DNA of 64,000 nucleotides, from positions 1 through 64,000 of the forward strand of contig CAJFOI010000032.1 of NCBI GenBank assembly GCA_904396155.1, in the 5' to 3' direction. Source of the DNA: Candidatus Avispirillum faecium (GTDB lineage Bacteria; Bacillota; Clostridia; Oscillospirales; CAG-272). A program made the translations under genes and the position numbers. The notes under the pieces were generated by a model that saw only the letters and a list, made by a program, of their open reading frames with translations, searched no databases and was not told where the DNA came from. Of this stretch, positions 1 through 64,000 are shown one piece after another (position 1 is the first letter of the stretch; the number at the start of each line of letters is the position of its first letter).

Positions 1-13
1 ATGTTTTTGTAAC

Positions 14-213
14 AACCCCTCTGCTGCAACTATGTTGCATCACCTCCCCTTGCACAGGGGAGGCTCAAAATAAAAAAGTCCCCCTTGTGTAAAGGGGGAT
101 GTCAACGAAGTTGACAGGGGGATTGTTTTGTATTATATATACATCCCTCCGTCTCGCCTTCGGTAAGCCACCACCCCAGCATCTCCTGCAGAGCTGCACC
201 ACAAGGGAGGCTT
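14..213. repeat. Cluster of three palindromic intergenic repeat units
   Basis: Three units lie side by side. Unit 1 (about 14-64) has an inner dyad TGCAAC/GTTGCA and an outer CCTCCCC...GGGGAGG. Unit 2 (about 78-128) pairs CCCCCTT with AAGGGGG and GTCAAC with GTTGAC and ends in GGGGGATTG. Unit 3 (about 143-213) is a longer degenerate version running from ATCCCTCC to GGGAGGCTT. The same units recur near 49.0-49.4 kb and 56.8-57.0 kb. They encode nothing and carry no transposase; they look like dispersed miniature palindromes. Confidence 0.8.
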
Positions 214-306
214 ATTAAAATAAGCTTTTGTTGGGAATCTACAAGAAGAGCATATTCCCAAACGAAAACTTTTCCGGGACTTTACGAAAAACCATGTAGA
301 AAATCA

Positions 307-334
307 TTGACATTGGGAAAATTATCTGTATAAT
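307..334 (+). promoter_or_regulatory. Sigma-A type promoter of the pot operon
   Basis: TTGACA at 307-312 and TATAAT at 329-334, both perfect consensus, separated by 16 bases. It points to potA and would give a leader of about 335 nucleotides. Confidence 0.7.
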
Positions 335-678
335 AATTCTTGTTGAAAATTTCATAATGCACGATTTTTGCATCTGTGCTAACAACGCCGTCAAGGGCAA
401 AGTATTGACGGCGCACCTCAAATGTCTGAGCAAACGCGGGCTTCCGCGTTCAGATGTTCACAAAGGCAGTTTTGAACAAAAACCGTTGGCATGAGCCACC
501 ACTGTGACTTTGGGTATGGGAGACTGTACCGGATGCCTTGAGAAACCGTATGCTGCAGCTGTCCGATGATGGGACAGTTTGTAACACACTCTTTGCGGGG
601 GCTGCGGTTAGGCTTTTGTGAGTTCGCGCAGAGCTGTAATACGGCTTACGCGGTCTTGGCCGCAAAGGGGGATGCAAA
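335..678 (+). promoter_or_regulatory. Long structured 5' leader of potABCD
   Basis: There is no convincing gene between the promoter and potA. The stretch contains several hairpins: a 9-bp stem CGCCGTCAA (386-394) with TTGACGGCG (405-413); a stem AACGCGG (433-439) with CCGCGTT (444-450) extended by TCTGA/TCAGA; and CTGTCC (559-564) with GGACAG (572-577). I do not recognise a known riboswitch class. A polyamine-responsive or attenuating role is only an inference from the position. Confidence 0.35.
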
Positions 679-1809
679 ATGGACAAAAATCAAAAGCTGA
701 TCGAGCTGTGTGACGTATCGGTATCTTTTGACGATCAAAAGGTGCTGGATGCGTTGTCCCTTTCCATATGTGACGGGGAGTTTGTGACATTGCTGGGGCC
801 GTCCGGCTGCGGCAAGACCACGACTCTGCGCATCATAGCGGGTTTTATCGAACCCGATGAAGGGGATGTTTTTTTTGGCTCGGAGCGTATCAATGGTGTT
901 CCACCGCACAAACGTCAGGTGAACACCATTTTTCAGCGTTACGCACTTTTTCCGCATTACAATGTATTTGACAATGTGGCGTACGGTCTGCGGGTGAGGG
1001 GAGTACCCAAAGAGGAGATCAAAGAGCGGGTACACGAGATGCTGCGCCTGGTCAATCTGGAGGGGCTGGAGCATCGGAAGATCAGCAAACTTTCCGGCGG
1101 CCAGCAGCAGCGGGTGGCGGTTGCCCGTGCAGTGATCAACCGGCCGCGGGTGCTGCTGTTGGATGAGCCGCTTGCGGCGCTGGATTTGAAGCTGCGCAAG
1201 GATATGCAGCGGGAGCTGAAAAACATTCAAAAGCAGCTGGGGATCACATTTATCTTTGTCACCCACGATCAGGAAGAAGCGCTTTCCATGTCCGACACGG
1301 TAGTCGTCATGGACAACGGGCGCATCCAGCAGGTGGGGACGCCCACGGATATATACAACGAACCGGTCAACGCCTTTGTGGCGGATTTTATCGGGGAATC
1401 CAACATTTTGGACGGCATCATGCCCGCCGATTACCGGGCGACCTTTGCCGGACACACGTTTGACTGTCTGGATGCCGGTTTTGCGCCCGGCGAGGCGGTG
1501 GATGTGGTGATCCGGCCGGAGGATGTGGATATTGTACCGCCGGAGCGGGGTATGCTCACGGGTACGGTGACGTCCGTCACTTTCCTTGGCGTGCATTACG
1601 AGATCATCGTAGACATCCGGGGTTTCAAGTGGATGATCCAGACCACAGATTACTGCGGCGAAGGGGAAACGGTAGGGCTATACATAGAACCGGATGCAAT
1701 TCATATAATGAAGAAATCGGAGTATTCCGGCCGATACGGGGATTACAGCACCTTTTCCGACGAGATGGACGAGATCAATCAGATTCCGGAGGACGGGGAA
1801 GATGACTGA
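679..1809 (+). CDS. potA: Spermidine/putrescine ABC importer, ATP-binding subunit PotA
   Basis: This is the cytoplasmic ATPase that drives polyamine uptake through PotB and PotC. The 376-residue protein shows Walker A GPSGCGKT at about 40-47, the ABC signature LSGGQQQR at 138-145, Walker B ending LLLDEP near 159-164 and the H-loop in FVTHDQEEA. The C-terminal hundred or so residues match the TOBE-type regulatory domain of PotA/FbpC ATPases. The family is usually 350-380 residues, so the gene is complete. The ATG is preceded by GGGGG. It is first of four genes and overlaps potB by 8 bases. The order A-B-C-D with a lipoprotein at the end fixes polyamine specificity better than the ATPase alone would. 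Confidence 0.95.
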
Positions 1810-2665
1810 TGCAAAGCTGCGGGGCGTGCGGGAACGCAAAAACCGGACCAGAAAAAAAGGTGTCTCCCTTTTACTCAATTTCCCGTATTTAATCTGGCTG
1901 TGTCTGTTTGTCATCATCCCTATGTTTATTGTGGTGGTTTATGCGTTCACGGACCGGACGGGTGCGTTCACACTGGACAACTTTCAAAAGCTTGGAATCT
2001 ATAAGGACAACATTCTGGACTCTTTTCTGTATGCTCTGATCGCCACTGCGGTGACGCTGGTACTGGCGTATCCCTTTGCGTATTTTATGACGAAGCGGTC
2101 CGAGGCGACCCAGCGGGTCGTGATGATGCTGGTGATGCTGCCCATGTGGATGAATCTTTTGATTTTGACTTACTCCATTATGAACATCATCGAGGCAAAC
2201 GGGATCATCAACAATTTGCTGGCCGCCCTGGGTCTGGGAAAACTGCAGATGATCAACACGCCCGGAGCGGTGATCTTCGGAATGGTATACAATTACTTTC
2301 CGTACATGGTATTGCCCCTGTATTCGGTGCTCTCCAAAATCGATCCTGCTTTACTGGAAGCGGCGGCGGATCTGGGTTCCGGCGGCCTGTCCCGGTTTCG
2401 CCGGGTCCTTTTGCCCCTGAGCGCGCCCGGGATCATATCCGGGGTGACGATGGTGTTTGTTCCCTCGGTGAGCACCTTCTATATTTCTCAAAAGTTGGGC
2501 GGTACCAGTGTCAATATGATTGGGGACATGATCGAGGCATTGGTAAACAGGGTATCTACCCGCAACCTGGGCGCCATGCTGTCTCTGGTTTTGATGCTCG
2601 TGATCCTGGTGTGTATCATGATCATGAACCGCTTTTCCGACAGGGAAGGGGGGATTATGCTGTGA
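1802..2665 (+). CDS. potB: Spermidine/putrescine ABC importer, permease PotB
   Basis: Integral membrane subunit of the polyamine importer, 287 residues, with about six hydrophobic segments. The first starts near residue 23 after a basic cytoplasmic N-terminus rich in R and K. The binding-protein-dependent permease signature EAAxDLG, followed by a conserved G and LP, is seen as [14 protein letters not shown]; this loop contacts PotA. The ATG lies inside the end of potA, so the two are translationally coupled, and its stop overlaps the GTG of potC by 4 bases. Confidence 0.94.
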
Positions 2666-3477
2666 AGACCTTTGGAAAGATTTATATGGGCATCATTTTT
2701 GCCATCATGTATCTGCCTCTTCTGGTGATGGTGTTTTTTTCCTTCAATGAGGCCAACAGCACGGCCCGGTTTACCGGGTTTTCCCTGCATTGGTATGAGG
2801 AAATGCTCCGGGACAGCGCCGCCATGGATGCACTGAAGAACACGCTGCTTCTGGCGCTGGTGTCCACGGTAATCGCCACGGTGCTGGGAACGCTGGCAGC
2901 GGTGGGGATCTTCGGCATACGCAACAAGTGGTTCAAGACCGGGGTATTGTCTGTATCCAATATTCCCATGATGAATCCGGACATCGTCATGGGCGTTTCC
3001 CTGATGCTGCTGTTTGCTTTTGTTGGCAGAATCGTGGGTGCGGCGGAGTCTCTTGGGTTTGCTACAATTTTGATTGCCCATGTGACTTTCAGCCTGCCCT
3101 ATGTAGTGCTGAATGTTTTGCCCAAGCTGATGCAGACAGACCCCCATCTGGCAGAGGCTGCACAGGATCTGGGGAGCACGCCGGTGCAGGCGTTCTTTCG
3201 GGTGGTGCTTCCGTCGATTTCTTCCGGCGTCGTATCCGGTGCCCTGATGGCGTTTACGCTATCCATTGATGATTTTGTCATCAGCCACTATACCAGCGGC
3301 AGTTTTACGACGCTCCCGCTTCTGATCTACACCATGACGAAGAAGCGGGTGACGCCGGAGATGTATGCGGTCTGCTCCTGCATCTTTATAGCGGTGCTTC
3401 TTCTGCTTTTGATCATGAATTTGTCTCAGATCCGGCAGGCAAAAAAAGCAGCACGGCTTCCCATGAAAGACAAATAA
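2662..3477 (+). CDS. potC: Spermidine/putrescine ABC importer, permease PotC
   Basis: Second membrane subunit of the polyamine importer, 271 residues, starting VKTFGKIY. I chose the GTG at 2662 because it overlaps the potB stop (GTGA), typical of coupled permease genes, and gives a first membrane segment right after a short basic N-terminus. The reading frame stays open far upstream, but that part is a shadow of potB. The EAA loop is present as EAAQDLGSTPVQAF. The C-terminus is basic (AKKAARLPMKDK) and so probably cytoplasmic. Confidence 0.93.
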   Translation: MKTFGKIYMGIIFAIMYLPLLVMVFFSFNEANSTARFTGFSLHWYEEMLRDSAAMDALKNTLLLALVSTVIATVLGTLAAVGIFGIRNKWFKTGVLSVSNIPMMNPDIVMGVSLMLLFAFVGRIVGAAESLGFATILIAHVTFSLPYVVLNVLPKLMQTDPHLAEAAQDLGSTPVQAFFRVVLPSISSGVVSGALMAFTLSIDDFVISHYTSGSFTTLPLLIYTMTKKRVTPEMYAVCSCIFIAVLLLLLIMNLSQIRQAKKAARLPMKDK

Positions 3478-3504
3478 TACATAAATGAAAGAAAGGAATT
3501 CCAT

Positions 3505-4623
3505 ATGAAAAGAGTTTTATCCTTCCTTGTGCTTTGCGCAATGCTCTGCGCTCTCCTTTTGTCCGCTTCCTCCTGCGGGGAGCGCAACGACACCATTGAC
3601 CCTGCGCTTTTGAAAGGCGAGTATAATCAGGAGCTTGCCGGAACGACCCTGAAGGTATACAACTGGGGGGAATATATTTCCGACGGTGCGGAAGGTTCTC
3701 TGGATGTGAATGCGGCCTTTGAGAAGCTGACGGGAATCGAAGTGGTGTATGAAACCTACGACGACAACGAGACCATGTATTCCAACCTGGTGTCGGGTGC
3801 AAATTATTACGATATCCTCATTCCTTCCGACTATATGATCGAGCGGCTGATCCGGGAGGAGAGGCTGGAGCAGGTAGATGTAGCTTCCCTTTCCAATTAT
3901 CAGTATATCGACGATCAATACAAGAACCTGTATTTTGATCCGGACAACGCATATTCTGTTCCTTACAATGTGGGCATGGTGGGGCTCATTTACAACACCA
4001 CCATGGTGGAAGGCACGATCGACAGCTGGGAGGCCCTGTGGGACGAGACTTACAGCGGCAATATCCTCACGTTCAACAATCCCAGAGACGCATTTGCCCT
4101 GGCGCAGCTGATTCTGGGGCAGGACGTGAATACCACCGATCATGCCGACTGGGATGCTGCGGCGGAGCTTTTGAAGGAGCAGAGCCCTGTTTTACAGGAT
4201 CGTGTCATGGATGAGGTATTCAACAAAATGGAGGGCGGCAATGCTGCGCTGGCGCCCTATTACGCGGGCGATTATCTGCTGATGAAGGAGAACAATCCCG
4301 ATCTGGCCTTTGTATATCCCAAGGAAGGAGTAAATATCTTCTGCGATTCGGTATGTATTCCAAAGGGCTGCCAGAATTACGACGCAGCGGTGCTGTACAT
4401 GAACTTTCTGATGGAGCCCGAGGTGGCGCTGGCAAATGCGGAAGCGCTTTGCTACGCTTCTCCCAACACGGAGGTAGTCTCACACGAGGATTACACTTAT
4501 AAGGACAACGAGATCCTGTATCCCGCCGAAGAGGATATGCCCAAGGTTCAGTGGTTCCACGATCTGGATGCGGAAACCGTGGAGTATTACGAAACACTCT
4601 GGGTGGATGTGATCAACTCGTAA
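3505..4623 (+). CDS. potD: Polyamine-binding lipoprotein PotD
   Basis: Extracellular substrate-binding component, 372 residues. A lipoprotein signal peptide (basic MKR, hydrophobic core, lipobox ending SASSC) places the acylated cysteine at about residue 24. The mature part has PotD/PotF features: an early LKVYNWGEYI, the YDILIPSDYMIERL segment, and VPYNVGMVGLIYN. An AAAGGAA-type ribosome binding site precedes the ATG. It closes the potABCD operon and is followed at once by a strong terminator. Putrescine and spermidine preference cannot be told apart from sequence alone. Confidence 0.93.
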   Translation: MKRVLSFLVLCAMLCALLLSASSCGERNDTIDPALLKGEYNQELAGTTLKVYNWGEYISDGAEGSLDVNAAFEKLTGIEVVYETYDDNETMYSNLVSGANYYDILIPSDYMIERLIREERLEQVDVASLSNYQYIDDQYKNLYFDPDNAYSVPYNVGMVGLIYNTTMVEGTIDSWEALWDETYSGNILTFNNPRDAFALAQLILGQDVNTTDHADWDAAAELLKEQSPVLQDRVMDEVFNKMEGGNAALAPYYAGDYLLMKENNPDLAFVYPKEGVNIFCDSVCIPKGCQNYDAAVLYMNFLMEPEVALANAEALCYASPNTEVVSHEDYTYKDNEILYPAEEDMPKVQWFHDLDAETVEYYETLWVDVINS

Positions 4624-4672
4624 GTTGTGGGTTTTTCCTCTGCCAAAGATCGTCATTGGTGTCTTTAGACGA

Positions 4673-4703
4673 GAAAAACCACCGGCTTTGCCGGTGGTTT
4701 TTC
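4673..4703. terminator. Bidirectional intrinsic terminator after potD
   Basis: A perfect 14-bp stem (4673-4686 with 4690-4703) around a TTT loop. The arms begin GAAAAA and end TTTTTC, so it works on both strands. It separates potD from the convergent fucosidase gene. Confidence 0.9.
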
Positions 4704-4712
4704 TATTTGAAT

Positions 4713-6077
4713 TCAATATATTTTTATGGGAAGCATTTCCGGAACCCCTCTGGCGGCACGTATTGTAAGGCGCACGCCTCGCCCTTTGCATTCCCACATG
4801 TCTTTTGCAATGGCACATATTTTTTTATGGCCAATGCATGTGCCGGCATAAGGCCCTTCCACGAGCGTTTCGCCGTCTTCCCCGAAAAACTCCAGTGTGA
4901 AGGCTTCCACGCGCTGTCCTTTTGCGATATTTTCCCGAAGCTCCACATACCGTATGGGAACGGTCTGGGAAAGCTTTACTTCGTAAACGCACTGCGTGTC
5001 GCTGTATCGTTTTGTGCGGACAGTCTTGCATCCTTGGGCGTGATTTTGCCCGAACTCTTTTTTCAAGAGTGCACCCAGCTCCGCAAGACGCCGTACATCT
5101 CGATCGTCAAAAAGGCCGTCCCTGTTGGGAGGAATATTCAGGTGCAGACATGCGTTGGCTCCGACGGAACGAAGATATGTGGCAAACAGTTTATCGAGGG
5201 AATGCGGTTCTTCCTCTTCGTGCCAGAACCATCCTTTACGAATGGACATATCGATTTCGGCTCCTGCAAAAACGAGTCCTTTGGAATACATAATATTGGA
5301 AAGATCTCCGATTTGCATGTCGCAGTTTTGCATGAACGAAAGATCGCCGTGGATCGGAGATGGGCCGGTCTGCACCTGAGCGAGGGAACAAAGCTCGGAA
5401 GGTACCACCGCCCATTCGGCATACCTTGCGATACCGGCTTCGTTTCCGCACCACCGCACATCGGGACCGCGGTCGTTGTATATGGTCGCTTCAGGCTGGT
5501 ATCTGCGAATCAGTTCAATAAATTCATGGAAGGCATATTCCTGTTTTTTGCCGTTCGGACCTTCACCACATGCGCCGTCAAACCAAACGTGAAACACATC
5601 GCCATATCCTGTGAGAAGTTCAAGCAGCTGCGCTTTGTAATATTCGTTATATGCTCCGGTTCCGTCGCCGTATAAGGGAGAGTGCCTGTCCCAGGGGGAG
5701 AGGTAAAACCCAAATTTGATGCCGCCTCTCTGGCAGGCCTGGGCACATTCCTTTACAATGTCTCGCTTGAAGGGAGAGTGAAGCACACTGTGTTCTGTTT
5801 GCTTTGTAAGCCAGAGGCAAAATCCGTCGTGATGCTTGGCTGTGATCACCAGTCCCTTCATCCCTGCACTTTTGATTGCCTCTACCCACTGGTTGCAGTC
5901 CAGCTTTGCGGGATTGAAAATGGCCGGATCTTCATTTCCAAGGCCCCATTCCAGACCGGTGAACGTATTGGGGCTAAGATGTACAAATGCGTAGAATTCT
6001 GTGTCGAACCAGCGAAGCTGTCGTTTGGAGGGTTTTACATTTGCGGCTTGATCTAAAAAATTTTGAAAATCGTTCAT
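4713..6077 (-). CDS. Alpha-L-fucosidase, glycoside hydrolase family 29
   Basis: Hydrolyses terminal alpha-L-fucose by a retaining mechanism. In the 454-residue protein KHHDGFCLW (about 81-89) and the nucleophile motif WFDGACGEG (Asp near 167) are typical of GH29, as is the early segment WFDTEFYAFVHLSPNTFTG. There is no signal peptide, so the enzyme is probably cytoplasmic and acts on imported fucosylated glycans. The frame stays open 36 codons upstream; I chose the ATG at 6077 because AGGAAGG lies upstream and homologues begin close to this point. It stands alone, and no sugar importer is adjacent. The C-terminal hundred residues look like a small beta domain. Confidence 0.88.
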   Translation of the reverse strand: MNDFQNFLDQAANVKPSKRQLRWFDTEFYAFVHLSPNTFTGLEWGLGNEDPAIFNPAKLDCNQWVEAIKSAGMKGLVITAKHHDGFCLWLTKQTEHSVLHSPFKRDIVKECAQACQRGGIKFGFYLSPWDRHSPLYGDGTGAYNEYYKAQLLELLTGYGDVFHVWFDGACGEGPNGKKQEYAFHEFIELIRRYQPEATIYNDRGPDVRWCGNEAGIARYAEWAVVPSELCSLAQVQTGPSPIHGDLSFMQNCDMQIGDLSNIMYSKGLVFAGAEIDMSIRKGWFWHEEEEPHSLDKLFATYLRSVGANACLHLNIPPNRDGLFDDRDVRRLAELGALLKKEFGQNHAQGCKTVRTKRYSDTQCVYEVKLSQTVPIRYVELRENIAKGQRVEAFTLEFFGEDGETLVEGPYAGTCIGHKKICAIAKDMWECKGRGVRLTIRAARGVPEMLPIKIY

Positions 6078-6374
6078 ATACGTAAAAAGCCTTCCTGTCG
6101 AATTGGTGGTGGAAAAAAGGAAAAAGTCAAAAAACTCTGTCATTTTGGAAAGAGAAGTCTCACAGACAAGGGCAGTATAGCACATAAGCTGCAGATACGC
6201 AAGTGTTGAAGAAAGGATCGCCGGCGAAAAAAGCGCAGCGGCACAGGCACAGCTTCGTTTTCAAATCTTTTACAAATTGTTTAAGCCATCCGGCAGGCAA
6301 TTCTTTTGCAGTTATGCTACAATAACTGACAGAAACAGATTCTTTTGTGTATATGAGAAAGATGTAGGTCTGAA

Positions 6375-7172
6375 ATGAAGAAACTGTGTGCTTTGATTCT
6401 CCCCTTGTTTTTGGGTATAACATTGTCTTCCTGCGCCTGGGTGTACCAGGTGACAGGGGTAGAAGGTGCAGCACTGACGGAAGAGACCACACAGCGGCAA
6501 CCAGTGGAAACAGTGCCGGACAAATTGAACGTCGAAAAGCAGGCTCCTTATCAAGAGGGCACACTGCGCGAAGGGTGTTACAGCAACGGATCCTACATTA
6601 TGGAGCTTACAAGGGTGAACGGCGGGGAAGAAAAATACCATCTTATTATATACACTCCCCAGTATGGTTTGCAAATGTTTGTCGGCTCCGTTCCGGGGGA
6701 TACTCCCTTGAGCAGTTCCTTTACAGTAGCAGACGATGAAGACCCCCAGATCTATATCACAGTAACGCCTTCTGCGGATTGTCAGGTGCTTTCTACTACT
6801 TTCCGTGTGAATACCAGGGAAGCCGCTACACTCTCCGGCGCATACAAATATTTTGATCCGGAGAAAGAAGAACAGGAGGAGTTATCCGAGACGGTGGTGA
6901 TATCGGCGGGAGAATATACATATAAAGGGTACCAAATGACTATTGCATATGAACCGGAGATGATGCGAATTTGCATCGAGAGTCCGTTTGGAGAAACACT
7001 ATTTTATGAGACAAAGGAAACAAAAGCACCCGTACATTCCGCCATATTTGAAGAGGAATGGGGAAGTGTGATTCTGGTGCCTGTACGGGACGGTTCCGGA
7101 GGGATAGTGGTGTCCGGAAGAAGTGTCAGCGACAGAACCCTGCAATATGCGGGAACATATACCTTGACTTAA
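6375..7172 (+). CDS. Lipoprotein of unknown function
   Basis: A 265-residue secreted lipoprotein. MKKLCALILPL then LSSC gives a clear lipobox with Cys at about residue 20. The mature protein is rich in T, S, E and Y and predicted beta strands, with no family I recognise. The ATG at 6375 follows a weak purine stretch. It is monocistronic, with a terminator overlapping its stop codon. The roughly 300 bases before it hold nothing else I can support except a possible TACAAT -10 element near 6320. Confidence 0.7.
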   Translation: MKKLCALILPLFLGITLSSCAWVYQVTGVEGAALTEETTQRQPVETVPDKLNVEKQAPYQEGTLREGCYSNGSYIMELTRVNGGEEKYHLIIYTPQYGLQMFVGSVPGDTPLSSSFTVADDEDPQIYITVTPSADCQVLSTTFRVNTREAATLSGAYKYFDPEKEEQEELSETVVISAGEYTYKGYQMTIAYEPEMMRICIESPFGETLFYETKETKAPVHSAIFEEEWGSVILVPVRDGSGGIVVSGRSVSDRTLQYAGTYTLT

Positions 7173-7199
7173 AAGAGAGGGACTCCCTCTCTTTTTTTG
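7171..7199 (+). terminator. Intrinsic terminator after the lipoprotein gene
   Basis: An 11-bp stem AAAAGAGAGGG (7171-7181) with CCCTCTCTTTT (7185-7195), loop ACT, running into a T tract. It begins at the stop codon. Confidence 0.85.
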
Positions 7200-7249
7200 T
7201 ATATTTGGAGGATGCGGACCGGCGGGGTGTGGAAAATAAGCAAAAACAG

Positions 7250-7278
7250 TTGCAGAGAGAATGGAAATATGCTATAGT
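7250..7278 (+). promoter_or_regulatory. Promoter of the BMP-family lipoprotein gene
   Basis: TTGCAG at 7250-7255, a 17-base spacer and TATAGT at 7273-7278, about 80 bases upstream of the start codon. Confidence 0.6.
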
Positions 7279-7358
7279 AAATTATCCTTTGTCGCCATGC
7301 ATTCGGATGGAGCGGATCCTGCGGATGTATGCGCTGGCTGTTTTGGAGGTGCAAAAAA

Positions 7359-8648
7359 ATGTACAGAAAGTTTTTTTCCGTATTTTTTGCGGCGGTGCTG
7401 GTACTCTGCGCGCTTTCTTTCCATGGATGCGCCCGAGAGAAGGCCGAAGGCGGGGAAGAGATGCCTGAGGAAACCGGACATGAGAGCGGTGCTGCAGATG
7501 AGGACTTCAAAATCGGCGTTATTCTTTTGGGCGATGAAAGTGAAGGCTATACCGCGGCCCATATCGACGGTGTGCGGGCAGCGGCCTCTGAGTTGCAGTT
7601 GGAGGAGGATCAGATCCTGTGGCGCTATGATGTCCCTGAGGACGAGAGCTGTTACGATACGGCGATGGAGCTCGCGGCGGCAGGCTGCGAGGTGATCTTT
7701 TCAAACAGCTACAACCATCAATCCTCTATGGAACAGGCAGCCAGAGAGAGGCCGGATGTGACTTTTGTAGCGATGACAGGTGATACTGCGGCTGTCAGCG
7801 GTCTGGACAATTTTTGCAATGCCTTTACAAAGATTTATGAGGCGCGGTATGTTTCCGGGGTAGTTGCCGGGATGAAGCTCGCCGAGCTTGCAGCGGCGGG
7901 CAGCCTGATAGAAAACAACTACGATGCAGATGGAAATATCCTTGTGGGATATGTAGGCGCGTATCCTTATGCTGAAGAGACTTCTGCTTATACGGCGTTT
8001 TTCCTCGGCATTCGGTCCGTTGTGGAAAATGTAGTGATGCAGGTACAATATGCCAACGCCTGGTTTGATGTGGAAAAAGAACGGGCGGCGGCAAATCTGC
8101 TGATGGAAAACGGCTGTGTGATTATTGGACAGGGTTCGGATTCCACAGGAGTACCTGCCGCTGTGCAGGATGCTTATGACAGCGGAAAGCAGGTGTACCT
8201 GGCAGGATACAATGTTGATCTGCTGCATGTTGCACCGGATGTGGCGCTTACTTCTGCGGCGAGCAATTGGGCAGTGTATTATAAACTTGCAATCTCCGCT
8301 GCGCAGCGGGGTGAAAAGCTTCCAAAGGACTGGGCGGAAGGCTATGCGCAAGATGCGGTGGGCATTACGGTGTTGGGTCCCGCCTGTGCCGCAGGAACGG
8401 CAGAGCGGGTGGAAGAAGTGGAACGCGCCATCCGGGACGGCGATCTTCAGGTGTTTGACATTTCAAAATTTACTGTGGATGGAAAACAGGTGGAGAGCTG
8501 TATCGTAGATTTGAACAATAATTTTGACACCTCGGATGCGGAAGACATGGAGGCGATATGGGACGGATGTTTCCACGAATCCGAGCTGCGCAGCGCGCCT
8601 TCCTTTTCGTTGCATGTCGACGGGATTGTGCAGCTCAATGCCGACTGA
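7359..8648 (+). CDS. BMP-family (PnrA-like) substrate-binding lipoprotein
   Basis: A 429-residue extracellular binding lipoprotein. The signal peptide starts MYRKFF and the lipobox ends FHGC (Cys about 24); it is followed by an acidic linker. The mature domain matches basic membrane protein/PnrA-like nucleoside-binding proteins: IGVILLGDESEGYTAAHIDGV, then a conserved NSYNHQSSMEQAA and a GYVGAYPYAEE segment. GGAGGT eight bases before the ATG at 7359 decides the start over a longer frame. Members usually feed a nucleoside ABC transporter, but no permease or ATPase is adjacent here, so the partner must be elsewhere or the protein is a sensor. Confidence 0.8.
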   Translation: MYRKFFSVFFAAVLVLCALSFHGCAREKAEGGEEMPEETGHESGAADEDFKIGVILLGDESEGYTAAHIDGVRAAASELQLEEDQILWRYDVPEDESCYDTAMELAAAGCEVIFSNSYNHQSSMEQAARERPDVTFVAMTGDTAAVSGLDNFCNAFTKIYEARYVSGVVAGMKLAELAAAGSLIENNYDADGNILVGYVGAYPYAEETSAYTAFFLGIRSVVENVVMQVQYANAWFDVEKERAAANLLMENGCVIIGQGSDSTGVPAAVQDAYDSGKQVYLAGYNVDLLHVAPDVALTSAASNWAVYYKLAISAAQRGEKLPKDWAEGYAQDAVGITVLGPACAAGTAERVEEVERAIRDGDLQVFDISKFTVDGKQVESCIVDLNNNFDTSDAEDMEAIWDGCFHESELRSAPSFSLHVDGIVQLNAD

Positions 8649-8658
8649 ATAATTATGC

Positions 8659-8694
8659 AGCAGAGGGGGACCGACAGGTTTCCCTCTGCTTTGC
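8659..8694 (+). terminator. Probable terminator after the BMP lipoprotein gene
   Basis: GCAGAGGG (8660-8667) pairs with CCCTCTGC (8682-8689) across a 14-base loop, followed by a short TTTGCT tail. The T tract is weak. Confidence 0.55.
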
Positions 8695-8759
8695 TATGTG
8701 CAAGTGCGCACAGGGAAAATTGCTGTAAAGAGGCCTTGTTTTTTCGTGAAAATGCCCAT

Positions 8760-8789
8760 TTGAAATGGATGGAAAAAATGTGGTATTAT
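8760..8789 (+). promoter_or_regulatory. Possible promoter of the CarD-like gene
   Basis: TTGAAA at 8760-8765 and TATTAT at 8784-8789 with an 18-base spacer; an overlapping TATAAT lies at 8787-8792. Confidence 0.4.
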
Positions 8790-8859
8790 AATATTATAGA
8801 ACGAAGTGAAGTACCGACGCGGCAGCAACGAACAGGACATGATATGGAAGGGGTATGAT

Positions 8860-9399
8860 ATGAATTTGGACAAGGAAGGATATCCTCATCGAATCGGGGA
8901 ATGCGTTTGTTATAAAAATAGCGGGATTTGCAGGATTACAGATATTGTAACGCGGGAATTTGCAGGCATGGAGCCTCGGGTCTATTATGAAATGGAGCCT
9001 GTATTTGACAGACATACTTTGCTTTATGTGCCGACGGACTCTACTGCGCTGGAACAAAGTATGAGACGCGTGCTGGCGCCTCAAGAAATTCAGGGTGTGA
9101 TAGAAGCTTCCCAGCAGTATCAGGATTTGTGGATCGAGGATGAAAAAGTGCGGGCTTCGGAATATGAAACACTGTTGGAGGAGGGAGACTGCAGCAGAAT
9201 ACTCTGGCTTGTGAAAATTCTGTCGGTACACAAAAGGGAGGCAGAGCAAAACAAAAAGAAGCTGCATGCGGCGGATACAAAAATTTTGGAGACGGCGGAG
9301 AAAATGATCGAAGAAGAATTTGCGTTTGCATTGGGCATTGAAAAGGATCAGGTAATCCCGTATATATTGGAGCGGCTGCAAGAAAAGGGAACTGCTTGA
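8860..9399 (+). CDS. CarD/CdnL-family RNA polymerase-interacting regulator
   Basis: A 179-residue cytoplasmic protein. The N-terminal half has the CarD_CdnL_TRCF fold signature: IGECVCYKNSGICRITDIV, then YYEMEPVFDRHTLLYVPTD. In other bacteria this domain binds the RNA polymerase beta subunit and stabilises open complexes. The C-terminal half is alpha-helical and charged, as in the family. I start at the ATG at 8860 because of the GAAGGGG site just upstream. It is a single-gene unit ended by an 18-bp terminator. Target promoters cannot be inferred. Confidence 0.82.
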   Translation: MNLDKEGYPHRIGECVCYKNSGICRITDIVTREFAGMEPRVYYEMEPVFDRHTLLYVPTDSTALEQSMRRVLAPQEIQGVIEASQQYQDLWIEDEKVRASEYETLLEEGDCSRILWLVKILSVHKREAEQNKKKLHAADTKILETAEKMIEEEFAFALGIEKDQVIPYILERLQEKGTA

Positions 9400-9401
9400 G
9401 A

Positions 9402-9440
9402 GAATTAAAAAAGAGGCCCCGAGGGCCTCTTTTTTAATTC
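9402..9440. terminator. Bidirectional terminator between the carD-like gene and spoVT
   Basis: A perfect 18-bp stem (9402-9419 with 9423-9440) around a CGA loop, with A/T outer arms on both sides. The spoVT stop codon lies inside it. Confidence 0.93.
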
Positions 9441-9973
9441 TCCAGCTGCCGTCCCAAAAATCCGGCTGCGGTCTGAATCAATTTAGCTTCCAGACCTGGT
9501 TGCAGGTTTTGATTTTCCGGTGTCATAATGGAGGCTACACATCCTGTGATGTCTCCTTCTGTAATGATCGGCATAGCGCAGCTGATAAAGTGCTGCCCGC
9601 CATCTACTGCGGGAACACTTTCGTTCTTGCCCGCAGTATAGAGATTTCTTTTACTTATGATTTCTTCAAATTCAGAGGACAGCTTTCTGTCCGCATATTC
9701 CTTGCGGGGAAGTCCTGCACAGGCGATTACTGCGTCTCGGTCGCAGATGATCACGGAAAGTCCGCAGGTCTTATGCAGTGTTTCTGCATACTGCATTGCA
9801 AACTGCGACAGCTCTCCGATGGGGGAATATTTTTTGAAGATCACTTCGCCGTCCCGATCCGTATAAATTTCCAGTGGGTCGCCTTCCCGGATTCGCATAG
9901 TTCTTCTGATTTCCTTTGGAATGACTACACGTCCCAGGTCGTCGATACGGCGCACAATTCCAGTTGCTTTCAT
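9434..9973 (-). CDS. spoVT: Stage V sporulation protein T (AbrB-type regulator)
   Basis: A 179-residue transcription factor of the forespore in spore-forming Firmicutes. The N-terminal swapped-hairpin AbrB domain is clear (MKATGIVRRIDDLGRVVIP, continuing KEIRRTMRIREGDPLEI). The C-terminal part matches the GAF-like domain of SpoVT. GGAGA about ten bases before the ATG at 9973 decides the start; the frame stays open upstream. It is evidence that the organism makes endospores. A TGCATA resembling a sigma-G -35 lies about 70 bases upstream, but the -10 is poor. Confidence 0.93.
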   Translation of the reverse strand: MKATGIVRRIDDLGRVVIPKEIRRTMRIREGDPLEIYTDRDGEVIFKKYSPIGELSQFAMQYAETLHKTCGLSVIICDRDAVIACAGLPRKEYADRKLSSEFEEIISKRNLYTAGKNESVPAVDGGQHFISCAMPIITEGDITGCVASIMTPENQNLQPGLEAKLIQTAAGFLGRQLEN

Positions 9974-10133
9974 ATATGAACTCTCCTTTGAAATACAGGT
10001 TCTTGCCTTTTTATTGTTTCTCATAACTTTTGTTTTATGCAACGTATTTTGTAAATTCTGATAGGATGTGGCATTTTTGTATGTTTGTGTGCAGGAGAAA
10101 AAAGTGGCATCCTGTCTTTTTTCTGCTGCCGTA

Positions 10134-12890
10134 TCAATGCTTTTTCCTGTTTTTGAAAAGGGATTTGCGGATTAGATCCGCCGGAATGACAGTTGCCGCC
10201 AACAGGGCTGCGGACAACAGATCCTTCCAGTGCAGAGGAACGCAGCGGAAAACATCTCCGCCGAAGTAAATAATCATCAGCTGGATGATGGCGACGGCGG
10301 TCATAATCAGGACGAAGGGCTTATTTCCTGCAATATGGGAAAGCAGATTCCGTTGCGGGGTTCTTACATTGAAAGAGTTGAAGATGCCACAGAAAATAAA
10401 CATGGCGAAAAAGACGGTTAAGTAATATTTTTCACTGCCGGCGGACAGACGGCTGCGCAACCAGTCGCTTTGCAGAAAGAAAATGCAAAGGCCCAAACTG
10501 TACAGCCCCGAGATCAAAATCTGGTTGATCATTGCTCCGTTTAAGATGCCGGCATCCCGAGGAAGGCTGGGCCGAAGCATATACCTGCGCAGGGCCGGTT
10601 CTCCGGCAAATGCAAGACCCCCCAGGGTGTCCATGATGATATTGACCCACAACATTTGGATAACAGTAACAGGACTGTCGATTCCCATAAAGGGACCGAT
10701 CAGGGAAACACCCATGGCACAGAGATTCATCATCAACTGGAAGGTGACAAATTTGCGGATGCTCTCAAAGATGGTACGGCCGTAGAGCACTGCTCTGGTG
10801 ATGGAAGAGAAGCTGTCATCTGTAATGACGATATCTCCGGCTTCTTTTGCAATGTCGGTGCCGCTGCCCATGGCAAAGCCTACATCGGCTGCTTTTAGCG
10901 CCGGCGCATCATTGATCCCGTCGCCGGTCATTCCGGCTACAAGGCCCATATCTTTTGCGATGCGTACAAGGCGGATCTTGTCGGAAGGAAGGGCGCGGGA
11001 AATCACGGCGATGTGGGGCAGGATTTTTTTAATTTCCTCATCGCTCATTGCGGAAAGCTCTGCTGCCGGGAGTACTCGATTACATGTGGCGGTGAGAATA
11101 CCGGTTTCTCTTGCAACAGCTTCTGCAGTGGATGGATTATCTCCAGTGACCATGACTACTTGGATTCCTGCGTGCTGTGCGTCGGAGACGGACCGGCGCA
11201 CATCGCTGCGAATTGGATCCCGAATGGCAAACAGACAAAGAAATGTCAGCTCGACTGGGCTTTCTTTTGCTTTTGCTCTTGCAAAATCCTGCGAACTTCC
11301 CGCTGCGCAGCAAATGACACGGCAGGAAGCCGCGCCCAAGTCCTGCAGTTTTTGCATGAGTTCCTGCTTTCCCAAGTTGTCTAAATTTTGTTCGCTGCCA
11401 TTGTAATCTACATAACGTGTACATCCTGCAAGAAGCCGTTCTGGAGCTCCCAAAAAATAAGCGCGTTCTCCCATGCCATCCTTTACAAGAGAGGCGGAGT
11501 ATTTTCTATCAGAATCAAAAGGAAGGCGAGCGCGACACGTCGCATGCGCGTTTTTGTCCTCTTTTACGGCAGAGAGCACTGCTTTTTCCGTCGCTCCGCT
11601 TCCTCCTGGCGCACAGGCGGTGGTTACACATTCCCTGATCTGTGTTTGTAGTTTTTCACACTCTTTGAGTTGATTGTACCGTTCCCGGGAAAAGTCCCGC
11701 CCATAGATCCCGCACACGGTCATTTTTCCTGTGGTGAGTGTACCTGTTTTGTCGGTAAACAGGATATTCAGACTGCCGGCTGTTTCGATCCCTACCAGGC
11801 GGCGTACCAGAACGCCGCCTTTGAGCATTCGTTTCATATTGGACGATAGAACTACTGTGATCATCATAGGCAGTCCTTCGGGCACGGCCACAACTACTAC
11901 GGACACAGCGACAGTGACGGCGCGTATGATTTCCGACAGCAAAAATTCACGGTCCTGGAGGCGTACCAGCATCAGTGACAGATCCATTCCGCTGTCGATG
12001 ACAAAGACATTGAACAGATAGGCGAAAGCGATCATGATAGCGCCGATGTACCCCATAAAGCTGATACTTTTCGCAAGCTCGCTCAGGCGGTGCTTTAGCG
12101 GGCTTGGACGTCCGTCCTCCTGAAGGCTGGAGGCAACCTCTCCAATGAAGGTGGAATCTCCCACACGCAGCACGGCCATTTCGCCTTCGCCGCTCAGAAC
12201 CCCGCTGCCTCGGAATAACTGATAGGTAGAACTGGGCTGCCAGCTTTCCTGGTCCGGGAAAAAGGAGGTACTGTGCACAGGTGCTTTGCGCCGTTCGACG
12301 CTTTCTCCCGTGATAGCCGCCTGATCACAGCGAACTTCTCCACTGATGAGAACGCCGTCTGCGGGGATATGCATACCGGCGCGCAGCAGTACAATGTCTC
12401 CCACTGCAATATCGGAAATGCGTACCTCTCGAATTTCTCCTCCCCGGCGGATGGTACAAAGTGTATTTTCTTCTTTCCCGGACAATCGTTCAAATGCGAG
12501 GGAAGATCCGTATTCGGAGATGGTGGAGACCAGAGTGGCGATCAGGATCGCTGCGCCGATCCCCAGGGTTTCCGGGATGTTCATTTTTCCCATGCTGACC
12601 AGCGCATTGATGAGCAGCGCACCGATTAGAATTTTAATAATGGGATCGTTGAAATTCGAGAGCAGTTGACGGAAAAAACCTGCCCTTTTCTTTTTTGTAA
12701 GGGTGTTGCGGCCAAAAATCTCAAGATTTTCGGCTGCCTCTTTTTCTGTCTGGCCGAAACGACGGATATATACCTGTCGTCTGTCCCCAGTGCAGTCTAT
12801 CATCCCTGTGGGAGCAGAATGGCTGGCATCGTTTTTTTGCCCTCTGCTTCTTCCAAATGCCGTGTTGGGTAAGCTGTTTATGATTTCCAC
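10134..12890 (-). CDS. Calcium-translocating P-type ATPase, PMCA type
   Basis: A 918-residue membrane pump exporting Ca2+ at the cost of ATP. Seen in order: TGES of the actuator domain at about 194-197, the M4 ion-site motif PEGLP at 337-341, the phosphorylated Asp in DKTGTLT at about 380, MVTGDN, GDGINDAPAL, and the M6 segment WVNIIMDTLGGLA, which is of the PMCA/SERCA kind. About ten membrane segments can be drawn. The start is uncertain: the GTG at 12890 sits directly against GCGGAGG, too close for an ideal site, while the next ATG (12803) has only a weak site. It is transcribed alone. Confidence 0.9.
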   Translation of the reverse strand: MEIINSLPNTAFGRSRGQKNDASHSAPTGMIDCTGDRRQVYIRRFGQTEKEAAENLEIFGRNTLTKKKRAGFFRQLLSNFNDPIIKILIGALLINALVSMGKMNIPETLGIGAAILIATLVSTISEYGSSLAFERLSGKEENTLCTIRRGGEIREVRISDIAVGDIVLLRAGMHIPADGVLISGEVRCDQAAITGESVERRKAPVHSTSFFPDQESWQPSSTYQLFRGSGVLSGEGEMAVLRVGDSTFIGEVASSLQEDGRPSPLKHRLSELAKSISFMGYIGAIMIAFAYLFNVFVIDSGMDLSLMLVRLQDREFLLSEIIRAVTVAVSVVVVAVPEGLPMMITVVLSSNMKRMLKGGVLVRRLVGIETAGSLNILFTDKTGTLTTGKMTVCGIYGRDFSRERYNQLKECEKLQTQIRECVTTACAPGGSGATEKAVLSAVKEDKNAHATCRARLPFDSDRKYSASLVKDGMGERAYFLGAPERLLAGCTRYVDYNGSEQNLDNLGKQELMQKLQDLGAASCRVICCAAGSSQDFARAKAKESPVELTFLCLFAIRDPIRSDVRRSVSDAQHAGIQVVMVTGDNPSTAEAVARETGILTATCNRVLPAAELSAMSDEEIKKILPHIAVISRALPSDKIRLVRIAKDMGLVAGMTGDGINDAPALKAADVGFAMGSGTDIAKEAGDIVITDDSFSSITRAVLYGRTIFESIRKFVTFQLMMNLCAMGVSLIGPFMGIDSPVTVIQMLWVNIIMDTLGGLAFAGEPALRRYMLRPSLPRDAGILNGAMINQILISGLYSLGLCIFFLQSDWLRSRLSAGSEKYYLTVFFAMFIFCGIFNSFNVRTPQRNLLSHIAGNKPFVLIMTAVAIIQLMIIYFGGDVFRCVPLHWKDLLSAALLAATVIPADLIRKSLFKNRKKH

Positions 12891-13021
12891 CTCCGCTGTA
12901 TGATTTTCCTGTTTGTTTGTGCTTGGAGAACGGTGGTCCTCTTCGCTTTTGGAATCGTTTTAATATATGAGAGAGATGGTACAATTATTATCTGCGGTGC
13001 CGGGCGAAACAAAAATAAAGC

Positions 13022-13050
13022 TTGAAATTATTTCCTTGATATAGTATAAT
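13022..13050 (+). promoter_or_regulatory. Promoter of the surface-polymer operon
   Basis: TTGAAA at 13022-13027, a 17-base spacer and a perfect TATAAT at 13045-13050. It lies about 80 bases before the first gene of the five-gene operon. Confidence 0.7.
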
Positions 13051-13131
13051 AATAAAAATATAGCGCGGGAATAGGTACGATTGATTCGTGCGATGTTGCG
13101 TACGCAAGAAGATGGAAAGGGGTCTGCTAAG

Positions 13132-14958
13132 ATGACGCAGAGCGGTAACAGCATACACAACAGACCGCGTCCCATTGCGGCGGACAAGCTTTTCCTTCGT
13201 ATACGCGGTGTGGGCGCCCGGGTGCGCAATTTTGTTTCCAGAAGATTTGATGAAAGCAGGATCATTTTTGGAATCGGGGTTTTATGCAGGCATTTTTTTC
13301 GTCTGCGTCTGCGTCTTTTGGGTGTTTTTCTTTTGACCTTTGGAGTTTATTCCTCTGTGGTGACAGTTCTTGTTCGACTTTTTCGCCAGGAACAAGTGAC
13401 CGGAGAGATTTTATACGGTGGTGTTGCGCTGATGGTACTATCCATTCCGCTGCTTCTTTCCAGAGGGAATATTTCCACCGCATTGCTGGGTTCCCGTACG
13501 GGAAATATTCTGTGTGATTACCTGGGAGTACGCCGGGAATCTATCCAGGAATATGTGCTGGCAGGGCACACGAACATTGCATTTGTGCTGGGCGTTCTGG
13601 CAGGTACGCTGACGTTTTGGGTATCTCCTGCCTTTGTGCTTCTGGGAATGATCGCTTTCGTCGGAACTGCGATTATTTTTGCACTGCCGGAAAATGGAAT
13701 TTTATTTGCATCGGTGCTGCTTTTGTTTGCGGGGACGAAAACACAGCTGTGGATCTTGACTGCAACGCTGATCTCTTACTTGCTTAAGCTGATACGCGGG
13801 AAGCGAAGTTTACAGTTTTACAAGCGGGATGTTTTTGCAATTTTGGTCTTTTTTGTGGTTTTGGGTGGTCTTTTTGATCGTTCCGGGGTATTTTATTCGC
13901 AGGCGGGCGTTTATGCGCTGTATTTATGTGTGTATTTTCTCTCTACCCTGACAGTATATGATTTTCGCAAAATTAACCGAATTACCACTGCAATGTGTGC
14001 TGGCGGAGGAATACTGGCCGCATTTTATCTTTGCGGTCGGATCCTGGACACCTATCTTGCCGGGCGTTTTGTACAGGATGGAGGATATTTGCTTCGCCTT
14101 GTCCTGGAGTTGCCGGTTTTTCGAAGCGGTGTCGCGCCCATTTTATTTATGGTTTTGTTTCCCGCCGCGGTGGGGGGATGTCTGCGCAGCAATCTCTATA
14201 TGCCCAGGAGAACTGCAATTTTTTGTACGGTGTCTATGTTCCTTGCCCTCATTTTATGCAGCGAGGGAGTGGAGGTCTTTTGCGCTTTGGTTGCCACCGC
14301 GCTGCTTTTGCTGCTCCATCGAAAAAGAGCCAGCAGGCTGGTTTTGGGAATTTTCCTGGCGGCTTTTGTTTTGCTTGCTTTTTGGGGCGAAAGGTTTGGT
14401 GTGGAGTTCTACACGTATTTTGCAGTACAAGCGGGAGCGATTGGAAAAGGAGTCTTGGAGTTCTTCCATGGAATTGTATCTATGGATCCTGTGCAGCTTC
14501 TCACTGGAGATGGATTGGGGTCGGTATTGCAAGCCTCCAATACGGCGGGCAATTCTTATCTTTCCTTTGTACAGGCGCTGGGGCTGATTGGCCTGCTGAT
14601 TTTTGTAGTTTTTGTAATTGTTTATGTTGGTGTCAACCTGCGGTTGTATAAAAAAACCTTTGAGAGGGGACGGACGCCGGATATATTGCTGCGGTTTGGT
14701 GTGGTACGCAGCCCAACGGATATGCGTCTGGGAGGCGGTGCGCCCTTTTGCGGTATAGTGGCACTGCTGCTTTGTGCCTTTGCTGCCCCTGTCTGGCAAA
14801 ACAGCCTGGCTTTTGAATTGTTCTGGCTTTTATGTGGAATTAGCGTGGCGTATGAGAAAAGTGCGTCCCGGGAGATTGACAAGGCGGATCAGGCAGTTTT
14901 TTCCGATCTTGGAGCGGAGAGCGCGTCGGTAGTTTTGAAGCGAAAAGAAGATAATTAA
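13132..14958 (+). CDS. Polytopic membrane protein, O-antigen ligase/polymerase-like
   Basis: A 608-residue protein with about a dozen hydrophobic segments, a basic N-terminus and a charged C-terminal tail. The layout, with a larger extracytoplasmic loop around residues 440-500 holding TGDGLGSVLQASNTAGNSYL, recalls Wzy/WaaL-type O-antigen ligases, which join or polymerise lipid-linked glycans. I see no signature strong enough to be certain. GAAAGGGG upstream of the ATG at 13132 supports this start rather than one 17 codons earlier. It heads an operon with a TagO-type transferase and an LCP protein, which supports a role in cell-surface polymer assembly. Confidence 0.6.
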   Translation: MTQSGNSIHNRPRPIAADKLFLRIRGVGARVRNFVSRRFDESRIIFGIGVLCRHFFRLRLRLLGVFLLTFGVYSSVVTVLVRLFRQEQVTGEILYGGVALMVLSIPLLLSRGNISTALLGSRTGNILCDYLGVRRESIQEYVLAGHTNIAFVLGVLAGTLTFWVSPAFVLLGMIAFVGTAIIFALPENGILFASVLLLFAGTKTQLWILTATLISYLLKLIRGKRSLQFYKRDVFAILVFFVVLGGLFDRSGVFYSQAGVYALYLCVYFLSTLTVYDFRKINRITTAMCAGGGILAAFYLCGRILDTYLAGRFVQDGGYLLRLVLELPVFRSGVAPILFMVLFPAAVGGCLRSNLYMPRRTAIFCTVSMFLALILCSEGVEVFCALVATALLLLLHRKRASRLVLGIFLAAFVLLAFWGERFGVEFYTYFAVQAGAIGKGVLEFFHGIVSMDPVQLLTGDGLGSVLQASNTAGNSYLSFVQALGLIGLLIFVVFVIVYVGVNLRLYKKTFERGRTPDILLRFGVVRSPTDMRLGGGAPFCGIVALLLCAFAAPVWQNSLAFELFWLLCGISVAYEKSASREIDKADQAVFSDLGAESASVVLKRKEDN

Positions 14959-14970
14959 AGGAGGACATGC

Positions 14971-15441
14971 ATGGCGCAGGAACAAAAACGCAGGCTGAAT
15001 ATGATCGATTTTGTGCTTATCATTGCGATTATAGCCGCCTTGGCAGCAATTATTTTTCGTGTAATCCTCCAACCTGGTGCACAGGATGCTGTGCGTATTC
15101 GCTACGTATTGGAGATTTCGCAGATTCAGACGGAATTTTGCAGCAAAGTTGCTCCGGAGGATCTGGTCTTTTATGAGGATGGCGCTGGTGACATCGGGAC
15201 CGTCACGGCGACTTCTACGGCTCCTGCTTATTTTAAGGGAACGGACCGGGAAGGAAATCCTGTTTATACGGAAATGGAAGACTACAGCATTTTATATGTA
15301 ACCATTGAGGCAGATGCGCTGCAGAGCAGTGCAGGATATGATGTGGGCGGTTGCACAATCCACGGGGGGGACACGCTGACGGTCCAGTTCCCGGGGCTCT
15401 ACTGCGAAGCACAATGTATCAGCATCAATGTGCTGGAGTAA
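14971..15441 (+). CDS. DUF4330-like membrane-anchored protein
   Basis: A 156-residue protein with one N-terminal membrane segment (about 11-32) and a small beta-rich extracytoplasmic domain. The pattern YVLEISQIQTEF, then DLVFYEDG, matches what I recall of the DUF4330 family, often found beside glycan genes. GGAGG precedes the ATG. It shares its layout with the protein at 16744-17253 in the same operon, so the two are probable paralogues that could form a heteromer. Function is unknown. Confidence 0.65.
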   Translation: MAQEQKRRLNMIDFVLIIAIIAALAAIIFRVILQPGAQDAVRIRYVLEISQIQTEFCSKVAPEDLVFYEDGAGDIGTVTATSTAPAYFKGTDREGNPVYTEMEDYSILYVTIEADALQSSAGYDVGGCTIHGGDTLTVQFPGLYCEAQCISINVLE

Positions 15442-15532
15442 TGTTTTGGATGAATGCTGGTGCCATGGCTTTTCGGGAATAAAAGCGTACGGCTCTTCTG
15501 CTGTACATCGCTTTTAGGAAGAAGGAGGTTTT

Positions 15533-16696
15533 ATGAGCCTGATATCTGTTATATTCGCGATTGTCGCCGTAGTGTGTGCGGCACTCATTTCCTATACTGT
15601 CACGCCGCCGGTGCGTCTTCTTGCTTTTCGTATTGGAGCGGTGGATATCCCTACGGATTCCAGGAGAATGCATAAAAAACCCACGCCCCGCATTGGCGGA
15701 CTGGGGATTTTTGCAGGGTTTACCATATCGACGTTGGTCTTCTGTGATTTTTCCGCTGAGCTTTTTGCGATTTGGATCGGCGGAGCGGTTCTGGTAGTGC
15801 TGGGGATTTTGGATGACATTTTTCGCCTGTCGGCGTTGTTAAAACTTTTGGTACAGCTGTGTGCTGCCGGCATTGCGGTTTGCTTCGGCATCGTCATTGA
15901 CCAGATTACGGTATTTGGGCTGGTGATTGAATTTGGAGTGTTTGCGATTCCCATTACGCTTTTGTGGATTGTGGGGTTGTCAAATGCCATCAATTTAATC
16001 GATGGATTGGATGGGCTTGCCTGCGGTGTCAGTGCGATCACCTCTCTTTCTATCCTGGGTGTGGTTTTGATCACAGGAGATATGACCTCCGCACTCATTA
16101 CGGCGATTTTAGTAGGTGCCTGCGGCGGCTTTTTGCCATACAACAAGAATCCTGCCAGCATATTTATGGGGGACACGGGCGCACTGTTTTTGGGGTATAC
16201 TCTTTCCATTATATCGGTACAGGGCCTCTTTAAGCTGCATACGGTTTTGTCTTTCCTGGTTCCCTTTTCCATTTTTGCCTTGCCCTTGCTGGATACGTTG
16301 GTTGCCATTGGGCGGCGTTTGATCCACAAGCAGAGTCCTTTTCATCCAGACAGGGGGCATTTGCATCACAAGCTTGTAGATATGGGCTTTACGCACAAGG
16401 AGGCGGTGCGGCTTTTGTATGCAATCAGTGGGATTATGGGGCTTGTGGCTGTAACCTACACCGACGCAATGTTCCATGAATCGCGTGGTTGGAAGAGTAT
16501 GATTATAGCGGTGGTGGCCGTAGTGATCATTGTGCTCAATTTTCTGTGTCTGCGCAAGCCGAGTACCAGAATTTTATCGGGTCTGGCAGAGCATATCAGT
16601 GAAAAGCGACTGGAAGAGGAAAAAGCGATGCATGAAGCAAAGGCACAGGAACAAAAAACAGATGGAGACAAAGCGTCAAACAGACAGGAAAAATAG
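15533..16696 (+). CDS. tagO: Undecaprenyl-phosphate sugar-1-phosphate transferase (TagO/WecA/MraY family)
   Basis: An integral membrane enzyme of 387 residues. It transfers a sugar-1-phosphate, most likely GlcNAc-1-phosphate, from a UDP-sugar to undecaprenyl phosphate, the first step of teichoic acid or related polymer synthesis. Family motifs: RMHKKPTPRIGGLGI near the N-terminus, the catalytic region NLIDGLDGLACG, NPASIFMGDTGALFLG, and the HIGH-like DRGHLHHKLVDMG, which separates TagO/WecA from MraY. About eleven membrane helices. The C-terminal 40 residues are a charged tail. AAGAAGGAGG upstream of the ATG supports the start. Confidence 0.9.
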   Translation: MSLISVIFAIVAVVCAALISYTVTPPVRLLAFRIGAVDIPTDSRRMHKKPTPRIGGLGIFAGFTISTLVFCDFSAELFAIWIGGAVLVVLGILDDIFRLSALLKLLVQLCAAGIAVCFGIVIDQITVFGLVIEFGVFAIPITLLWIVGLSNAINLIDGLDGLACGVSAITSLSILGVVLITGDMTSALITAILVGACGGFLPYNKNPASIFMGDTGALFLGYTLSIISVQGLFKLHTVLSFLVPFSIFALPLLDTLVAIGRRLIHKQSPFHPDRGHLHHKLVDMGFTHKEAVRLLYAISGIMGLVAVTYTDAMFHESRGWKSMIIAVVAVVIIVLNFLCLRKPSTRILSGLAEHISEKRLEEEKAMHEAKAQEQKTDGDKASNRQEK

Positions 16697-16743
16697 GTGT
16701 GGAGCGGCTTTTTCATACGGAGAAAGGGAAGGACTACGTACCG

Positions 16744-17253
16744 ATGAAGAAAAAAGAAAAGGGCACAAAACGCGGGCGTCTGCCGGCGGCGGATCTTTTT
16801 TTGTGGCTGCTTTTGCTGCTGTGTATCATAGGTGTAGGAGTGCGCGTGGTTGCAGGTGCGGACGGGATATTTTCCAGGGGAGAGGCAGGAGAATATCTGA
16901 TTTCCTACCTGATTACGGATATGCGCAGTGAGTACAGCGAGCGGTTTGGAGAAGGAACGGAATTTTATTTGGAAGACGGTACGCCCTTTGGGGTTCTGAG
17001 CGGTGAAGCGGTTTTTACGCCCACCCGGGAGTATTTGGAAAATGAAAATGGCGAGTATGTGGTCAGTTACAGCTCCGGCAACCGAGTAGATGTAAAAGGA
17101 ACCGTGCGGGCATCCGGTGCGATGACAGAGCGAGGATTTATGCTGGAGAAGAAAAAGTATGTTGCGGTAAACATGCCGCTTACGGTTCATAGTGCTGAAA
17201 TATCGGCGGAAATCCTAATTACGGATATATCAAAGGTGAGTGTGCAAAATTGA
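16744..17253 (+). CDS. Second DUF4330-like membrane-anchored protein
   Basis: 169 residues: a basic N-terminus, one membrane segment (about 19-40) and an extracytoplasmic domain with EFYLEDGTPFGVLSG and a late GFMLEKKKYVAVNMPL. The plan resembles the protein at 14971-15441: membrane anchor, then paired beta segments around a D-G turn. The GGGAAGGA site supports the ATG at 16744 rather than the upstream GTG. Its stop overlaps the TTG start of the LCP gene, so the two are coupled. Function is unknown. Confidence 0.6.
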   Translation: MKKKEKGTKRGRLPAADLFLWLLLLLCIIGVGVRVVAGADGIFSRGEAGEYLISYLITDMRSEYSERFGEGTEFYLEDGTPFGVLSGEAVFTPTREYLENENGEYVVSYSSGNRVDVKGTVRASGAMTERGFMLEKKKYVAVNMPLTVHSAEISAEILITDISKVSVQN

Positions 17254-18473
17254 ACGACAAACAGCTGATTAAAAAAGACAGTGCTCCTGATGTGCTGCGT
17301 CCAGGCGTTGCAAAATCTCAGGGCAACCAGAATTCCCAAAAGAAAAGTGGAAAGCAGATTCGAAATCTGCGGAATTTCGGTATTACGCTGGGAATTTCCT
17401 TTGTGCTTTTGGGAATCGTCGCCATTTTTGCAGCCCGCTTTGTAGCGGATACGGTCTGCAGTGTATTTACGGGCGACGGCGTAAAAGATTTAGACGAGTT
17501 ACTGACTCCAGTGGAAACGACTGCACCTTCCGGAGAGGAGCAGGACGACCGGTTTACAAGAGAGCTCAACGGTGTATCCTTCACTTGGTTGATGGTGGTG
17601 ACGGACGAACGCACCTCCGTATATGACGATTACTTTCCTGATGCGGATGCGATTGAAGAGATGGAAGAGGATGATTTCGGCGTTTTGGGCAAGGAATATC
17701 GGCGTGTAGGTACGGCGGGAATTGCGCTGGTGCATGCTGACGTTGACCTTCGGGAGTATACGGTGATGGCGATCCCGCCCATTACCCGGGTAGAGACCGG
17801 CTCGGGAGATTACAGTCTAAGCGAGATTTATTCTTACTATGGCATTGATTTTTTGAAGGCGAAGGTGGAAGGGCTCACCGGAATGACGGTAGATCACTAT
17901 ACTGTTTTGAACTGTACGGATCTGGCGTCTTTAGCCAATGTGATTGGCGGTATTGACTGCAAGATCCCTGTAGATATTTATTCCAATGGACCTTTATATG
18001 TGTCGGCGCCACCGGAGACAGAGACATCCGAGGAGACAAGTGAAAGTGAGAGCACGGATGAGAACGCTGCGGAAGGGGCACCGACATATGAGCTGGAGCT
18101 GGAAAAATCTGACCTGTCCAAGTTGTCCGCAAAGTTGGAAGCCGCACTGCTGTACAGCGATTATACGGATGGTGTCAGCGATGAGACGACAATTTTTCAA
18201 AGCTTTGTCCAGGGCGTGCTGAAGAATCTGTCCAAGGCGTCGGAGAGCGGACTGCTTTCCTATTACAACGGGCTGAAAAGCAAATTCCGGGAAAGCGATT
18301 TGGATCAGACAGTTGTAAAGGATGCGGCGGAGGTAATTCAGGCGTATTCCTGGATGGAGGTACAGACATTGGTGTACCCAGGTCGTTTTGTCCCCGCTAA
18401 GGGCACGCAGGAGGCATACTACAATCCCGATGCGGAGAGCGCGGTGCAGTATTTTTACAAATATAGGGCGTAA
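17250..18473 (+). CDS. Divergent LytR-CpsA-Psr (LCP) domain protein
   Basis: A 407-residue protein with a membrane segment at about 46-68 and a large extracytoplasmic domain. LCP proteins attach lipid-linked glycans to peptidoglycan. The match is to the second half of the LCP core: YSLSEIYSYYGID, a conserved AKVEGLTGMTVDHYTVLNC segment, then LASLANVIGGID. The usual catalytic Asp and Arg segments (SDT and SIPRD in canonical members) are replaced by VGTAG and AIPPI, so activity is doubtful. A Glu/Ser/Thr-rich insertion lies at about 252-275. The start is TTG, overlapping the previous stop, with AAAGGTGAG upstream. It is last in the polymer operon. Confidence 0.7.
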   Translation: MNDKQLIKKDSAPDVLRPGVAKSQGNQNSQKKSGKQIRNLRNFGITLGISFVLLGIVAIFAARFVADTVCSVFTGDGVKDLDELLTPVETTAPSGEEQDDRFTRELNGVSFTWLMVVTDERTSVYDDYFPDADAIEEMEEDDFGVLGKEYRRVGTAGIALVHADVDLREYTVMAIPPITRVETGSGDYSLSEIYSYYGIDFLKAKVEGLTGMTVDHYTVLNCTDLASLANVIGGIDCKIPVDIYSNGPLYVSAPPETETSEETSESESTDENAAEGAPTYELELEKSDLSKLSAKLEAALLYSDYTDGVSDETTIFQSFVQGVLKNLSKASESGLLSYYNGLKSKFRESDLDQTVVKDAAEVIQAYSWMEVQTLVYPGRFVPAKGTQEAYYNPDAESAVQYFYKYRA

Positions 18474-18513
18474 GGGCCCATAAAGACAAACAAGGACGAA
18501 AGGAAACAGCTTC

Positions 18514-19920
18514 ATGGCAAGAATGAAAAACAGCGAAAAGACGATGGACAAGATCGTAGCACTCTGCAAGAACAGAGGCTTTGTATATGCCGGCTCCGAA
18601 ATCTACGGCGGGCTTGCAAATGCTTGGGACTATGGTCCCCTTGGCGTAGAATATAAGAACAATGTGAAAAAAGCCTGGTGGAAAAAGTTTGTACAGGAAT
18701 GCAAGTACAATGTGGGCCTGGACGCTGCCATTCTGATGAATCCCAGAACGTGGGTGGCCTCTGGTCATGTGGTAAATTTCAACGATCCGTTGATCGATTG
18801 CAAGTCCTGCAAAATGCGGCACCGGGCAGACAAGCTCATCGACGACTGGAATGCTGCGCATGGAATCGAGATGGTGGCAGACGCCCTTTCCAACGAGGAG
18901 ATGACCGCGTATATTCGGGAAAAGAGTATTCCGTGCCCCGGTTGTGGCAAATGCGATTTTACCGAAATCCGCAAATTCAATATGATGTTCAAAACCTTTC
19001 AGGGGGTTACGGAGGATTCTTCCACGGAGTTGTATCTGCGTCCGGAGACGGCCCAGGGGATTTTTGTGAATTTCAAGAATGTACAGCGCACTGCCAGAAA
19101 AAAGATTCCTTTTGGAATCTGTCAGATAGGCAAAAGTTTCCGAAACGAGATCACGCCCGGAAATTTTACCTTCCGCACCAGAGAATTTGAGCAGATGGAG
19201 CTGGAGTTTTTCTGTAAGCCTGGTGAGGATCTGGAGTGGTTTGCATATTGGAAAAATTACTGCCATCAGTTTCTTCTGTCTCTGGGTCTTACAGACGAAA
19301 ACCTGCGTCTGCGGGACCACGAGCAGGCGGAACTGAGCCATTATTCCAATGCCACTACAGATTTTGAATATCTGTTCCCCTTCGGCTGGGGCGAGCTTTG
19401 GGGCATTGCGGACCGGACAGACTACGATTTGAAGGCCCATCAAAAGGAATCCGGGGAATCCATGGAGTATTTTGACGCGGAGAGCGGCGAGAAGTATATT
19501 CCTTATGTGATCGAGCCCTCTCTGGGTGCGGACCGTGTCGCGTTGGCCTTTCTGATCGATGCGTATGACGAGGAAATTGTAGACGCAGAGAAGAACGATA
19601 CCCGTGTGGTGCTTCATCTTCATCCGGCCCTGGCACCCATCAAAGCTGCCGTTTTGCCGCTTTCCAAGAAACTTGCGGAGAAGGCGGAGAAGATTTACAC
19701 GGATCTGGCGAAGCAATTCCGCGTGGATTTTGATGATGCCGGTTCGATCGGAAAGCGTTACCGGCGACAGGATGAGATCGGCACGCCTTTTTGCATCACG
19801 TATGATTTTGAATCAGAGACGGACGGCTGTGTGACCGTACGCCAGCGGGATTCTATGGAACAGGAACGAATCGCCATTTCCGATTTGCCGGCATATCTGG
19901 CGGAAAAGTTAGCATTTTGA
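18514..19920 (+). CDS. glyS: Glycyl-tRNA synthetase, dimeric (eukaryote/archaea-like) type
   Basis: Charges tRNA-Gly with glycine. 468 residues, the size of the single-chain class II enzyme of Firmicutes. Landmarks: [22 protein letters not shown] near the N-terminus, [39 protein letters not shown] (motif 2), and [15 protein letters not shown] (motif 3), followed by the anticodon-binding domain. Four cysteines (CKSC and CPGC) form a likely zinc site at about 93-153. AAAGGA lies ten bases before the ATG. There is no room for a T-box in the 40 bases after the LCP gene. Confidence 0.95.
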
Positions 19921-19933
19921 AAGTGGGGACAAA

Positions 19934-20812
19934 ATGACCTTTACAATACAAAAGAGCGGCGCTGTTGCTGTCTGCAATACAAAAGGCGGAGAACTTACTT
20001 CTTTTCGGCACAGCGGGGTCGAATACATATGGCAGGGAGATGCGAGGTACTGGAGCGGGCAGGCACCTTGCCTGTTTCCCGTCGTATGCAGGGCAAAGGA
20101 AGATCGGGTGATTTTGGACGGGGTCTCTTATCCTATGCCCAAGCATGGAATCGCCCGTAAGGTGGAGTATACCCCGGTGCAGGTGACGCCGGACACAGTG
20201 ATATTTCAGCTGCAGCAAAGTGCAGACAGCAAAAAATCCTATCCGTATGATTTTACATTGGAGATTCTTCACAAGGTAAGGGAAGACGGGTTTTCCACCA
20301 CCTATCGAGTGACCAATACGGATACCCGGGAGATGCTTTTCTGCATCGGCGGGCATCCGGGCTTCAACTGTCCCATGGGGGAGAATGAACAATTTGGCGA
20401 CTACAGCATTTACTTTGCAGACGCAGCAGGGGCAGTGGCGCATATCACAGAGCCTGGCAGCGGGTACATGGATCCGGGAGCGCCGGCGCTGTCCCTAATC
20501 CAAAACAATGAGCTTCCTTTGCGTTACAGCGATTTTGACGACGATGCCATCATTGTAGAAAATTTGCCGGTAAAAAGTCTGCGGCTGATAAACAGAGATA
20601 CAGGGCACGGCATTCAGTTTGATTTTGCGTCTTTTGATGCTATCGGATTTTGGACGCCGGTAAAAATGGATGCCCCTTTTATTTGCCTGGAACCCTGGAA
20701 CGGGTTGCCCGGTGCGCTGGATGAGACGCCGGACTTTTCCGACAAAAAATATGTAAAGCGGCTGCAGCCGGGAGCTGTCTTTGAGACCGGGTATCAGGTA
20801 AAGGTACTTTGA
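19934..20812 (+). CDS. Aldose 1-epimerase family protein (LacX-like)
   Basis: 292 residues of the galactose mutarotase superfamily, LacX-like subgroup. Seen: GGELTSFRHSGVEYIWQGD near the start, then PCLFPVVCR and the conserved HGIAR and GGHPGFNCPM segments, in which the His residues are expected active-site members. It probably interconverts anomers of a sugar or sugar phosphate. GTGGGG precedes the ATG. It follows glyS by 13 bases and abuts rsmA, so it is likely cotranscribed with both, although the functions are unrelated. Confidence 0.85.
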   Translation: MTFTIQKSGAVAVCNTKGGELTSFRHSGVEYIWQGDARYWSGQAPCLFPVVCRAKEDRVILDGVSYPMPKHGIARKVEYTPVQVTPDTVIFQLQQSADSKKSYPYDFTLEILHKVREDGFSTTYRVTNTDTREMLFCIGGHPGFNCPMGENEQFGDYSIYFADAAGAVAHITEPGSGYMDPGAPALSLIQNNELPLRYSDFDDDAIIVENLPVKSLRLINRDTGHGIQFDFASFDAIGFWTPVKMDAPFICLEPWNGLPGALDETPDFSDKKYVKRLQPGAVFETGYQVKVL

Positions 20813-20826
20813 GCAGCGAAGCGGCT

Positions 20827-21792
20827 ATGTGGGAAAATAATCTATGCAGCCCCTCAGTGGTAAAGGAATTGCTTGCGAAGTACCAGCTTTCACCCAGGAA
20901 AGGGTTTGGCCAGAATTTTTTGATTCATCCCCAAATCCCGAGGAAAATTGCGGAAGCTTCCGCGGCGCAGGCGGCAGAGGAAATGCAAGGCACCGGTTTT
21001 TCCTGTGCTTTGGAGATCGGTCCGGGTCTGGGGACCATGACCAGAGAATTATCTCGGCTGTATCGCCGGGTGACGGCGGTGGAGATCGATCGAGGTCTGA
21101 TTCCTCTTCTGGGGGAGACGCTTGCCGATTGCAAAAATGTACAAATCGTGGAACGGGATTGTTTGAAGTTGGATCTTCCGGCATTTTTGCGGGAGCAGTT
21201 TGGAGATTGTCCTGTTCATGTGTGTGCCAATCTTCCATATTATATTACTACACCCATTTTGATGAAGCTCTTGGAAGCAGCAGAGCCTGCGCAGGCGCCG
21301 CAGATTCGTTCCGTAACGGTGTTGGTGCAGACAGAGGTAGCAGACAGGCTGTGTGCTGCGCCGGGTTCTGCTGCCTATGGCGCCATTACCGCATCTGTTC
21401 GTTTGGTGGGAACAGCAAAAAAACTGTTCGGGGTTTCCGCTGGGAGTTTTCTGCCACAGCCCAAGGTTAGCTCGGCAGTAGTACAAATACAGCTGTATGT
21501 GAACGGTGTTCGAGATGCCATAATAGGGCTGCCTGCGTCCGATGAAGCGCTGAATGCATTGATTCGGCAGGCGAAGGAGCTTATTTCTCTTGGATTCGCT
21601 CAGCGGAGAAAAACATTGGTCAACGCGCTTTCCGGTGTATACGAAAAGGATGAAACGGCAAGCGCACTGCGGACCCTGGGACTGGCACCGGACATCCGAG
21701 GGGAGAGATTGTCTGCAGAGCAATATGTGACATTGGCACAGCAGCTAACACAGAAGAAGGGGGCGCAGAGCCTTGTATCAGCCCAGAAGTGA
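20827..21792 (+). CDS. rsmA: 16S rRNA dimethyladenosine transferase RsmA (KsgA)
   Basis: Dimethylates two adjacent adenosines in helix 45 of 16S rRNA during small-subunit assembly. The protein shows KGFGQNFLI near the N-terminus, the SAM-binding EIGPGLGTMT, AVEIDR, and the catalytic NLPYYITTPI. About 321 residues, slightly longer than usual because of inserts after residue 40 and near 240. The start is ambiguous: ATG at 20827 gives the usual N-terminus, while a TTG at 20809 overlaps the preceding stop. The 3' end overlaps the next gene. Confidence 0.93.
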   Translation: MWENNLCSPSVVKELLAKYQLSPRKGFGQNFLIHPQIPRKIAEASAAQAAEEMQGTGFSCALEIGPGLGTMTRELSRLYRRVTAVEIDRGLIPLLGETLADCKNVQIVERDCLKLDLPAFLREQFGDCPVHVCANLPYYITTPILMKLLEAAEPAQAPQIRSVTVLVQTEVADRLCAAPGSAAYGAITASVRLVGTAKKLFGVSAGSFLPQPKVSSAVVQIQLYVNGVRDAIIGLPASDEALNALIRQAKELISLGFAQRRKTLVNALSGVYEKDETASALRTLGLAPDIRGERLSAEQYVTLAQQLTQKKGAQSLVSAQK

Positions 21793-22243
21793 AGAGGAAA
21801 AAACACAGGACATTTTGTTCCATGAGATGCGCAGCAGTGCACAGGAATATGTCGATGCTTTTTCGAAGAAATACAGGCGTGTGTTGCTGATCACTTGTAT
21901 TTTCGCTGTTGTGTTGTTTTTGACGCTGTGTTCCTTTATGATGGCTGCATATGATCATGAGCGGATTTCCCTATTGATTTTTTGGATTGTTCTGTATGCG
22001 CTTCTTGTTGCTGCCTGCTGGTTTATTGCAGGCGCAGTGATATGCCGGTCTCTGTTCCAATTCGTACGGTGGAGTACCATCCGCGGCAAATGGATTGATG
22101 TGCTGAGTCGGATGGACAAGATCGAAGAGGGGTATTTGAAGGGAACTGTTTATGAGGAAGATCTGAAAAAAGTGGAGCGCCGCATGTCGGTTCTGGCACA
22201 GGAGATCAACACCATGGGTGCAGCAGAAAAAGCAGGGAAATAA
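21773..22243 (+). CDS. Small membrane protein with two transmembrane segments, unknown
   Basis: 156 residues with two hydrophobic segments (about 38-60 and 67-95) and a helical charged C-terminal tail. No family recognised. It starts at TTG 21773, inside the end of rsmA, with GAAGGGGG about ten bases upstream, so it is probably coupled to rsmA. A terminator follows. The topology suggests both ends in the cytoplasm. Confidence 0.6.
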   Translation: MYQPRSEEEKTQDILFHEMRSSAQEYVDAFSKKYRRVLLITCIFAVVLFLTLCSFMMAAYDHERISLLIFWIVLYALLVAACWFIAGAVICRSLFQFVRWSTIRGKWIDVLSRMDKIEEGYLKGTVYEEDLKKVERRMSVLAQEINTMGAAEKAGK

Positions 22244-22274
22244 TGGGAAAATCGGGTGTTATAAAAGCAAAATA

Positions 22275-22310
22275 AAAAAGCAGGAGACGGCGGCAGTCCT
22301 CCTGCTTTTT
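22275..22310. terminator. Bidirectional terminator between the rsmA operon and the MATE gene
   Basis: A 12-bp stem AAAAAGCAGGAG (22275-22286) with CTCCTGCTTTTT (22299-22310) and a 12-base loop. A and T tracts on both sides serve both convergent units. Confidence 0.88.
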
Positions 22311-22322
22311 CTGTACGAAAAA

Positions 22323-23669
22323 CTATTGTGTGCGGTGGTCTTTATTTGTTCTTGGCGCGTTTTCGGTAAAGAATTTTTTCTGATTGGAAATAAAAAGCAG
22401 CAGTCCGATGATTGATACCAGCAGTTCTGCTACTGGAAATGCGCACCAAACGCCGTACATCTTTCCAATCCAAGAGAGCAGAAAGGCCATGGGAATGATC
22501 ACAAGAAATCCTCGAAGGACAGAAATGATCTGCGCAGGACGAGGGCATTCAGTAGAAGTAAAATACATGGAAAGAATCACATTGAACCCGGCGAAAGGGC
22601 AGGCAATAAAGTATATCCGCAGTCCTTCTGTTGCGATATTTTGCAGAAGGGGACTTTGTTCACTGTTAAAGATACTTGTTATTTGTGGCGCACCGAAAAA
22701 TACTACTCCATAGATGACAGCGGAAAAAAGCAGCATGGTTGTCAGCGCATACCGCAGGGTGGCATGGATCTTGCTGCGTTCCTTCATGCCGTAGCAGCGG
22801 CTGATAATCGGCTGAATTCCCTGTGCGATCCCTGTAAAAATGGCGAGGATTACCAGAGACAGGTTTGCAATGATGCCGTAAGCCGCTATTCCTACATTTC
22901 CCTCTAATTGCAGAATAATGGCATTGAATACAATCATTACGATGCCGGAGGATACTTCCGTAACCAGGGAAGGGATACCGCTGGATAAGATCCCGCTGAG
23001 AAGTTTTCCATCTGGCCGACATTTTATGAAGTGAAACGAATTCTTTTTTCGAACAAAATGCGGTGACAGAATGAGAATGCTGAAAATCGGCGCCAGCCCA
23101 GTGGCAAAGGCCGCACCAAAAATCCCCATTTGGCAGGGGAAAATGAATACCCAGTCCAGTACCACATTGGACAGGCTGCCGCCAATCATTGCCGCCATGG
23201 CAAGCTGCGGAGCACCGTCGTTACGGACAAAGCAAAGGAGAAGATTGTTTAAGAGAAACGCCGGCGCAAACAACAAAATTACCTGCAAATAGGTTTTGGA
23301 CATGGCAAATACGCTCTCGTCTGCACCAAACAGAGAGATGATTGTGCCGGAAAAGAAAAGCCCAATCAGGACAAAGACGGAGGCAAAGGCTGCGGCAAGA
23401 GATACCGCACCCGTAAAAGCCCGATTTGCGTTGTCATGTTCCTTTTGACTTTTGAAAATAGAGTATTTTGTGCCGCCGCCCATTCCAATCATAAGTCCAC
23501 TTCCGTGAATGAAGCTGTAGACGGGAATTGCCAGATTCAAGGCCGCCAGTCCATCTGTACCCAGTCCTTTGGATACAAAGAAAGTATCTGCGAGTATGTA
23601 ACAGGACAGACCAATCATCCCCAACACGTTCAGAGATGTATATTTTGCAAAGTTCCCAAATGTTGTCAT
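22323..23669 (-). CDS. MATE-family multidrug/cation exporter (MepA-like)
   Basis: 448 residues with twelve membrane segments, exporting organic cations in exchange for Na+ or H+. The N-terminus FGNFAKYTSLNVLGMIGLS then ILADTFFVSKGLG, and later GIAQGIQPIISRCYG, follow the MATE pattern of the MepA/DinF type. GGGGAGG eight bases before the ATG at 23669 decides the start; the frame is open far upstream but that part would cross the leader RNA. It is transcribed alone from a consensus promoter through a leader with two hairpins ending in a terminator, so expression is probably controlled by premature termination. Confidence 0.9.
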   Translation of the reverse strand: MTTFGNFAKYTSLNVLGMIGLSCYILADTFFVSKGLGTDGLAALNLAIPVYSFIHGSGLMIGMGGGTKYSIFKSQKEHDNANRAFTGAVSLAAAFASVFVLIGLFFSGTIISLFGADESVFAMSKTYLQVILLFAPAFLLNNLLLCFVRNDGAPQLAMAAMIGGSLSNVVLDWVFIFPCQMGIFGAAFATGLAPIFSILILSPHFVRKKNSFHFIKCRPDGKLLSGILSSGIPSLVTEVSSGIVMIVFNAIILQLEGNVGIAAYGIIANLSLVILAIFTGIAQGIQPIISRCYGMKERSKIHATLRYALTTMLLFSAVIYGVVFFGAPQITSIFNSEQSPLLQNIATEGLRIYFIACPFAGFNVILSMYFTSTECPRPAQIISVLRGFLVIIPMAFLLSWIGKMYGVWCAFPVAELLVSIIGLLLFISNQKKFFTENAPRTNKDHRTQ

Positions 23670-23693
23670 GAAAAACCTCCCCGATTGCATACA

Positions 23694-23786
23694 GACAAAA
23701 AATAAGCGCCGGCTTCGTATCTTCTTCGGCCTAACGATACGAAGCGGGCGCTGTGAGCTTGCCCGGCGGCAAGCATATTTTTCAGT
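23694..23786 (-). promoter_or_regulatory. Riboswitch-like transcription attenuator, candidate guanidine-IV (mepA) element
   Basis: On the minus-strand transcript a first hairpin GCTTGCC-GCCG-GGCAAGC (plus coordinates 23757-23774) is followed by a second, long hairpin: six base pairs, one G-G mismatch, ten base pairs, and a 14-base loop (23705-23752). The second runs straight into TATTTTTT, an intrinsic terminator placed 35 bases before the MATE start. The GGC in the second loop could pair with GCC in the first, a kissing-loop arrangement. Guanidine-IV RNAs control MATE genes in Clostridia; assignment to that class is inference from context and shape. Confidence 0.5.
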
Positions 23787-23793
23787 TTGATGT

Positions 23794-23822
23794 ATTATAG
23801 CATAGGGTAGGGATCTTGTCAA
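23794..23822 (-). promoter_or_regulatory. Consensus sigma-A promoter of the MATE gene
   Basis: On the minus strand TTGACA (plus 23817-23822), a 17-base spacer and TATAAT (23794-23799): a perfect match at both hexamers. Such a strong promoter fits a gene controlled by attenuation. Confidence 0.85.
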
Positions 23823-23841
23823 GATAAATGCAAGCAAATGT

Positions 23842-24387
23842 CTATAATACCTTTTCCATATAAGCTTTCCCTGTGGAGATATCTTTCCAAAACAGGCGGT
23901 CATTCTCCAACATGATATAAGAATGGCAGCTGCCTTCTTTGGGGATGGAAACAGAGCCGGGATTGATGTACGTAAAGGCATCTCCGGGCACATATGCCGG
24001 CACATGGGTGTGGCCATTGAGCAGTATGGAACCGGCAGCCAGCGGAGGCGGAGCATCCGGGCTGTATAGATGCCCATGTGTGGCGTAAATCAGTTTGTCC
24101 GCTGCATACAAGAGGGCATAATCTGCCAGAATGGGAAATTTCAATACCATCTGATCCACCTCTGTGTCACAATTGCCGCGGACACAGAAGATTTGCTCCC
24201 GCAAGGGATTAAGCATGGCGAGTACCGCTTTGGGATCATACGCATCTGGAAGATCGTTTCGCGGACCGTGATACAGAATATCCCCCAAAAGCAGCAGCTT
24301 TGGGGATCCTTCCGCTTCCCGCCTTTGCAGCAGCTTCTGGCACCAGTGGGCAGAGCCGTGGATATCCGATGCGATCATCATTTTCAT
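23842..24387 (-). CDS. yfcE: YfcE/MJ0936-type metallophosphodiesterase
   Basis: 181 residues of the calcineurin-like phosphoesterase superfamily. Metal-binding motifs are intact: SDIHGS (about 7-12), LLGDILYHGPRND, GNCDTEVD, THGH and GHTHVP. YfcE-like enzymes hydrolyse phosphodiester model substrates; the cellular substrate is unknown. AAAGGAGA lies seven bases before the ATG at 24387. It lies downstream of the zinc-ribbon gene, separated by a terminator-like hairpin. Confidence 0.9.
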   Translation of the reverse strand: MKMMIASDIHGSAHWCQKLLQRREAEGSPKLLLLGDILYHGPRNDLPDAYDPKAVLAMLNPLREQIFCVRGNCDTEVDQMVLKFPILADYALLYAADKLIYATHGHLYSPDAPPPLAAGSILLNGHTHVPAYVPGDAFTYINPGSVSIPKEGSCHSYIMLENDRLFWKDISTGKAYMEKVL

Positions 24388-24420
24388 AAAAAGTCTCCTT
24401 TACACGGCAGCAGGGAAAAC

Positions 24421-24445
24421 CCTTCCGGAAAAGATGTCCGGAAGG
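24421..24445 (-). terminator. Terminator after the zinc-ribbon gene
   Basis: Perfect 8-bp stem CCTTCCGG (24421-24428) with CCGGAAGG (24438-24445). On the minus strand it is followed by GTTTTCCC. The tail is short, so read-through into yfcE is likely. Confidence 0.5.
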
Positions 24446-24455
24446 ACTTGCCCAT

Positions 24456-25100
24456 TTACATAAGGTCCAAGTGTTCGCAGTGGAGAAAGGCATTTGCGGA
24501 CAGGGTACTTGTGACGGGGATAATTGCGCTGGCACCGCAGCGCTTGCACTGTACCCGCACCCCTTCGCTGGTGACTTCCACCGTGTAATCTCTTTCTCCT
24601 TCTGTACATTTGCAGGAAATTTCTCCCGCTTCATGAAGGTCCCGCACGACGTAGTTGATGATATCCAGAATCTGCAGATCGGAAATAAATGTTGTATCCA
24701 GTTTCCTTCTGGCGGCGGAAAAGCTTTCATAACCTGTATCTCCCAAAAGCTCCCGCAGTTCATCGTCCGCCTGCTTGGTTGCTTTGGTTACAGCTTTTTC
24801 TTTGCCGAGAAAACAAATATCGATTCCGGAATATGCACAGGGAAGTGCAAACAGATCTTTGTCGAAAAAAAGCGGTGCGGATACCGTAAAGTTATGTGGC
24901 TGGGGGCAGAGAAAACAAGGAACAGTCAGCCGGACTTTTTTATCTTTTCCGTAGAGCAATGTCATTTCACTTTCTCCGCAGGGGCATTTCAGCCGAAGCA
25001 TATCGGCCGTCAGGGAAAATACACCCACCAGGCTCGTCACCCACGTCCCGCATTTGGGACAGCGATAGGACACCGTAGTCCCCTTTTGTTTTAATACCAT
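24456..25100 (-). CDS. CpXC-type zinc-ribbon protein, unknown function
   Basis: 214 residues with many paired cysteines: CPKC near residue 14, CPCGE, CFLC, CKC and CKRC near the C-terminus. This suggests two or three zinc ribbons, the first resembling the CpXC domain. A middle helical section (about 105-160) ends DIINYVVRDLHEAGEI. It is probably cytoplasmic. The reading starts at ATG 25100 behind GGCAGG/GGAGG-like purines. I cannot assign a role. Confidence 0.65.
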   Translation of the reverse strand: MVLKQKGTTVSYRCPKCGTWVTSLVGVFSLTADMLRLKCPCGESEMTLLYGKDKKVRLTVPCFLCPQPHNFTVSAPLFFDKDLFALPCAYSGIDICFLGKEKAVTKATKQADDELRELLGDTGYESFSAARRKLDTTFISDLQILDIINYVVRDLHEAGEISCKCTEGERDYTVEVTSEGVRVQCKRCGASAIIPVTSTLSANAFLHCEHLDLM

Positions 25101-25192
25101 AATTGCCTCCTGCTTCCCGTGCCGGGATCCGCAAAGGATCTTTCGGCAGGTATTGTGTCAATAGTATATAGTATGCTGGAAAACGGAGGCTG

Positions 25193-26089
25193 CTATTCCT
25201 CTTTGGGACAATTCGACGACTTCGGATCGGTTCCGGCCAATACTGCCTGATTTTTTGCGGGACTGTTTCGTTTGGTGAGGTTTGCACCGCGGCGTTCCAG
25301 CGCTGCTTTGGAGATTTCAATATCCTCGGCTGCTTCCCGCTCGTTAAAACAGCCGACAGTCACCATATCGCAGTCACGGATCGTAGACCAAACAAAATTC
25401 AGACCCACAAAAGGCGTTGTCCGTCCAGCCGCCATGGGTTTGATGGTCATAACCGGCTTTTTTGCGTTGCGTATAATGGTGTTGACCGATTCGACTTCTA
25501 CCTGCATGAGAAAGCCCATACAATTGTAAATTTGGATATAGGTCTCCACATCGTATCCGTTTTCGTCGCTGTAGACGACCAATTCCGGCATGTGGGCAGA
25601 GAGGCCGGGAATCATACCGGCGTCCCGGATCATTTTGGTGTAGTCATCCAGGCGGCACAGGCACCGTTTGTTTTTATTTACCAGCTGTTCAGCGGAAAAA
25701 TGATGGATCAGACAAATTTTTGCGCCTCGTCTGGCACTTTCGCGAATGGTCTGCTCCGCTTCCCGGCGGCCCTGGGCAGTGTCATCTACATTGATCACCG
25801 GAGTGTCCACCAGAATCATCTCTTTGCCCCAGCGTTCACTGGTATCCATAACGGACTGATATATATGGGGCTGTGTGCCGAAGGGAGCCATCACGGTGTC
25901 GATCCCGTGCTCCATAAAGGTATCAAACATCGGGTACATGGTTTCCGGTGCACAGTGCCGTTCCATAATCATCTTATCTGCAGCGTCACTGCGGTGGCTG
26001 AATCCGGCCATCCAGTTGGAGCCGATGATAAACCGGGAGACGGATATACCGCCGACCTGTGTTCTGGGAAAGGGGGTTGAACTTGTCAT
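25193..26089 (-). CDS. TIM-barrel-like protein of unknown function
   Basis: 298 residues. The early segment TQVGGISVSRFIIGSNWMAGF resembles the start of aldo/keto reductases, and the alternating strand-helix pattern with MAPFGTQPHIY, ICLIHHFSAE and MTIKPMAAGRTTPF suggests a TIM barrel. The catalytic tetrad of aldo/keto reductases is not evident. AAGGAGA precedes the ATG at 26089, which decides the start. It begins 11 bases after the citrate synthase gene ends, so both are probably in one transcript. Confidence 0.6.
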   Translation of the reverse strand: MTSSTPFPRTQVGGISVSRFIIGSNWMAGFSHRSDAADKMIMERHCAPETMYPMFDTFMEHGIDTVMAPFGTQPHIYQSVMDTSERWGKEMILVDTPVINVDDTAQGRREAEQTIRESARRGAKICLIHHFSAEQLVNKNKRCLCRLDDYTKMIRDAGMIPGLSAHMPELVVYSDENGYDVETYIQIYNCMGFLMQVEVESVNTIIRNAKKPVMTIKPMAAGRTTPFVGLNFVWSTIRDCDMVTVGCFNEREAAEDIEISKAALERRGANLTKRNSPAKNQAVLAGTDPKSSNCPKEE

Positions 26090-26100
26090 ATATGTTCTCC

Positions 26101-27465
26101 TTACTTGCGTTCTTCCATGGGAACGTAAGGCTGACGCGCACGTACACATTTATAGGCAGGACGGATGATTTTACCTGCATTCTGCAGTTCTTCCATGCGG
26201 TGCGCACTCCAGCCGGCAATACGGGATACGGCAAAGATAGGGGTGTACAGCTCTTCCGGCAGCCCCAGCATACGGTAGATCATGCCGCTGTAAAAATCTA
26301 CGTTGGGACTGACACCCTTATAGATCTTCCGGGTTTCGGCGATCAGTTCCGAGGCGTTGATGGCGGTGCGCTTGTACAAGTCGTAGTCTTCCTCCATCCC
26401 CTTTTCGTAGGAGAGCTTCTTTGCAAAAGATTTTAGAATATCGGCCCGCGGATCGGACAGGGAATACACTGCATGTCCGATCCCGTATATCAGACCGCTT
26501 TTGTCAAAGGCTTCCTTGCGCAGGATCTTGTAGAGATAATCCCGGATGGAAGCATCGCTTCTGTCGGGGATATTCTTTTTCATATCGTCAAACATATGTA
26601 CTACTTTGATATTGGCGCCGCCGTGTCGCGGACCCTTCAGAGATCCAAGAGAGGCTGCCACGGTGGAATAGGTGTCTGTTCCGGAGGAAGTGACCACGTG
26701 GGTGGTAAAGGTGGAGTTGTTTCCCCCTCCGTGCTCTGCGTGGAGCACCATGGCGAGGTCCAGTGTGCGGGCTTCTATATCTGTAAAGCTTCCGTCAGGA
26801 CGGAGGATGTGCAAAAGATTCTCCGCGGCAGACAGTTCTTCCTTGGGTGCATGAATAAACAAACTCCGTTTATCGTGATAGTGGGAGTAAGACTGGTATC
26901 CATACACAGAAAGCATAGGGAAAAGCGAAATGAGCTGCAGGCACTGGCGCAGCACATTGGGCATGGAGATATCGTCCGCATTGTCATCATAGGCATATAA
27001 TGTAAGCACGCTGCGTGCCAGGGTATTCATCATGTCCCGGCTGGGTGCCTTTAGAATGATATCCCGCACGAAAGTGGTGGGGAGGCTGCGGTAAGATGCC
27101 AGCAGAGCGCTGAATTGATCCAGTTCCTCCTTTGTGGGAAGGGAGCCGAACAAAAGCAGGTATACGCATTCTTCAAATCCAAAGCGATTTTCCTTTTGAA
27201 AGCCTGCGACAAAATCTTTGATATTGATTCCCCTGTAATAAAGCTCGCCGGGGATGGAAACGCTCTCGCCGTCCACCGTTTTGCTGGAGACGACCTCCGA
27301 TATTTCCGTCAGTCCGGTGAGTACGCCTTTTCCCTGGAGGTCTCTAAGTCCGCGCTTGACGTTATATTCCGTGTACATTTCCGGTTTGATCCCGTTGGCG
27401 GCGCAGCTTTTATCGGACAGTTCGGTAATATACGGGGTGATGACCGAATAAGGATTTGTGTTCAT
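26101..27465 (-). CDS. gltA: Citrate synthase (type II citrate/2-methylcitrate synthase family)
   Basis: Condenses acetyl-CoA and oxaloacetate to citrate. 454 residues with the catalytic regions HAEHGGGNNSTF, GIGHAVYSLSDPRA and SPNVDFYSG, supplying two His and one Asp. It is slightly longer than usual, with an N-terminal helical extension. The C-terminus KCVRARQPYVPMEERK is characteristic. AAAGGA before the ATG at 27465 sets the start. A methylcitrate role cannot be excluded. No aconitase or isocitrate dehydrogenase lies nearby; in anaerobes the enzyme usually serves glutamate synthesis. Confidence 0.92.
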   Translation of the reverse strand: MNTNPYSVITPYITELSDKSCAANGIKPEMYTEYNVKRGLRDLQGKGVLTGLTEISEVVSSKTVDGESVSIPGELYYRGINIKDFVAGFQKENRFGFEECVYLLLFGSLPTKEELDQFSALLASYRSLPTTFVRDIILKAPSRDMMNTLARSVLTLYAYDDNADDISMPNVLRQCLQLISLFPMLSVYGYQSYSHYHDKRSLFIHAPKEELSAAENLLHILRPDGSFTDIEARTLDLAMVLHAEHGGGNNSTFTTHVVTSSGTDTYSTVAASLGSLKGPRHGGANIKVVHMFDDMKKNIPDRSDASIRDYLYKILRKEAFDKSGLIYGIGHAVYSLSDPRADILKSFAKKLSYEKGMEEDYDLYKRTAINASELIAETRKIYKGVSPNVDFYSGMIYRMLGLPEELYTPIFAVSRIAGWSAHRMEELQNAGKIIRPAYKCVRARQPYVPMEERK

Positions 27466-27799
27466 AATTTGGGTCCTTTCTACATTTATCATAAATACGA
27501 TTCTACATAAATAAAATGAACTCCGTGTGAATACATGCAATATTTCCTATCAATTGAAGAAAAAAACAGATTTATTGTAAAAAATATACAAATGCCAGCA
27601 TAGGCTTTACACTGGATGCATATCCTTAAAGAAGAACAGCAAAGGCAGCAATAACGAAATTTGCTTTATATAGAAAAGCACCGCGGGAGCGGTGCCTGAA
27701 AGCTTTTCATAAAAAGGCTTCACTGCCGCCGGAAGGTACAAAATAGACAAATATACTGCCTGCTCTTCCAGGGGACAGTCCGGCAAAAATAGCCGAAGA
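27466..27799. other. Intergenic region between citrate synthase and the HAD phosphatase
   Basis: 334 bases. It holds a GCACCGC/GCGGTGC hairpin (listed separately) and, closer to the citrate synthase gene, A+T-rich sequence that must contain that gene's promoter, though I cannot fix the hexamers. An open frame of about 69 codons crosses it from inside the phosphatase gene, but it has no ribosome binding site and runs through the hairpin. Confidence 0.5.
27678..27695 (-). terminator. Probable terminator after the HAD phosphatase gene
   Basis: A 7-bp stem GCACCGC (27678-27684) with GCGGTGC (27689-27695). On the minus strand it is followed by TTTTCTATAT. Confidence 0.6.
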
Positions 27800-28606
27800 T
27801 CAGCCGATACGTTCAATTGCGTCCTTGGGAATATCTCCTACGCCGTTCATAATGTAGGCAGGACGGTAAGGGAAGAGCTTCATGGTTTTCAAATCTGTCA
27901 CACCGGAGAGCACCAACACCGTGTCCAGTTCACTTTCGATGCCGGCCACAATATCTGTATCCATCCGGTCTCCTACAATAGCGGCGTTTTCTCTGTGCAC
28001 ATTGAGATGTTTCAGCGCATGCCGCATAATCAAAGGATTGGGTTTGCCGATGTAATAGGCTTCCACTCCTGTAGTGAGTGTAATAGGGGAGATCAGGGCC
28101 CGGCAGGCAGGCATGATCCGGCCTGCGTCTGTGGGTCCAGTGAGGTCGGAATTTGTGCCGATGAGTTTTGCCCCGTTTTGGACAAGCTTTACTGCGTGTT
28201 CAATTTTTTCATAATTTATGGATCGCGTCTCTCCAAACACCACATAATCGGGGTTGTAGTCATTCATGCTGAATCCCGCTTCATATAAGGCATTTACCAG
28301 TCCGGGCTCGCCGATTACGTAGGCGCTTCCTCCGGGGCACTGGGTTTTTAGAAAAGAGGCGGTAGCAAGGGCACTTGTATAAAACTGTCCTTCCGGGATG
28401 TCCAGCCCCATGCGCAACAATTTGGTAGAAAGCTCCCTGGGGGAACGCTCGCTGGAATTGGTGAGAAAGAGGAATTTTTTATTTTCCCGGCGCATCCAGT
28501 CGATAAAATCCAAAACGCCCGGCAGCAGTGTATTCCCGTGATAGATCACACCGTCCATATCAATGATAAACGCTTCCTTACTGTGCAGGGGCTGTAAAGA
28601 AATCAT
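27800..28606 (-). CDS. HAD-IIA family phosphatase (NagD-like)
   Basis: 268 residues. The nucleophile motif DMDGVIYHG (Asp at about 16), motif II in FLTNSSERSP, and the metal-binding GDRMDTDIVAG near the C-terminus mark a HAD phosphatase with the C2 cap of the NagD/phosphoglycolate type. Substrates in this group are small phosphomonoesters such as nucleotides or sugar phosphates. The ATG at 28606, preceded by AAAGGT, gives the normal length; the frame is open 75 codons upstream but that part is basic and unlike the family. It is transcribed alone. Confidence 0.85.
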   Translation of the reverse strand: MISLQPLHSKEAFIIDMDGVIYHGNTLLPGVLDFIDWMRRENKKFLFLTNSSERSPRELSTKLLRMGLDIPEGQFYTSALATASFLKTQCPGGSAYVIGEPGLVNALYEAGFSMNDYNPDYVVFGETRSINYEKIEHAVKLVQNGAKLIGTNSDLTGPTDAGRIMPACRALISPITLTTGVEAYYIGKPNPLIMRHALKHLNVHRENAAIVGDRMDTDIVAGIESELDTVLVLSGVTDLKTMKLFPYRPAYIMNGVGDIPKDAIERIG

Positions 28607-28943
28607 AAAAGACCATACCTTTCTTTTGGGTTTTGTTTTTGGAGGATACAGGGAGCGGAGCCGGCAATGCCTACAGAAAAAGCGATAAAATACAGGGCGG
28701 CAGAGGCCATTGGAAGAGGATTTGGGCTTTATCCATAATTTACACTTGCATTTTCGAGACAAATGTGTTATACTCTTACGCGTATGTTTTTGCAGAGCAG
28801 TGTCAAAGGGAGGAAAGAAGCACCAAAACAAAACGCATTTTTATAATATTATGCATTTATTATACAATATTCTGCGCTGTTTGTACATACAAAATAGGAA
28901 AATATTTCTTTAGAAAAATTGGCGGAAAATACGGAAAAGTTTT
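28607..28943. other. Divergent intergenic region with a promoter for the G5/3D gene
   Basis: 337 bases between divergent genes. Plus-strand TTGCAT (28746-28751) with TATACT (28769-28774) and a 17-base spacer is a good promoter. Downstream lies AAAGGGAGG at 28804-28812 with no usable start codon nearby, then a very A+T-rich stretch with the dyad ATAATATTAT near 28840. No gene is supported. Confidence 0.55.
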
Positions 28944-30227
28944 GTGATTTCGTATAGAAGCCGCCCGCTGGTGCGGGAAAAAAATTTGGTGGTGAGCGAT
29001 TTGAAAAAGAAAAACAATGCGCGAAGCGCAATGTCAGAACTTTTGTCAAAGAGCAATGCAGTAAGTACTGGCAAGAAAAAAGAAGCAACAAGGCAGAAAA
29101 GGTCCGCTGTTGGTGTGACGAAGGCGGCCTCTGCCGCGGGCCTGCGGCAGAGGCGTCCGGCAGCTCCGGCACAGATCGGAACGGTGAAGCCTGTAAGACC
29201 GCATGGCAACAGACCTGTTCCACATGTACGGGGAATACATATGACGCAGGCGGGCAGGCGTGCCGCAAGAGCGTCTTTCAAGGTGATGCGTGCTGTAGTG
29301 ACAACAGCAGTACTGCTGTGTCTTTGCACAGGGATTATTTCCGCAGTTTTGATTCTCAATCCTGGAGAGGACGGCGAGGTGGCGGCAGATGCATCGATAG
29401 GTGTGCCGGCGGCACGTGTGGCGAATGTGGAAACGGAAGCATTTTCCCAGGCAGAGGCGATGGCTTTTCAGGCGGAGCCTGCTGAGGTGGAGACATCCCA
29501 GACAGCGCGGCACACGGTAACTTTTACTTTCTATGATCGGGAAAGTCTTGTGTGTATTTCCGGCGAGAGAACGGTAGGCGAGCTTTTGGAGCGAATGGAT
29601 ATCCATCTGAGTGACGCCCAGCGGGCAAATGTAGATACGGAAGCAGTGATCCGGGAAGATACCACAATATCTGTAGATGCGGTCACGTATGATACGGTGG
29701 CGGTGAATACCGACATTCCTTATGAGACCCGGTATGTGGATGTGCAAACGATTCCACGGGGAACGACAAGTACCCATCAAAAGGGGGTAAACGGCACACA
29801 GACTACGGAATATCAGGTTACCTATGTCAACGGTGAAGAGGTGGATCGGGTACAGACCGGGGAATATATCAGTGCATATCCCACAGACAATATCATATAC
29901 CGGGGTGTAGGGGGCACGCTTACAGTAGGCGGCCAGACCTATTCCTATTCTTATTATTTGGACTGCCGGTCTACGGTTTATACCGGAGGCGGTACAACTG
30001 CGTCGGGTCTTCCCGCGACAGAACAGGTAATTGCCGTGGATCCCCGGGTGATTCCCCTGGGCTCTACCTGCTATATCACGGGCAGTTACTGCGAGGTAGG
30101 CTTCCGTACTGCCGCAGATACGGGCGGGGGCATCAAGGGGAACATCATAGATATTTACTTTGATACCGACAATCCGTATTTTGCCGGGTACGGCTGGCGG
30201 AACGTGCGGGTGTATATTTTTGACTGA
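28944..30227 (+). CDS. Cell-wall protein with ubiquitin-like (DUF348), G5 and 3D domains (YabE/Rpf-like)
   Basis: Up to 427 residues. After a long Lys/Arg/Ala-rich cytoplasmic N-terminus there is one membrane segment (about 117-137), then a DUF348-like repeat (HTVTFTFYDRESLVCISGERTVGELLERM), a G5-like segment, and a C-terminal 3D domain with AVDPRVIPLGSTCYITG and a late TAADTGGGIKGNIIDIYF, whose Asp residues are the catalytic set of MltA-like lytic enzymes. Role: peptidoglycan cleavage or remodelling, as in YabE and YuiC. The start is uncertain: GTG at 28944 is the longest choice, with TTG at 29001 and ATG at 29031 as alternatives. Confidence 0.8.
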   Translation: MISYRSRPLVREKNLVVSDLKKKNNARSAMSELLSKSNAVSTGKKKEATRQKRSAVGVTKAASAAGLRQRRPAAPAQIGTVKPVRPHGNRPVPHVRGIHMTQAGRRAARASFKVMRAVVTTAVLLCLCTGIISAVLILNPGEDGEVAADASIGVPAARVANVETEAFSQAEAMAFQAEPAEVETSQTARHTVTFTFYDRESLVCISGERTVGELLERMDIHLSDAQRANVDTEAVIREDTTISVDAVTYDTVAVNTDIPYETRYVDVQTIPRGTTSTHQKGVNGTQTTEYQVTYVNGEEVDRVQTGEYISAYPTDNIIYRGVGGTLTVGGQTYSYSYYLDCRSTVYTGGGTTASGLPATEQVIAVDPRVIPLGSTCYITGSYCEVGFRTAADTGGGIKGNIIDIYFDTDNPYFAGYGWRNVRVYIFD

Positions 30228-30244
30228 GATAGGAGCGGCGAGCG

Positions 30245-31393
30245 GTGGACTTTTCAAAGTTGCGTGATTTTATGGATGCGCTTTGTGCATGGCGGATCCC
30301 AGGAAACGCTTGTGAGGTCTATTACAAGAGGCGGCCGGTGTTTCGATATGCTTCCGGCTTTGCCAATAGGGAGGCCGGACAGAAAATGCAGGGCAACGAG
30401 CTTTTGTACATGTATTCGGCTACCAAACCGATCACATGTGCCGCAGCGCTCACTTTGTGGGAGCGGGGAAAGTTCATCCTGACTGATCCGGTGAAAAAAT
30501 ATTTGCCTGAGTGGGCAGATGTGCAGGTGCGTTATACGGATTCGGACGGAACGGAACATTTGCGTGCTCCCTCCAGAGACGTGACCGTGCAGGATCTGTT
30601 TACCATGCAGTCCGGCTTGGATTACAATTACAACGCGCCGGCATTGGCTGCGGCAAGAGAGAAATATGCACCGGCGTGCCCCACGCGGGAAATGGCGCGG
30701 GCCATTGCGGCGGAACCGCTGCTGTTTGATCCGGGCGCCCGCTGGTGTTATGGATTTTCCCATGATATTCTGGCGGCCCTTGTGGAGGTGATCGCCGGGG
30801 AGCCCTTTGGCGCTTATGTGAAGCGAACCATATTTGATGTGATCGGCATGGAGAATACGACTTTTGGAGCGGACGAAAAGCGGCAGGCACAGATTGCTGT
30901 ACTGTACAATTTCAGTGACGAGAAAAATGCCATTCAGCGGGACGCATCTCAGAAAAACGGCTTCATTTTCGGCTCCCAGTATGACAGCGGCGGTGCCGGC
31001 ATTGTGTCTACAGTTTCCGATATGGCGAAATTTACCGACGTGATGTGTGGACGGGGCCTGGTGCGGGACGGTGTCCGCATACTGGCACCCACCACGGTGG
31101 ATCTGATGCGGAAAAACCATTTGCAGACGATCCCGGCTTCTCTTTCAGAGTTTGCGGGGAATGCGTTGAGAGGGTACGGATATGGCTTGGGAGTACGTAC
31201 TCTTGTGGATCCGGCCATGGCCGGCGCACCGTCGCCTGTAGGGGAGTTTGGCTGGACGGGTGCGGCCGGTGCCTATATGCTGATGGATCCGGAAAACGAA
31301 CTTGCCATGTTTTACGCCCATCATATGACAAACAACCAGGAGGATTTTACTGCTCCGCGGCTGCGCAATATATTGTATTCCTGCCTTGTGTAG
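30245..31393 (+). CDS. Serine hydrolase of the class C beta-lactamase/PBP family
   Basis: 382 residues with the SxxK nucleophile SATK (Ser about 58) and a second motif YGFSHDIL in the place of YxN. A GWTGAAGAYMLMDPE segment near the C-terminus stands for the KTG region. No signal peptide is visible, so it may be a cytoplasmic esterase or peptidase rather than a beta-lactamase. The GTG start at 30245 follows AGGAGCGGC. It is 17 bases after the 3D-domain gene and probably in the same transcript. Confidence 0.8.
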   Translation: MDFSKLRDFMDALCAWRIPGNACEVYYKRRPVFRYASGFANREAGQKMQGNELLYMYSATKPITCAAALTLWERGKFILTDPVKKYLPEWADVQVRYTDSDGTEHLRAPSRDVTVQDLFTMQSGLDYNYNAPALAAAREKYAPACPTREMARAIAAEPLLFDPGARWCYGFSHDILAALVEVIAGEPFGAYVKRTIFDVIGMENTTFGADEKRQAQIAVLYNFSDEKNAIQRDASQKNGFIFGSQYDSGGAGIVSTVSDMAKFTDVMCGRGLVRDGVRILAPTTVDLMRKNHLQTIPASLSEFAGNALRGYGYGLGVRTLVDPAMAGAPSPVGEFGWTGAAGAYMLMDPENELAMFYAHHMTNNQEDFTAPRLRNILYSCLV

Positions 31394-31415
31394 GGAAGAT
31401 CAAATTTACTTTGCG

Positions 31416-31450
31416 AAAAACAGGCCTGGCAGATGCCGAGCCTGTTTTTT
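31416..31450 (+). terminator. Terminator after the serine hydrolase gene
   Basis: AAAAACAGGC (31416-31425) pairs with GCCTGTTTTT (31440-31449), followed by T. The 14-base loop has its own small stem. Confidence 0.85.
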
Positions 31451-31580
31451 CTATATCATTTTGTTGTCATTGGGGAGATCCATTTTTCTGCATCATCCAG
31501 GTCGCTGGTGCGCTCGTCTATAAACGGACAGATGCGGGCGCGCGGGCGGAGATTTGTCCTGCATCTTCTGTAGGAGGTGC

Positions 31581-31609
31581 TTGACGGCTTTTGGTGTTTT
31601 TATTATACT
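31581..31609 (+). promoter_or_regulatory. Promoter of the UvrA2-type gene
   Basis: TTGACG at 31581-31586, a 17-base spacer and TATACT at 31604-31609, about 55 bases before the start codon. Confidence 0.65.
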
Positions 31610-31663
31610 GTATTTGCAGTGTTTGGGTCGGAACATTTGAAAAGGCAAAGTGAGGCAAAAGCA

Positions 31664-34141
31664 ATGATCGATAAAATGCACATTCGCGGTGCGAAAGTAC
31701 ACAACCTGAAAAACGTTGATTTGGATATTCCTTTGTATAAAATCGTAGGAATTGCCGGCGTGTCCGGTTCCGGGAAGTCCTCGCTGGCGTTGGGCGTGCT
31801 GTATGCAGAGGGTTCCAGGCGCTACCTGGAGGCACTGTCTACCTATACACGCAGAAGAATGACCCAGGCTTCAAAGGCATCTGTGGATGAGGTGCTGTAC
31901 GTTCCGGCGGCGCTTGCGCTGCACCAGCGGCCGATCGTGCCGGGCATTCGCAGCACGTTTGGAACCGGCACGGAGCTGCTCAACAGTTTGCGCCTGATGT
32001 ATTCACGCCTTGCAAACCACTGCTGTCCAAACGGACATTATTTACAGCCATCTCTGGCAGTAGCGGCCGGGAAAGAGCTGGTCTGCCCTGTGTGCGGTGC
32101 ACATTTTTATGCTCCCTCAGCGGAGGAGCTTGCATTCAATTCCCAGGGGGCCTGCGCAAAGTGCGCCGGAACAGGGAGTATCCGCACAGTCGATATGGAT
32201 ACCCTGGTACCGGATGATTCACTTACTATAGATGATGGGGCAGTCGCTCCCTGGAACAGTTTGATGTGGTCACTGATGACCGATGTGTGCAGGGAGATGG
32301 GCGTTCGTACAGACATCCCCTTTCGCGATCTCACAAAGCGGGAGAAAGACATCGTATATCACGGGCCGGCAGTCAAAAAGCATATCTTTTACAAGGCGAA
32401 AAATTCCAATCAGGCAGGGGAATTGGATTTTACCTACTACAATGCTGTATATACTGTGGAAAACGCTCTTGCAAAAGTAAAGGACGAAAAAGGCATGAAG
32501 CGGGTGGAAAAGTTTTTGAAGGAAGACATCTGTCCGGATTGCTGTGGAACGCGTCTTTCTGCGGCGGCACGCCGCCCCAGACTGCGGGGAATATCCTTGG
32601 ATGCCGCCTGTGCCATGCCCCTCTCTCAGCTTTTGCACTGGGTACAGGGTGTTCCGGAGTCTTTGAGTGAAGAGATGCGGCCTATGGCAAAGAGCATTTG
32701 CGAGGCCTTTGTAAACACCGCCCGGCGGCTGATAGATTTGGGATTGGGATATCTTTCGCTTGATCGTTCTTCCGCAACGCTCTCTACAGGAGAGCGGCAG
32801 CGCATGCAGCTTGCCCGCGCTGTCCGCAATCGAACGACCGGCGTTTTATATGTGCTGGACGAGCCTTCCATCGGACTGCATCCTTCCAACATTGTAGGCC
32901 TTACCGGTGTGATGCGTGATCTTGTGGCAGACGGGAATTCGGTGATTCTTGTGGATCACGATACGCAGATCTTGAAGGAGGCGGACTGGATCATTGAGAT
33001 GGGTCCCCAGGCGGGAGCAAAGGGGGGATATGTAATTGCTCAGGGAACCGTCCCCGCTATTCAAAAGAATACTGCCTCGCAGATCGGGCACTTTCTATCT
33101 CAGACGGCGGTGACAAAGCTGCGGGAATGCCCGCCGCCGGATAAAATATTTGAAAACGGAACACTTCATTTGTCTACGGCGCAGATTCACACCGTGAAAC
33201 CGCTGGAGGTGGAGATTCCAAAGGGGCGCCTTACTGTAGTGACGGGCGTGTCCGGTTCCGGAAAGACGACCATGGTTTTGGAAAGCCTTGTGCCCGCCCT
33301 GCGCGCTGCAATCGGCGGCGGCAGAATGCCGGAGCACGTCCGCGAAATCAGTGCCCAGGGAATACAGCATGTGAAGCTGATCGATGCGACGCCCATCGGC
33401 GTCAACGTGCGCTCTACCGTGGCGACCTATGCGGGTGTGCATGATGAGCTGCGAAGGCTTTTTGCACGGTCTGCCCAGGCAAAGGAGAGGGGACTTGGAG
33501 CGGGCGACTTTTCCTACAACACAGGCAGTCTGCGCTGCCCCGGATGCGACGGAACAGGCATTGTCAGTCTGGATGTTCAGTTTTTGCCGGACGTCCATAT
33601 TCCGTGCCCGGATTGCCGGGGCGCACGGTATGCAAGGGCGGCGTACGACATAAAGCTGACAAACAAAGCCGGTCAATCCTGTTCCCTGCCGGAACTGATG
33701 GGCATGGATGTATGCTCCGCTCTTGCCTTTTGCAGGGAAAGAAAAACGGTTGCGCAAAAGTTGCAGGTACTTGAGGAACTTGGACTTGGGTATTTGACGC
33801 TGGGAGAAGAGACGCCGAGTCTTTCGGGAGGCGAAGCACAGCGGCTGAAGCTGGCCAGTGAAATTGGAAAGATGCAGACAGATTCCGTTTTTGTATTCGA
33901 CGAGCCCTCCATCGGGTTGCATCCGCTGGATGTTCAGGTCCTGCTGCGCGTGTTTCAAGCGCTGCTTGAGAGTGGTGCTACTGTGGTAGTGATCGAACAC
34001 GATCGGGATGTGATTTGCAATGCAGATTACATAATCGATATGGGACCCGGCGGAGGAGATGCCGGTGGAAGGATCGTCGCCGTGGGAACGCCGCAGGAGA
34101 TCATGAAAAATCGGGACAGTATCACGGGAAAGTATCTGTAA
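31664..34141 (+). CDS. UvrA2-type ABC ATPase (UvrA paralogue lacking the UvrB-binding domain)
   Basis: 825 residues with two ABC modules: Walker A GVSGSGKSS at about 32 and GVSGSGKTT at about 528; signatures STGERQR and LSGGEAQR; Walker B VLDEPSIGLHP and VFDEPSIGLHP. Zinc ribbons are visible (CPVC...CAKC and CPGC...CPDC). Compared with true UvrA (about 940 residues) the stretch between the first CP-x-H site and CPVCG is missing. That stretch is the UvrB-binding domain, so classical excision repair is unlikely. Such paralogues have been linked to drug tolerance and other DNA-binding tasks. GTGAGG supports the ATG at 31664. It lies directly before the phage head cassette but has its own terminator. 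Confidence 0.88.
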   Translation: MIDKMHIRGAKVHNLKNVDLDIPLYKIVGIAGVSGSGKSSLALGVLYAEGSRRYLEALSTYTRRRMTQASKASVDEVLYVPAALALHQRPIVPGIRSTFGTGTELLNSLRLMYSRLANHCCPNGHYLQPSLAVAAGKELVCPVCGAHFYAPSAEELAFNSQGACAKCAGTGSIRTVDMDTLVPDDSLTIDDGAVAPWNSLMWSLMTDVCREMGVRTDIPFRDLTKREKDIVYHGPAVKKHIFYKAKNSNQAGELDFTYYNAVYTVENALAKVKDEKGMKRVEKFLKEDICPDCCGTRLSAAARRPRLRGISLDAACAMPLSQLLHWVQGVPESLSEEMRPMAKSICEAFVNTARRLIDLGLGYLSLDRSSATLSTGERQRMQLARAVRNRTTGVLYVLDEPSIGLHPSNIVGLTGVMRDLVADGNSVILVDHDTQILKEADWIIEMGPQAGAKGGYVIAQGTVPAIQKNTASQIGHFLSQTAVTKLRECPPPDKIFENGTLHLSTAQIHTVKPLEVEIPKGRLTVVTGVSGSGKTTMVLESLVPALRAAIGGGRMPEHVREISAQGIQHVKLIDATPIGVNVRSTVATYAGVHDELRRLFARSAQAKERGLGAGDFSYNTGSLRCPGCDGTGIVSLDVQFLPDVHIPCPDCRGARYARAAYDIKLTNKAGQSCSLPELMGMDVCSALAFCRERKTVAQKLQVLEELGLGYLTLGEETPSLSGGEAQRLKLASEIGKMQTDSVFVFDEPSIGLHPLDVQVLLRVFQALLESGATVVVIEHDRDVICNADYIIDMGPGGGDAGGRIVAVGTPQEIMKNRDSITGKYL

Positions 34142-34170
34142 CGCGCACAAAAGGAGATCTGTCGAATGCA

Positions 34171-34203
34171 AGCCGCACCGACTGCCGGTGCGGCTTATTT
34201 CTT
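34171..34203 (+). terminator. Terminator between the UvrA2-type gene and the phage head cassette
   Basis: A 10-bp stem AGCCGCACCG (34171-34180) with CGGTGCGGCT (34186-34195), loop ACTGC, followed by TATTTCTTTT. It isolates the cassette from upstream transcription. Confidence 0.85.
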
Positions 34204-34263
34204 TTATTCGTTGCAAATATGCGACCAAGGCTTTTTGGGGGAGACGAATATCTTTTTTGTCGT

Positions 34264-34269
34264 TATAAT
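34264..34269 (+). promoter_or_regulatory. Candidate -10 element of the phage head cassette
   Basis: A perfect TATAAT 38 bases before the scaffold start codon. No good -35 lies 16-18 bases upstream (GAGACG is the best), so the promoter may need an activator or another sigma factor. Confidence 0.4.
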
Positions 34270-34306
34270 TGCTTCAGACTCCGCGAAGTCAGAAAGTGAG
34301 GTTGGC

Positions 34307-35134
34307 ATGAAAAAAGTTTCATTGAATCTGCGCCTGTTTGGAGATGGCGACGCTGTCGATGGCGGTGCGCAAAGCGCTGCGATGTCCAGCGAACAGACGG
34401 AGGACTGTGCTGCAGAACAGTCTGAAAAGAAAATGGGGCGTGGAGACGATAAAAAGAGGATTGCAAGAAAAGCACACCGTTCCGCCGCACCGGTTGGCGG
34501 CGACAAGACAGCATCTTCTCCTCGGACCGGAGAGGAGTCCGATGCAAAAGAAGATGCTGCAAAGGATGGTGTACAACCGTTCTCTTCCAAGGGGGAGGAT
34601 GGAGTAGAAATGCCGGCGTCTGTACTGCCTCGTGGGGCGATGCGAATCATCCAGGGTCTTGCTGCCATGTATCAGATGCAGGAGATGGATTTCGATGGGA
34701 TTGCAGACGCTCTTCGCCGAACGGAAATCAAAAACGCGCTGGAAGAAAGACTGCACCGGCGCAACGCGGCAAAGCAGTATCAGATACTATTGGGGGAAGC
34801 GGAAGCGATGTCTAAGAAAGTGCGGGGATTTGACCTGAAGGCGGAATTATCTGACAGGCGCTTTCGGGGGATGCTACGCGCAGGTTTTTCCGTGGAGGAA
34901 GCGTGGCGGGCGGTACATTTGGAACAGTTATTGGGTGCCGCTACCCGCAAGGCTGCGGAAAAAGGGGCCAGAGAGGCGGCAGAACGCATTCGCAGAGCAG
35001 CAGGGCGCCCTGACGAGAACGGAGTCAAGGGTCAGTCGGGAATTTCCCGAAAGACCAGCGTCGAGCATCTGACCGGTCGTGGGATCCGGGATATTCTTCG
35101 ACGGGTGGAAAACGGCGCAAAAGTTAAATTCTGA
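34307..35134 (+). CDS. Phage scaffolding-like protein
   Basis: 275 residues. The N-terminus MKKVSLNLRLFGDGD carries the LxLxLFxxGD motif typical of Firmicutes phage scaffold and capsid proteins, and the capsid gene just downstream has the same motif. Residues 20-110 are low-complexity and charged; from about 125 the protein is helical, charged and coiled-coil-like, with a basic C-terminus, as expected of a head scaffold that contacts the coat. GTGAGG precedes the ATG at 34307. It is first in the cassette. No protease or portal gene precedes it. The call rests on position and layout, not on a strong domain match. Confidence 0.65.
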   Translation: MKKVSLNLRLFGDGDAVDGGAQSAAMSSEQTEDCAAEQSEKKMGRGDDKKRIARKAHRSAAPVGGDKTASSPRTGEESDAKEDAAKDGVQPFSSKGEDGVEMPASVLPRGAMRIIQGLAAMYQMQEMDFDGIADALRRTEIKNALEERLHRRNAAKQYQILLGEAEAMSKKVRGFDLKAELSDRRFRGMLRAGFSVEEAWRAVHLEQLLGAATRKAAEKGAREAAERIRRAAGRPDENGVKGQSGISRKTSVEHLTGRGIRDILRRVENGAKVKF

Positions 35135-35163
35135 TTCCGCGACAGCGGAGAAAGGAAGAAAGT

Positions 35164-36528
35164 ATGACAAAAACATGCGATGAAGTTCTGGATCTGCAGT
35201 TGTTTGGTGCGGGCGACGTGGTACACGGCACCCAGGCATTTGTAAATGCAAATGCACCGGAGAACAGCACAGCTTATGTATCGACGCCGGGCAGCGAAAG
35301 CGGACTGTCTGCGGAGATGAAGACGTTTTATGACAAAACGCTCATCGAACTTGCTGGGCCGAGCCTTGTATTTGATCAGTTTGGGCAAAAGCGTCCCATC
35401 CCGCAAAACGGCGGCAAGACCATTGAATTCCGTAAGTTTTCCAGTCTGCCCAAGGCGCTCACTCCCATAACGGAGGGCGTCACGCCTACCGGCAGCAAGC
35501 TGACGGTGGTGCCTGTGACGACCACAGTAGATCAGTACGGCGATTATGTGGAGCTTACCGATATGATCGAGTTGACCAGTGTAGATCCCATCGTTGTAGA
35601 AGCGACCAAGCAGCTGGCCGATCAGGCAGGCAGAACCATTGATACGGTTGTCCGCAACCAGATTCTGGGGGGCACCAACGTATATTACTGCCCTGAAATA
35701 TCTTCCACTGGGGAAGAGACGGAGATCACTTCCCGTTCAGATCTCAGCGCAAATGCAAAGCTTCGGGTAAAGGACGTGTTCAAGGCTGCGGCGATTTTGA
35801 AGGCTATGAACGCACCGTCCATCGATGGCTCCTATGTGGCTGTGATCCATCCCTATGTGGCATACGACCTGATGCAGGATGCGGAAGGCCAGTGGCTGGA
35901 CATTCAAAAGTATACAGATCCTGCCACAGTGCTGCGGGGTGAGATCGGCACACTGGGAGGAGTTCGCTTTGTACAGACCACAGAAGCAAAGGTATACCAC
36001 GATGCAAATCTGGGGACCGCTCAGAGCCTGACGGTGACTGCATATACGTCTTCTGCATCGGATGTTTCCTGCTCTAACGGCGTGCCTTCCGCAAGCCGGG
36101 TTACGGTATCCGAAGCGGTGACAGCCGATCTGATCGGACGGGATGTGTATTACACTACTTCTTCGGACAAGGTGTTTGCCACCATTGTGGGTATAAATGC
36201 GACCTCCAAATACATCTATCTGGATGCCCCGCTTACTGGAGTTACGTATGCTTCCGGCGACAAACTCACTTCCGCCGGCTGCGGCAAAGACGGTGCGGCG
36301 GTATTCGCCACCATGTTCTTTGGGGCCAATGCATATGGGACCACCGACATCGGCGGCGGTGGGATCGAGCACATTGTAAAACAGAAGGGTTATGGAAATG
36401 ACCCCTTAAACCAGCGTTCTTCCGTGGGCTGGAAGGCTACCAAGGCAGCTACAAGACTTGTGGAAGAATACATGCTGCGGGTGGAATCCGGTTCTTCCTT
36501 CAACGGAAGCTCGATTGAAACAAACTAA
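35164..36528 (+). CDS. Major capsid protein, N4-gp56 family (HK97 fold)
   Basis: 454 residues. Recognised by the N4-gp56 hallmarks: STAYVSTPGSESGLSAEMKT, GQKRPIPQNGGKTIEFRKFS, ITEGVTPTGSKLTVV, DQYGDYVELTDMIELTS and, later, AVIHPYVAYDLMQD. Members form the icosahedral shells of many podo- and siphophages. The N-terminus EVLDLQLFGAGD repeats the scaffold motif. An insertion of about 75 residues near 285-360, rich in T, S and V, probably folds as an Ig-like or beta surface domain. A good AGGAAG site precedes the ATG. The gene is intact, with no frameshift. Confidence 0.93.
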   Translation: MTKTCDEVLDLQLFGAGDVVHGTQAFVNANAPENSTAYVSTPGSESGLSAEMKTFYDKTLIELAGPSLVFDQFGQKRPIPQNGGKTIEFRKFSSLPKALTPITEGVTPTGSKLTVVPVTTTVDQYGDYVELTDMIELTSVDPIVVEATKQLADQAGRTIDTVVRNQILGGTNVYYCPEISSTGEETEITSRSDLSANAKLRVKDVFKAAAILKAMNAPSIDGSYVAVIHPYVAYDLMQDAEGQWLDIQKYTDPATVLRGEIGTLGGVRFVQTTEAKVYHDANLGTAQSLTVTAYTSSASDVSCSNGVPSASRVTVSEAVTADLIGRDVYYTTSSDKVFATIVGINATSKYIYLDAPLTGVTYASGDKLTSAGCGKDGAAVFATMFFGANAYGTTDIGGGGIEHIVKQKGYGNDPLNQRSSVGWKATKAATRLVEEYMLRVESGSSFNGSSIETN

Positions 36529-36564
36529 CGATTAACTTACCAATGGAAAGATGAGGATGCGGCT

Positions 36565-36795
36565 ATGGCAAAAGCGATAAAAAATACTTCTGAAAAAGAA
36601 AAGACAAGGACTGTGTTTATTCCCCGGAAAAATAAAAACGATACGGAACGGTATGTGGCCGTCAACGGGGAGAACATGTTGATTCAAACGGGAAGAAATG
36701 TGGAGGTGCCGCTTCGCTTTGCCGAAGTGATTGAAAACTCACTGCGGCAGGATGCGGCGGCAGAAGCGTTTATTGAGGCGTACGCCAACGGCTGA
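36565..36795 (+). CDS. Small cassette protein, unknown (phage head-associated)
   Basis: 76 residues, 36 bases after the capsid gene. A basic N-terminal tail (KNTSEKEKTRTVFIPRKNKND) leads into a compact domain, with TERYVAVNGENMLIQTGRNVEVP and a final helix. The same kind of small protein follows capsid genes in Firmicutes phages, where the function is not known to me. Its basic tail could bind nucleic acid or the acidic scaffold. GATGAGGA precedes the ATG. Confidence 0.65.
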   Translation: MAKAIKNTSEKEKTRTVFIPRKNKNDTERYVAVNGENMLIQTGRNVEVPLRFAEVIENSLRQDAAAEAFIEAYANG

Positions 36796-36867
36796 CGTCC
36801 TCGTATGATGAGAGGGGTTGTGGTGCCGTGTGGCGCCACAACCCTGCAAAAGGAGGGGGGAATTTGT

Positions 36868-37239
36868 ATGACTGTGAATGAAGCAATTGCCCGCTGTGAC
36901 GAAATGACCGGCGATGGCAGTGGCAGAGAAGCAAAGCTGCGCTGGCTTTCCGACATCGAATCCATGATTTATGAAGAAATCGTCAGAACCCATGAAGGTG
37001 CGCCGGACAGAAGCGAATGGAAGCCTATTGCAGAAGAAGATGGAGAACGGGAGTTGTTTGCACAGGATCCATACGGAGAACTATATGTATTTTATTTAAT
37101 GATGCGCTTTCATTTGTTGCTACAGGATATGAGTCAGTACAACAATGCTGCAGCACTGTTTGCTGCGGCTTATACTACCTTTGCAGATTGGTACAATCGC
37201 ACCCATATACCGCTGTCCCAGGGCAGTATTACGTTTTGA
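36868..37239 (+). CDS. Head-completion/connector-like protein
   Basis: 123 residues, mostly helical: MTVNEAIARCDEM, then LRWLSDIESMIYEEIV, then a long helix YVFYLMMRFHLLLQD and NNAAALFAAAYTTFADWYN. The size, helical make-up and place after the capsid match phage head-tail connector proteins (gp4/gp6-like). AAAGGAGGGG eight bases before the ATG at 36868 sets the start over an upstream ATG. It ends 15 bases before the next gene. Confidence 0.6.
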   Translation: MTVNEAIARCDEMTGDGSGREAKLRWLSDIESMIYEEIVRTHEGAPDRSEWKPIAEEDGERELFAQDPYGELYVFYLMMRFHLLLQDMSQYNNAAALFAAAYTTFADWYNRTHIPLSQGSITF

Positions 37240-37254
37240 TATGAGGTATGTGAT

Positions 37255-39063
37255 ATGAGAGTGGCAGCACTAAAAGAGAACAAACGCAGCAAAGCGACAG
37301 TATCCTCCTTTACCGGATTGGACAAACGACCAAACCCGGGAGCCGGCGGTTTTTCCGATATGCAGAACATGTCCGGGAAGTATGCACCCAAAATGTCCGT
37401 TCGAGACAGGCGGGGAATTATGAATTTCGGGGAGGAGAACATATATAGCCTCTCCTCTGCAGATCTGTGCTTAGATGATATCATCTACCAAAATGTACTG
37501 ATTGCCGTTATGGGCAGAACGATCCGGGCATATTATTACACGGACGAAGGATCGCTGGAATTCAAAAGTGTGTTGGGAAGCGTTGTTTTTGAAACTTACA
37601 ATACAGAAAAGGAATGCATCATATCCGGCGGATATGCATATTTTTTTCCGGACAAGTTTTATGTGAACACAATGGATCTGACAGATTCCGGCAAGCTGGA
37701 GAGAACGGTGCAGCTGGAGACAGGGCCGATTTACAGTGAGGTGGGAGACGGGTATTATGAGGTCGTGCTGGAACCGTGCGATTTGGATGGCAATCCCGTG
37801 GAGGAAGAAACATCCTATATGCGGCTCATGCGCAAGAAGTATGCACTGGTAAATGGAGAGAAGGGAGATTTCATAGGATATATGGCATATGCCGATGGAT
37901 TTTCCGATCTGGATACAGTGACGATCTCCGGCTTTTCCCTGGATGCGCTCAATGGGGACTATTCCATACAGAAGGTAGATGTACTGAACACGTTTATTGT
38001 ACTACCCGGGTCCAAGGAAGTGATGCAGACCGGCGGTATTACCGTGACGGTGGCGCGATGGGTTCCGGATATGGATTACGTGGTGGCTGCGGGGAACCGG
38101 CTTTGGGGCTGCCGATACGGCGTGGATGCGGACGGCAATCCCATCAATGAAATTTATGCCAGCGCTTTGGGGGATCCCAAAAACTGGAACAGATTTCTCG
38201 GAGTTTCTACAGATTCCTGGCGGGCGTCTGTGGGTTCCAGCGGCATGTTTACCGGAGCGGTCTGCTATGATGGAAAACCGATTTTCTTCAAGGAAAATAC
38301 AATCATAAAAATCTACGGGGATTATCCTGCGGAGTTTACCATGACGGAGCACGCGCTGCGGGGGATCGAAAACGGCAGTGCGAAAAGCGCAGTCGTTGTA
38401 AACGATGTGCTGTATTACAAGTCTTCCAACGGAGTTGTCAGATATGACGGCGGTGTTCCATCCAACGTGGATACGGCACTGGGGAAGACCCGGTGGAGGA
38501 ATGCAGTAGCTGGTGGTGTGGACGATCGTTATTTTATATCCATGGAAGATGCGGACGGACAGCGCAGCCTGCTTGTGTATGATACGGTAAAGCGGCACTG
38601 GCACAGAGAGGACAATGTACCGGTGAAGGGATTTTGCCGCTGCGGCAATGAGCTGTACATGCTTTGCGCAGGGACGGAGAAAAACCAGGTTTACACGGTT
38701 TGCGGGTCCTATAACCGTCAGGACGGGGAAGACTCTGGAAGTCTGGAGGAACCGGTGTCCTGGTACTGCGAAACGCCGGAACTGGAATATGACTCTCCCG
38801 ACCACGTGTATGCGTCCATGCTGCAGGTACGGCTGGAGCTTCCTCTGGGGAGCCGTGTGCAGATTGATGTGGAGTATGACAGCGACGGGATATGGCGCAG
38901 GCAGCGGGTGATCGAAGGAAGAAAAAAGCGCGGGGTGGAGATTCCGCTGCGCCCGCGCAGGTGCGATCATTTTCGCATCCGCATATCCGGGAGGGGGGAG
39001 GCCTCCATCTGTTCGATTACCAAGCACACAGAGGAGTGCAGTGGAAAAGGCTGGAGATTGTAA
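37255..39063 (+). CDS. Large phage stabilisation/tail-hub-like protein (P22 gp10-like)
   Basis: 602 residues, beta-rich with repeated short strands: DIIYQNVLIAVMGRTIRAYY, VVAAGNRLWGCRYG, then ASALGDPKNWNRFLG. In P22 and N4-like phages a protein of this size and position (gp10) plugs the portal, and the phrase DP-x-NW with repeated G-N-R-L-W units is typical of that beta-propeller-like group. The N-terminal 25 residues are basic. No signal peptide. The TAA overlaps an ATG (TAATG) that opens a 20-codon frame. The gene is complete. Confidence 0.6.
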   Translation: MRVAALKENKRSKATVSSFTGLDKRPNPGAGGFSDMQNMSGKYAPKMSVRDRRGIMNFGEENIYSLSSADLCLDDIIYQNVLIAVMGRTIRAYYYTDEGSLEFKSVLGSVVFETYNTEKECIISGGYAYFFPDKFYVNTMDLTDSGKLERTVQLETGPIYSEVGDGYYEVVLEPCDLDGNPVEEETSYMRLMRKKYALVNGEKGDFIGYMAYADGFSDLDTVTISGFSLDALNGDYSIQKVDVLNTFIVLPGSKEVMQTGGITVTVARWVPDMDYVVAAGNRLWGCRYGVDADGNPINEIYASALGDPKNWNRFLGVSTDSWRASVGSSGMFTGAVCYDGKPIFFKENTIIKIYGDYPAEFTMTEHALRGIENGSAKSAVVVNDVLYYKSSNGVVRYDGGVPSNVDTALGKTRWRNAVAGGVDDRYFISMEDADGQRSLLVYDTVKRHWHREDNVPVKGFCRCGNELYMLCAGTEKNQVYTVCGSYNRQDGEDSGSLEEPVSWYCETPELEYDSPDHVYASMLQVRLELPLGSRVQIDVEYDSDGIWRRQRVIEGRKKRGVEIPLRPRRCDHFRIRISGRGEASICSITKHTEECSGKGWRL

Positions 39064-39125
39064 TGGAAGAGAAAAGGCGCAGATATTCTGTGCAAGGGGA
39101 TGATTATTATGAAATTCTATATTGA
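39063..39125 (+). CDS. Possible 20-residue microprotein or coupling ORF
   Basis: The ATG overlaps the stop of the preceding gene (TAATG), and GGAG lies seven bases upstream, so ribosomes would be expected to start here. The product begins MEEKRRRYSVQGDDYYE and is half charged. It overlaps the next gene by 17 bases. It could be a real small virion protein or only a way to pass ribosomes on. Nothing further can be said. Confidence 0.35.
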   Translation: MEEKRRRYSVQGDDYYEILY

Positions 39126-39285
39126 TCCACCTCCATTTTCAGAAGAGGGACAGAGCGATACGGCACAGCTGACCAGCTGGCTGTACGGACTTGCAGATAC
39201 GTTGAACGTGGTTCTGTCAAACCTGGGGTACGAAAACTTCAACCGGGAAGTCCGTGCACAGTTGGAAGAAAGGAGCAAACAGTGA
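39109..39285 (+). CDS. Small cassette protein, unknown
   Basis: 58 residues: MKFYIDPPPFSEEGQSDTAQ, then a helix SWLYGLADTLNVVLSNLGYENF and a charged end. I chose the ATG at 39109 with CAAGGGG nine bases upstream; another in-frame ATG lies three codons earlier. Its stop overlaps the GTG of the LysM gene. Such short helix proteins occur between the gp10-like and internal-protein genes of related phage cassettes. Function is unknown. Confidence 0.6.
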   Translation: MKFYIDPPPFSEEGQSDTAQLTSWLYGLADTLNVVLSNLGYENFNREVRAQLEERSKQ

Positions 39286-40064
39286 CATACACAATCAAAA
39301 AAGGGGATACGCTGACCTCTATTGCAAAAAAACACAATACCACGGTAGATGCACTGGCCAGCGCAAACAATATAAAGAATAAGAATTTAATATATGCCGG
39401 GAACACGCTGGAGATCCCTGACGGCAGCAGCGGGGGAGGGGCAGTCTCCGGCTCCTCAGGCGTGTGGAACACCGTTTACGAGGGCGCATCCAATGGCAAA
39501 GACAGCGGGTATCGGCAAAGTAATGATGTGCAGGATGCACACAAAGAGCTGGAAAACTGGCAGGACAGGCGGCCCGGTGCCTATGACAGCGCATACAGCG
39601 ATCAACTGGATGCACTGATCAGCGCAGCGACCGGTAGAGCGTTTTCCTATGACCCTCTCAGAGATCCCCTGTACAGAAGTTACAGAGACTCCTACAGACA
39701 GGGCGGCCGTCTTGCGATGCAGGATGCCATGGGGATGGCGGCGTCGCTTACCGGAGGAATGGGGAATTCTTATGCTCAGTCTGTAGGACAGCAGGCGTAC
39801 GGTGCATATATGCAGGATCTTGCCCAAGTGATCCCGGAACTGTATGAAGCGGCGTACGGCCGGTTTATCGACGAAGGAGATCAGCTGGAGGATCAGATCC
39901 AGCTGCTGTCTTCTCTGGATGATGCCCAATGGGATCGATATAACGATATGCTGGAGAATTATCTGGAAGAGGGAAGTTTTCTTTTGGACAAATACGAGAC
40001 GCTTTCAGATGCGGATTATGAGCGTTTTTTGGACTATATGGAGCTTCTTCGGGCATCTGTATAA
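39282..40064 (+). CDS. LysM-domain protein at the end of the phage head cassette
   Basis: 260 residues. The N-terminus is a LysM peptidoglycan-binding domain (about 1-47: YTIKKGDTLTSIAKKHNTT, then ending LEIPDG), followed by a Gly/Ser linker. The rest is helical: DPLRDPLYRSYRDSYRQGG, then MGMAASLTGGMGNSYAQSVG and YGAYMQDL, which resembles internal or ejection proteins of podophages. No signal peptide. The GTG start overlaps the previous stop, with AAAGGAG upstream. A LysM on a virion protein suggests contact with the host cell wall during delivery or release. Confidence 0.75.
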   Translation: MTYTIKKGDTLTSIAKKHNTTVDALASANNIKNKNLIYAGNTLEIPDGSSGGGAVSGSSGVWNTVYEGASNGKDSGYRQSNDVQDAHKELENWQDRRPGAYDSAYSDQLDALISAATGRAFSYDPLRDPLYRSYRDSYRQGGRLAMQDAMGMAASLTGGMGNSYAQSVGQQAYGAYMQDLAQVIPELYEAAYGRFIDEGDQLEDQIQLLSSLDDAQWDRYNDMLENYLEEGSFLLDKYETLSDADYERFLDYMELLRASV

Positions 40065-40070
40065 ATCATG

Positions 40071-40100
40071 AAAACGGCGCAGATTTCTGCGCCGTTTTTT
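40071..40100 (+). terminator. Terminator of the phage head cassette
   Basis: A perfect 12-bp stem AAAACGGCGCAG (40071-40082) with CTGCGCCGTTTT (40087-40098), loop ATTT, followed by more T. Confidence 0.92.
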
Positions 40101-40103
40101 TAT

Positions 40104-40138
40104 TATGACGTGTACATGTCATATTTATATGCTATACT
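40104..40138 (+). promoter_or_regulatory. Palindromic operator and promoter upstream of the structured RNA
   Basis: TATGAC-G-TGTACA-T-GTCATA at 40104-40123 is a 20-bp dyad with a single mismatched pair. TATACT at 40133-40138 forms a -10; the best -35 is TGTACA (40111-40116, 16-base spacer), inside the palindrome. A bound dimeric regulator would block the promoter. Confidence 0.55.
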
Positions 40139-40144
40139 ATAGAG

Positions 40145-40320
40145 AAGGCGGTGGAAGGTATGCAGGCAAACCATTGCTTAGCAGTGCCGGGGTAGGAGGA
40201 TATACTTGCTGCGCTACAGGGATTTATCGCTGTTGCACCTGGTGAGAGTGCATCTGTACAAACAAGTTTGAAACTGCAGCGAAAGGCTCTGTCCTACAGA
40301 ATGAAACGTCTTTGGGATGT
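40145..40320 (+). ncRNA. Candidate structured RNA or cis-regulatory leader, class unknown
   Basis: About 180 bases without a gene that fold well by eye. GTAGGA (40192-40197) pairs with TCCTAC (40292-40297), closing a multi-branched element with GCTGC/GCAGC inside it and hairpins ACAG...CTGT (about 40216-40233), TGCAC...GTGCA (40234-40252) and CAAAC-AA-GTTTG (40260-40271). A further GGCA/TGCC stem lies 5' at 40165-40188. No terminator or coupled Shine-Dalgarno pairing is evident. I cannot place it in a known class; it could be a riboswitch for the following gene or a free small RNA. Confidence 0.4.
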
Positions 40321-40347
40321 GCGCGAAAAGAGCTTCGAGAGGGAACT

Positions 40348-41109
40348 ATGAAATATACTATTGTTGATTATTTTGGATACGATTTATCTCCGCAAGAAAG
40401 AATGAAAGCGATAAAGCAGGCGGGTTTTGATGGTGTGATTTTATTGTGGGCGGATTATTTTGATGCCGATTATAGAGACTTTCCCCAATACGCCCAAAAT
40501 GCGGGGTTATATGTGGAGAATGCGCATGCTCCATATATGCAGGCAAATACCATATGGGAGGATACGATCACAGGACAAGAATACACAAATCAAATTATCC
40601 GCTGCATAAAAGATTGCTCTGTATATCACATACCCACTCTTGTGATGCATCCAATAAACGGGATAACACCTTTGCCTGAGAACGATATTGGGATAAACCG
40701 TTTCAAAAAAATTATGGAAGCTGCTGAAAAGTATAGTGTTAATATCGCTATTGAAAATCAAGGCAATCCAGAGTATATTGATTATGTATTTGGAAATATT
40801 CCATCCAATAGATTAAAATTTTGCTTTGACAGCGGTCATGAAAATTTTTATTCTCCGCATCTTGATTTGCTGAATTTATATGGAGATAAACTTATTGCAC
40901 TGCATTTACACGACAACAATGGACAAGAAGATGCGCATGCACTGCCTTTTACAGGCAATGTCAATTGGAACAGAATAGCAAGCAAATTAGAAGAGATGAA
41001 TTATACAGGAGCTATTGCATTGGAAACTTTGAATAAAGGTTTTGAGCACATAGAAAATCCTGTAGAGTTTTTGCAAATAGCACTTGATAGAGCAAAAAAG
41101 ATTTTATAA
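40348..41109 (+). CDS. Sugar phosphate isomerase/epimerase-like TIM barrel (xylose isomerase-like)
   Basis: 253 residues with the AP-endonuclease-2/xylose isomerase-like fold: QAGFDGVILLWADYFD, YVENAHAPYMQAN, PTLVMHPING, IAIENQGN, KFCFDSGHENFYSP, IALHLHDNNGQEDAHALPFTGNVN (read in parts), and a late ALETLNKG. The metal-binding His, Glu and Asp of the family are present. It probably isomerises or epimerises a sugar. Codon use is clearly richer in A and T than its neighbours, suggesting recent acquisition. GAGAGGGA before the ATG sets the start. It stands alone behind the operator and RNA element. Confidence 0.83.
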   Translation: MKYTIVDYFGYDLSPQERMKAIKQAGFDGVILLWADYFDADYRDFPQYAQNAGLYVENAHAPYMQANTIWEDTITGQEYTNQIIRCIKDCSVYHIPTLVMHPINGITPLPENDIGINRFKKIMEAAEKYSVNIAIENQGNPEYIDYVFGNIPSNRLKFCFDSGHENFYSPHLDLLNLYGDKLIALHLHDNNGQEDAHALPFTGNVNWNRIASKLEEMNYTGAIALETLNKGFEHIENPVEFLQIALDRAKKIL

Positions 41110-41112
41110 AAG

Positions 41113-41139
41113 AAAGCAGGGCAAATCGCCCTGCTTTTT
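41113..41139. terminator. Bidirectional terminator between the isomerase-like gene and mrnC
   Basis: AAAGCAGGGC (41113-41122) pairs with GCCCTGCTTT (41128-41137), loop AAATC, with T or A tracts on both sides. Confidence 0.85.
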
Positions 41140-41171
41140 CCTCATGAAGTGACGCCCGCTGGAGTCATTTT

Positions 41172-41537
41172 TTATTTTATAAATGCTTTTTGAAACAGTA
41201 TCTGCATGCGTTCCTGCTGTCCGGACAAATGCAGGTAAGCAAATACGCACTCCAGTCCGGTCGCCCTGCCGTACTGCGCTCTTGTGGCGCTTTTCGGGGC
41301 CGTGTGGGCACTGTTCCGGCCTCGTTTGTATACGGACAATTCTTCCGCAGTGAGGTCCTGCAGAATTTTATCTGCGGCAATGCTTTGGGATACGGCGGTT
41401 ACATATTCCAGCGCCCGTTCGTGAATCTCCCCTTTTCCGTCCAGTACCAGCAGTTCTCTTACCATCACTTCCAGTACAGCGTCCCCCAGATATGCCAGGG
41501 ACGCTGTGGGAAGCTGCATGATTTCCTGTGTATCCAT
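41172..41537 (-). CDS. mrnC: Mini-ribonuclease III (MrnC)
   Basis: 121 residues, an RNase III catalytic domain without a dsRNA-binding domain. In Bacillus this enzyme matures 23S rRNA. The motif LAYLGDAVLEVMVRE with its metal-binding Asp and Glu, and the downstream KRGRNSAHTAPKSAT, are typical. GGGAGG before the ATG at 41537 sets the start. It is last in the minus-strand operon, 17 bases after the transglutaminase gene. In many Clostridia mrnC follows cysS, so this neighbourhood is unusual. Confidence 0.9.
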   Translation of the reverse strand: MDTQEIMQLPTASLAYLGDAVLEVMVRELLVLDGKGEIHERALEYVTAVSQSIAADKILQDLTAEELSVYKRGRNSAHTAPKSATRAQYGRATGLECVFAYLHLSGQQERMQILFQKAFIK

Positions 41538-41554
41538 AATCCTCCCTTGCTGGT

Positions 41555-44500
41555 TTACAAAATACGTTTGATGTACCGCACCCGAATCTTCTGGAAGAGA
41601 TCCAGTCCCGCGTAAACAGATGCAGTCAGATCGCTGAGATACTCGCCGCAGATCTCCGCTTCTCCTGCGGTGAGGCCATGACCGAACTCCTCCTTTTGCA
41701 TGCAGGCCATCACTTCCAGAAAGCTTTCCGTAGAGAGATTTGCATAATCGCGGGATATGCGTGCGGCAAAATCCATGGGAAGCTCTCCCGGTTCGGGAGG
41801 ACAGCCCATAATACGAAAGATATCTAAGATCCAGTCGTTGATCTGCCGCAGGGCCTTGTGTCTGTCGGCTGGGCTTGCGCTTTCGTATGCTTCCTTTTTG
41901 CGGGCAAAGTTGATTACACGATACCGCTTTTCCAGCATCAACTGGGCTTTCTTTTGGATGTGACGTACGATCAGATATATGATGAATCCAAGTAGAACGG
42001 CACAAGCTGTGCCGCCGATCACCAGGAGAAAACGAGTGATCTCCGACATGGGCATATCTTCCTCCGGCGGAAGAATCGGGTGGTTTTCTTCCGGTTTCGG
42101 TTCCTCCGGCGTTTCGGGTATGTCCGGTGTTTCCGGGTTCGGCTCTTCTTCATCCGACGGCGTGGGAGCAATGGTAGCACCACTGGGGTCGTACATAGCC
42201 TGCGCATATTCTCCCGGAGTTACTTCATATTGCATCCAGCCCATCCCGTCAAAATACACTTCGATCCAAGCATGGGCATTGGCATCTGTCACATCAGCGC
42301 GGTAGGGCGCCCCGCTGGTACCGGCGGCGCGGGTAAAATCAGAGGCGATATATCCCTCTGCAAACCGGACAGGAAGATCATATTCCCGCAGAATTGCGGC
42401 CGCTGCTGTAGCAAAGTGCGTACAGTAGCCCTCTTTCACCTGGGTGAGAAAGGCGTCCAAGGTGCTTCCTTCCCCTGTGAAGGCGCTGCCGTCCGGGGTT
42501 TGGGTGTAGGTATAATTGTCGGCCAGGTACTGTACGACGGCGCGGATCAAATCGTGTTCTGTCACATCACCGTCCGCCTGCACTTTGCGGAGAATCTGGG
42601 CGGCGATTTCCTCTACTGCGGCGCTACCGGATTTTTCTGTATAGGTATCCTTTACGTACGTGCGGTACTGCTCTTCCAGCTGTACGGCGGCCCAGAATGC
42701 CCCCTGCTCCTCTGTGGTCATTTCATTGAAATACCGGTCCGCCAGATTGGTGCCGATGTATTCGATCCCATCCGACGCAAGGGTGTAGTCAAAGTCGGCG
42801 ATTTTCTCCTGGAGGCTGTCTTTTGAAAGATTTTCCCGCGAGGTTTCTGCAATAAACTCTACCGCACGCCGATAGTATTCCGCTGCGTTTTCCCGGCAGG
42901 CACCCACCTCGCTTCTGTTCAGCGTAGTGATAAAGGATACAGTACTGTATCCGGTGCCGGATCTGTAGAACCGGGAAGAGTAAATGCCGTCATAATAGTT
43001 GGAGTATTTGTATTCCGCCTCATCCAGGCTGCCCCAGGCCCGCAGGCCGATTTCGGAATTCATATAGGCGGGAACAAACAAAAGCAAACTGGAACCGCGG
43101 ATGCGCTGGACGTGGACCTGCTGAACGGTGAAGCCGTATCTGGAAAGATTTTTGTAGACATTTGCTTCCTGGATGTCTACCGAGGAAGGGTATATGTATT
43201 TGTTGAAATTGTATGTGATTTCATCCGGAGTAAAATCTACGCCGAAGGCGTTGCGGTAGCCCAGCACCTGATCGTAATCAGCTGTTGTCCATGTATCTGT
43301 CTCTCGGTCGAAGCGGGAACCGGTCCAGCTGCGCAGATAAACATTGTTTTCGCTGGTGGATTCCACGCGCAGGATCCGTTTGTCCTCAAATTCCAGGGGT
43401 TCAAAGGACAGGGAACGGGGCGTCAGCTCATTGATCCCGTAAGCGGACAGATCGTTGAGGTCTACGTCGTTGCCTGTGAGATATGCGGTCATATAGGCAC
43501 GGGCAATCTGCACTTTGTTGTTGATGGGCGCAATGATTGGAAAAGCGCCTTTGGACATGACCATCGGGAGCCACAGCGCAAGGAGGGCAAGGGCTGCCGC
43601 GCCGAAACCGGCAAATCCTCCGGCGGCTGTGACGGAAAAAGCGTGGGAGCGTTTTTCTTTTCGGCGTACCCGCCTTTCCTTACGCTGCGCTTCCTTTTGT
43701 GCTTTGCGCGCTTCTTTTTGCGCCTTTCGCTTTTGCTGCAACGAGGACAGTGCCTGCAGATTTCCCGCTTTTTTCAACGCAGACATTTCTTTTTTTTCTG
43801 CGGCAGCTGCTTTTCTGATCGCTTTCTTTTCCAGGCGTGCTTGTTTTTTGCTGTCCCGCGCTGCTTTTTTCGCCTGCCGCTTTTGTTCTTTTTTTGCCTG
43901 CCGCCAGGCGATGAATACAGCGTTGCGCGCCATGCGGGAACGGCGCTTGTCCAGATCTGCATCCAGGGAGGCGTTCAAAATTTCGTCCGCCTGCGCGCGC
44001 AGAACTTTCTTTTCCTCCCGCCTGCGGGCGGCTTTTTCTCTGCGTACTGACCGCCGCTGCTGCCGCCGCTTTTTTCGCGCTGCCTTGCGGCTGCGTGCAC
44101 CGGCATATCGGTAATCGTATATGCGCAAAACGATACATCCAAGGCAAAAAGCGATAATGCATCCGATACCCAGATTCCCTTTTGAAATATTGTAAGTAAA
44201 AACGGGAACGGTGACTGCCATTATGACGATGCACAAGGGAAGCAGGCGCACTTTTTTCAGCATACACAGTCCGAGAAGCGTTCCCATCAGCGCGGCAAGG
44301 AGGAATACGCCCCAGAACCGCGGAGGATCTGTGGGCATATATGCGGCGCTGCTGTAATCGACGCCATCCTGGACCATAAAGTTCCCCAGCGTGCCGTATC
44401 CCATTGTAGCCAGGTGATACAGAGCAAAATTATAGATGCGCAGAATGCTGTGCCACAAAAAAGCGATTGGATTTCCATACAGAATGGCACAAAGGCCGAT

Positions 44501-44905
44501 TACGCCCCCGGCAGCTCCCAGCGGTACAAGAACGTGCGCCAGCCGATGCAGAGAAGCCCCCGCTACGGCAGCCGTGACAATGAGACAGACCAATGCAATA
44601 AATCCGTTGGAAATGTAACAGGCCTGCCAGTATGCCTGTGTCGTCAATCCGGCAGCACTGCACAAAAATGCAACGATGCCGAACAGACCAATGTAAAGCG
44701 TCAGCGCACGCAAAACAAAACCGACGATCTTAGCCCCTTGGGACAGAGAGGCGGCAGGGGACTCGTAAATGTCTTCCGGCGGCTGCCCGCTGCGAAGGAA
44801 TTTTTTCTTTTTTTTCGGTCGGTTTGGCAAATGAAAGGTGAGTTTGTTTTTTGTGTTTGTCAAAAGGATCCTTCCGCGTATGCCGCGGTCTCCTTTCCGG
44901 GTCAT
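41555..44905 (-). CDS. Transglutaminase-like membrane protein with a basic coiled-coil insertion
   Basis: 1116 residues. Several membrane segments (about 55-255), then a highly basic Lys/Arg/Ala/Glu region at about 266-420, another membrane segment, an extracytoplasmic domain and a transglutaminase core: EGYCTHFATAAAAIL (Cys about 828), DANAHAWIEVYF and WMQYEVTPGE. One more membrane segment and a cytoplasmic DUF4129-like tail follow. Such TgpA-like proteins go with MoxR and DUF58; the group is thought to act in protein folding or assembly at the envelope. Its ATG overlaps the DUF58 stop (ATGA type), so they are coupled. The basic region is far longer than usual. Confidence 0.85.
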   Translation of the reverse strand: MTRKGDRGIRGRILLTNTKNKLTFHLPNRPKKKKKFLRSGQPPEDIYESPAASLSQGAKIVGFVLRALTLYIGLFGIVAFLCSAAGLTTQAYWQACYISNGFIALVCLIVTAAVAGASLHRLAHVLVPLGAAGGVIGLCAILYGNPIAFLWHSILRIYNFALYHLATMGYGTLGNFMVQDGVDYSSAAYMPTDPPRFWGVFLLAALMGTLLGLCMLKKVRLLPLCIVIMAVTVPVFTYNISKGNLGIGCIIAFCLGCIVLRIYDYRYAGARSRKAARKKRRQQRRSVRREKAARRREEKKVLRAQADEILNASLDADLDKRRSRMARNAVFIAWRQAKKEQKRQAKKAARDSKKQARLEKKAIRKAAAAEKKEMSALKKAGNLQALSSLQQKRKAQKEARKAQKEAQRKERRVRRKEKRSHAFSVTAAGGFAGFGAAALALLALWLPMVMSKGAFPIIAPINNKVQIARAYMTAYLTGNDVDLNDLSAYGINELTPRSLSFEPLEFEDKRILRVESTSENNVYLRSWTGSRFDRETDTWTTADYDQVLGYRNAFGVDFTPDEITYNFNKYIYPSSVDIQEANVYKNLSRYGFTVQQVHVQRIRGSSLLLFVPAYMNSEIGLRAWGSLDEAEYKYSNYYDGIYSSRFYRSGTGYSTVSFITTLNRSEVGACRENAAEYYRRAVEFIAETSRENLSKDSLQEKIADFDYTLASDGIEYIGTNLADRYFNEMTTEEQGAFWAAVQLEEQYRTYVKDTYTEKSGSAAVEEIAAQILRKVQADGDVTEHDLIRAVVQYLADNYTYTQTPDGSAFTGEGSTLDAFLTQVKEGYCTHFATAAAAILREYDLPVRFAEGYIASDFTRAAGTSGAPYRADVTDANAHAWIEVYFDGMGWMQYEVTPGEYAQAMYDPSGATIAPTPSDEEEPNPETPDIPETPEEPKPEENHPILPPEEDMPMSEITRFLLVIGGTACAVLLGFIIYLIVRHIQKKAQLMLEKRYRVINFARKKEAYESASPADRHKALRQINDWILDIFRIMGCPPEPGELPMDFAARISRDYANLSTESFLEVMACMQKEEFGHGLTAGEAEICGEYLSDLTASVYAGLDLFQKIRVRYIKRIL

Positions 44906-46704
44906 CAGATTTGTGTGGCGGTGAGAACAGTCCCTTTTTCGGGCTGTTCCGTGAGCTGCATTTGGTAGGGGAGCACGCCCTGCTGCCGCAGCTTTGCTGC
45001 GCAGGCCGCTGCATATTCCTCACGTTCCATGGGGGAGAGGTACTTTTCACTGGGATTGAAGAACAGCACCTCCGCAATACATCCGCTGCCTGCGCCGCCG
45101 AACAAAGAAGGGATTCTGCTGTATTCGGACAGAGAGGACGGGTCCAGATTGGCAGTAATGATGCGGATGGTCACATTGGCTGCTTCCGCGATCAGCCGAT
45201 GCAGCGCAAATACCCGCTGCGTTTCCGGAACTACGGGAGCTGCGGCAAAGCGGTCATAGATCTCTTCAAAAGAGCCTAGGTCGGCAGTACTGCGCATATA
45301 GATCCCGCCTTCCTCTCTGGGATCGAACCAGGCGACGGTGCAGCGATGTCCGTGTCGGATCTCATTTTGCACACTTGCCACAGCGATTTCCGCTACGCTG
45401 TCCGCACAAAGCTCAGGCATTTCATCGGAAATATCCGGCAAAGGCGCACCGCCCCAGGCACGGATGGCAGCATCCATTTCTCCGGCGCCGATTTCCGTCA
45501 TGTCGCCGTCGATCTCTTCCAGAAGCTTTTGCACGACGGCATCTTCTGTTTCGATCTGCTCCCGAAGCAAGGCCTGTTCCTTTTCCCGCTGCGCGGCGTC
45601 CTCGTTGCGCTTTTGTTCTTTTTGCGGATCCATTCTTTTCACTCGTACCCGCTTTCGCGCAGTGGCTCGAATCAGGGAATCGATCTCGTCCATCGACTGG
45701 ACAAACGAGGCGCTGTTGCCGGCCTGAAGGCGCCGGCGACGCTTTGCGGCCTGCCGCCGATTGGCAAGCCGTTGCCGGAAGCTTTGAAGATTTTGACTTG
45801 CCGCGGCGTTCCATGCTTCTGCCTTGTCAGCGATTTTGTGCATACGCAGCTCGGGAAGTACCGCCTTCCGCTCCCGCTTTTTCAAAAGCTGCCGCAGCCG
45901 CTTTTGTTTGCGGGCTTTTTCCACCTCCAGGGGGGGCGTGGGTGCCGCGAAATCTACAAAAATATACACATGCTGGTCGTCGTTGGTGTTATAATCCCGT
46001 ACCTGCAGCTCCTGGGCTTTAGAGGAGAGCTTCCAGTGAACGGATTTCATGGTATCTCCCATGCGGTAGTCCCGTATATTTGCCTGCTCCGATTGCTCCT
46101 GCGTGGTTTGCATACGGGCAAGGGGAGAGGGAATATCGGACATGGCGGTTTTTGCGGATGCGTCCAGGATCAGCCGGCGGGGCAGCACCGTCACATTGCT
46201 GTAATTGTTTACATCGATGCGTGTGCGAAAGAGCCGCAGATAATCATATAGATAAATCTCCTGTACACCGATCTCGTAAAGCCCCCGATAGCGGAATCGG
46301 ACCGTATCTTGAATACGGTGCATTCCCAGTGGAATCAGAGACAAAACAAGTTTTTGACGCAGGCTGCGTACACCGTTCGGCTGTGGGAGGTTGATCACCG
46401 CTTCCACAAAGGGCAGGGGAAGAGGGGAAGCATTGATTACGCGGATTTCATATTCCACCGGTGCCATTTTTTCGCATCGATTGGTATCGGAAGATACATA
46501 GACCTGAACAGACGCTCTGCCGATCATCAAAAGCAGAAAGGAGAGCAGCGGCGCCAGTACAAGAAACCAGAAGAACACGGCGGATGCGGTATTTCGCAGC
46601 ACCTGTGTAAAAACCAGCGCAAGGAGCAGGAGAATACAGTAAAGAAGTGCATATGGTCGGGGCAGCAGCGCCGGAGCGCGTTTGTGTCGTTTTTTATCAG
46701 CCAT
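44905..46704 (-). CDS. DUF58 (vWA-like) protein with a basic helical insertion
   Basis: 599 residues; typical DUF58 proteins are about 300-430. Two membrane segments near the N-terminus (about 14-62) are followed by the DUF58 signature RMGDTMKSVHWKLSSKAQEL and YIFVDFAAP. The vWA-like domain is then split by about 170 inserted residues (about 257-425), first very basic (KARKQKRLRQLLKKRERK and RRQAAKRRRRLQ), later acidic. The fold resumes at VASVQNEIRHGHRCTVAWF. AAGAAGG precedes the ATG. It is the middle gene of moxR-DUF58-transglutaminase. The insertion parallels the one in the next gene. Confidence 0.85.
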   Translation of the reverse strand: MADKKRHKRAPALLPRPYALLYCILLLLALVFTQVLRNTASAVFFWFLVLAPLLSFLLLMIGRASVQVYVSSDTNRCEKMAPVEYEIRVINASPLPLPFVEAVINLPQPNGVRSLRQKLVLSLIPLGMHRIQDTVRFRYRGLYEIGVQEIYLYDYLRLFRTRIDVNNYSNVTVLPRRLILDASAKTAMSDIPSPLARMQTTQEQSEQANIRDYRMGDTMKSVHWKLSSKAQELQVRDYNTNDDQHVYIFVDFAAPTPPLEVEKARKQKRLRQLLKKRERKAVLPELRMHKIADKAEAWNAAASQNLQSFRQRLANRRQAAKRRRRLQAGNSASFVQSMDEIDSLIRATARKRVRVKRMDPQKEQKRNEDAAQREKEQALLREQIETEDAVVQKLLEEIDGDMTEIGAGEMDAAIRAWGGAPLPDISDEMPELCADSVAEIAVASVQNEIRHGHRCTVAWFDPREEGGIYMRSTADLGSFEEIYDRFAAAPVVPETQRVFALHRLIAEAANVTIRIITANLDPSSLSEYSRIPSLFGGAGSGCIAEVLFFNPSEKYLSPMEREEYAAACAAKLRQQGVLPYQMQLTEQPEKGTVLTATQI

Positions 46705-46715
46705 GGGATGCCTTC

Positions 46716-47699
46716 TTATCTCTGCGTTTTATAAGGAACTTCCACATTGCGGGCTACTTCGGCCAGTGCTTCGGCGGCGCCGGTCTGATTCAGCCGTGCT
46801 TCCTGGCTGAGGATGATCCTGTGGGCGACGGCGGGAACAAACAAAGCGGACACGTCCTCTGCCAGAACGTAGTCTCTTCCACGAATAAAAGCATATGCCT
46901 GGGACAGTTTCATCAGCGCAAGGGAAGCCCGGGGGGAAGCGCCCAGGGAGATGGACTTCGCATTTCGTGTGGCGGCCACCAGCTGCACGATATACCGGCT
47001 GATTTCGCCGGATACGGTGACGGTGGAAATGATCTGGCGCAGTCGTTGGATGGAATCTGCATCTGTGATGGATTCCACCTTCAGGAGAGGATTTTCGGTC
47101 TTCCGGTCGGAAATGATGGACATTTCCTCTGCTTCTGTGGGGTATCCCATGGACAGGCGCATGATAAACCGGTCCAATTGCGCTTCCGGCAGGGGATATG
47201 TACCGATGTAGCCGGAGGGATTTTGCGTTGCGATTACCATGAAGGGGGTGGGAATTGTATAGGTCTGTCCGTCTACTGTGACTTGCCCTTCCTCCATGGC
47301 TTCCAAAAGAGCGGATTGGGTTTTGGGGGAAGCCCGGTTGATTTCGTCGGCCAGGAGAATGTTGCACATCACAAGCCCTTCCCGAAATTCAAATTGCTCC
47401 TTGGATCGGTTATATATGTTGAATCCTGTGATATCTGAGGCCATCACGTCCGGGGTGAACTGGGCCCGCTTAAAGGAGAGACCGGCTGCCCTGGACAGAG
47501 CAGCTGCCAGAGTGGTTTTTCCCACTCCCGGGACATCTTCAATCAGCACGTGTCCTCCGGCCAGCATGGAAGTGATCAGCAGAACAATTTCATTGTGTTT
47601 GCCTACTACTACTTTTTCCACTTCTGCAATCAGAGACTGTATCAATGTATTTGCCTCTACGGCAGCCTGCATGTTTTCTCCGGAATAGTCATAGTTCAT
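46716..47699 (-). CDS. MoxR-family AAA+ ATPase
   Basis: 327 residues. Walker A GVGKTT in the segment HVLIEDVPGVGKTTLAAAL, Walker B ILLADEINRASPKTQSALLEAMEE, sensor 1 MVIATQNP, and the Arg-rich lid domain place it in the MoxR group, chaperone-like ATPases that activate complexes with vWA proteins. It heads the operon; the DUF58 gene starts 11 bases downstream. The ATG at 47699 has no ribosome binding site of its own. Instead a 10-codon ORF with a strong site ends on it (TATGA overlap), so translation is probably by re-initiation. Confidence 0.93.
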   Translation of the reverse strand: MNYDYSGENMQAAVEANTLIQSLIAEVEKVVVGKHNEIVLLITSMLAGGHVLIEDVPGVGKTTLAAALSRAAGLSFKRAQFTPDVMASDITGFNIYNRSKEQFEFREGLVMCNILLADEINRASPKTQSALLEAMEEGQVTVDGQTYTIPTPFMVIATQNPSGYIGTYPLPEAQLDRFIMRLSMGYPTEAEEMSIISDRKTENPLLKVESITDADSIQRLRQIISTVTVSGEISRYIVQLVAATRNAKSISLGASPRASLALMKLSQAYAFIRGRDYVLAEDVSALFVPAVAHRIILSQEARLNQTGAAEALAEVARNVEVPYKTQR

Positions 47700-47728
47700 A
47701 GATTTTGCTTATGCCATGCGCCTTGCAT
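47696..47728 (-). CDS. 10-residue leader peptide coupled to moxR
   Basis: AGGAGGA is followed, three bases later, by ATG and ten codons reading MQGAWHKQNL. The TGA overlaps the moxR ATG. The moxR ATG lies about 30 bases from the only good ribosome binding site, so the short frame is likely translated and delivers ribosomes to moxR. Whether the peptide itself senses anything is unknown. The spacing from AGGAGG to this ATG is short, which lowers confidence. Confidence 0.45.
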   Translation of the reverse strand: MQGAWHKQNL

Positions 47729-47785
47729 GGATCCTCCTGTGTAAAATCCGATTCCTTGTCAAAAAGAACAAGAATACTTGATATA

Positions 47786-47814
47786 AGTATAGCATGTATT
47801 GTTCAAAAATACAA
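47786..47814 (-). promoter_or_regulatory. Promoter of the moxR operon
   Basis: On the minus strand TTGTAT (plus 47809-47814), a 17-base spacer and TATACT (47786-47791), about 60 bases before the leader peptide. Confidence 0.6.
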
Positions 47815-47909
47815 TAATTTATCAATATTTTTCAAAAAAGTCTCTCAAAAACGATCATTTTATTCTATACTGGGGTAGAATATTTTTTTGATTTTTTTGT
47901 ATTATTTGC

Positions 47910-47957
47910 TTGACAAATGGGAAATTTTTGCTAAAATAAGAATAGGAATCATTCTTA
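47910..47957 (+). promoter_or_regulatory. Promoter with overlapping palindromic operator of the Fur-family gene
   Basis: TTGACA (47910-47915) and TAAAAT (47932-47937) with a 16-base spacer. Directly on the -10 begins TAAGAAT-AGGAATC-ATTCTTA (47937-47957), a perfect 7-bp inverted repeat with a 7-base centre, much like Fur/PerR-type boxes. Autoregulation by the gene product is likely. Confidence 0.65.
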
Positions 47958-47973
47958 AAAAGCAGGGATATTT

Positions 47974-48357
47974 ATGACAATGCAGCGAAGGGCTCTTTTG
48001 CGTGCTTTTGAAGCTGCGGGGAAAACGCACCCCACTGCGGAGACGCTTTACCATCTGGCAAAAAAAGAACAGCCGCGGATTTCCATGGGAACAGTATACA
48101 GAAATCTGGCGGACATGTGTGCCAGGGGAGAAGTCTTGCGTATATCCGTCAGCGATGGCCCGGACCGTTACGACAGGGATCTTTCCAAACACGACCATGC
48201 GGTGTGCCGCGTCTGCGGGCGTCTGTTTGATTTGCCTGCGGGTGTTGTATATATCCCGGACCGATGTATTCCCAAGGAATGTCGTCTTTTGGATAGCCGT
48301 CTTCTTTTACAATGTATATGTTCAGCGTGTGAGAAAAGCACCTGTTCGGACATATAA
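47974..48357 (+). CDS. Fur-family transcriptional repressor, probably PerR-like
   Basis: 127 residues. The N-terminal winged helix has [19 protein letters not shown], the usual Fur recognition-helix pattern, then [19 protein letters not shown], with the regulatory-metal His residues and the first structural CxxC; the second CxxC is CSAC near the C-terminus. The adjacent rubrerythrin gene and the palindrome over the promoter favour a peroxide-sensing PerR role rather than Fur or Zur, but residues alone do not settle this. AGGGATA lies seven bases before the ATG. Confidence 0.88.
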
Positions 48358-48478
48358 GATCTTAGCAGAAACGGTCTTTGGAAAAATACGTCCCGGAGAC
48401 CGGTGCGTTGGAGCGAGGCGGCGCTCCGACACGCACGCCGTATCCGCCACAGCAAATATGAGAAAGGCAGGTAGAAAA

Positions 48479-49015
48479 ATGGAGTTGAAGGGATCCAAGA
48501 CAGAGCAGAATCTGATGACGGCTTTTGCCGGCGAATCACAGGCGACGAACAAATATGCATACTATGCATCCAAAGCGAAAAAAGACGGCTATCAGCAGAT
48601 CGCCGCGATTTTTGAAGAGACTTCCATGAATGAGCGGGAACACGCGAAAATGTGGTACAAGCTTCTCCACGGCGGCATTGGCACCACTGCCGAAAATCTT
48701 AAAATGGCAGCAGAGGGAGAAAACTATGAGTGGACCGACATGTATGCCACCTTCGCAAAGGAGGCAAGAGAAGAGGGCTTTGAATACATAGCAAAGCTTT
48801 TTGAAGGGGTAGCGCAGGTGGAAAAGGAGCATGAGGCGCGGTATTTGAAGCTTTTGGAAAATGTACAGGGCGGTCTGGTATTCTCCAGAGATGGAGACAT
48901 GATCTGGCAGTGCCGCAACTGCGGGCATATTGAGATCGGCAAAACGGCGCCGGAGGTATGTCCGGTTTGCGCGCATCCGCAGAGCTATTTCCAGATTAAG
49001 GCGGAAAATTATTAA
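48479..49015 (+). CDS. rbr: Rubrerythrin
   Basis: 178 residues. An N-terminal ferritin-like four-helix domain with EExxH-type iron ligands ([42 protein letters not shown]) is followed by a rubredoxin-like domain with CRNCG and CPVCA. It reduces hydrogen peroxide in anaerobes using electrons passed through the rubredoxin site. The ATG at 48479 is preceded by AGGCAGGT. It is 121 bases after the Fur-family gene, probably in the same regulon, and is followed by a repeat cluster. Confidence 0.95.
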
Positions 49016-49037
49016 TAATTGAAATTCTTTTTGAGAA

Positions 49038-49360
49038 CAATCCCCCAGTCGGCTGATGCCGACTTGCCCCCTTTGCACAAGGGGGCCTTTTATTTTTATA
49101 AAAATCAAAAGGATTATTTACATTCGGTGAGCATAAGAGGACCAAAAAGAAAAGCCTCCCCCGTGCGGGAGCTGCATAGCAGACCCGGGGGAGGTGGCAC
49201 GGCAAAGCCGTGACGGAAGGGGTGTTATTGCAAAACAATCCCCCAGTCGGCTGACGCCGACTTGCCCCCTTTACACAGGGGGTTCTTTACAGTCAAAGCC
49301 TTCCCAGGAGTTGCTACGCAACTCCTGGGAAGGCGTCAGCGCAGCGGACGGAGGGGTTAT
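49038..49360. repeat. Second cluster of palindromic intergenic repeats
   Basis: This 380-base gap holds four units: CAATCCCCCAGTCGGCTG...AAGGGGGCC (49038-49088); AAGCCTCCCCCGTGCGGG...GGGGGAGG with a GGCACGGC/GCCGTGAC tail (49155-49222); a near copy of the first (49236-49288); and AAGCCTTCCCAGGAGTTG...CAACTCCTGGGAAGG (49297-49342), a 17-bp-arm palindrome, with a GACGGAGGGGTT tail. Two types alternate, as at the other clusters. A hairpin here may also end rbr transcription. No gene is present. Confidence 0.8.
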
Positions 49361-49398
49361 AAAAACAATTTTTTTGGAATTTCTCTGTCTAACAAAAT

Positions 49399-50757
49399 TC
49401 AGTTTTTCAGGCTTTGCATGGGGGCAGGAATCCGTCCGCCTCTCGCAATAAACTTTGCGGGAGACTCGTTTTTATTCAGCCGCATCACCGGTCCGCTGCC
49501 CAGCAGACCGCCGAATTCCAAAGAGTCTCCGATATCTTTTCCAATGGCCGGGATAATGCGCACGGCAGTGGTCTTGGTATTGACCATACCGATGGCAGCC
49601 TCGTCTGCGATGATCGCAGAGATCACTTCCGGTTTTGTGTCGCCGGGAACGACGATCATATCCAGCCCTACGGAACATACACTGGTCATAGCTTCCAGCT
49701 TTTCGATACTCAACACACCAGACTGCGCCGCTGCGATCATGCCGGCGTCCTCCGACACCGGTATGAAGGCGCCGGACAGACCTCCCACATTGGAGGACGC
49801 CATGACGCCGCCCTTCTTTACCGCATCATTGAGGAGCGCCAGTGCGGCGGTGGTACCATGGGTGCCGCACATTTCCAGACCCATTTCTTCTAAAATGTGG
49901 GCAACGGAGTCCCCCACTGCCGGCGTGGGTGCCAGGGACAGGTCTACAATACCGAAGGGAACATCCAGCCGTTTGGATGCTTCCGTACCTACCAACTGCC
50001 CCATCCGGGTGATCTTAAAGGCCGTTTTTTTGATGATGTCCGCGACCCGGTTCAGATCTGCATCCGGATACTTGGACAGCGCTGCCCGTACAACACCAGG
50101 GCCGGACACGCCCACGTTCAGAACACAATCGGGCTCGCCGACGCCATGGAAAGCACCTGCCATAAAGGGATTGTCCTCGGGAGCGTTGCAAAACACCACC
50201 AGCTTTGCCGGACCAATACAGTTTTTGTCGGCAGTATATCTGGCCGCATCCGTGATCACCTGTCCCATCAGCGCGACTGCGTCCATGTTGATGCCAGCTT
50301 TCGTGGTGCCTACATTTACAGAGGAACAAACCTGATCTGTTTCACGCAATGCCTGAGGAATAGAGCGAATCAATTCCAGATCTCCTGCGGAAAAGCCTTT
50401 GTGTACCAGAGCGGAATAACCGCCGATAAAATTGACGCCGATTTCCTTGCCCGCCTGATCCAGCACGCGCGCATACTTTACCGGGTCTCCCCCGCTGGCA
50501 GCCAGCAGCATGGCGATAGGGGTGACGGATACTCTTTTGTTGATAATGGGAATTCCGTACAGTTGGGAGATATCTTCCCCCACCCTAACCAGGTTTCCGG
50601 CTTTGCGCAGGATCTTGTCATACACCTTTTTGCAGGAGGCGTCGATATCGCTGTCACAGCAGTCCAGCAGAGAGATCCCCATGGTGATGGTGCGAATGTC
50701 CAGGTTTTCGTTCTGGATCATGTGGATGGTTTCCATTATGTCGCCTAAGTTCAGCAT
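49399..50757 (-). CDS. UPF0210/PFL family protein (DUF711)
   Basis: 452 residues matching the PFL family: [20 protein letters not shown] at the start, then [24 protein letters not shown], and Gly-rich turns such as [13 protein letters not shown]. The structure resembles pyruvate formate-lyase-like barrels, but the activity is unproven. Together with the ACT protein immediately upstream it forms the conserved UPF0210-UPF0237 pair of Firmicutes. GAGGGGGT before the ATG supports the start. The pair is separated by only 10 bases. Confidence 0.92.
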
Positions 50758-50767
50758 GGGTACCCCC

Positions 50768-51037
50768 TCAAATTCTGTGCATGGAGTTGAAAATGTCTTC
50801 GTGCATGATATTGATTTGCATGCCGATCTGGTCGCTGAGCGTCTCCAGATCGCCTCTCAGATGCATGAAATTACAATCCTTGTCCGATATATCCAGCATC
50901 ATGACCATGACAAACATGTCCTGGAGAATCGACTGATTTACATCTACTACATTGGCGCGGTTTTCAAAACAGACGGCACTGACTTTTGCCAGGATGCCAA
51001 AGGTGTCTTTCCCGATTACAGAAACAATTGCACGCAT
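50768..51037 (-). CDS. ACT-domain protein, UPF0237
   Basis: 89 residues, a single ACT domain: [20 protein letters not shown], then [21 protein letters not shown] domains bind amino acids or similar small ligands, usually as dimers. It is encoded just before the UPF0210 gene and is its probable regulatory partner. GGAGGAAAAT-like purines precede the ATG at 51037. Confidence 0.93.
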
Positions 51038-51054
51038 ATTTTCCTCCCGATTTT

Positions 51055-51963
51055 TTATTTTACAACTTTTTCCCCGTCAAACCAAAGGATGCCGTAGCCG
51101 GCACCGGATACGCCGCCTTTGGCGAGCCAGTCTGCATATCTGCGGCGCAAGGAGGTGTCTCTGGGCAGCAGGGCGGGATCGCCGGGGTAATTCATATTAT
51201 AGATTCGCCAGCATTCGCTGAATCCCGGGTTTTCTATATTGTTTACGATTTCAAAGTCGCTTTGGAAGCGGATGATGTTGGAATCCGGCGGCAGAAACTC
51301 TTTCATCCTGTCGTAAAGCAGCCAGGATCCACATATGATGGGCAAAAGTCCTTGGATGGTCAGAGAATTGTAAAAGCGATAGGCGCGCCTGTAGGAATCC
51401 AGCACGTCCTCGTGGCGCAGCGGGCTGCCGGAGGGAATGTGCGTATTCAGCACCTCTTTCTCGTCGCGTTTCATCGTGATGCCGTGCCCGCTGTAAACAT
51501 CGGTCAGATAATAGGTGGTCTTTTCAAATTGCAGCCGTCCCAGGGCAAACCGGGTCATTTTGAAAAAGCCGTCAAACCAAAAGGCTACAAATGTACCCCA
51601 AATGCCGTGTAAGGCGTGGCATTCATTTAGTTTATACAAGAGATCCATCATGGAGTCATGCCATATGGATTCGTCGATCCCTTTTTCCTTGTAGCGCAGA
51701 CGCAGGGGTTCTGCAAGGCAGGCATACAAAAGAAACTGGGCCGTATATTCGTGCACGCCGGCTGCGGCACCGGCCGCCGCGGCATCCTGATTGGCAACGT
51801 CAAATTTGATTTCTCTGCCGCCTTTGTACGCGTCGATGTGTGCCAGCAGCAGTTCGGCGGCCTTGGGGTTTGCAAACAGCCGATCATATTCCGAAAGGAG
51901 GAAGGCCTTTGCTTTTTCTGGATACGGAAACTGATTCAGAAAATTTATAAGTGTTGTTTTCAT
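51055..51963 (-). CDS. Acyltransferase-like protein (NAT_N/GNAT-like C-terminal type)
   Basis: 302 residues. The segment RFALGRLQFEKTTYY and the later HIPSGSPLRHEDVLDSYRRAYRFY resemble the GNAT-like C-terminal domain of a family of putative acyltransferases in gut Clostridia, with a helical N-terminal domain before it. No catalytic proof. It lies 17 bases upstream of the ACT gene on the same strand, so it probably leads that operon. The ATG at 51963 follows AAGAAAGAAG. Confidence 0.6.
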   Translation of the reverse strand: MKTTLINFLNQFPYPEKAKAFLLSEYDRLFANPKAAELLLAHIDAYKGGREIKFDVANQDAAAAGAAAGVHEYTAQFLLYACLAEPLRLRYKEKGIDESIWHDSMMDLLYKLNECHALHGIWGTFVAFWFDGFFKMTRFALGRLQFEKTTYYLTDVYSGHGITMKRDEKEVLNTHIPSGSPLRHEDVLDSYRRAYRFYNSLTIQGLLPIICGSWLLYDRMKEFLPPDSNIIRFQSDFEIVNNIENPGFSECWRIYNMNYPGDPALLPRDTSLRRRYADWLAKGGVSGAGYGILWFDGEKVVK

Positions 51964-52090
51964 AGTTTCTTCTTTCTTTGTGCAATGTAAATCTTTTCAC
52001 ATTATACGGTACCAAGAAAAAAAAAGCAAGAGCGGGACAGGCAAAAAACGGAGAAATATTGCGTTTTTCGCAGGGATTTTGAAAAAGGAA

Positions 52091-52119
52091 TTGTATTTAT
52101 TGAAGAAATATGCTATACT
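52091..52119 (+). promoter_or_regulatory. Promoter of the XRE-cupin/acyl-CoA synthetase operon
   Basis: TTGTAT (52091-52096), a 17-base spacer and TATACT (52114-52119), about 45 bases before the start codon. Confidence 0.65.
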
Positions 52120-52167
52120 GCTTGTAAATTCCCCCGGTGGGTTTTACCTTTTGAAAGGAGCGGCGCC

Positions 52168-52716
52168 ATGTTTGGTGAATTGAAAATGATCGCTTCCCGT
52201 ATACGCGAAATGCGGGAGATTTTGGGGATACCTGCAAAGGTGATTGCCGAAAATATCGGAACCAGTGAAGCGGAATACCTCGCCTATGAGAACGGTGAGG
52301 ACGATATCCCGGTGGGCAAGCTGTACTTGATTGCCGGTGAATTCGGAGTGGATCCTACGGTACTGCTCTGCGGAGACGGCCCCCGCATGGCGGATTACAC
52401 CATTGTCCGGGGAGGCCGCGGCGTCAGTGTGGAGCGTTTTGCCGGGTATCAGTTTACCTCTCTCGCTTACAATTTTATCGGCAGGGAGATGGAACCGATG
52501 ATTGTGTCTCTTCTGCCTTCTTCGGAAAAGCCGGAGCTTGTAACCCATGAGGGACAGGAGTTTAATTATGTGCTCAAGGGCTCTGTTATTGTGACCATCG
52601 GAGAGCGGGAGCATGTGCTCCATGCGGGGGACAGCATTTATTTCAATCCCGGAATCCCGCACGGGCAGCACTGTGTGGACGGGCCGGCAGAGTTTCTCAC
52701 CGTCATCAACGAATGA
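52168..52716 (+). CDS. XRE-family regulator with C-terminal cupin domain
   Basis: 182 residues. The N-terminal helix-turn-helix (about 8-62: IREMREILGIPAKVIAENIG, then TSEAEYLAYENG) is followed by a cupin beta-barrel with HEGQEFNYVLKGSVIVTIGE, then AGDSIYFNPGIPHGQ. The cupin probably senses a small ligand. Such regulators are regularly found next to AMP-forming acyl-CoA synthetases and likely control them. GAAAGGAG lies eight bases before the ATG. It is 49 bases from the synthetase gene. Confidence 0.9.
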   Translation: MFGELKMIASRIREMREILGIPAKVIAENIGTSEAEYLAYENGEDDIPVGKLYLIAGEFGVDPTVLLCGDGPRMADYTIVRGGRGVSVERFAGYQFTSLAYNFIGREMEPMIVSLLPSSEKPELVTHEGQEFNYVLKGSVIVTIGEREHVLHAGDSIYFNPGIPHGQHCVDGPAEFLTVINE

Positions 52717-52765
52717 TGCACTGACAGGAATAAATTGTAAAGTACAGGAAAGGCGTGGTTGTCCA

Positions 52766-54457
52766 ATGAATCTTTTGTCCAAATTTTTGCCTCGTATAGA
52801 ATTTGACTCCTATGCGGATTTTAAGAAAAATTACAAAGTAAATGTACCGGAAAACTTTAATTTTGGATACGATGTGGTAGATGAATATGCTCGTATATGC
52901 CCGGAGAAGCAGGCGCTGATCCACGTGGACGAAAGCGACGTGATCACGCGCTATAACTTCGGTCAGATCAAGCGCCTTTCCGATCAGTGTGCAAATGTGT
53001 TTGCCTCCTGCGGCATCGGCCGTGGGGACGTGGTGATGATGATGATGAAGGAGCGCCCGGAGGCATGGTTGATCATCATTGCCCTGGCAAAGCTGGGGGC
53101 TACTGTTATACCGGCAACTTATCAGCTGACCCCCAAGGATATCATCTATCGCTGCGCATGTGCAGAGGTAAAAATGATCTGTATAGCAGAGGATGAGGAT
53201 GTGATCCGACACGTGCGCGACAGCCGGGATGCCTGTCCGAACGTGGAGACCATTGCCTTGGTGGGGGACGATGTCACCGCTCGGTTTGGCGATGAATTTC
53301 TGGATTTCCGCGCGCAGATGTATGCGGCATCGGCAGACTTTGTGCGTCCTGTGGGAGAGCGTGCACCCAGGCCAGACGATACCATGCTCATTTACTTTTC
53401 CTCCGGGACGACAGGTATGCCCAAAATGATCGCGCACAACTTTACATATCCCCTGGGGCATATCACTACGGCAAAATACTGGCAGCATGTGGAGGATGAC
53501 GGGATCCATTTCACCATGGCGGACTCCGGCTGGGCAAAGTTCGGCTGGGGGAAAATATTCGGACAGTGGATCGCCGGCAGTGCACTGGTTGCATTTGATA
53601 CAGGGCGGTTCCATCCGGATTTTCTCATGCGTATTATTGGTGAAGTGCGTCCTACCACTTTCTGTGCGCCTCCTACCGTATATCGTTTTTTGATCAAGGA
53701 AGATTTGTCCAAAGGAGATTTTTCTTCTATTCACCACTGCACGACAGCGGGTGAGCCGTTGAATCCGGAGGTGTTCTATCGGTTTAAGGAAGCTGCCGGG
53801 TTGGAGATTCACGAGGGGTTTGGGCAATCTGAAACTTCTGTCATTGTGGCAAATTTTGGGTGGGACCCCATTAAACTGGGCTCTACCGGCTTGCCTTCGC
53901 CTCTTTATGATATTGATATTGTCGATGACGCGGGAAATCCTTGTGAGGACGGAACGGTAGGCAGAATTGTTGTGAGAAATGCAAGCACCGATCATCCGGT
54001 AGGGCTCTTCACGGATTACAGGAAAGATCCCGCGGCGATGGAAAAAGCCTGGCGGGATGGAATGTACGATACCGGTGATCTGGCCTGGAGAGATTCCGAC
54101 GGGTATTTGTGGTTTGAGGGCCGTTCGGATGATGTCATCAAATGCTCCGGCTATCGGATTGGGCCTTTCGAGGTGGAAAGTGCGCTGATGACGCATCCTT
54201 CCGTTTTGGAATGTGCTGTAACTGCTGCGCCGGATCCCATTCGCGGTCAGGTAGTAAAGGCGACGGTGGTTCTTGCCAGGGGCTTCATTCCGTCGGAGGA
54301 ACTGAAAAAAGAGCTGCAAAATCATGTAAAAAAGGTGACTGCACCTTATAAATATCCCCGCATTGTGGAGTTTACTGCGGAATTGCCTAAGACTACCAGC
54401 GGAAAGATCCGTCGTACGGAAATTCGGGAAAAAGACGCGGGAAGAGGGCAGGCATAA
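52766..54457 (+). CDS. AMP-forming acyl-CoA synthetase (medium-chain type)
   Basis: 563 residues of the ANL superfamily. It activates a carboxylic acid with ATP and CoA through an acyl-adenylate. Motifs: the P-loop-like YFSSGTTGMPKM, then HEGFGQSETS, YDTGDLAWRDSDGYLWFEGRSDD (read in parts), GYRIGPFEVESAL, and the C-terminal catalytic Lys in KTTSGKIRR. The chain is closest to the medium-chain (butyrate or branched acid) group. I start at the ATG at 52766 with AGGAAAGG upstream. It forms a unit with the XRE-cupin regulator. Confidence 0.9.
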   Translation: MNLLSKFLPRIEFDSYADFKKNYKVNVPENFNFGYDVVDEYARICPEKQALIHVDESDVITRYNFGQIKRLSDQCANVFASCGIGRGDVVMMMMKERPEAWLIIIALAKLGATVIPATYQLTPKDIIYRCACAEVKMICIAEDEDVIRHVRDSRDACPNVETIALVGDDVTARFGDEFLDFRAQMYAASADFVRPVGERAPRPDDTMLIYFSSGTTGMPKMIAHNFTYPLGHITTAKYWQHVEDDGIHFTMADSGWAKFGWGKIFGQWIAGSALVAFDTGRFHPDFLMRIIGEVRPTTFCAPPTVYRFLIKEDLSKGDFSSIHHCTTAGEPLNPEVFYRFKEAAGLEIHEGFGQSETSVIVANFGWDPIKLGSTGLPSPLYDIDIVDDAGNPCEDGTVGRIVVRNASTDHPVGLFTDYRKDPAAMEKAWRDGMYDTGDLAWRDSDGYLWFEGRSDDVIKCSGYRIGPFEVESALMTHPSVLECAVTAAPDPIRGQVVKATVVLARGFIPSEELKKELQNHVKKVTAPYKYPRIVEFTAELPKTTSGKIRRTEIREKDAGRGQA

Positions 54458-54507
54458 GCCTGTTTGGGCAAAATTTCTCATTTTAAGATCAGAGTCGATA
54501 GCAAACA

Positions 54508-54542
54508 CACCCCTTTGCACATACAATGTGTGCAAAGGGGTG
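54508..54542 (+). promoter_or_regulatory. Hairpin that sequesters the ribosome binding site of the LysM-GH18-SLH gene
   Basis: A perfect 14-bp stem: CACCCCTTTGCACA (54508-54521) with TGTGCAAAGGGGTG (54529-54542). The 3' arm contains AAAGGGGTG, the only good ribosome binding site for the ATG at 54552. No T tract follows, so it is not a plain terminator. It may hold translation off unless the stem is opened. Confidence 0.55.
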
Positions 54543-54551
54543 ATGTAATTT

Positions 54552-56777
54552 ATGGATGCATCTGTATTGCAAAACAAGATTCGTATGCTGGAAACGGCAT
54601 TGCGCTGCAAAAATCGAGAAATACAGACCTGTGCTGCTATGGAATCGCTGGCGGAAAACAAAAAGGAAAAAATGCGTATTCACCTGCTGGGGCAGAAAGC
54701 GAGGGGGCATTTCCATACGCTGGAACAAATTTACCGGTACTACAAGGGAAATACGGCAAGTCTTCCAATGGAGGAAAATATCTCTGTTCACTCGATCCCG
54801 GAGGGCGTTTCTGCAATACGCGCGTGCCAGCGGGAAATGGATGGGGTATACCGCGCGTTTGCGGATGTGCGCAATTCCCGTATTCGCAGCAGTATGCGGG
54901 GTATACGGCAGGATCAAGACAAAAATGTACGTCTTTATGAGCAGCTGGTATCCGGAGCGGCAGCAGGACGCACTGTGCCTGCAGCGGCGCGGGCTTCTTA
55001 TATTGTGCAGGCGGGGGATACCATGTGGGGGATTGCCCGGCGGTTTGGAACGACTCTGGCGGAGCTTGTCGCGGCCAATCCGCAGATCAGCGATCCGAAT
55101 TTGATCTATGTGGGACAGGAGATTTTTCTCCCGACGTCTTCTCCTGCGCCGGCTCCCCCTCCTTCCAATCCGGAAGAGGGAAGGGAAAGTCTTGCCTATT
55201 TATATGCCGGCAACAGCGCGGCATATAAAAAAATGGTAGAAGAGGCAAACGGAGCTGTACGTACAGTTTACCCCGACTATTTTGAGATCGACGACGGCGG
55301 GAATCTGCTGATTTCTCCTGCGGGCGGAATCGATTCGGATTTTATCGATGAAATGCACCGGCAAAATATCCAGGTGATCCCTTTCATCAGCAACCACTGG
55401 GATCGGGAAAAGGGGATCGCGGCACTGAATAATCGGGAGGCGCTGAGCGAGCAGATCGCGCAGGCAGTGGAGCAGTATGGACTGGACGGCGTAAATATCG
55501 ATATTGAAAATGTGAATGAACAGTACCGGGATGCGTACACGGACTTTGTAGCATCTGTGCGAGAAAAACTGGGGGAGGATAAGGTCCTGTCCGTTGCTGT
55601 AGCCGCCAATCCGTACAATTTAACGGTGGGATGGCAGGGCTCCTACGATTATCCGCGGCTTGGGGACATAGCGGATTACCTGATGATTATGGCATATGAC
55701 GAGTCCTATATCGGAAGTCCTCCCGGTCCTGTAGCCAGCAGCGACTTTTTTGAAGGTTCTGTTGCATATGCCCTGAATCAGGGCGTGCCCCGGGAAAAGA
55801 TCGTCATGGGACTCCCCTTTTACGGACGGTATTGGAAAATGGGGGATTCCACCGGTGGAATCGGTATTTCGGCAGGAGATATCCAGTTCCTTTTGGACAA
55901 CTACAGTTCTACTGTGCGGTTTGACGAGCCCACGATGTCTGCCAACGCCACGGTGATTATCCGTGAGGGAGATCCGCTGCCCCGTATCTGGGGCGGACGG
56001 GTGCTGCAGCCGGGGGTTTACGACATCTGGTACGACAGCCCGGAGACGACCCGGTGGAAGCTGGAAACCATCGATCGAGAAGATCTGCGGGGTGCGGGTG
56101 CATGGGCGCTGGGACAGGAAAATCCAGAGATCTGGGACTTTTATTCTGCGGCGCTGAACGGGGGTGTGGCACCTTCTGTTCCTCCTTCCCAAAATCCTGA
56201 GATGCCCGATGATCCTGCGGCGGCCCAGGAGATTCTCGATCGGATTCTGGCCGCATTGAACGGCGGCGGAAACGATCGGGTCGTGGCAGCAGACACGCCA
56301 CTGACGCGGGGAGAAGCAGCGGTGGCCATCGCCCAGTTGATCGGCCTTGCACCGGAGAGTGGCGGGGAGGAGTTTGCTGACACAGGTGATTACTGGGGAC
56401 GCGGGTATATCCATGCGCTGCGCCGGCGGGGCATTATCCAGGGGACCGGTGACAATATGTTTGGGGTCAATCAACGTCTGACGAAGGAAGAACTCGCCAC
56501 GATTTTTGACCGCATCCTGGGCCTGCCGGATACCATCGATTTTCACGAGGCAAAGTTTACGGATGTACCGCCGTCCCGGTGGTCTTATTATCCGGTGGAA
56601 AAAATGAATTTTTACAATGTGATTTTGGGGGAGAGTGAAACGAATTACGGGCCGCGCAATCCCATTACGGCGGAAGAACTGGCCCAGGTGCTGCAGCGAA
56701 TCGAAGCGCAGGGATATCCTATCGATTTTGACAGAACCTGGTACAACAGCGGCGCACCGGCGATTGAGCCCAGGTGA
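54552..56777 (+). CDS. LysM-GH18-SLH glycosidase (SleL/YaaH-like) with an N-terminal helical domain
   Basis: 741 residues. Order: a helical N-terminal domain (about 1-140, with HLLGQKARGHFHTLEQIYRY); a LysM domain (about 148-195: YIVQAGDTMWGIARRFG); a GH18 catalytic domain with DGVNIDIEN, whose Glu at about 319 is the expected acid; and SLH-type repeats from about 590 to 735 (GYIHALRRRGIIQGTGDN, NPITAEELAQVL). GH18 LysM enzymes such as SleL cleave spore-cortex peptidoglycan. There is no signal peptide, which fits spore coat-type delivery, but SLH repeats normally mean export. The site of action is therefore unclear. Confidence 0.85.
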   Translation: MDASVLQNKIRMLETALRCKNREIQTCAAMESLAENKKEKMRIHLLGQKARGHFHTLEQIYRYYKGNTASLPMEENISVHSIPEGVSAIRACQREMDGVYRAFADVRNSRIRSSMRGIRQDQDKNVRLYEQLVSGAAAGRTVPAAARASYIVQAGDTMWGIARRFGTTLAELVAANPQISDPNLIYVGQEIFLPTSSPAPAPPPSNPEEGRESLAYLYAGNSAAYKKMVEEANGAVRTVYPDYFEIDDGGNLLISPAGGIDSDFIDEMHRQNIQVIPFISNHWDREKGIAALNNREALSEQIAQAVEQYGLDGVNIDIENVNEQYRDAYTDFVASVREKLGEDKVLSVAVAANPYNLTVGWQGSYDYPRLGDIADYLMIMAYDESYIGSPPGPVASSDFFEGSVAYALNQGVPREKIVMGLPFYGRYWKMGDSTGGIGISAGDIQFLLDNYSSTVRFDEPTMSANATVIIREGDPLPRIWGGRVLQPGVYDIWYDSPETTRWKLETIDREDLRGAGAWALGQENPEIWDFYSAALNGGVAPSVPPSQNPEMPDDPAAAQEILDRILAALNGGGNDRVVAADTPLTRGEAAVAIAQLIGLAPESGGEEFADTGDYWGRGYIHALRRRGIIQGTGDNMFGVNQRLTKEELATIFDRILGLPDTIDFHEAKFTDVPPSRWSYYPVEKMNFYNVILGESETNYGPRNPITAEELAQVLQRIEAQGYPIDFDRTWYNSGAPAIEPR

Positions 56778-56811
56778 TGTAATACGCTGTTTACATAATA
56801 GTATGAAAAAC

Positions 56812-57030
56812 AATCCCCCTGTCAGCTTCGCTGACGTCCCCCTTTACACAAGGGGGACTTTTTGTCTTAAGCTGCCCCTGTGCAGGCGTTGCATGTTGCT
56901 TTTAACAAAAGGATTCTTTCTAAAAGCCTCCTCTGTGCAGGCATTGCGTGCTGCTTTCAACAAAAGGCCTTTTCCTAAAAGCCTCCCCTGTGCAAGGGGA
57001 GGTGTCAGCGTTAGCTGACGGAGGGGTTGT
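56812..57030. repeat. Third cluster of palindromic intergenic repeats
   Basis: The 395 bases between 56778 and 57172 are filled by these units. CAATCCCCCTGTCAGC-TTC-GCTGACGTCCCCCTT...AAGGGGGAC (56812-56862) is followed by two decayed copies of an AAGCCTCC-TGTGCAGG unit (about 56870-56960) and an intact AAGCCTCCCCTGTGCAAGGGGAGGTGTCAGC...GCTGACGGAGGGGTT (56979-57027). They are the same families as at 14-213 and 49038-49360. No gene. Confidence 0.8.
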
Positions 57031-57072
57031 GGCAGGTCTGATATTGCCAGTGAACTTTTTGTGTTATTAATA

Positions 57073-57101
57073 TTGCAAAAACATTTACCCTTGTATATAA
57101 T
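57073..57101 (+). promoter_or_regulatory. Promoter of the VanZ-like gene
   Basis: TTGCAA (57073-57078), a 17-base spacer and a perfect TATAAT (57096-57101). Confidence 0.65.
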
Positions 57102-57172
57102 TATTCTAATATGGAAGAGTCTCTCTGATAACTATAGATTGTACTGACATACATAAGAGAAGGGAAGAGTAC

Positions 57173-57680
57173 ATGAGGATAATAAAATCGCACAGGAGGG
57201 TCCTGCGTATTATAGGGATCGTTGCAGGTGTTCTCTATCTGATTGCCTTAGCATGGATTTTATTCAATGGCTTTCAGTCCAAAATGGAATGCGGCACGTG
57301 GATGCAGTATGTTGGTGCGCATACCAATTTTGTTCCGTTTTCTACGATCTCTTTTTACTTTTCCAGTTTTACAAGCGGGATGATGAACAACAGTATCATT
57401 GTGCGGAATTTGCTTGGAAATTTTCTCCCTTTCTTCCCCATGGGGATTTTGCTTCCCATGCTGTTTTGGCGCATGAAGCGGTTCCCCTGGTTTCTTCTGA
57501 CCCAGTTTTTTCGTAATTGTGGCTTTTGAAGCGATACAGCTTTTTACAACCACCGGTTCTTTTGATGTGGATGATGTTTTGCTGAATCTAATTGGTGCGA
57601 TGATTGGATGGCTTATATGGCGGGGCATATGCCGCGTGTATGCCGGGATGCACAGGCAAATGACGGGAAAGTCCCTGTAG
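57173..57680 (+). pseudogene. VanZ-like membrane protein gene, frameshifted in a T6 run
   Basis: The first frame gives 118 residues with a membrane anchor, GAHTNFVPFSTISFYF and RNLLGNFLPFFPMGILLP, as in VanZ-like proteins, then ends at TGA 57529. The rest of the family pattern (VAFEAIQLFTTTGSFDVDDV, then LNLIGAMIGWLIW) continues in the +1 frame to TAG at 57680. The break lies in TTTTTT at 57506-57511; five Ts would restore one frame of about 168 residues. This is a real mutation, phase variation, or a sequencing error. The promoter, ribosome binding site (AGAAGGGAAG) and terminator are intact, so the loss, if real, is recent. Confidence 0.8.
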
Positions 57681-57683
57681 AGC

Positions 57684-57718
57684 AAAAGCCGCCCTCTGTT
57701 GCAGAGGGCGGCTTTTCC
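57684..57718 (+). terminator. Terminator after the VanZ-like gene
   Basis: A perfect 15-bp stem (57684-57698 with 57702-57716) around a TTG loop, arms AAAAGCCGCC... and ...GGCGGCTTTT. Confidence 0.92.
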
Positions 57719-57738
57719 CAAAAAAATTTCAAAAACTA

Positions 57739-57767
57739 TTGACAAGGCGCTCTATTGGTGCTACAAT
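57739..57767 (+). promoter_or_regulatory. Promoter of the infC-rpmI-rplT operon
   Basis: TTGACA (57739-57744), a 17-base spacer and TACAAT (57762-57767). It leaves a leader of about 200 nucleotides before infC. Confidence 0.8.
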
Positions 57768-57774
57768 ACTTGGG

Positions 57775-57974
57775 AAAAGAAAGAAGAACACTCCGTTCTC
57801 ACCGTGCCGGCAGGCCGCGCATCGGTTAATAAACACGTGCTCTTTATGGGCATAAGTTTTTTGTGCGGAGTTGCTTCGCACTTTTTTTGTTTTCTGTTCC
57901 CTGAAAAATACGGGAACAATTTGGGACGCCGGTCTGTACCGGCAGACATATTTTTGAAATCGGGGGTGCCAGCC
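57775..57974 (+). promoter_or_regulatory. infC leader with attenuator (L20-leader type)
   Basis: The leader has an 8-bp stem GTGCGGAG (57863-57870) with CTTCGCAC (57874-57881) followed by seven Ts, a good intrinsic terminator 87 bases before infC. Downstream are a TTCCC...GGGAA hairpin and GCCGGT-CTGT-ACCGGC. In Firmicutes, ribosomal protein L20, encoded last in this operon, binds such leaders and promotes termination. The assignment is by position and shape. Confidence 0.65.
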
Positions 57975-58550
57975 ATCAGCGCAAAAGAACTTCTTATCAA
58001 TGACGATATCCGCGCAAAGGAAGTCCGTCTTTTAGATGAGCAGGGAGAACAGTTGGGAATTAAAAGTCTTGCACAGGCAAAAGATTATGCCTATGACAGA
58101 GGCGTGGATTTGGTTTGTATTGCGCCGCAGGCCACGCCGCCTGTGTGCCGTGCGATGGACTACGGAAAATTCCGTTATGAGCAGGACAAACGCGCCAAGG
58201 AGCAAAAGAAAAAGCAACAGACGGTTGAGGTGAAGGAAGTACAGCTTTCCTGCCGGATCGATAAGCATGACTTTGACATGAAAGTTGCCCGCGCCATTCG
58301 GTTTTTGCAGGATGGCAATAAAGTGCGTGTCTGCCTGCGCTTTAAGGGCAGAGAAATGGCGCATCAGGATCTGGGACGGGAAGTCGTCGCAAGATTTCAG
58401 GAGGCCTGCGCTGAGTTTTCCACTGCGGATAAAAAGGCTGCGATGGAGGGCAGGCAATTGATCGTGTTCCTCTCACCGTTAAAAAATGTTCCCAAAAAAG
58501 GGAAGCCTGCCGAAGGCAGTGAGAAAGAGGCAGAAGCATCTGCCGGATGA
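57975..58550 (+). CDS. infC: Translation initiation factor IF-3, probable AUC start
   Basis: IF-3 binds the 30S subunit and checks start codons. The protein reads ISAKELLINDDIRAKEVRLL, with the N- and C-terminal IF3 domains intact (RAMDYGKFRYEQDKR in the linker) and a 15-residue acidic/basic tail. Homologues start exactly at ISAKELLIN. The codon there is ATC at 57975 with GGGGGTG six bases upstream; a GTG at 57966 lies three codons earlier but overlaps that site. Rare AUU/AUC/AUA starts are a known feature of infC and allow IF-3 to repress its own translation. About 191 residues. Confidence 0.9.
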   Translation: MSAKELLINDDIRAKEVRLLDEQGEQLGIKSLAQAKDYAYDRGVDLVCIAPQATPPVCRAMDYGKFRYEQDKRAKEQKKKQQTVEVKEVQLSCRIDKHDFDMKVARAIRFLQDGNKVRVCLRFKGREMAHQDLGREVVARFQEACAEFSTADKKAAMEGRQLIVFLSPLKNVPKKGKPAEGSEKEAEASAG

Positions 58551-58614
58551 TGTTTACGCTGTGCAGGGTACGGCGGGCCGCACTCTGCAAAAAGTATAGA
58601 AAGGATTTGGAAAA

Positions 58615-58812
58615 ATGGGCAAGATTAAAACACATAAGGCATCGGCAAAGCGGTTTACTGTTACAGGTAGCGGTAAGGTGAAGAGATATCACAGCGCGCA
58701 CCGCCACAACTTGAGCACAAACAAAACGCAAAAGCAGAAAAGACGTCTTCGCTCTGCGGATTATGTAAGTCCCGCTATGGAAGCGAATGTCAAGAGACTG
58801 ATTATGAAATAA
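58615..58812 (+). CDS. rpmI: 50S ribosomal protein L35
   Basis: 65 residues, the normal size. MGKIKTHKASAKRFTVTGSG, a basic RYHSAHRHNL segment and KRLRSADYV-type end are as in L35. An AGAAAGGA site precedes the ATG. It is the second gene of infC-rpmI-rplT. Confidence 0.96.
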   Translation: MGKIKTHKASAKRFTVTGSGKVKRYHSAHRHNLSTNKTQKQKRRLRSADYVSPAMEANVKRLIMK

Positions 58813-58892
58813 AGCTGCGCATGGTGCGTATCTTACATTTTCCTATGGGAAAACGTACTGGAAATAGAACGGACAGAAAGGAATGAAATAAA

Positions 58893-59246
58893 ATGGCAAG
58901 AGTAAAGGGCGCGATGATGACGCGCAAGAGAAGAAAGAGAATTTTAAAGGCGGCGAAGGGCTATTGGGGCGCGAAATCCAAGCATTTTAAGATGGCCAAG
59001 CAAGCCGTGATGAAAAGTGGCAATTATGCTTACATCGGCCGTAAACAAAAAAAGAGAGAATTCAGACAGCTGTGGATCACACGTATCTCTGCACAAGCAA
59101 AAATAAATGGTATGAATTATTCCCAGTTTATGAACGGGCTGAAGAAGGCCGGAATTACATTAAATAGAAAAATGCTGTCTGAGATTGCCATTGCGGACAA
59201 AGACGCTTTTGCGGCATTGGTGGAGAAAGCCAGAGCTGCCCTTTGA
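58893..59246 (+). CDS. rplT: 50S ribosomal protein L20
   Basis: 117 residues, full length. [20 protein letters not shown], then [20 protein letters not shown] and the C-terminal globular domain with [14 protein letters not shown]. Besides binding 23S rRNA, L20 represses its operon through the leader in Firmicutes. AGAAAGGA precedes the ATG. A terminator follows. Confidence 0.96.
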
Positions 59247-59255
59247 CGGCAGAAT

Positions 59256-59289
59256 GAACCCAGCGGGTATCCCCGCGTGGGTTCTTTTC
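59256..59289 (+). terminator. Terminator of the infC operon
   Basis: GAACCCA...TGGGTTC (59256-59262 with 59278-59284) enclosing CGGG/CCCG, followed by TTTTC. Confidence 0.8.
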
Positions 59290-59339
59290 ATTGCGGAAGG
59301 AAGAATTTTTCATTTGTGTGGAGAATTGTGGAGGGCATC

Positions 59340-60128
59340 ATGGAACCGATTTATATTACCTCGAGAAACAATCCCCTTGTAATTTCTCTGGCAGGGCTGT
59401 CGGATAAAAAGGAGCGGGACAGGGCCGGCCTGTATATTGTCGAGGGATTCAAATCGTGTGAGCAGGCCTGCGGGTTGGGGCAGGTGGAGTATGTTCTCCT
59501 GCGGGAGGACCGAACAGGGGATAGCGCCTATGCAGATCTTGTTTCCCGATGTGGCGGCAAGCAGGTTGTGCTTTCCACAGCAGCCTATCAAAAGGTGACA
59601 CAGGATCGCACGCCCGATGGGATTTTATTTGTCCTGCGTGCAGAATCTGCAAAGCTTCCGGCGGACATGACGGGAGAGCGGATTTGTATACTGGACGGGA
59701 TACAGAATCCGGGAAATGTAGGAACGATTCTCCGTTCCGCCGCTGCACTGGGTGTAGACCGTGTGATTTTGCACGATTGTGCGGATGTTCATCATCAAAA
59801 GGTCCTCCGTGCTACGATGGGCGCCTATTTCAAAATTTCCATCAGTCTTTGTACGGACCTGTTCGGGCTGATTGTGCAACTGCGAAAGGCCGGGCGGCGG
59901 GTGATTGCAGCGGCGCTGTCTTCTGGCGGATTGGTTCTTGGAAGGGATCCCCTGTATCCCACCGACTGCCTTATATTCGGAAATGAGGGCCATGGGATTG
60001 CGGATACGATTATCCGTGTTTGTGATACGACTGTCAAGATTCCTATGACAGACAAGGCAGAAAGCCTCAATGCAGCGGCCGCGGCCGCTGTACTCCTTTG
60101 GGAGCAGAGCACGCTTGAAAAGGAATAG
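59340..60128 (+). CDS. TrmH-family (SpoU) RNA 2'-O-methyltransferase
   Basis: 262 residues. An N-terminal RNA-binding domain (YIVEGFKSCEQA) precedes the SpoU knot: motif 1 LDGIQNPGNVGTILRSA, motif 2 LIFGNEGHGI, motif 3 IPMTDKAESLNAAAAAAVLL. The layout matches RlmB-like rRNA methyltransferases that often follow rplT in Firmicutes. The exact target nucleotide is unknown. GGAGGG six bases before the ATG at 59340 sets the start; the frame is open upstream through the terminator. Confidence 0.9.
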   Translation: MEPIYITSRNNPLVISLAGLSDKKERDRAGLYIVEGFKSCEQACGLGQVEYVLLREDRTGDSAYADLVSRCGGKQVVLSTAAYQKVTQDRTPDGILFVLRAESAKLPADMTGERICILDGIQNPGNVGTILRSAAALGVDRVILHDCADVHHQKVLRATMGAYFKISISLCTDLFGLIVQLRKAGRRVIAAALSSGGLVLGRDPLYPTDCLIFGNEGHGIADTIIRVCDTTVKIPMTDKAESLNAAAAAAVLLWEQSTLEKE

Positions 60129-60188
60129 GAAGAACATCACAGACAAATGTTGGGAGGTTGCCGCGGTTGTTGCGGCGGGGTATAAAGG

Positions 60189-61505
60189 ATGAATGATGAC
60201 AGAAAATACTGGCTCTGGCTATCCCATGCCTGCGGAGCAGGCAGTAAATGTGCTGTGCGTCTGATTCGAGTCTTTCACAGTGCAAGGGAGATTTACAAAG
60301 CAGGCGAAAAGGAATTACAGGAGTGCGGTGTGCATGTGGAAAAGTCAGTGCTTTCCAGATTGTTGCGCAAGGACACCTCTGCTGAGGAAGGGATCTTGCG
60401 CTGGTGCGAGGATTCCGGCGCGCAGGTGATTGTTCCCGGAGATAAGCTTTATCCTAAAAGTCTTCTTGCTCTCCAGGATATGCCCATGGTTTTGTATTGT
60501 GTGGGTAAGATGCCGGAATTTCAGAGGCTTTTCAGTTGTGCGGTGGTGGGTACCCGCACCATGTCTGAATACGGCAAGAAAATGGCCTGTGAGATCGGTG
60601 CCGGACTCGGCAGGGCCGGCGCCTGTCTTGTAAGCGGTCTTGCGCTGGGTGTGGACGGCGCAGCCATGGCTGCGGCCATGGAAGAAGGTGGCGTTACCGT
60701 AGCGGTATTGGGTTGCGGCATAGATGTGATTTATCCCAAGCAGCATGAAACATTGTACCAGCATGTTGCACAGAATGGCGCCATTCTGACCGAATACGGT
60801 CCCGGCGTTACACCTTACGGCCCGAACTTTCCTGTGCGCAATCGGATTATCAGCGGGCTTTCTCAGGCTGTTTGTGTGATTGAAGGAGAAATGAAAAGCG
60901 GCGCACTCATTACAGCCCGCCGCGGTTTTTTTCAGGGACGGGATGTGTATGCCGTCCCGGGCCGTGTGGGAGATAAAAACTCTGATGGAACCAATTATCT
61001 GCTCACCCAGGGTGCTGTGCCTGTCACGAGTGCATGGGATATTGTCTCCCGTTACGAATTTCTGTATCCCCATTCATTGAAAGTGGGCAAGACCGCCTTG
61101 GCACGGCTTCCGGTGGATGCAGATGCGGCTGTGCGAAAGCACCAGGTGGCAAAACGCGGTCAGAGCAAGCGCGTCGTTGCGGCGGACAGCGGAGACGGCA
61201 GGAAGGAAAGAAGGCAAAAGACTGTCCAAAAGGAACATGTGCTTGAACTTCCCCCGGAGGAAAAGCCCCCGCAGATCAATTTTGATGCGCTGGGTGACAT
61301 GGACATCAAGGTGTATGAAGCCATGACACCGGATGTGCCTATGCTTCCGGAGGAAATCGCACGGGCCGGATTTTCTCTTCCCCAGGTGATGACGTCGATG
61401 ACGATGTTGGAGATCGCCGGGGCAGTAGAAGCAGGGGCAGGAGGGTATTATCTGAAACGCGGAGCGGATGTTGTGAAAAAGGACGAAAAAGATCTGGAAG
61501 AATAG
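60189..61505 (+). CDS. dprA: DNA-processing protein DprA
   Basis: 438 residues. It protects incoming single-stranded DNA and loads RecA in transformation. The Rossmann-like core shows VVGTRTMSEYGKKMACEIG, LVSGLALGVDGAAMAAAME, VAVLGCGIDVIYPKQHE, then NGAILTEYGPG and FPVRNRIISGLSQ. A charged linker (about 300-355) leads to a C-terminal winged-helix domain. It is longer than the usual 280-370 because of that linker. The ATG at 60189 has only a GGGGT site about 10 bases upstream. Order dprA-topA-trmFO is typical of Firmicutes. Confidence 0.93.
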   Translation: MNDDRKYWLWLSHACGAGSKCAVRLIRVFHSAREIYKAGEKELQECGVHVEKSVLSRLLRKDTSAEEGILRWCEDSGAQVIVPGDKLYPKSLLALQDMPMVLYCVGKMPEFQRLFSCAVVGTRTMSEYGKKMACEIGAGLGRAGACLVSGLALGVDGAAMAAAMEEGGVTVAVLGCGIDVIYPKQHETLYQHVAQNGAILTEYGPGVTPYGPNFPVRNRIISGLSQAVCVIEGEMKSGALITARRGFFQGRDVYAVPGRVGDKNSDGTNYLLTQGAVPVTSAWDIVSRYEFLYPHSLKVGKTALARLPVDADAAVRKHQVAKRGQSKRVVAADSGDGRKERRQKTVQKEHVLELPPEEKPPQINFDALGDMDIKVYEAMTPDVPMLPEEIARAGFSLPQVMTSMTMLEIAGAVEAGAGGYYLKRGADVVKKDEKDLEE

Positions 61506-61530
61506 GTTTTGATATTTTTACATTTTTTCC

Positions 61531-61559
61531 TTGCAAAAGAGAGCGGTGATGCGTATAAT
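61531..61559 (+). promoter_or_regulatory. Promoter of topA
   Basis: TTGCAA (61531-61536), a 17-base spacer and TATAAT (61554-61559), about 60 bases before the start codon. Confidence 0.7.
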
Positions 61560-61622
61560 AAACCGTGAATCGTCACACATATTGAATAATTTATAATACT
61601 GAGAGAAAATAGGAGATTTTGC

Positions 61623-63893
61623 ATGCGCAATTTAGTAATCGTGGAATCGCCCGCCAAAGCGACGACAATTAAAGGTTATCTTGGATCCAGCTATCGCGTC
61701 GTCGCTTCGAAAGGCCATGTCCGGGATTTGCCCAAGTCCACTCTTGGGATAGATATAGAGGATCATTTTCACCCGCATTACATCAATATCCGCGGAAAAG
61801 GAGAATTAATCAAGGAACTGAAAAAGGAGGCGAAGGGCGCCGACCGGGTTTTTCTTGCAACAGACCCGGACCGGGAGGGAGAAGCGATCTCCTGGCACTT
61901 GTCTGTGGCGCTGGGGATTCCTGTGGACGAGGTGCAGCGGATCACGTTCAATGAGATCACAAAAAGTGCGGTGAAGGAGGCCATTCGGGCCCCCCGGGGG
62001 CTGGATATGGATTTGGTGAATGCACAGCAGGCGCGCCGCATTCTCGATCGCATCGTAGGATACAAGCTCAGCCCGTTTTTGTGGAAAACCGTTCAAAGCG
62101 GCCTGTCTGCAGGACGGGTGCAATCGGTCGCTACGCGGATTATCGTGGAGCGGGAAAATGAAATCCGTGCATTCCAGCCCAAGGAGTACTGGACAGTAGA
62201 TGCACTGCTTGTCACCGAAAAGGGAAAGGAGCTTACCGTCCATTTCCACGGCAGGGCCGGGGAAAAGGAAAAAATGGAGCTCTCCAGCCAGGCAGCGGCA
62301 GAAGAAATTTGCAAGGCCGTGGAGGGAAAGACTTTTACGGCGGCAGATATTCGCAGAGGGACCAAGCAAAAATCTCCCGCTCCCCCTTTTACAACTTCTA
62401 CCATGCAGCAGGAAGCATCTAAAAAACTGAATTTCCAGTCTCAGCGGACTATGCGGGTTGCCCAGGAACTGTATGAAGGAATTGATCTGGGTGCGGATGG
62501 CGGCGTGCAGGGTTTGATTACCTATATGCGTACGGACTCTCTTCGGATTGCGGCGGAAGCGCAGACGGCTGCCAGAGAGTACATTCTGGAAAAATATGGT
62601 GAAAAGTACTGTCCAGGGCAGGCGCGCAGCTATAAATCCAAGGCAAATTCTCAAAATGCCCACGAAGCGATTCGGCCGGCTTCCATGGCGCTGGATCCTG
62701 CAAGGGTGAAAAAGCATCTGTCCCGGGATCAGTATCGGCTGTACAAATTGATTTGGGATCGTTTTGTGGCCAGCCAGATGGCCAATGCGCAGCTTTCTAC
62801 CGTATCTATGGATGTGGAATGCGCCGGGTATTTGTTCCGTGCAACGGGATATACGGTCTCTTTTGAGGGGTATATGGCTGTGTACGAGGAAACTCTGGAT
62901 TCGGAAAAAGAAGAAAAAGAAGAAAAGGATCAAAAGAAGCGTTTGCCAAATATAGAAAAGGGGGAGACGCTCCAGAGCAAGGCGATCCTGCCGGCGCAGC
63001 ATTTTACAGAGCCGCCGCCGCGGTTTACAGAAGCATCTCTGATCAAATTTTTAGAGGAAAAGGGAATTGGAAGGCCCTCTACGTATACGCCGATTATCAC
63101 TATTATCAATTCCAGGGGATATGTTTCTCGGGAAGGGAAATCGCTGGTTCCTACGCCTCTGGGAGAAGTGACCACCAAGATCATGATGGAATCCTTTCCG
63201 GATATTGTGGATTATCAGTTTACTGCCTCCATGGAAGATAAACTGGACTGTATTGAGAACGGCAAAGAGGATATGGAATCGGTTTTGTCTGATTTTTATG
63301 GAGACTTCGCAAAGGAGCTGGACGCAGCCGAAAACGCGGCGTCCAATAAGAATATCCAGCTGCCCGTCGAGGAGACGGATATGATTTGTGAGCTTTGCGG
63401 CAGCAAGATGATCGTGAAAAGAGGCCGATACGGCAAGTTTGCCGCCTGTCCCAATTACCCTGCCTGCAAAAACACGAAGCCGTTGTACAAAAAAGAGGAG
63501 AGCGGGGAGGAAAAGGAACCGGAGATCGCTCCCTTCAAATGCGAGGTATGTGGATCTGACATGGTGCTGCGCAATGGGCGTTACGGTGCATTTTATGCCT
63601 GTGTGCGCTATCCCGACTGCAAGTTTACAAGGCAGAAGGTGAAGGAACTTGGTGTGCAGTGCCCCAAATGCGGCAGCCCGCTTGTGACAAAATACGGGAA
63701 AAACCGTACAGCTTTTTACAGTTGCTCTCGGTATCCGGATTGTGATTTTTCTTCCTGGGATCTTCCTACAAATGAAAAGTGCCCAAACTGCGAAGAAATG
63801 CTGTATCAGAAGAAAGGCAAAAATATGCTGGTTTGCAAAAAAAAGGGATGCGGATACAAACGGGAACTGCCCTCTGAGGATACAGAAAAATGA
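61623..63893 (+). CDS. topA: DNA topoisomerase I
   Basis: 756 residues, relaxing negative supercoils. The Toprim domain opens [19 protein letters not shown] with [13 protein letters not shown]; the catalytic Tyr is in TYMRTDSLR (about 301); [12 protein letters not shown] follows. The C-terminus has four zinc ribbons with CxxC pairs (CELC, CEVC, CPKC, CPNC), one more than in many homologues. A Lys/Glu-only stretch near 425-440 ([13 protein letters not shown]) is an unusual linker insertion. AGGAGATTT precedes the ATG. Its stop overlaps the trmFO start (ATGA). Confidence 0.96.
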
Positions 63894-64000
63894 CCGTGCA
63901 AATCATCGGCGCGGGGCTGGCGGGCTGCGAAGCCGCCTGGCAGGCTGCGCGCCTTGGCGCAGATGTGATTTTATATGAAATGAAGCCTGCAAAAATGACA
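63890..64000 (+). CDS. trmFO: tRNA (uracil-5-)-methyltransferase TrmFO, 5' part only
   Basis: The window ends after 37 codons. The N-terminus [20 protein letters not shown], then [13 protein letters not shown], is the FAD-binding Rossmann motif of the folate-dependent TrmFO (Gid) that makes ribothymidine at tRNA position 54. The ATG overlaps the topA stop by four bases. Confidence 0.92.

Follow-up and report, generated by a model that had tools for sequence, protein, structure and literature searches.

The question raised by this locus is what is represented by the roughly 205 nt that separate a promoter from the start codon of an isomerase-like gene. In the window (the whole 64-kb stretch of DNA analysed here) a palindrome, a promoter and a long leader precede a gene for a presumed sugar-handling enzyme, and the initial annotation took about 180 bases of that leader for a closed multi-hairpin element, presumably either a riboswitch, perhaps with a sugar-derived ligand, or an independent small RNA. 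The features from which the problem arises are these:

40070..40099, plus strand: strong intrinsic terminator of the upstream phage-like LysM gene, found by terminator scan, its position kept across the genus
40104..40123, unstranded: putative operator dyad TATGACGTGTACATGTCATA, 20 bp, TATGAC-N8-GTCATA, at the same place in relatives
40111..40138, plus strand: promoter with -35 TGTACA, a 16-nt spacer and the extended -10 TGC-TATACT (TGCTATACT), found by scan, the -10 being kept in five of five relatives
40348..41109, plus strand: acquired isomerase-like TIM-barrel gene (AP_endonuc_2, 253 aa; Pfam E = 4.5e-26), whose orthologues align from the start codon

The palindrome itself is real. It covers the -35 of a promoter that the promoter scan recovers, it is conserved in place within the genus, and its exact form TATGAC-N8-GTCATA occurs once only in the 1.95-Mb assembly of this organism, in which no further copy with one mismatch was found.

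The supposed RNA structure fared differently. For 40140-40351 the minimum free energy comes to -60.1 kcal/mol, dinucleotide shuffles averaging -59.7 (z = -0.10), and sub-stretches of the leader gave z values of -0.91, +0.53 and -0.46; stability beyond that of shuffled sequence was seen neither in the leader or its parts nor on the opposite strand. At the gathering score Rfam places no family anywhere in the window, and hence none over the leader; relaxing the threshold to E <= 5 brought up only matches that were trivial or driven by the terminator stem at 40070-40099, with no riboswitch among them and no raiA motif, the known class that had been offered as a candidate. The loci of the relatives and the isomerase loci likewise gave nothing in Rfam. 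The closed multi-hairpin element is thus not borne out.

These searches, together with others, bear directly on the idea of an independent small RNA, or of a known class such as the raiA motif, that would end ahead of the gene. Such an RNA could draw on the extended -10 promoter, which is kept in the genus, but the terminator scan detects no terminator-like stem within the leader, and so no intrinsic terminator between promoter and gene, and the leader has no copy elsewhere: DNA searches of its own genome, of 196 genomes of the family and 394 of the order, and of phage and plasmid records returned only short operator-promoter matches and chance ones, and an exact 22-nt probe from the tail of the leader had no match in the genome collection. 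With the Rfam results added, this explanation has next to no likelihood.

A comparison of 39300-41700 with 17 genomes of the genus brings in two further features on the right-hand side:

about 41147..41185, unstranded: degenerate relic of the terminator that closed the old operon, placed by comparison with relatives, BLAST similarity resuming at 41147
41172..41537, minus strand: convergent Mini-III gene (Ribonuclease_3 domain; Pfam E = 4.8e-18), the conserved right neighbour by synteny

In the relatives similarity runs across the LysM gene with its terminator and on through dyad and promoter, ends near 40140, and restarts near 41147 at Mini-III. Five same-genus genomes match up to the promoter, similarity returns from Mini-III onward wherever the contig goes on, and in these relatives the gap between the two is filled by a regulator gene and its cargo. 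The regulator gene is intact at the locus in G076, G008, G549 and G561, and also in G560, where it is split over two contigs. It is some 300 codons long, begins with ATGCAGAC(A/G)AA(C/T)CGA or a close variant, and lies at about the same distance from the promoter in each; a domain scan finds HTH_11, WYL and WCX domains in its product, which makes it YafY-type. The cargo consists of a Zn_ribbon_2 protein, an Fpg-like protein and a DUF3788-DUF3795 protein in varying combinations, and the domain scan recognised no defence genes among it. The order in the sister species is therefore phage-like LysM gene, terminator, operator/promoter, regulator, often a second operator, cargo, terminator and Mini-III RNase.

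In L054, L055, L056, L057 and L059, relatives of the locus, the WYL regulator operon has repeated TATGAC-N7/8-GTCATA sites ahead of genes for a Zn-ribbon protein, an Fpg-like relative of the DNA glycosylases and a DUF3788-DUF3795 protein; both DUFs are nearly absent from the literature searched.

The left flank has features of its own. The LysM gene (39282-40064) ends a phage-like structural cluster at 34166-40064 that includes a major head protein (PHROG 1357, 35164-36528) and an internal virion protein (PHROG 511, 37255-39063). The head protein is matched in 16 of the 17 genomes of the genus, the window's own included, and in nine others the match covers all or almost all of the protein, at 72-89% identity; the LysM gene stays beside Mini-III in several genomes of the genus. 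No terminase, portal or integrase was seen among the proteins scanned. The cluster may be old and vertically inherited.

The leader of the window can now be set against the intact regulator gene, and divides into three parts:

40160..40172, plus strand: start and first codons of a decayed WYL regulator gene, ATGCAGGCAAACC
40174..40259, plus strand: internal remnant of the same gene, frameshifted, equivalent to gene nt 211-295 (about codons 71-98)
40260..40347, plus strand: the remaining 88 nt up to the isomerase start codon, with no similarity above shuffles

In the MAFFT alignment ATGCAGGCAAACC falls on the start of the regulator gene, while TTGCTTAGC, from 40174, falls on gene nt 211 and onward, so that some 197 nt are absent between the two pieces; the 3' two thirds of the gene are absent from the window altogether. 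A DNA profile made by nhmmer from the intact genes only has its best place in the 64-kb window at 40167-40260 (E = 8.5e-8), and a profile with the promoter included matches 40088-40172 (E = 5.4e-13). Smith-Waterman alignment of 40173-40260 scores far above dinucleotide shuffles for G008 (z = 12.5), G561 (8.3) and G560 (8.1) and modestly for G076 and G549 (z 2.4-2.8), and identity to the relatives' genes over 40174-40259 ranges from 50/85 to 59/84 (59-70%). In translation, DILAALQGFIAVAPGESASV of the remnant corresponds to DILSALYGFASVGPGDTAPV of G008, and the translated stretch scores against G076 above 500 of 500 shuffles. Within the stretch that matches 40174-40259 the relatives differ from one another mostly at codon position 3, from which it follows that the stretch is coding in them. 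In the window the frame opened by the start codon at 40160 runs for 11 codons before a stop. Judged by this homology, the leader is largely a decayed copy of the WYL regulator gene, about 100 nt of it being homologous to coding sequence.

This bears heavily on a riboswitch, or another cis-acting structured RNA, that would sense a sugar-derived ligand and control the isomerase. The length of the leader (~205 nt), its G+C-rich predicted hairpins and the metabolic gene that comes next all speak for one, but they are opposed by coding homology across 40160-40260, by the fold statistics, the empty Rfam search and the lack of a terminator-like stem described above, and by orthologous isomerases that have no such leader, so that we regard a riboswitch as barely credible. 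In the genomes searched the leader has no homologue as a non-coding element from which covariation could be read, and the relatives carry the intact regulator instead.

The meaning of the dyad changes as well. Its exact form is shared by the window, G008, G561 and G560, while G076 has a near match and G549 a degenerate one, and in the relatives a second copy, with a spacer of 8 or 7 bases, often precedes the next gene after the regulator. A comparable dyad adjoins a regulator of like general type (as judged from its sequence) in L003, from another family of the same order, and another lies downstream of a distant homologue in L093, from the family of the window. The dyad is best described, from its conserved position, as the operator of the lost regulator's promoter, and is neither tied to the isomerase nor part of a sugar-sensing module. 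Position and repetition suggest that it was probably the regulator's own operator, in other words that the regulator was autoregulated. As a by-product, TATGAC-N8-GTCATA becomes a candidate operator for a group of WYL regulators of the YafY type.

A remnant of this kind might in principle have been put to new use, with a short upstream frame, either 11 codons long and starting at 40160 or 21 codons long and starting from a TTG at 40206, coupling or attenuating translation of the isomerase. A perfect AGGAGG precedes that TTG, the 21-codon frame (40206-40271) lying inside the remnant, and the closing TGA of one frame overlaps the isomerase ATG; but chance alone yields short frames in a decayed gene, and the same arrangement occurs in no relative. 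The 21-codon frame is probably due to chance, and reuse of this sort seems very unlikely. We would give an equally slim chance to the broader proposal that the stub is a working 5' leader controlling the isomerase, whether by translation of a short frame or by an RNA fold that has newly come under selection, which would make it a young leader derived from a pseudogene.

The tail of the leader, 40260-40347, showed nothing above shuffles when compared with the regulator, the relatives' cargo and the flanks of the isomerase. It may stem from additional regulator or cargo DNA in a decayed state.

The gene behind the leader had been described as a lone, acquired, sugar isomerase-like one, and the comparison upholds this: the product is an AP_endonuc_2 TIM barrel, and its DNA has a GC content of about 34-42%, most neighbours having 50-57%. 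One further feature belongs to it:

41113..41137, unstranded: terminator-like hairpin behind the isomerase gene, reported by the scan on the minus strand, with a T run that reads on the plus strand

No match to the isomerase at E <= 1e-20 was found in three other genomes of the genus (at least 92% complete), and viral contigs hold no relatives of it. A copy 77% identical occurs in another genus of the family (G030) in a different neighbourhood, between smc- and rnc-like genes as read from sequence alone, and the genome collection holds copies in other Clostridia at 87, 82, 79 and 69% identity. In the closest copies nucleotide similarity begins with the start codon (40347/40348), ahead of which the DNA is unrelated; the G030 gene likewise has nothing in common with the window upstream of its start codon. 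Since orthologues at 69-87% amino-acid identity have unrelated upstream DNA, the leader was not carried along with the gene. The isomerase gene is a newcomer, joined at its start codon. The Clostridia orthologues in L075, L077 and L078 have a common upstream stretch of their own, containing an inverted repeat that reads GGATTTTGACACCAAAATCC in L075; this stretch is unrelated to the leader of the window.

Homology, synteny, a broken frame and a junction at the start codon are what the locus displays, and it very probably consists of the operator and promoter of a lost regulator, followed by the stub of its pseudogene and by an acquired gene that has replaced the old operon. It would then be the decayed head of an operon that was probably autoregulated. 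Of the regulator, codons from about 5 to 70 would be gone and nothing recognisable would remain past about codon 98, with a stop breaking what was left of its frame; the old cargo would also have been lost, and the low-GC isomerase-like gene, bringing its own terminator, would have become attached at its start codon. Transcription of the isomerase would presumably now start at the old promoter and cross about 200 nt of non-functional stub. The promoter would probably no longer be governed by the old repressor, which is itself probably gone, because no orthologue of the regulator was found in the organism's own genome (an 85%-complete MAG), where an HTH-domain match was all that appeared.

The locus is thus a case of ordinary gene decay and replacement, not a new riboswitch, and one candidate riboswitch can be struck off. 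A surviving promoter and operator followed by a pseudogene stub mimic a regulated structured leader when a single genome is read, and comparison of the locus among sister genomes resolves such candidates fast.

Among known systems, the downstream protein resembles the AP_endonuc_2 enzymes (Xylose isomerase-like TIM barrel, PF01261) in its Pfam match, but differs from them in reaching the cut-off of no NCBIfam model, the best being CbiR, which scores 39 bits where 105 are required. For the regulatory region there is a resemblance in outline, by description, to BrxR, a WYL-domain repressor whose own promoter region contains inverted repeats to which it binds, another site being present ahead of a promoter further downstream (R-BOX1 and R-BOX2; PMC9122601): here too a WYL regulator is associated with repeats at its own promoter and at a second site downstream. 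The BrxR repeats, however, measure 11 bp, have a spacer of 5 bp and are found downstream of the -10 (PMC9122601), whereas the TATGAC-N8-GTCATA dyad of the window covers the -35, and the cargo in the relatives is without a recognised defence gene. There is also a parallel with YafY-type HTH_11-WYL-WCX regulators that have an operator over the promoter of their gene. The window departs from these in that the gene is broken, with an internal loss of ~197 nt, the 3' two thirds gone and an early stop, and in that an isomerase-like gene stands in place of the downstream operon, but its operator and promoter are placed as in the five sister genomes, and the remnant behind them aligns with the regulator gene.
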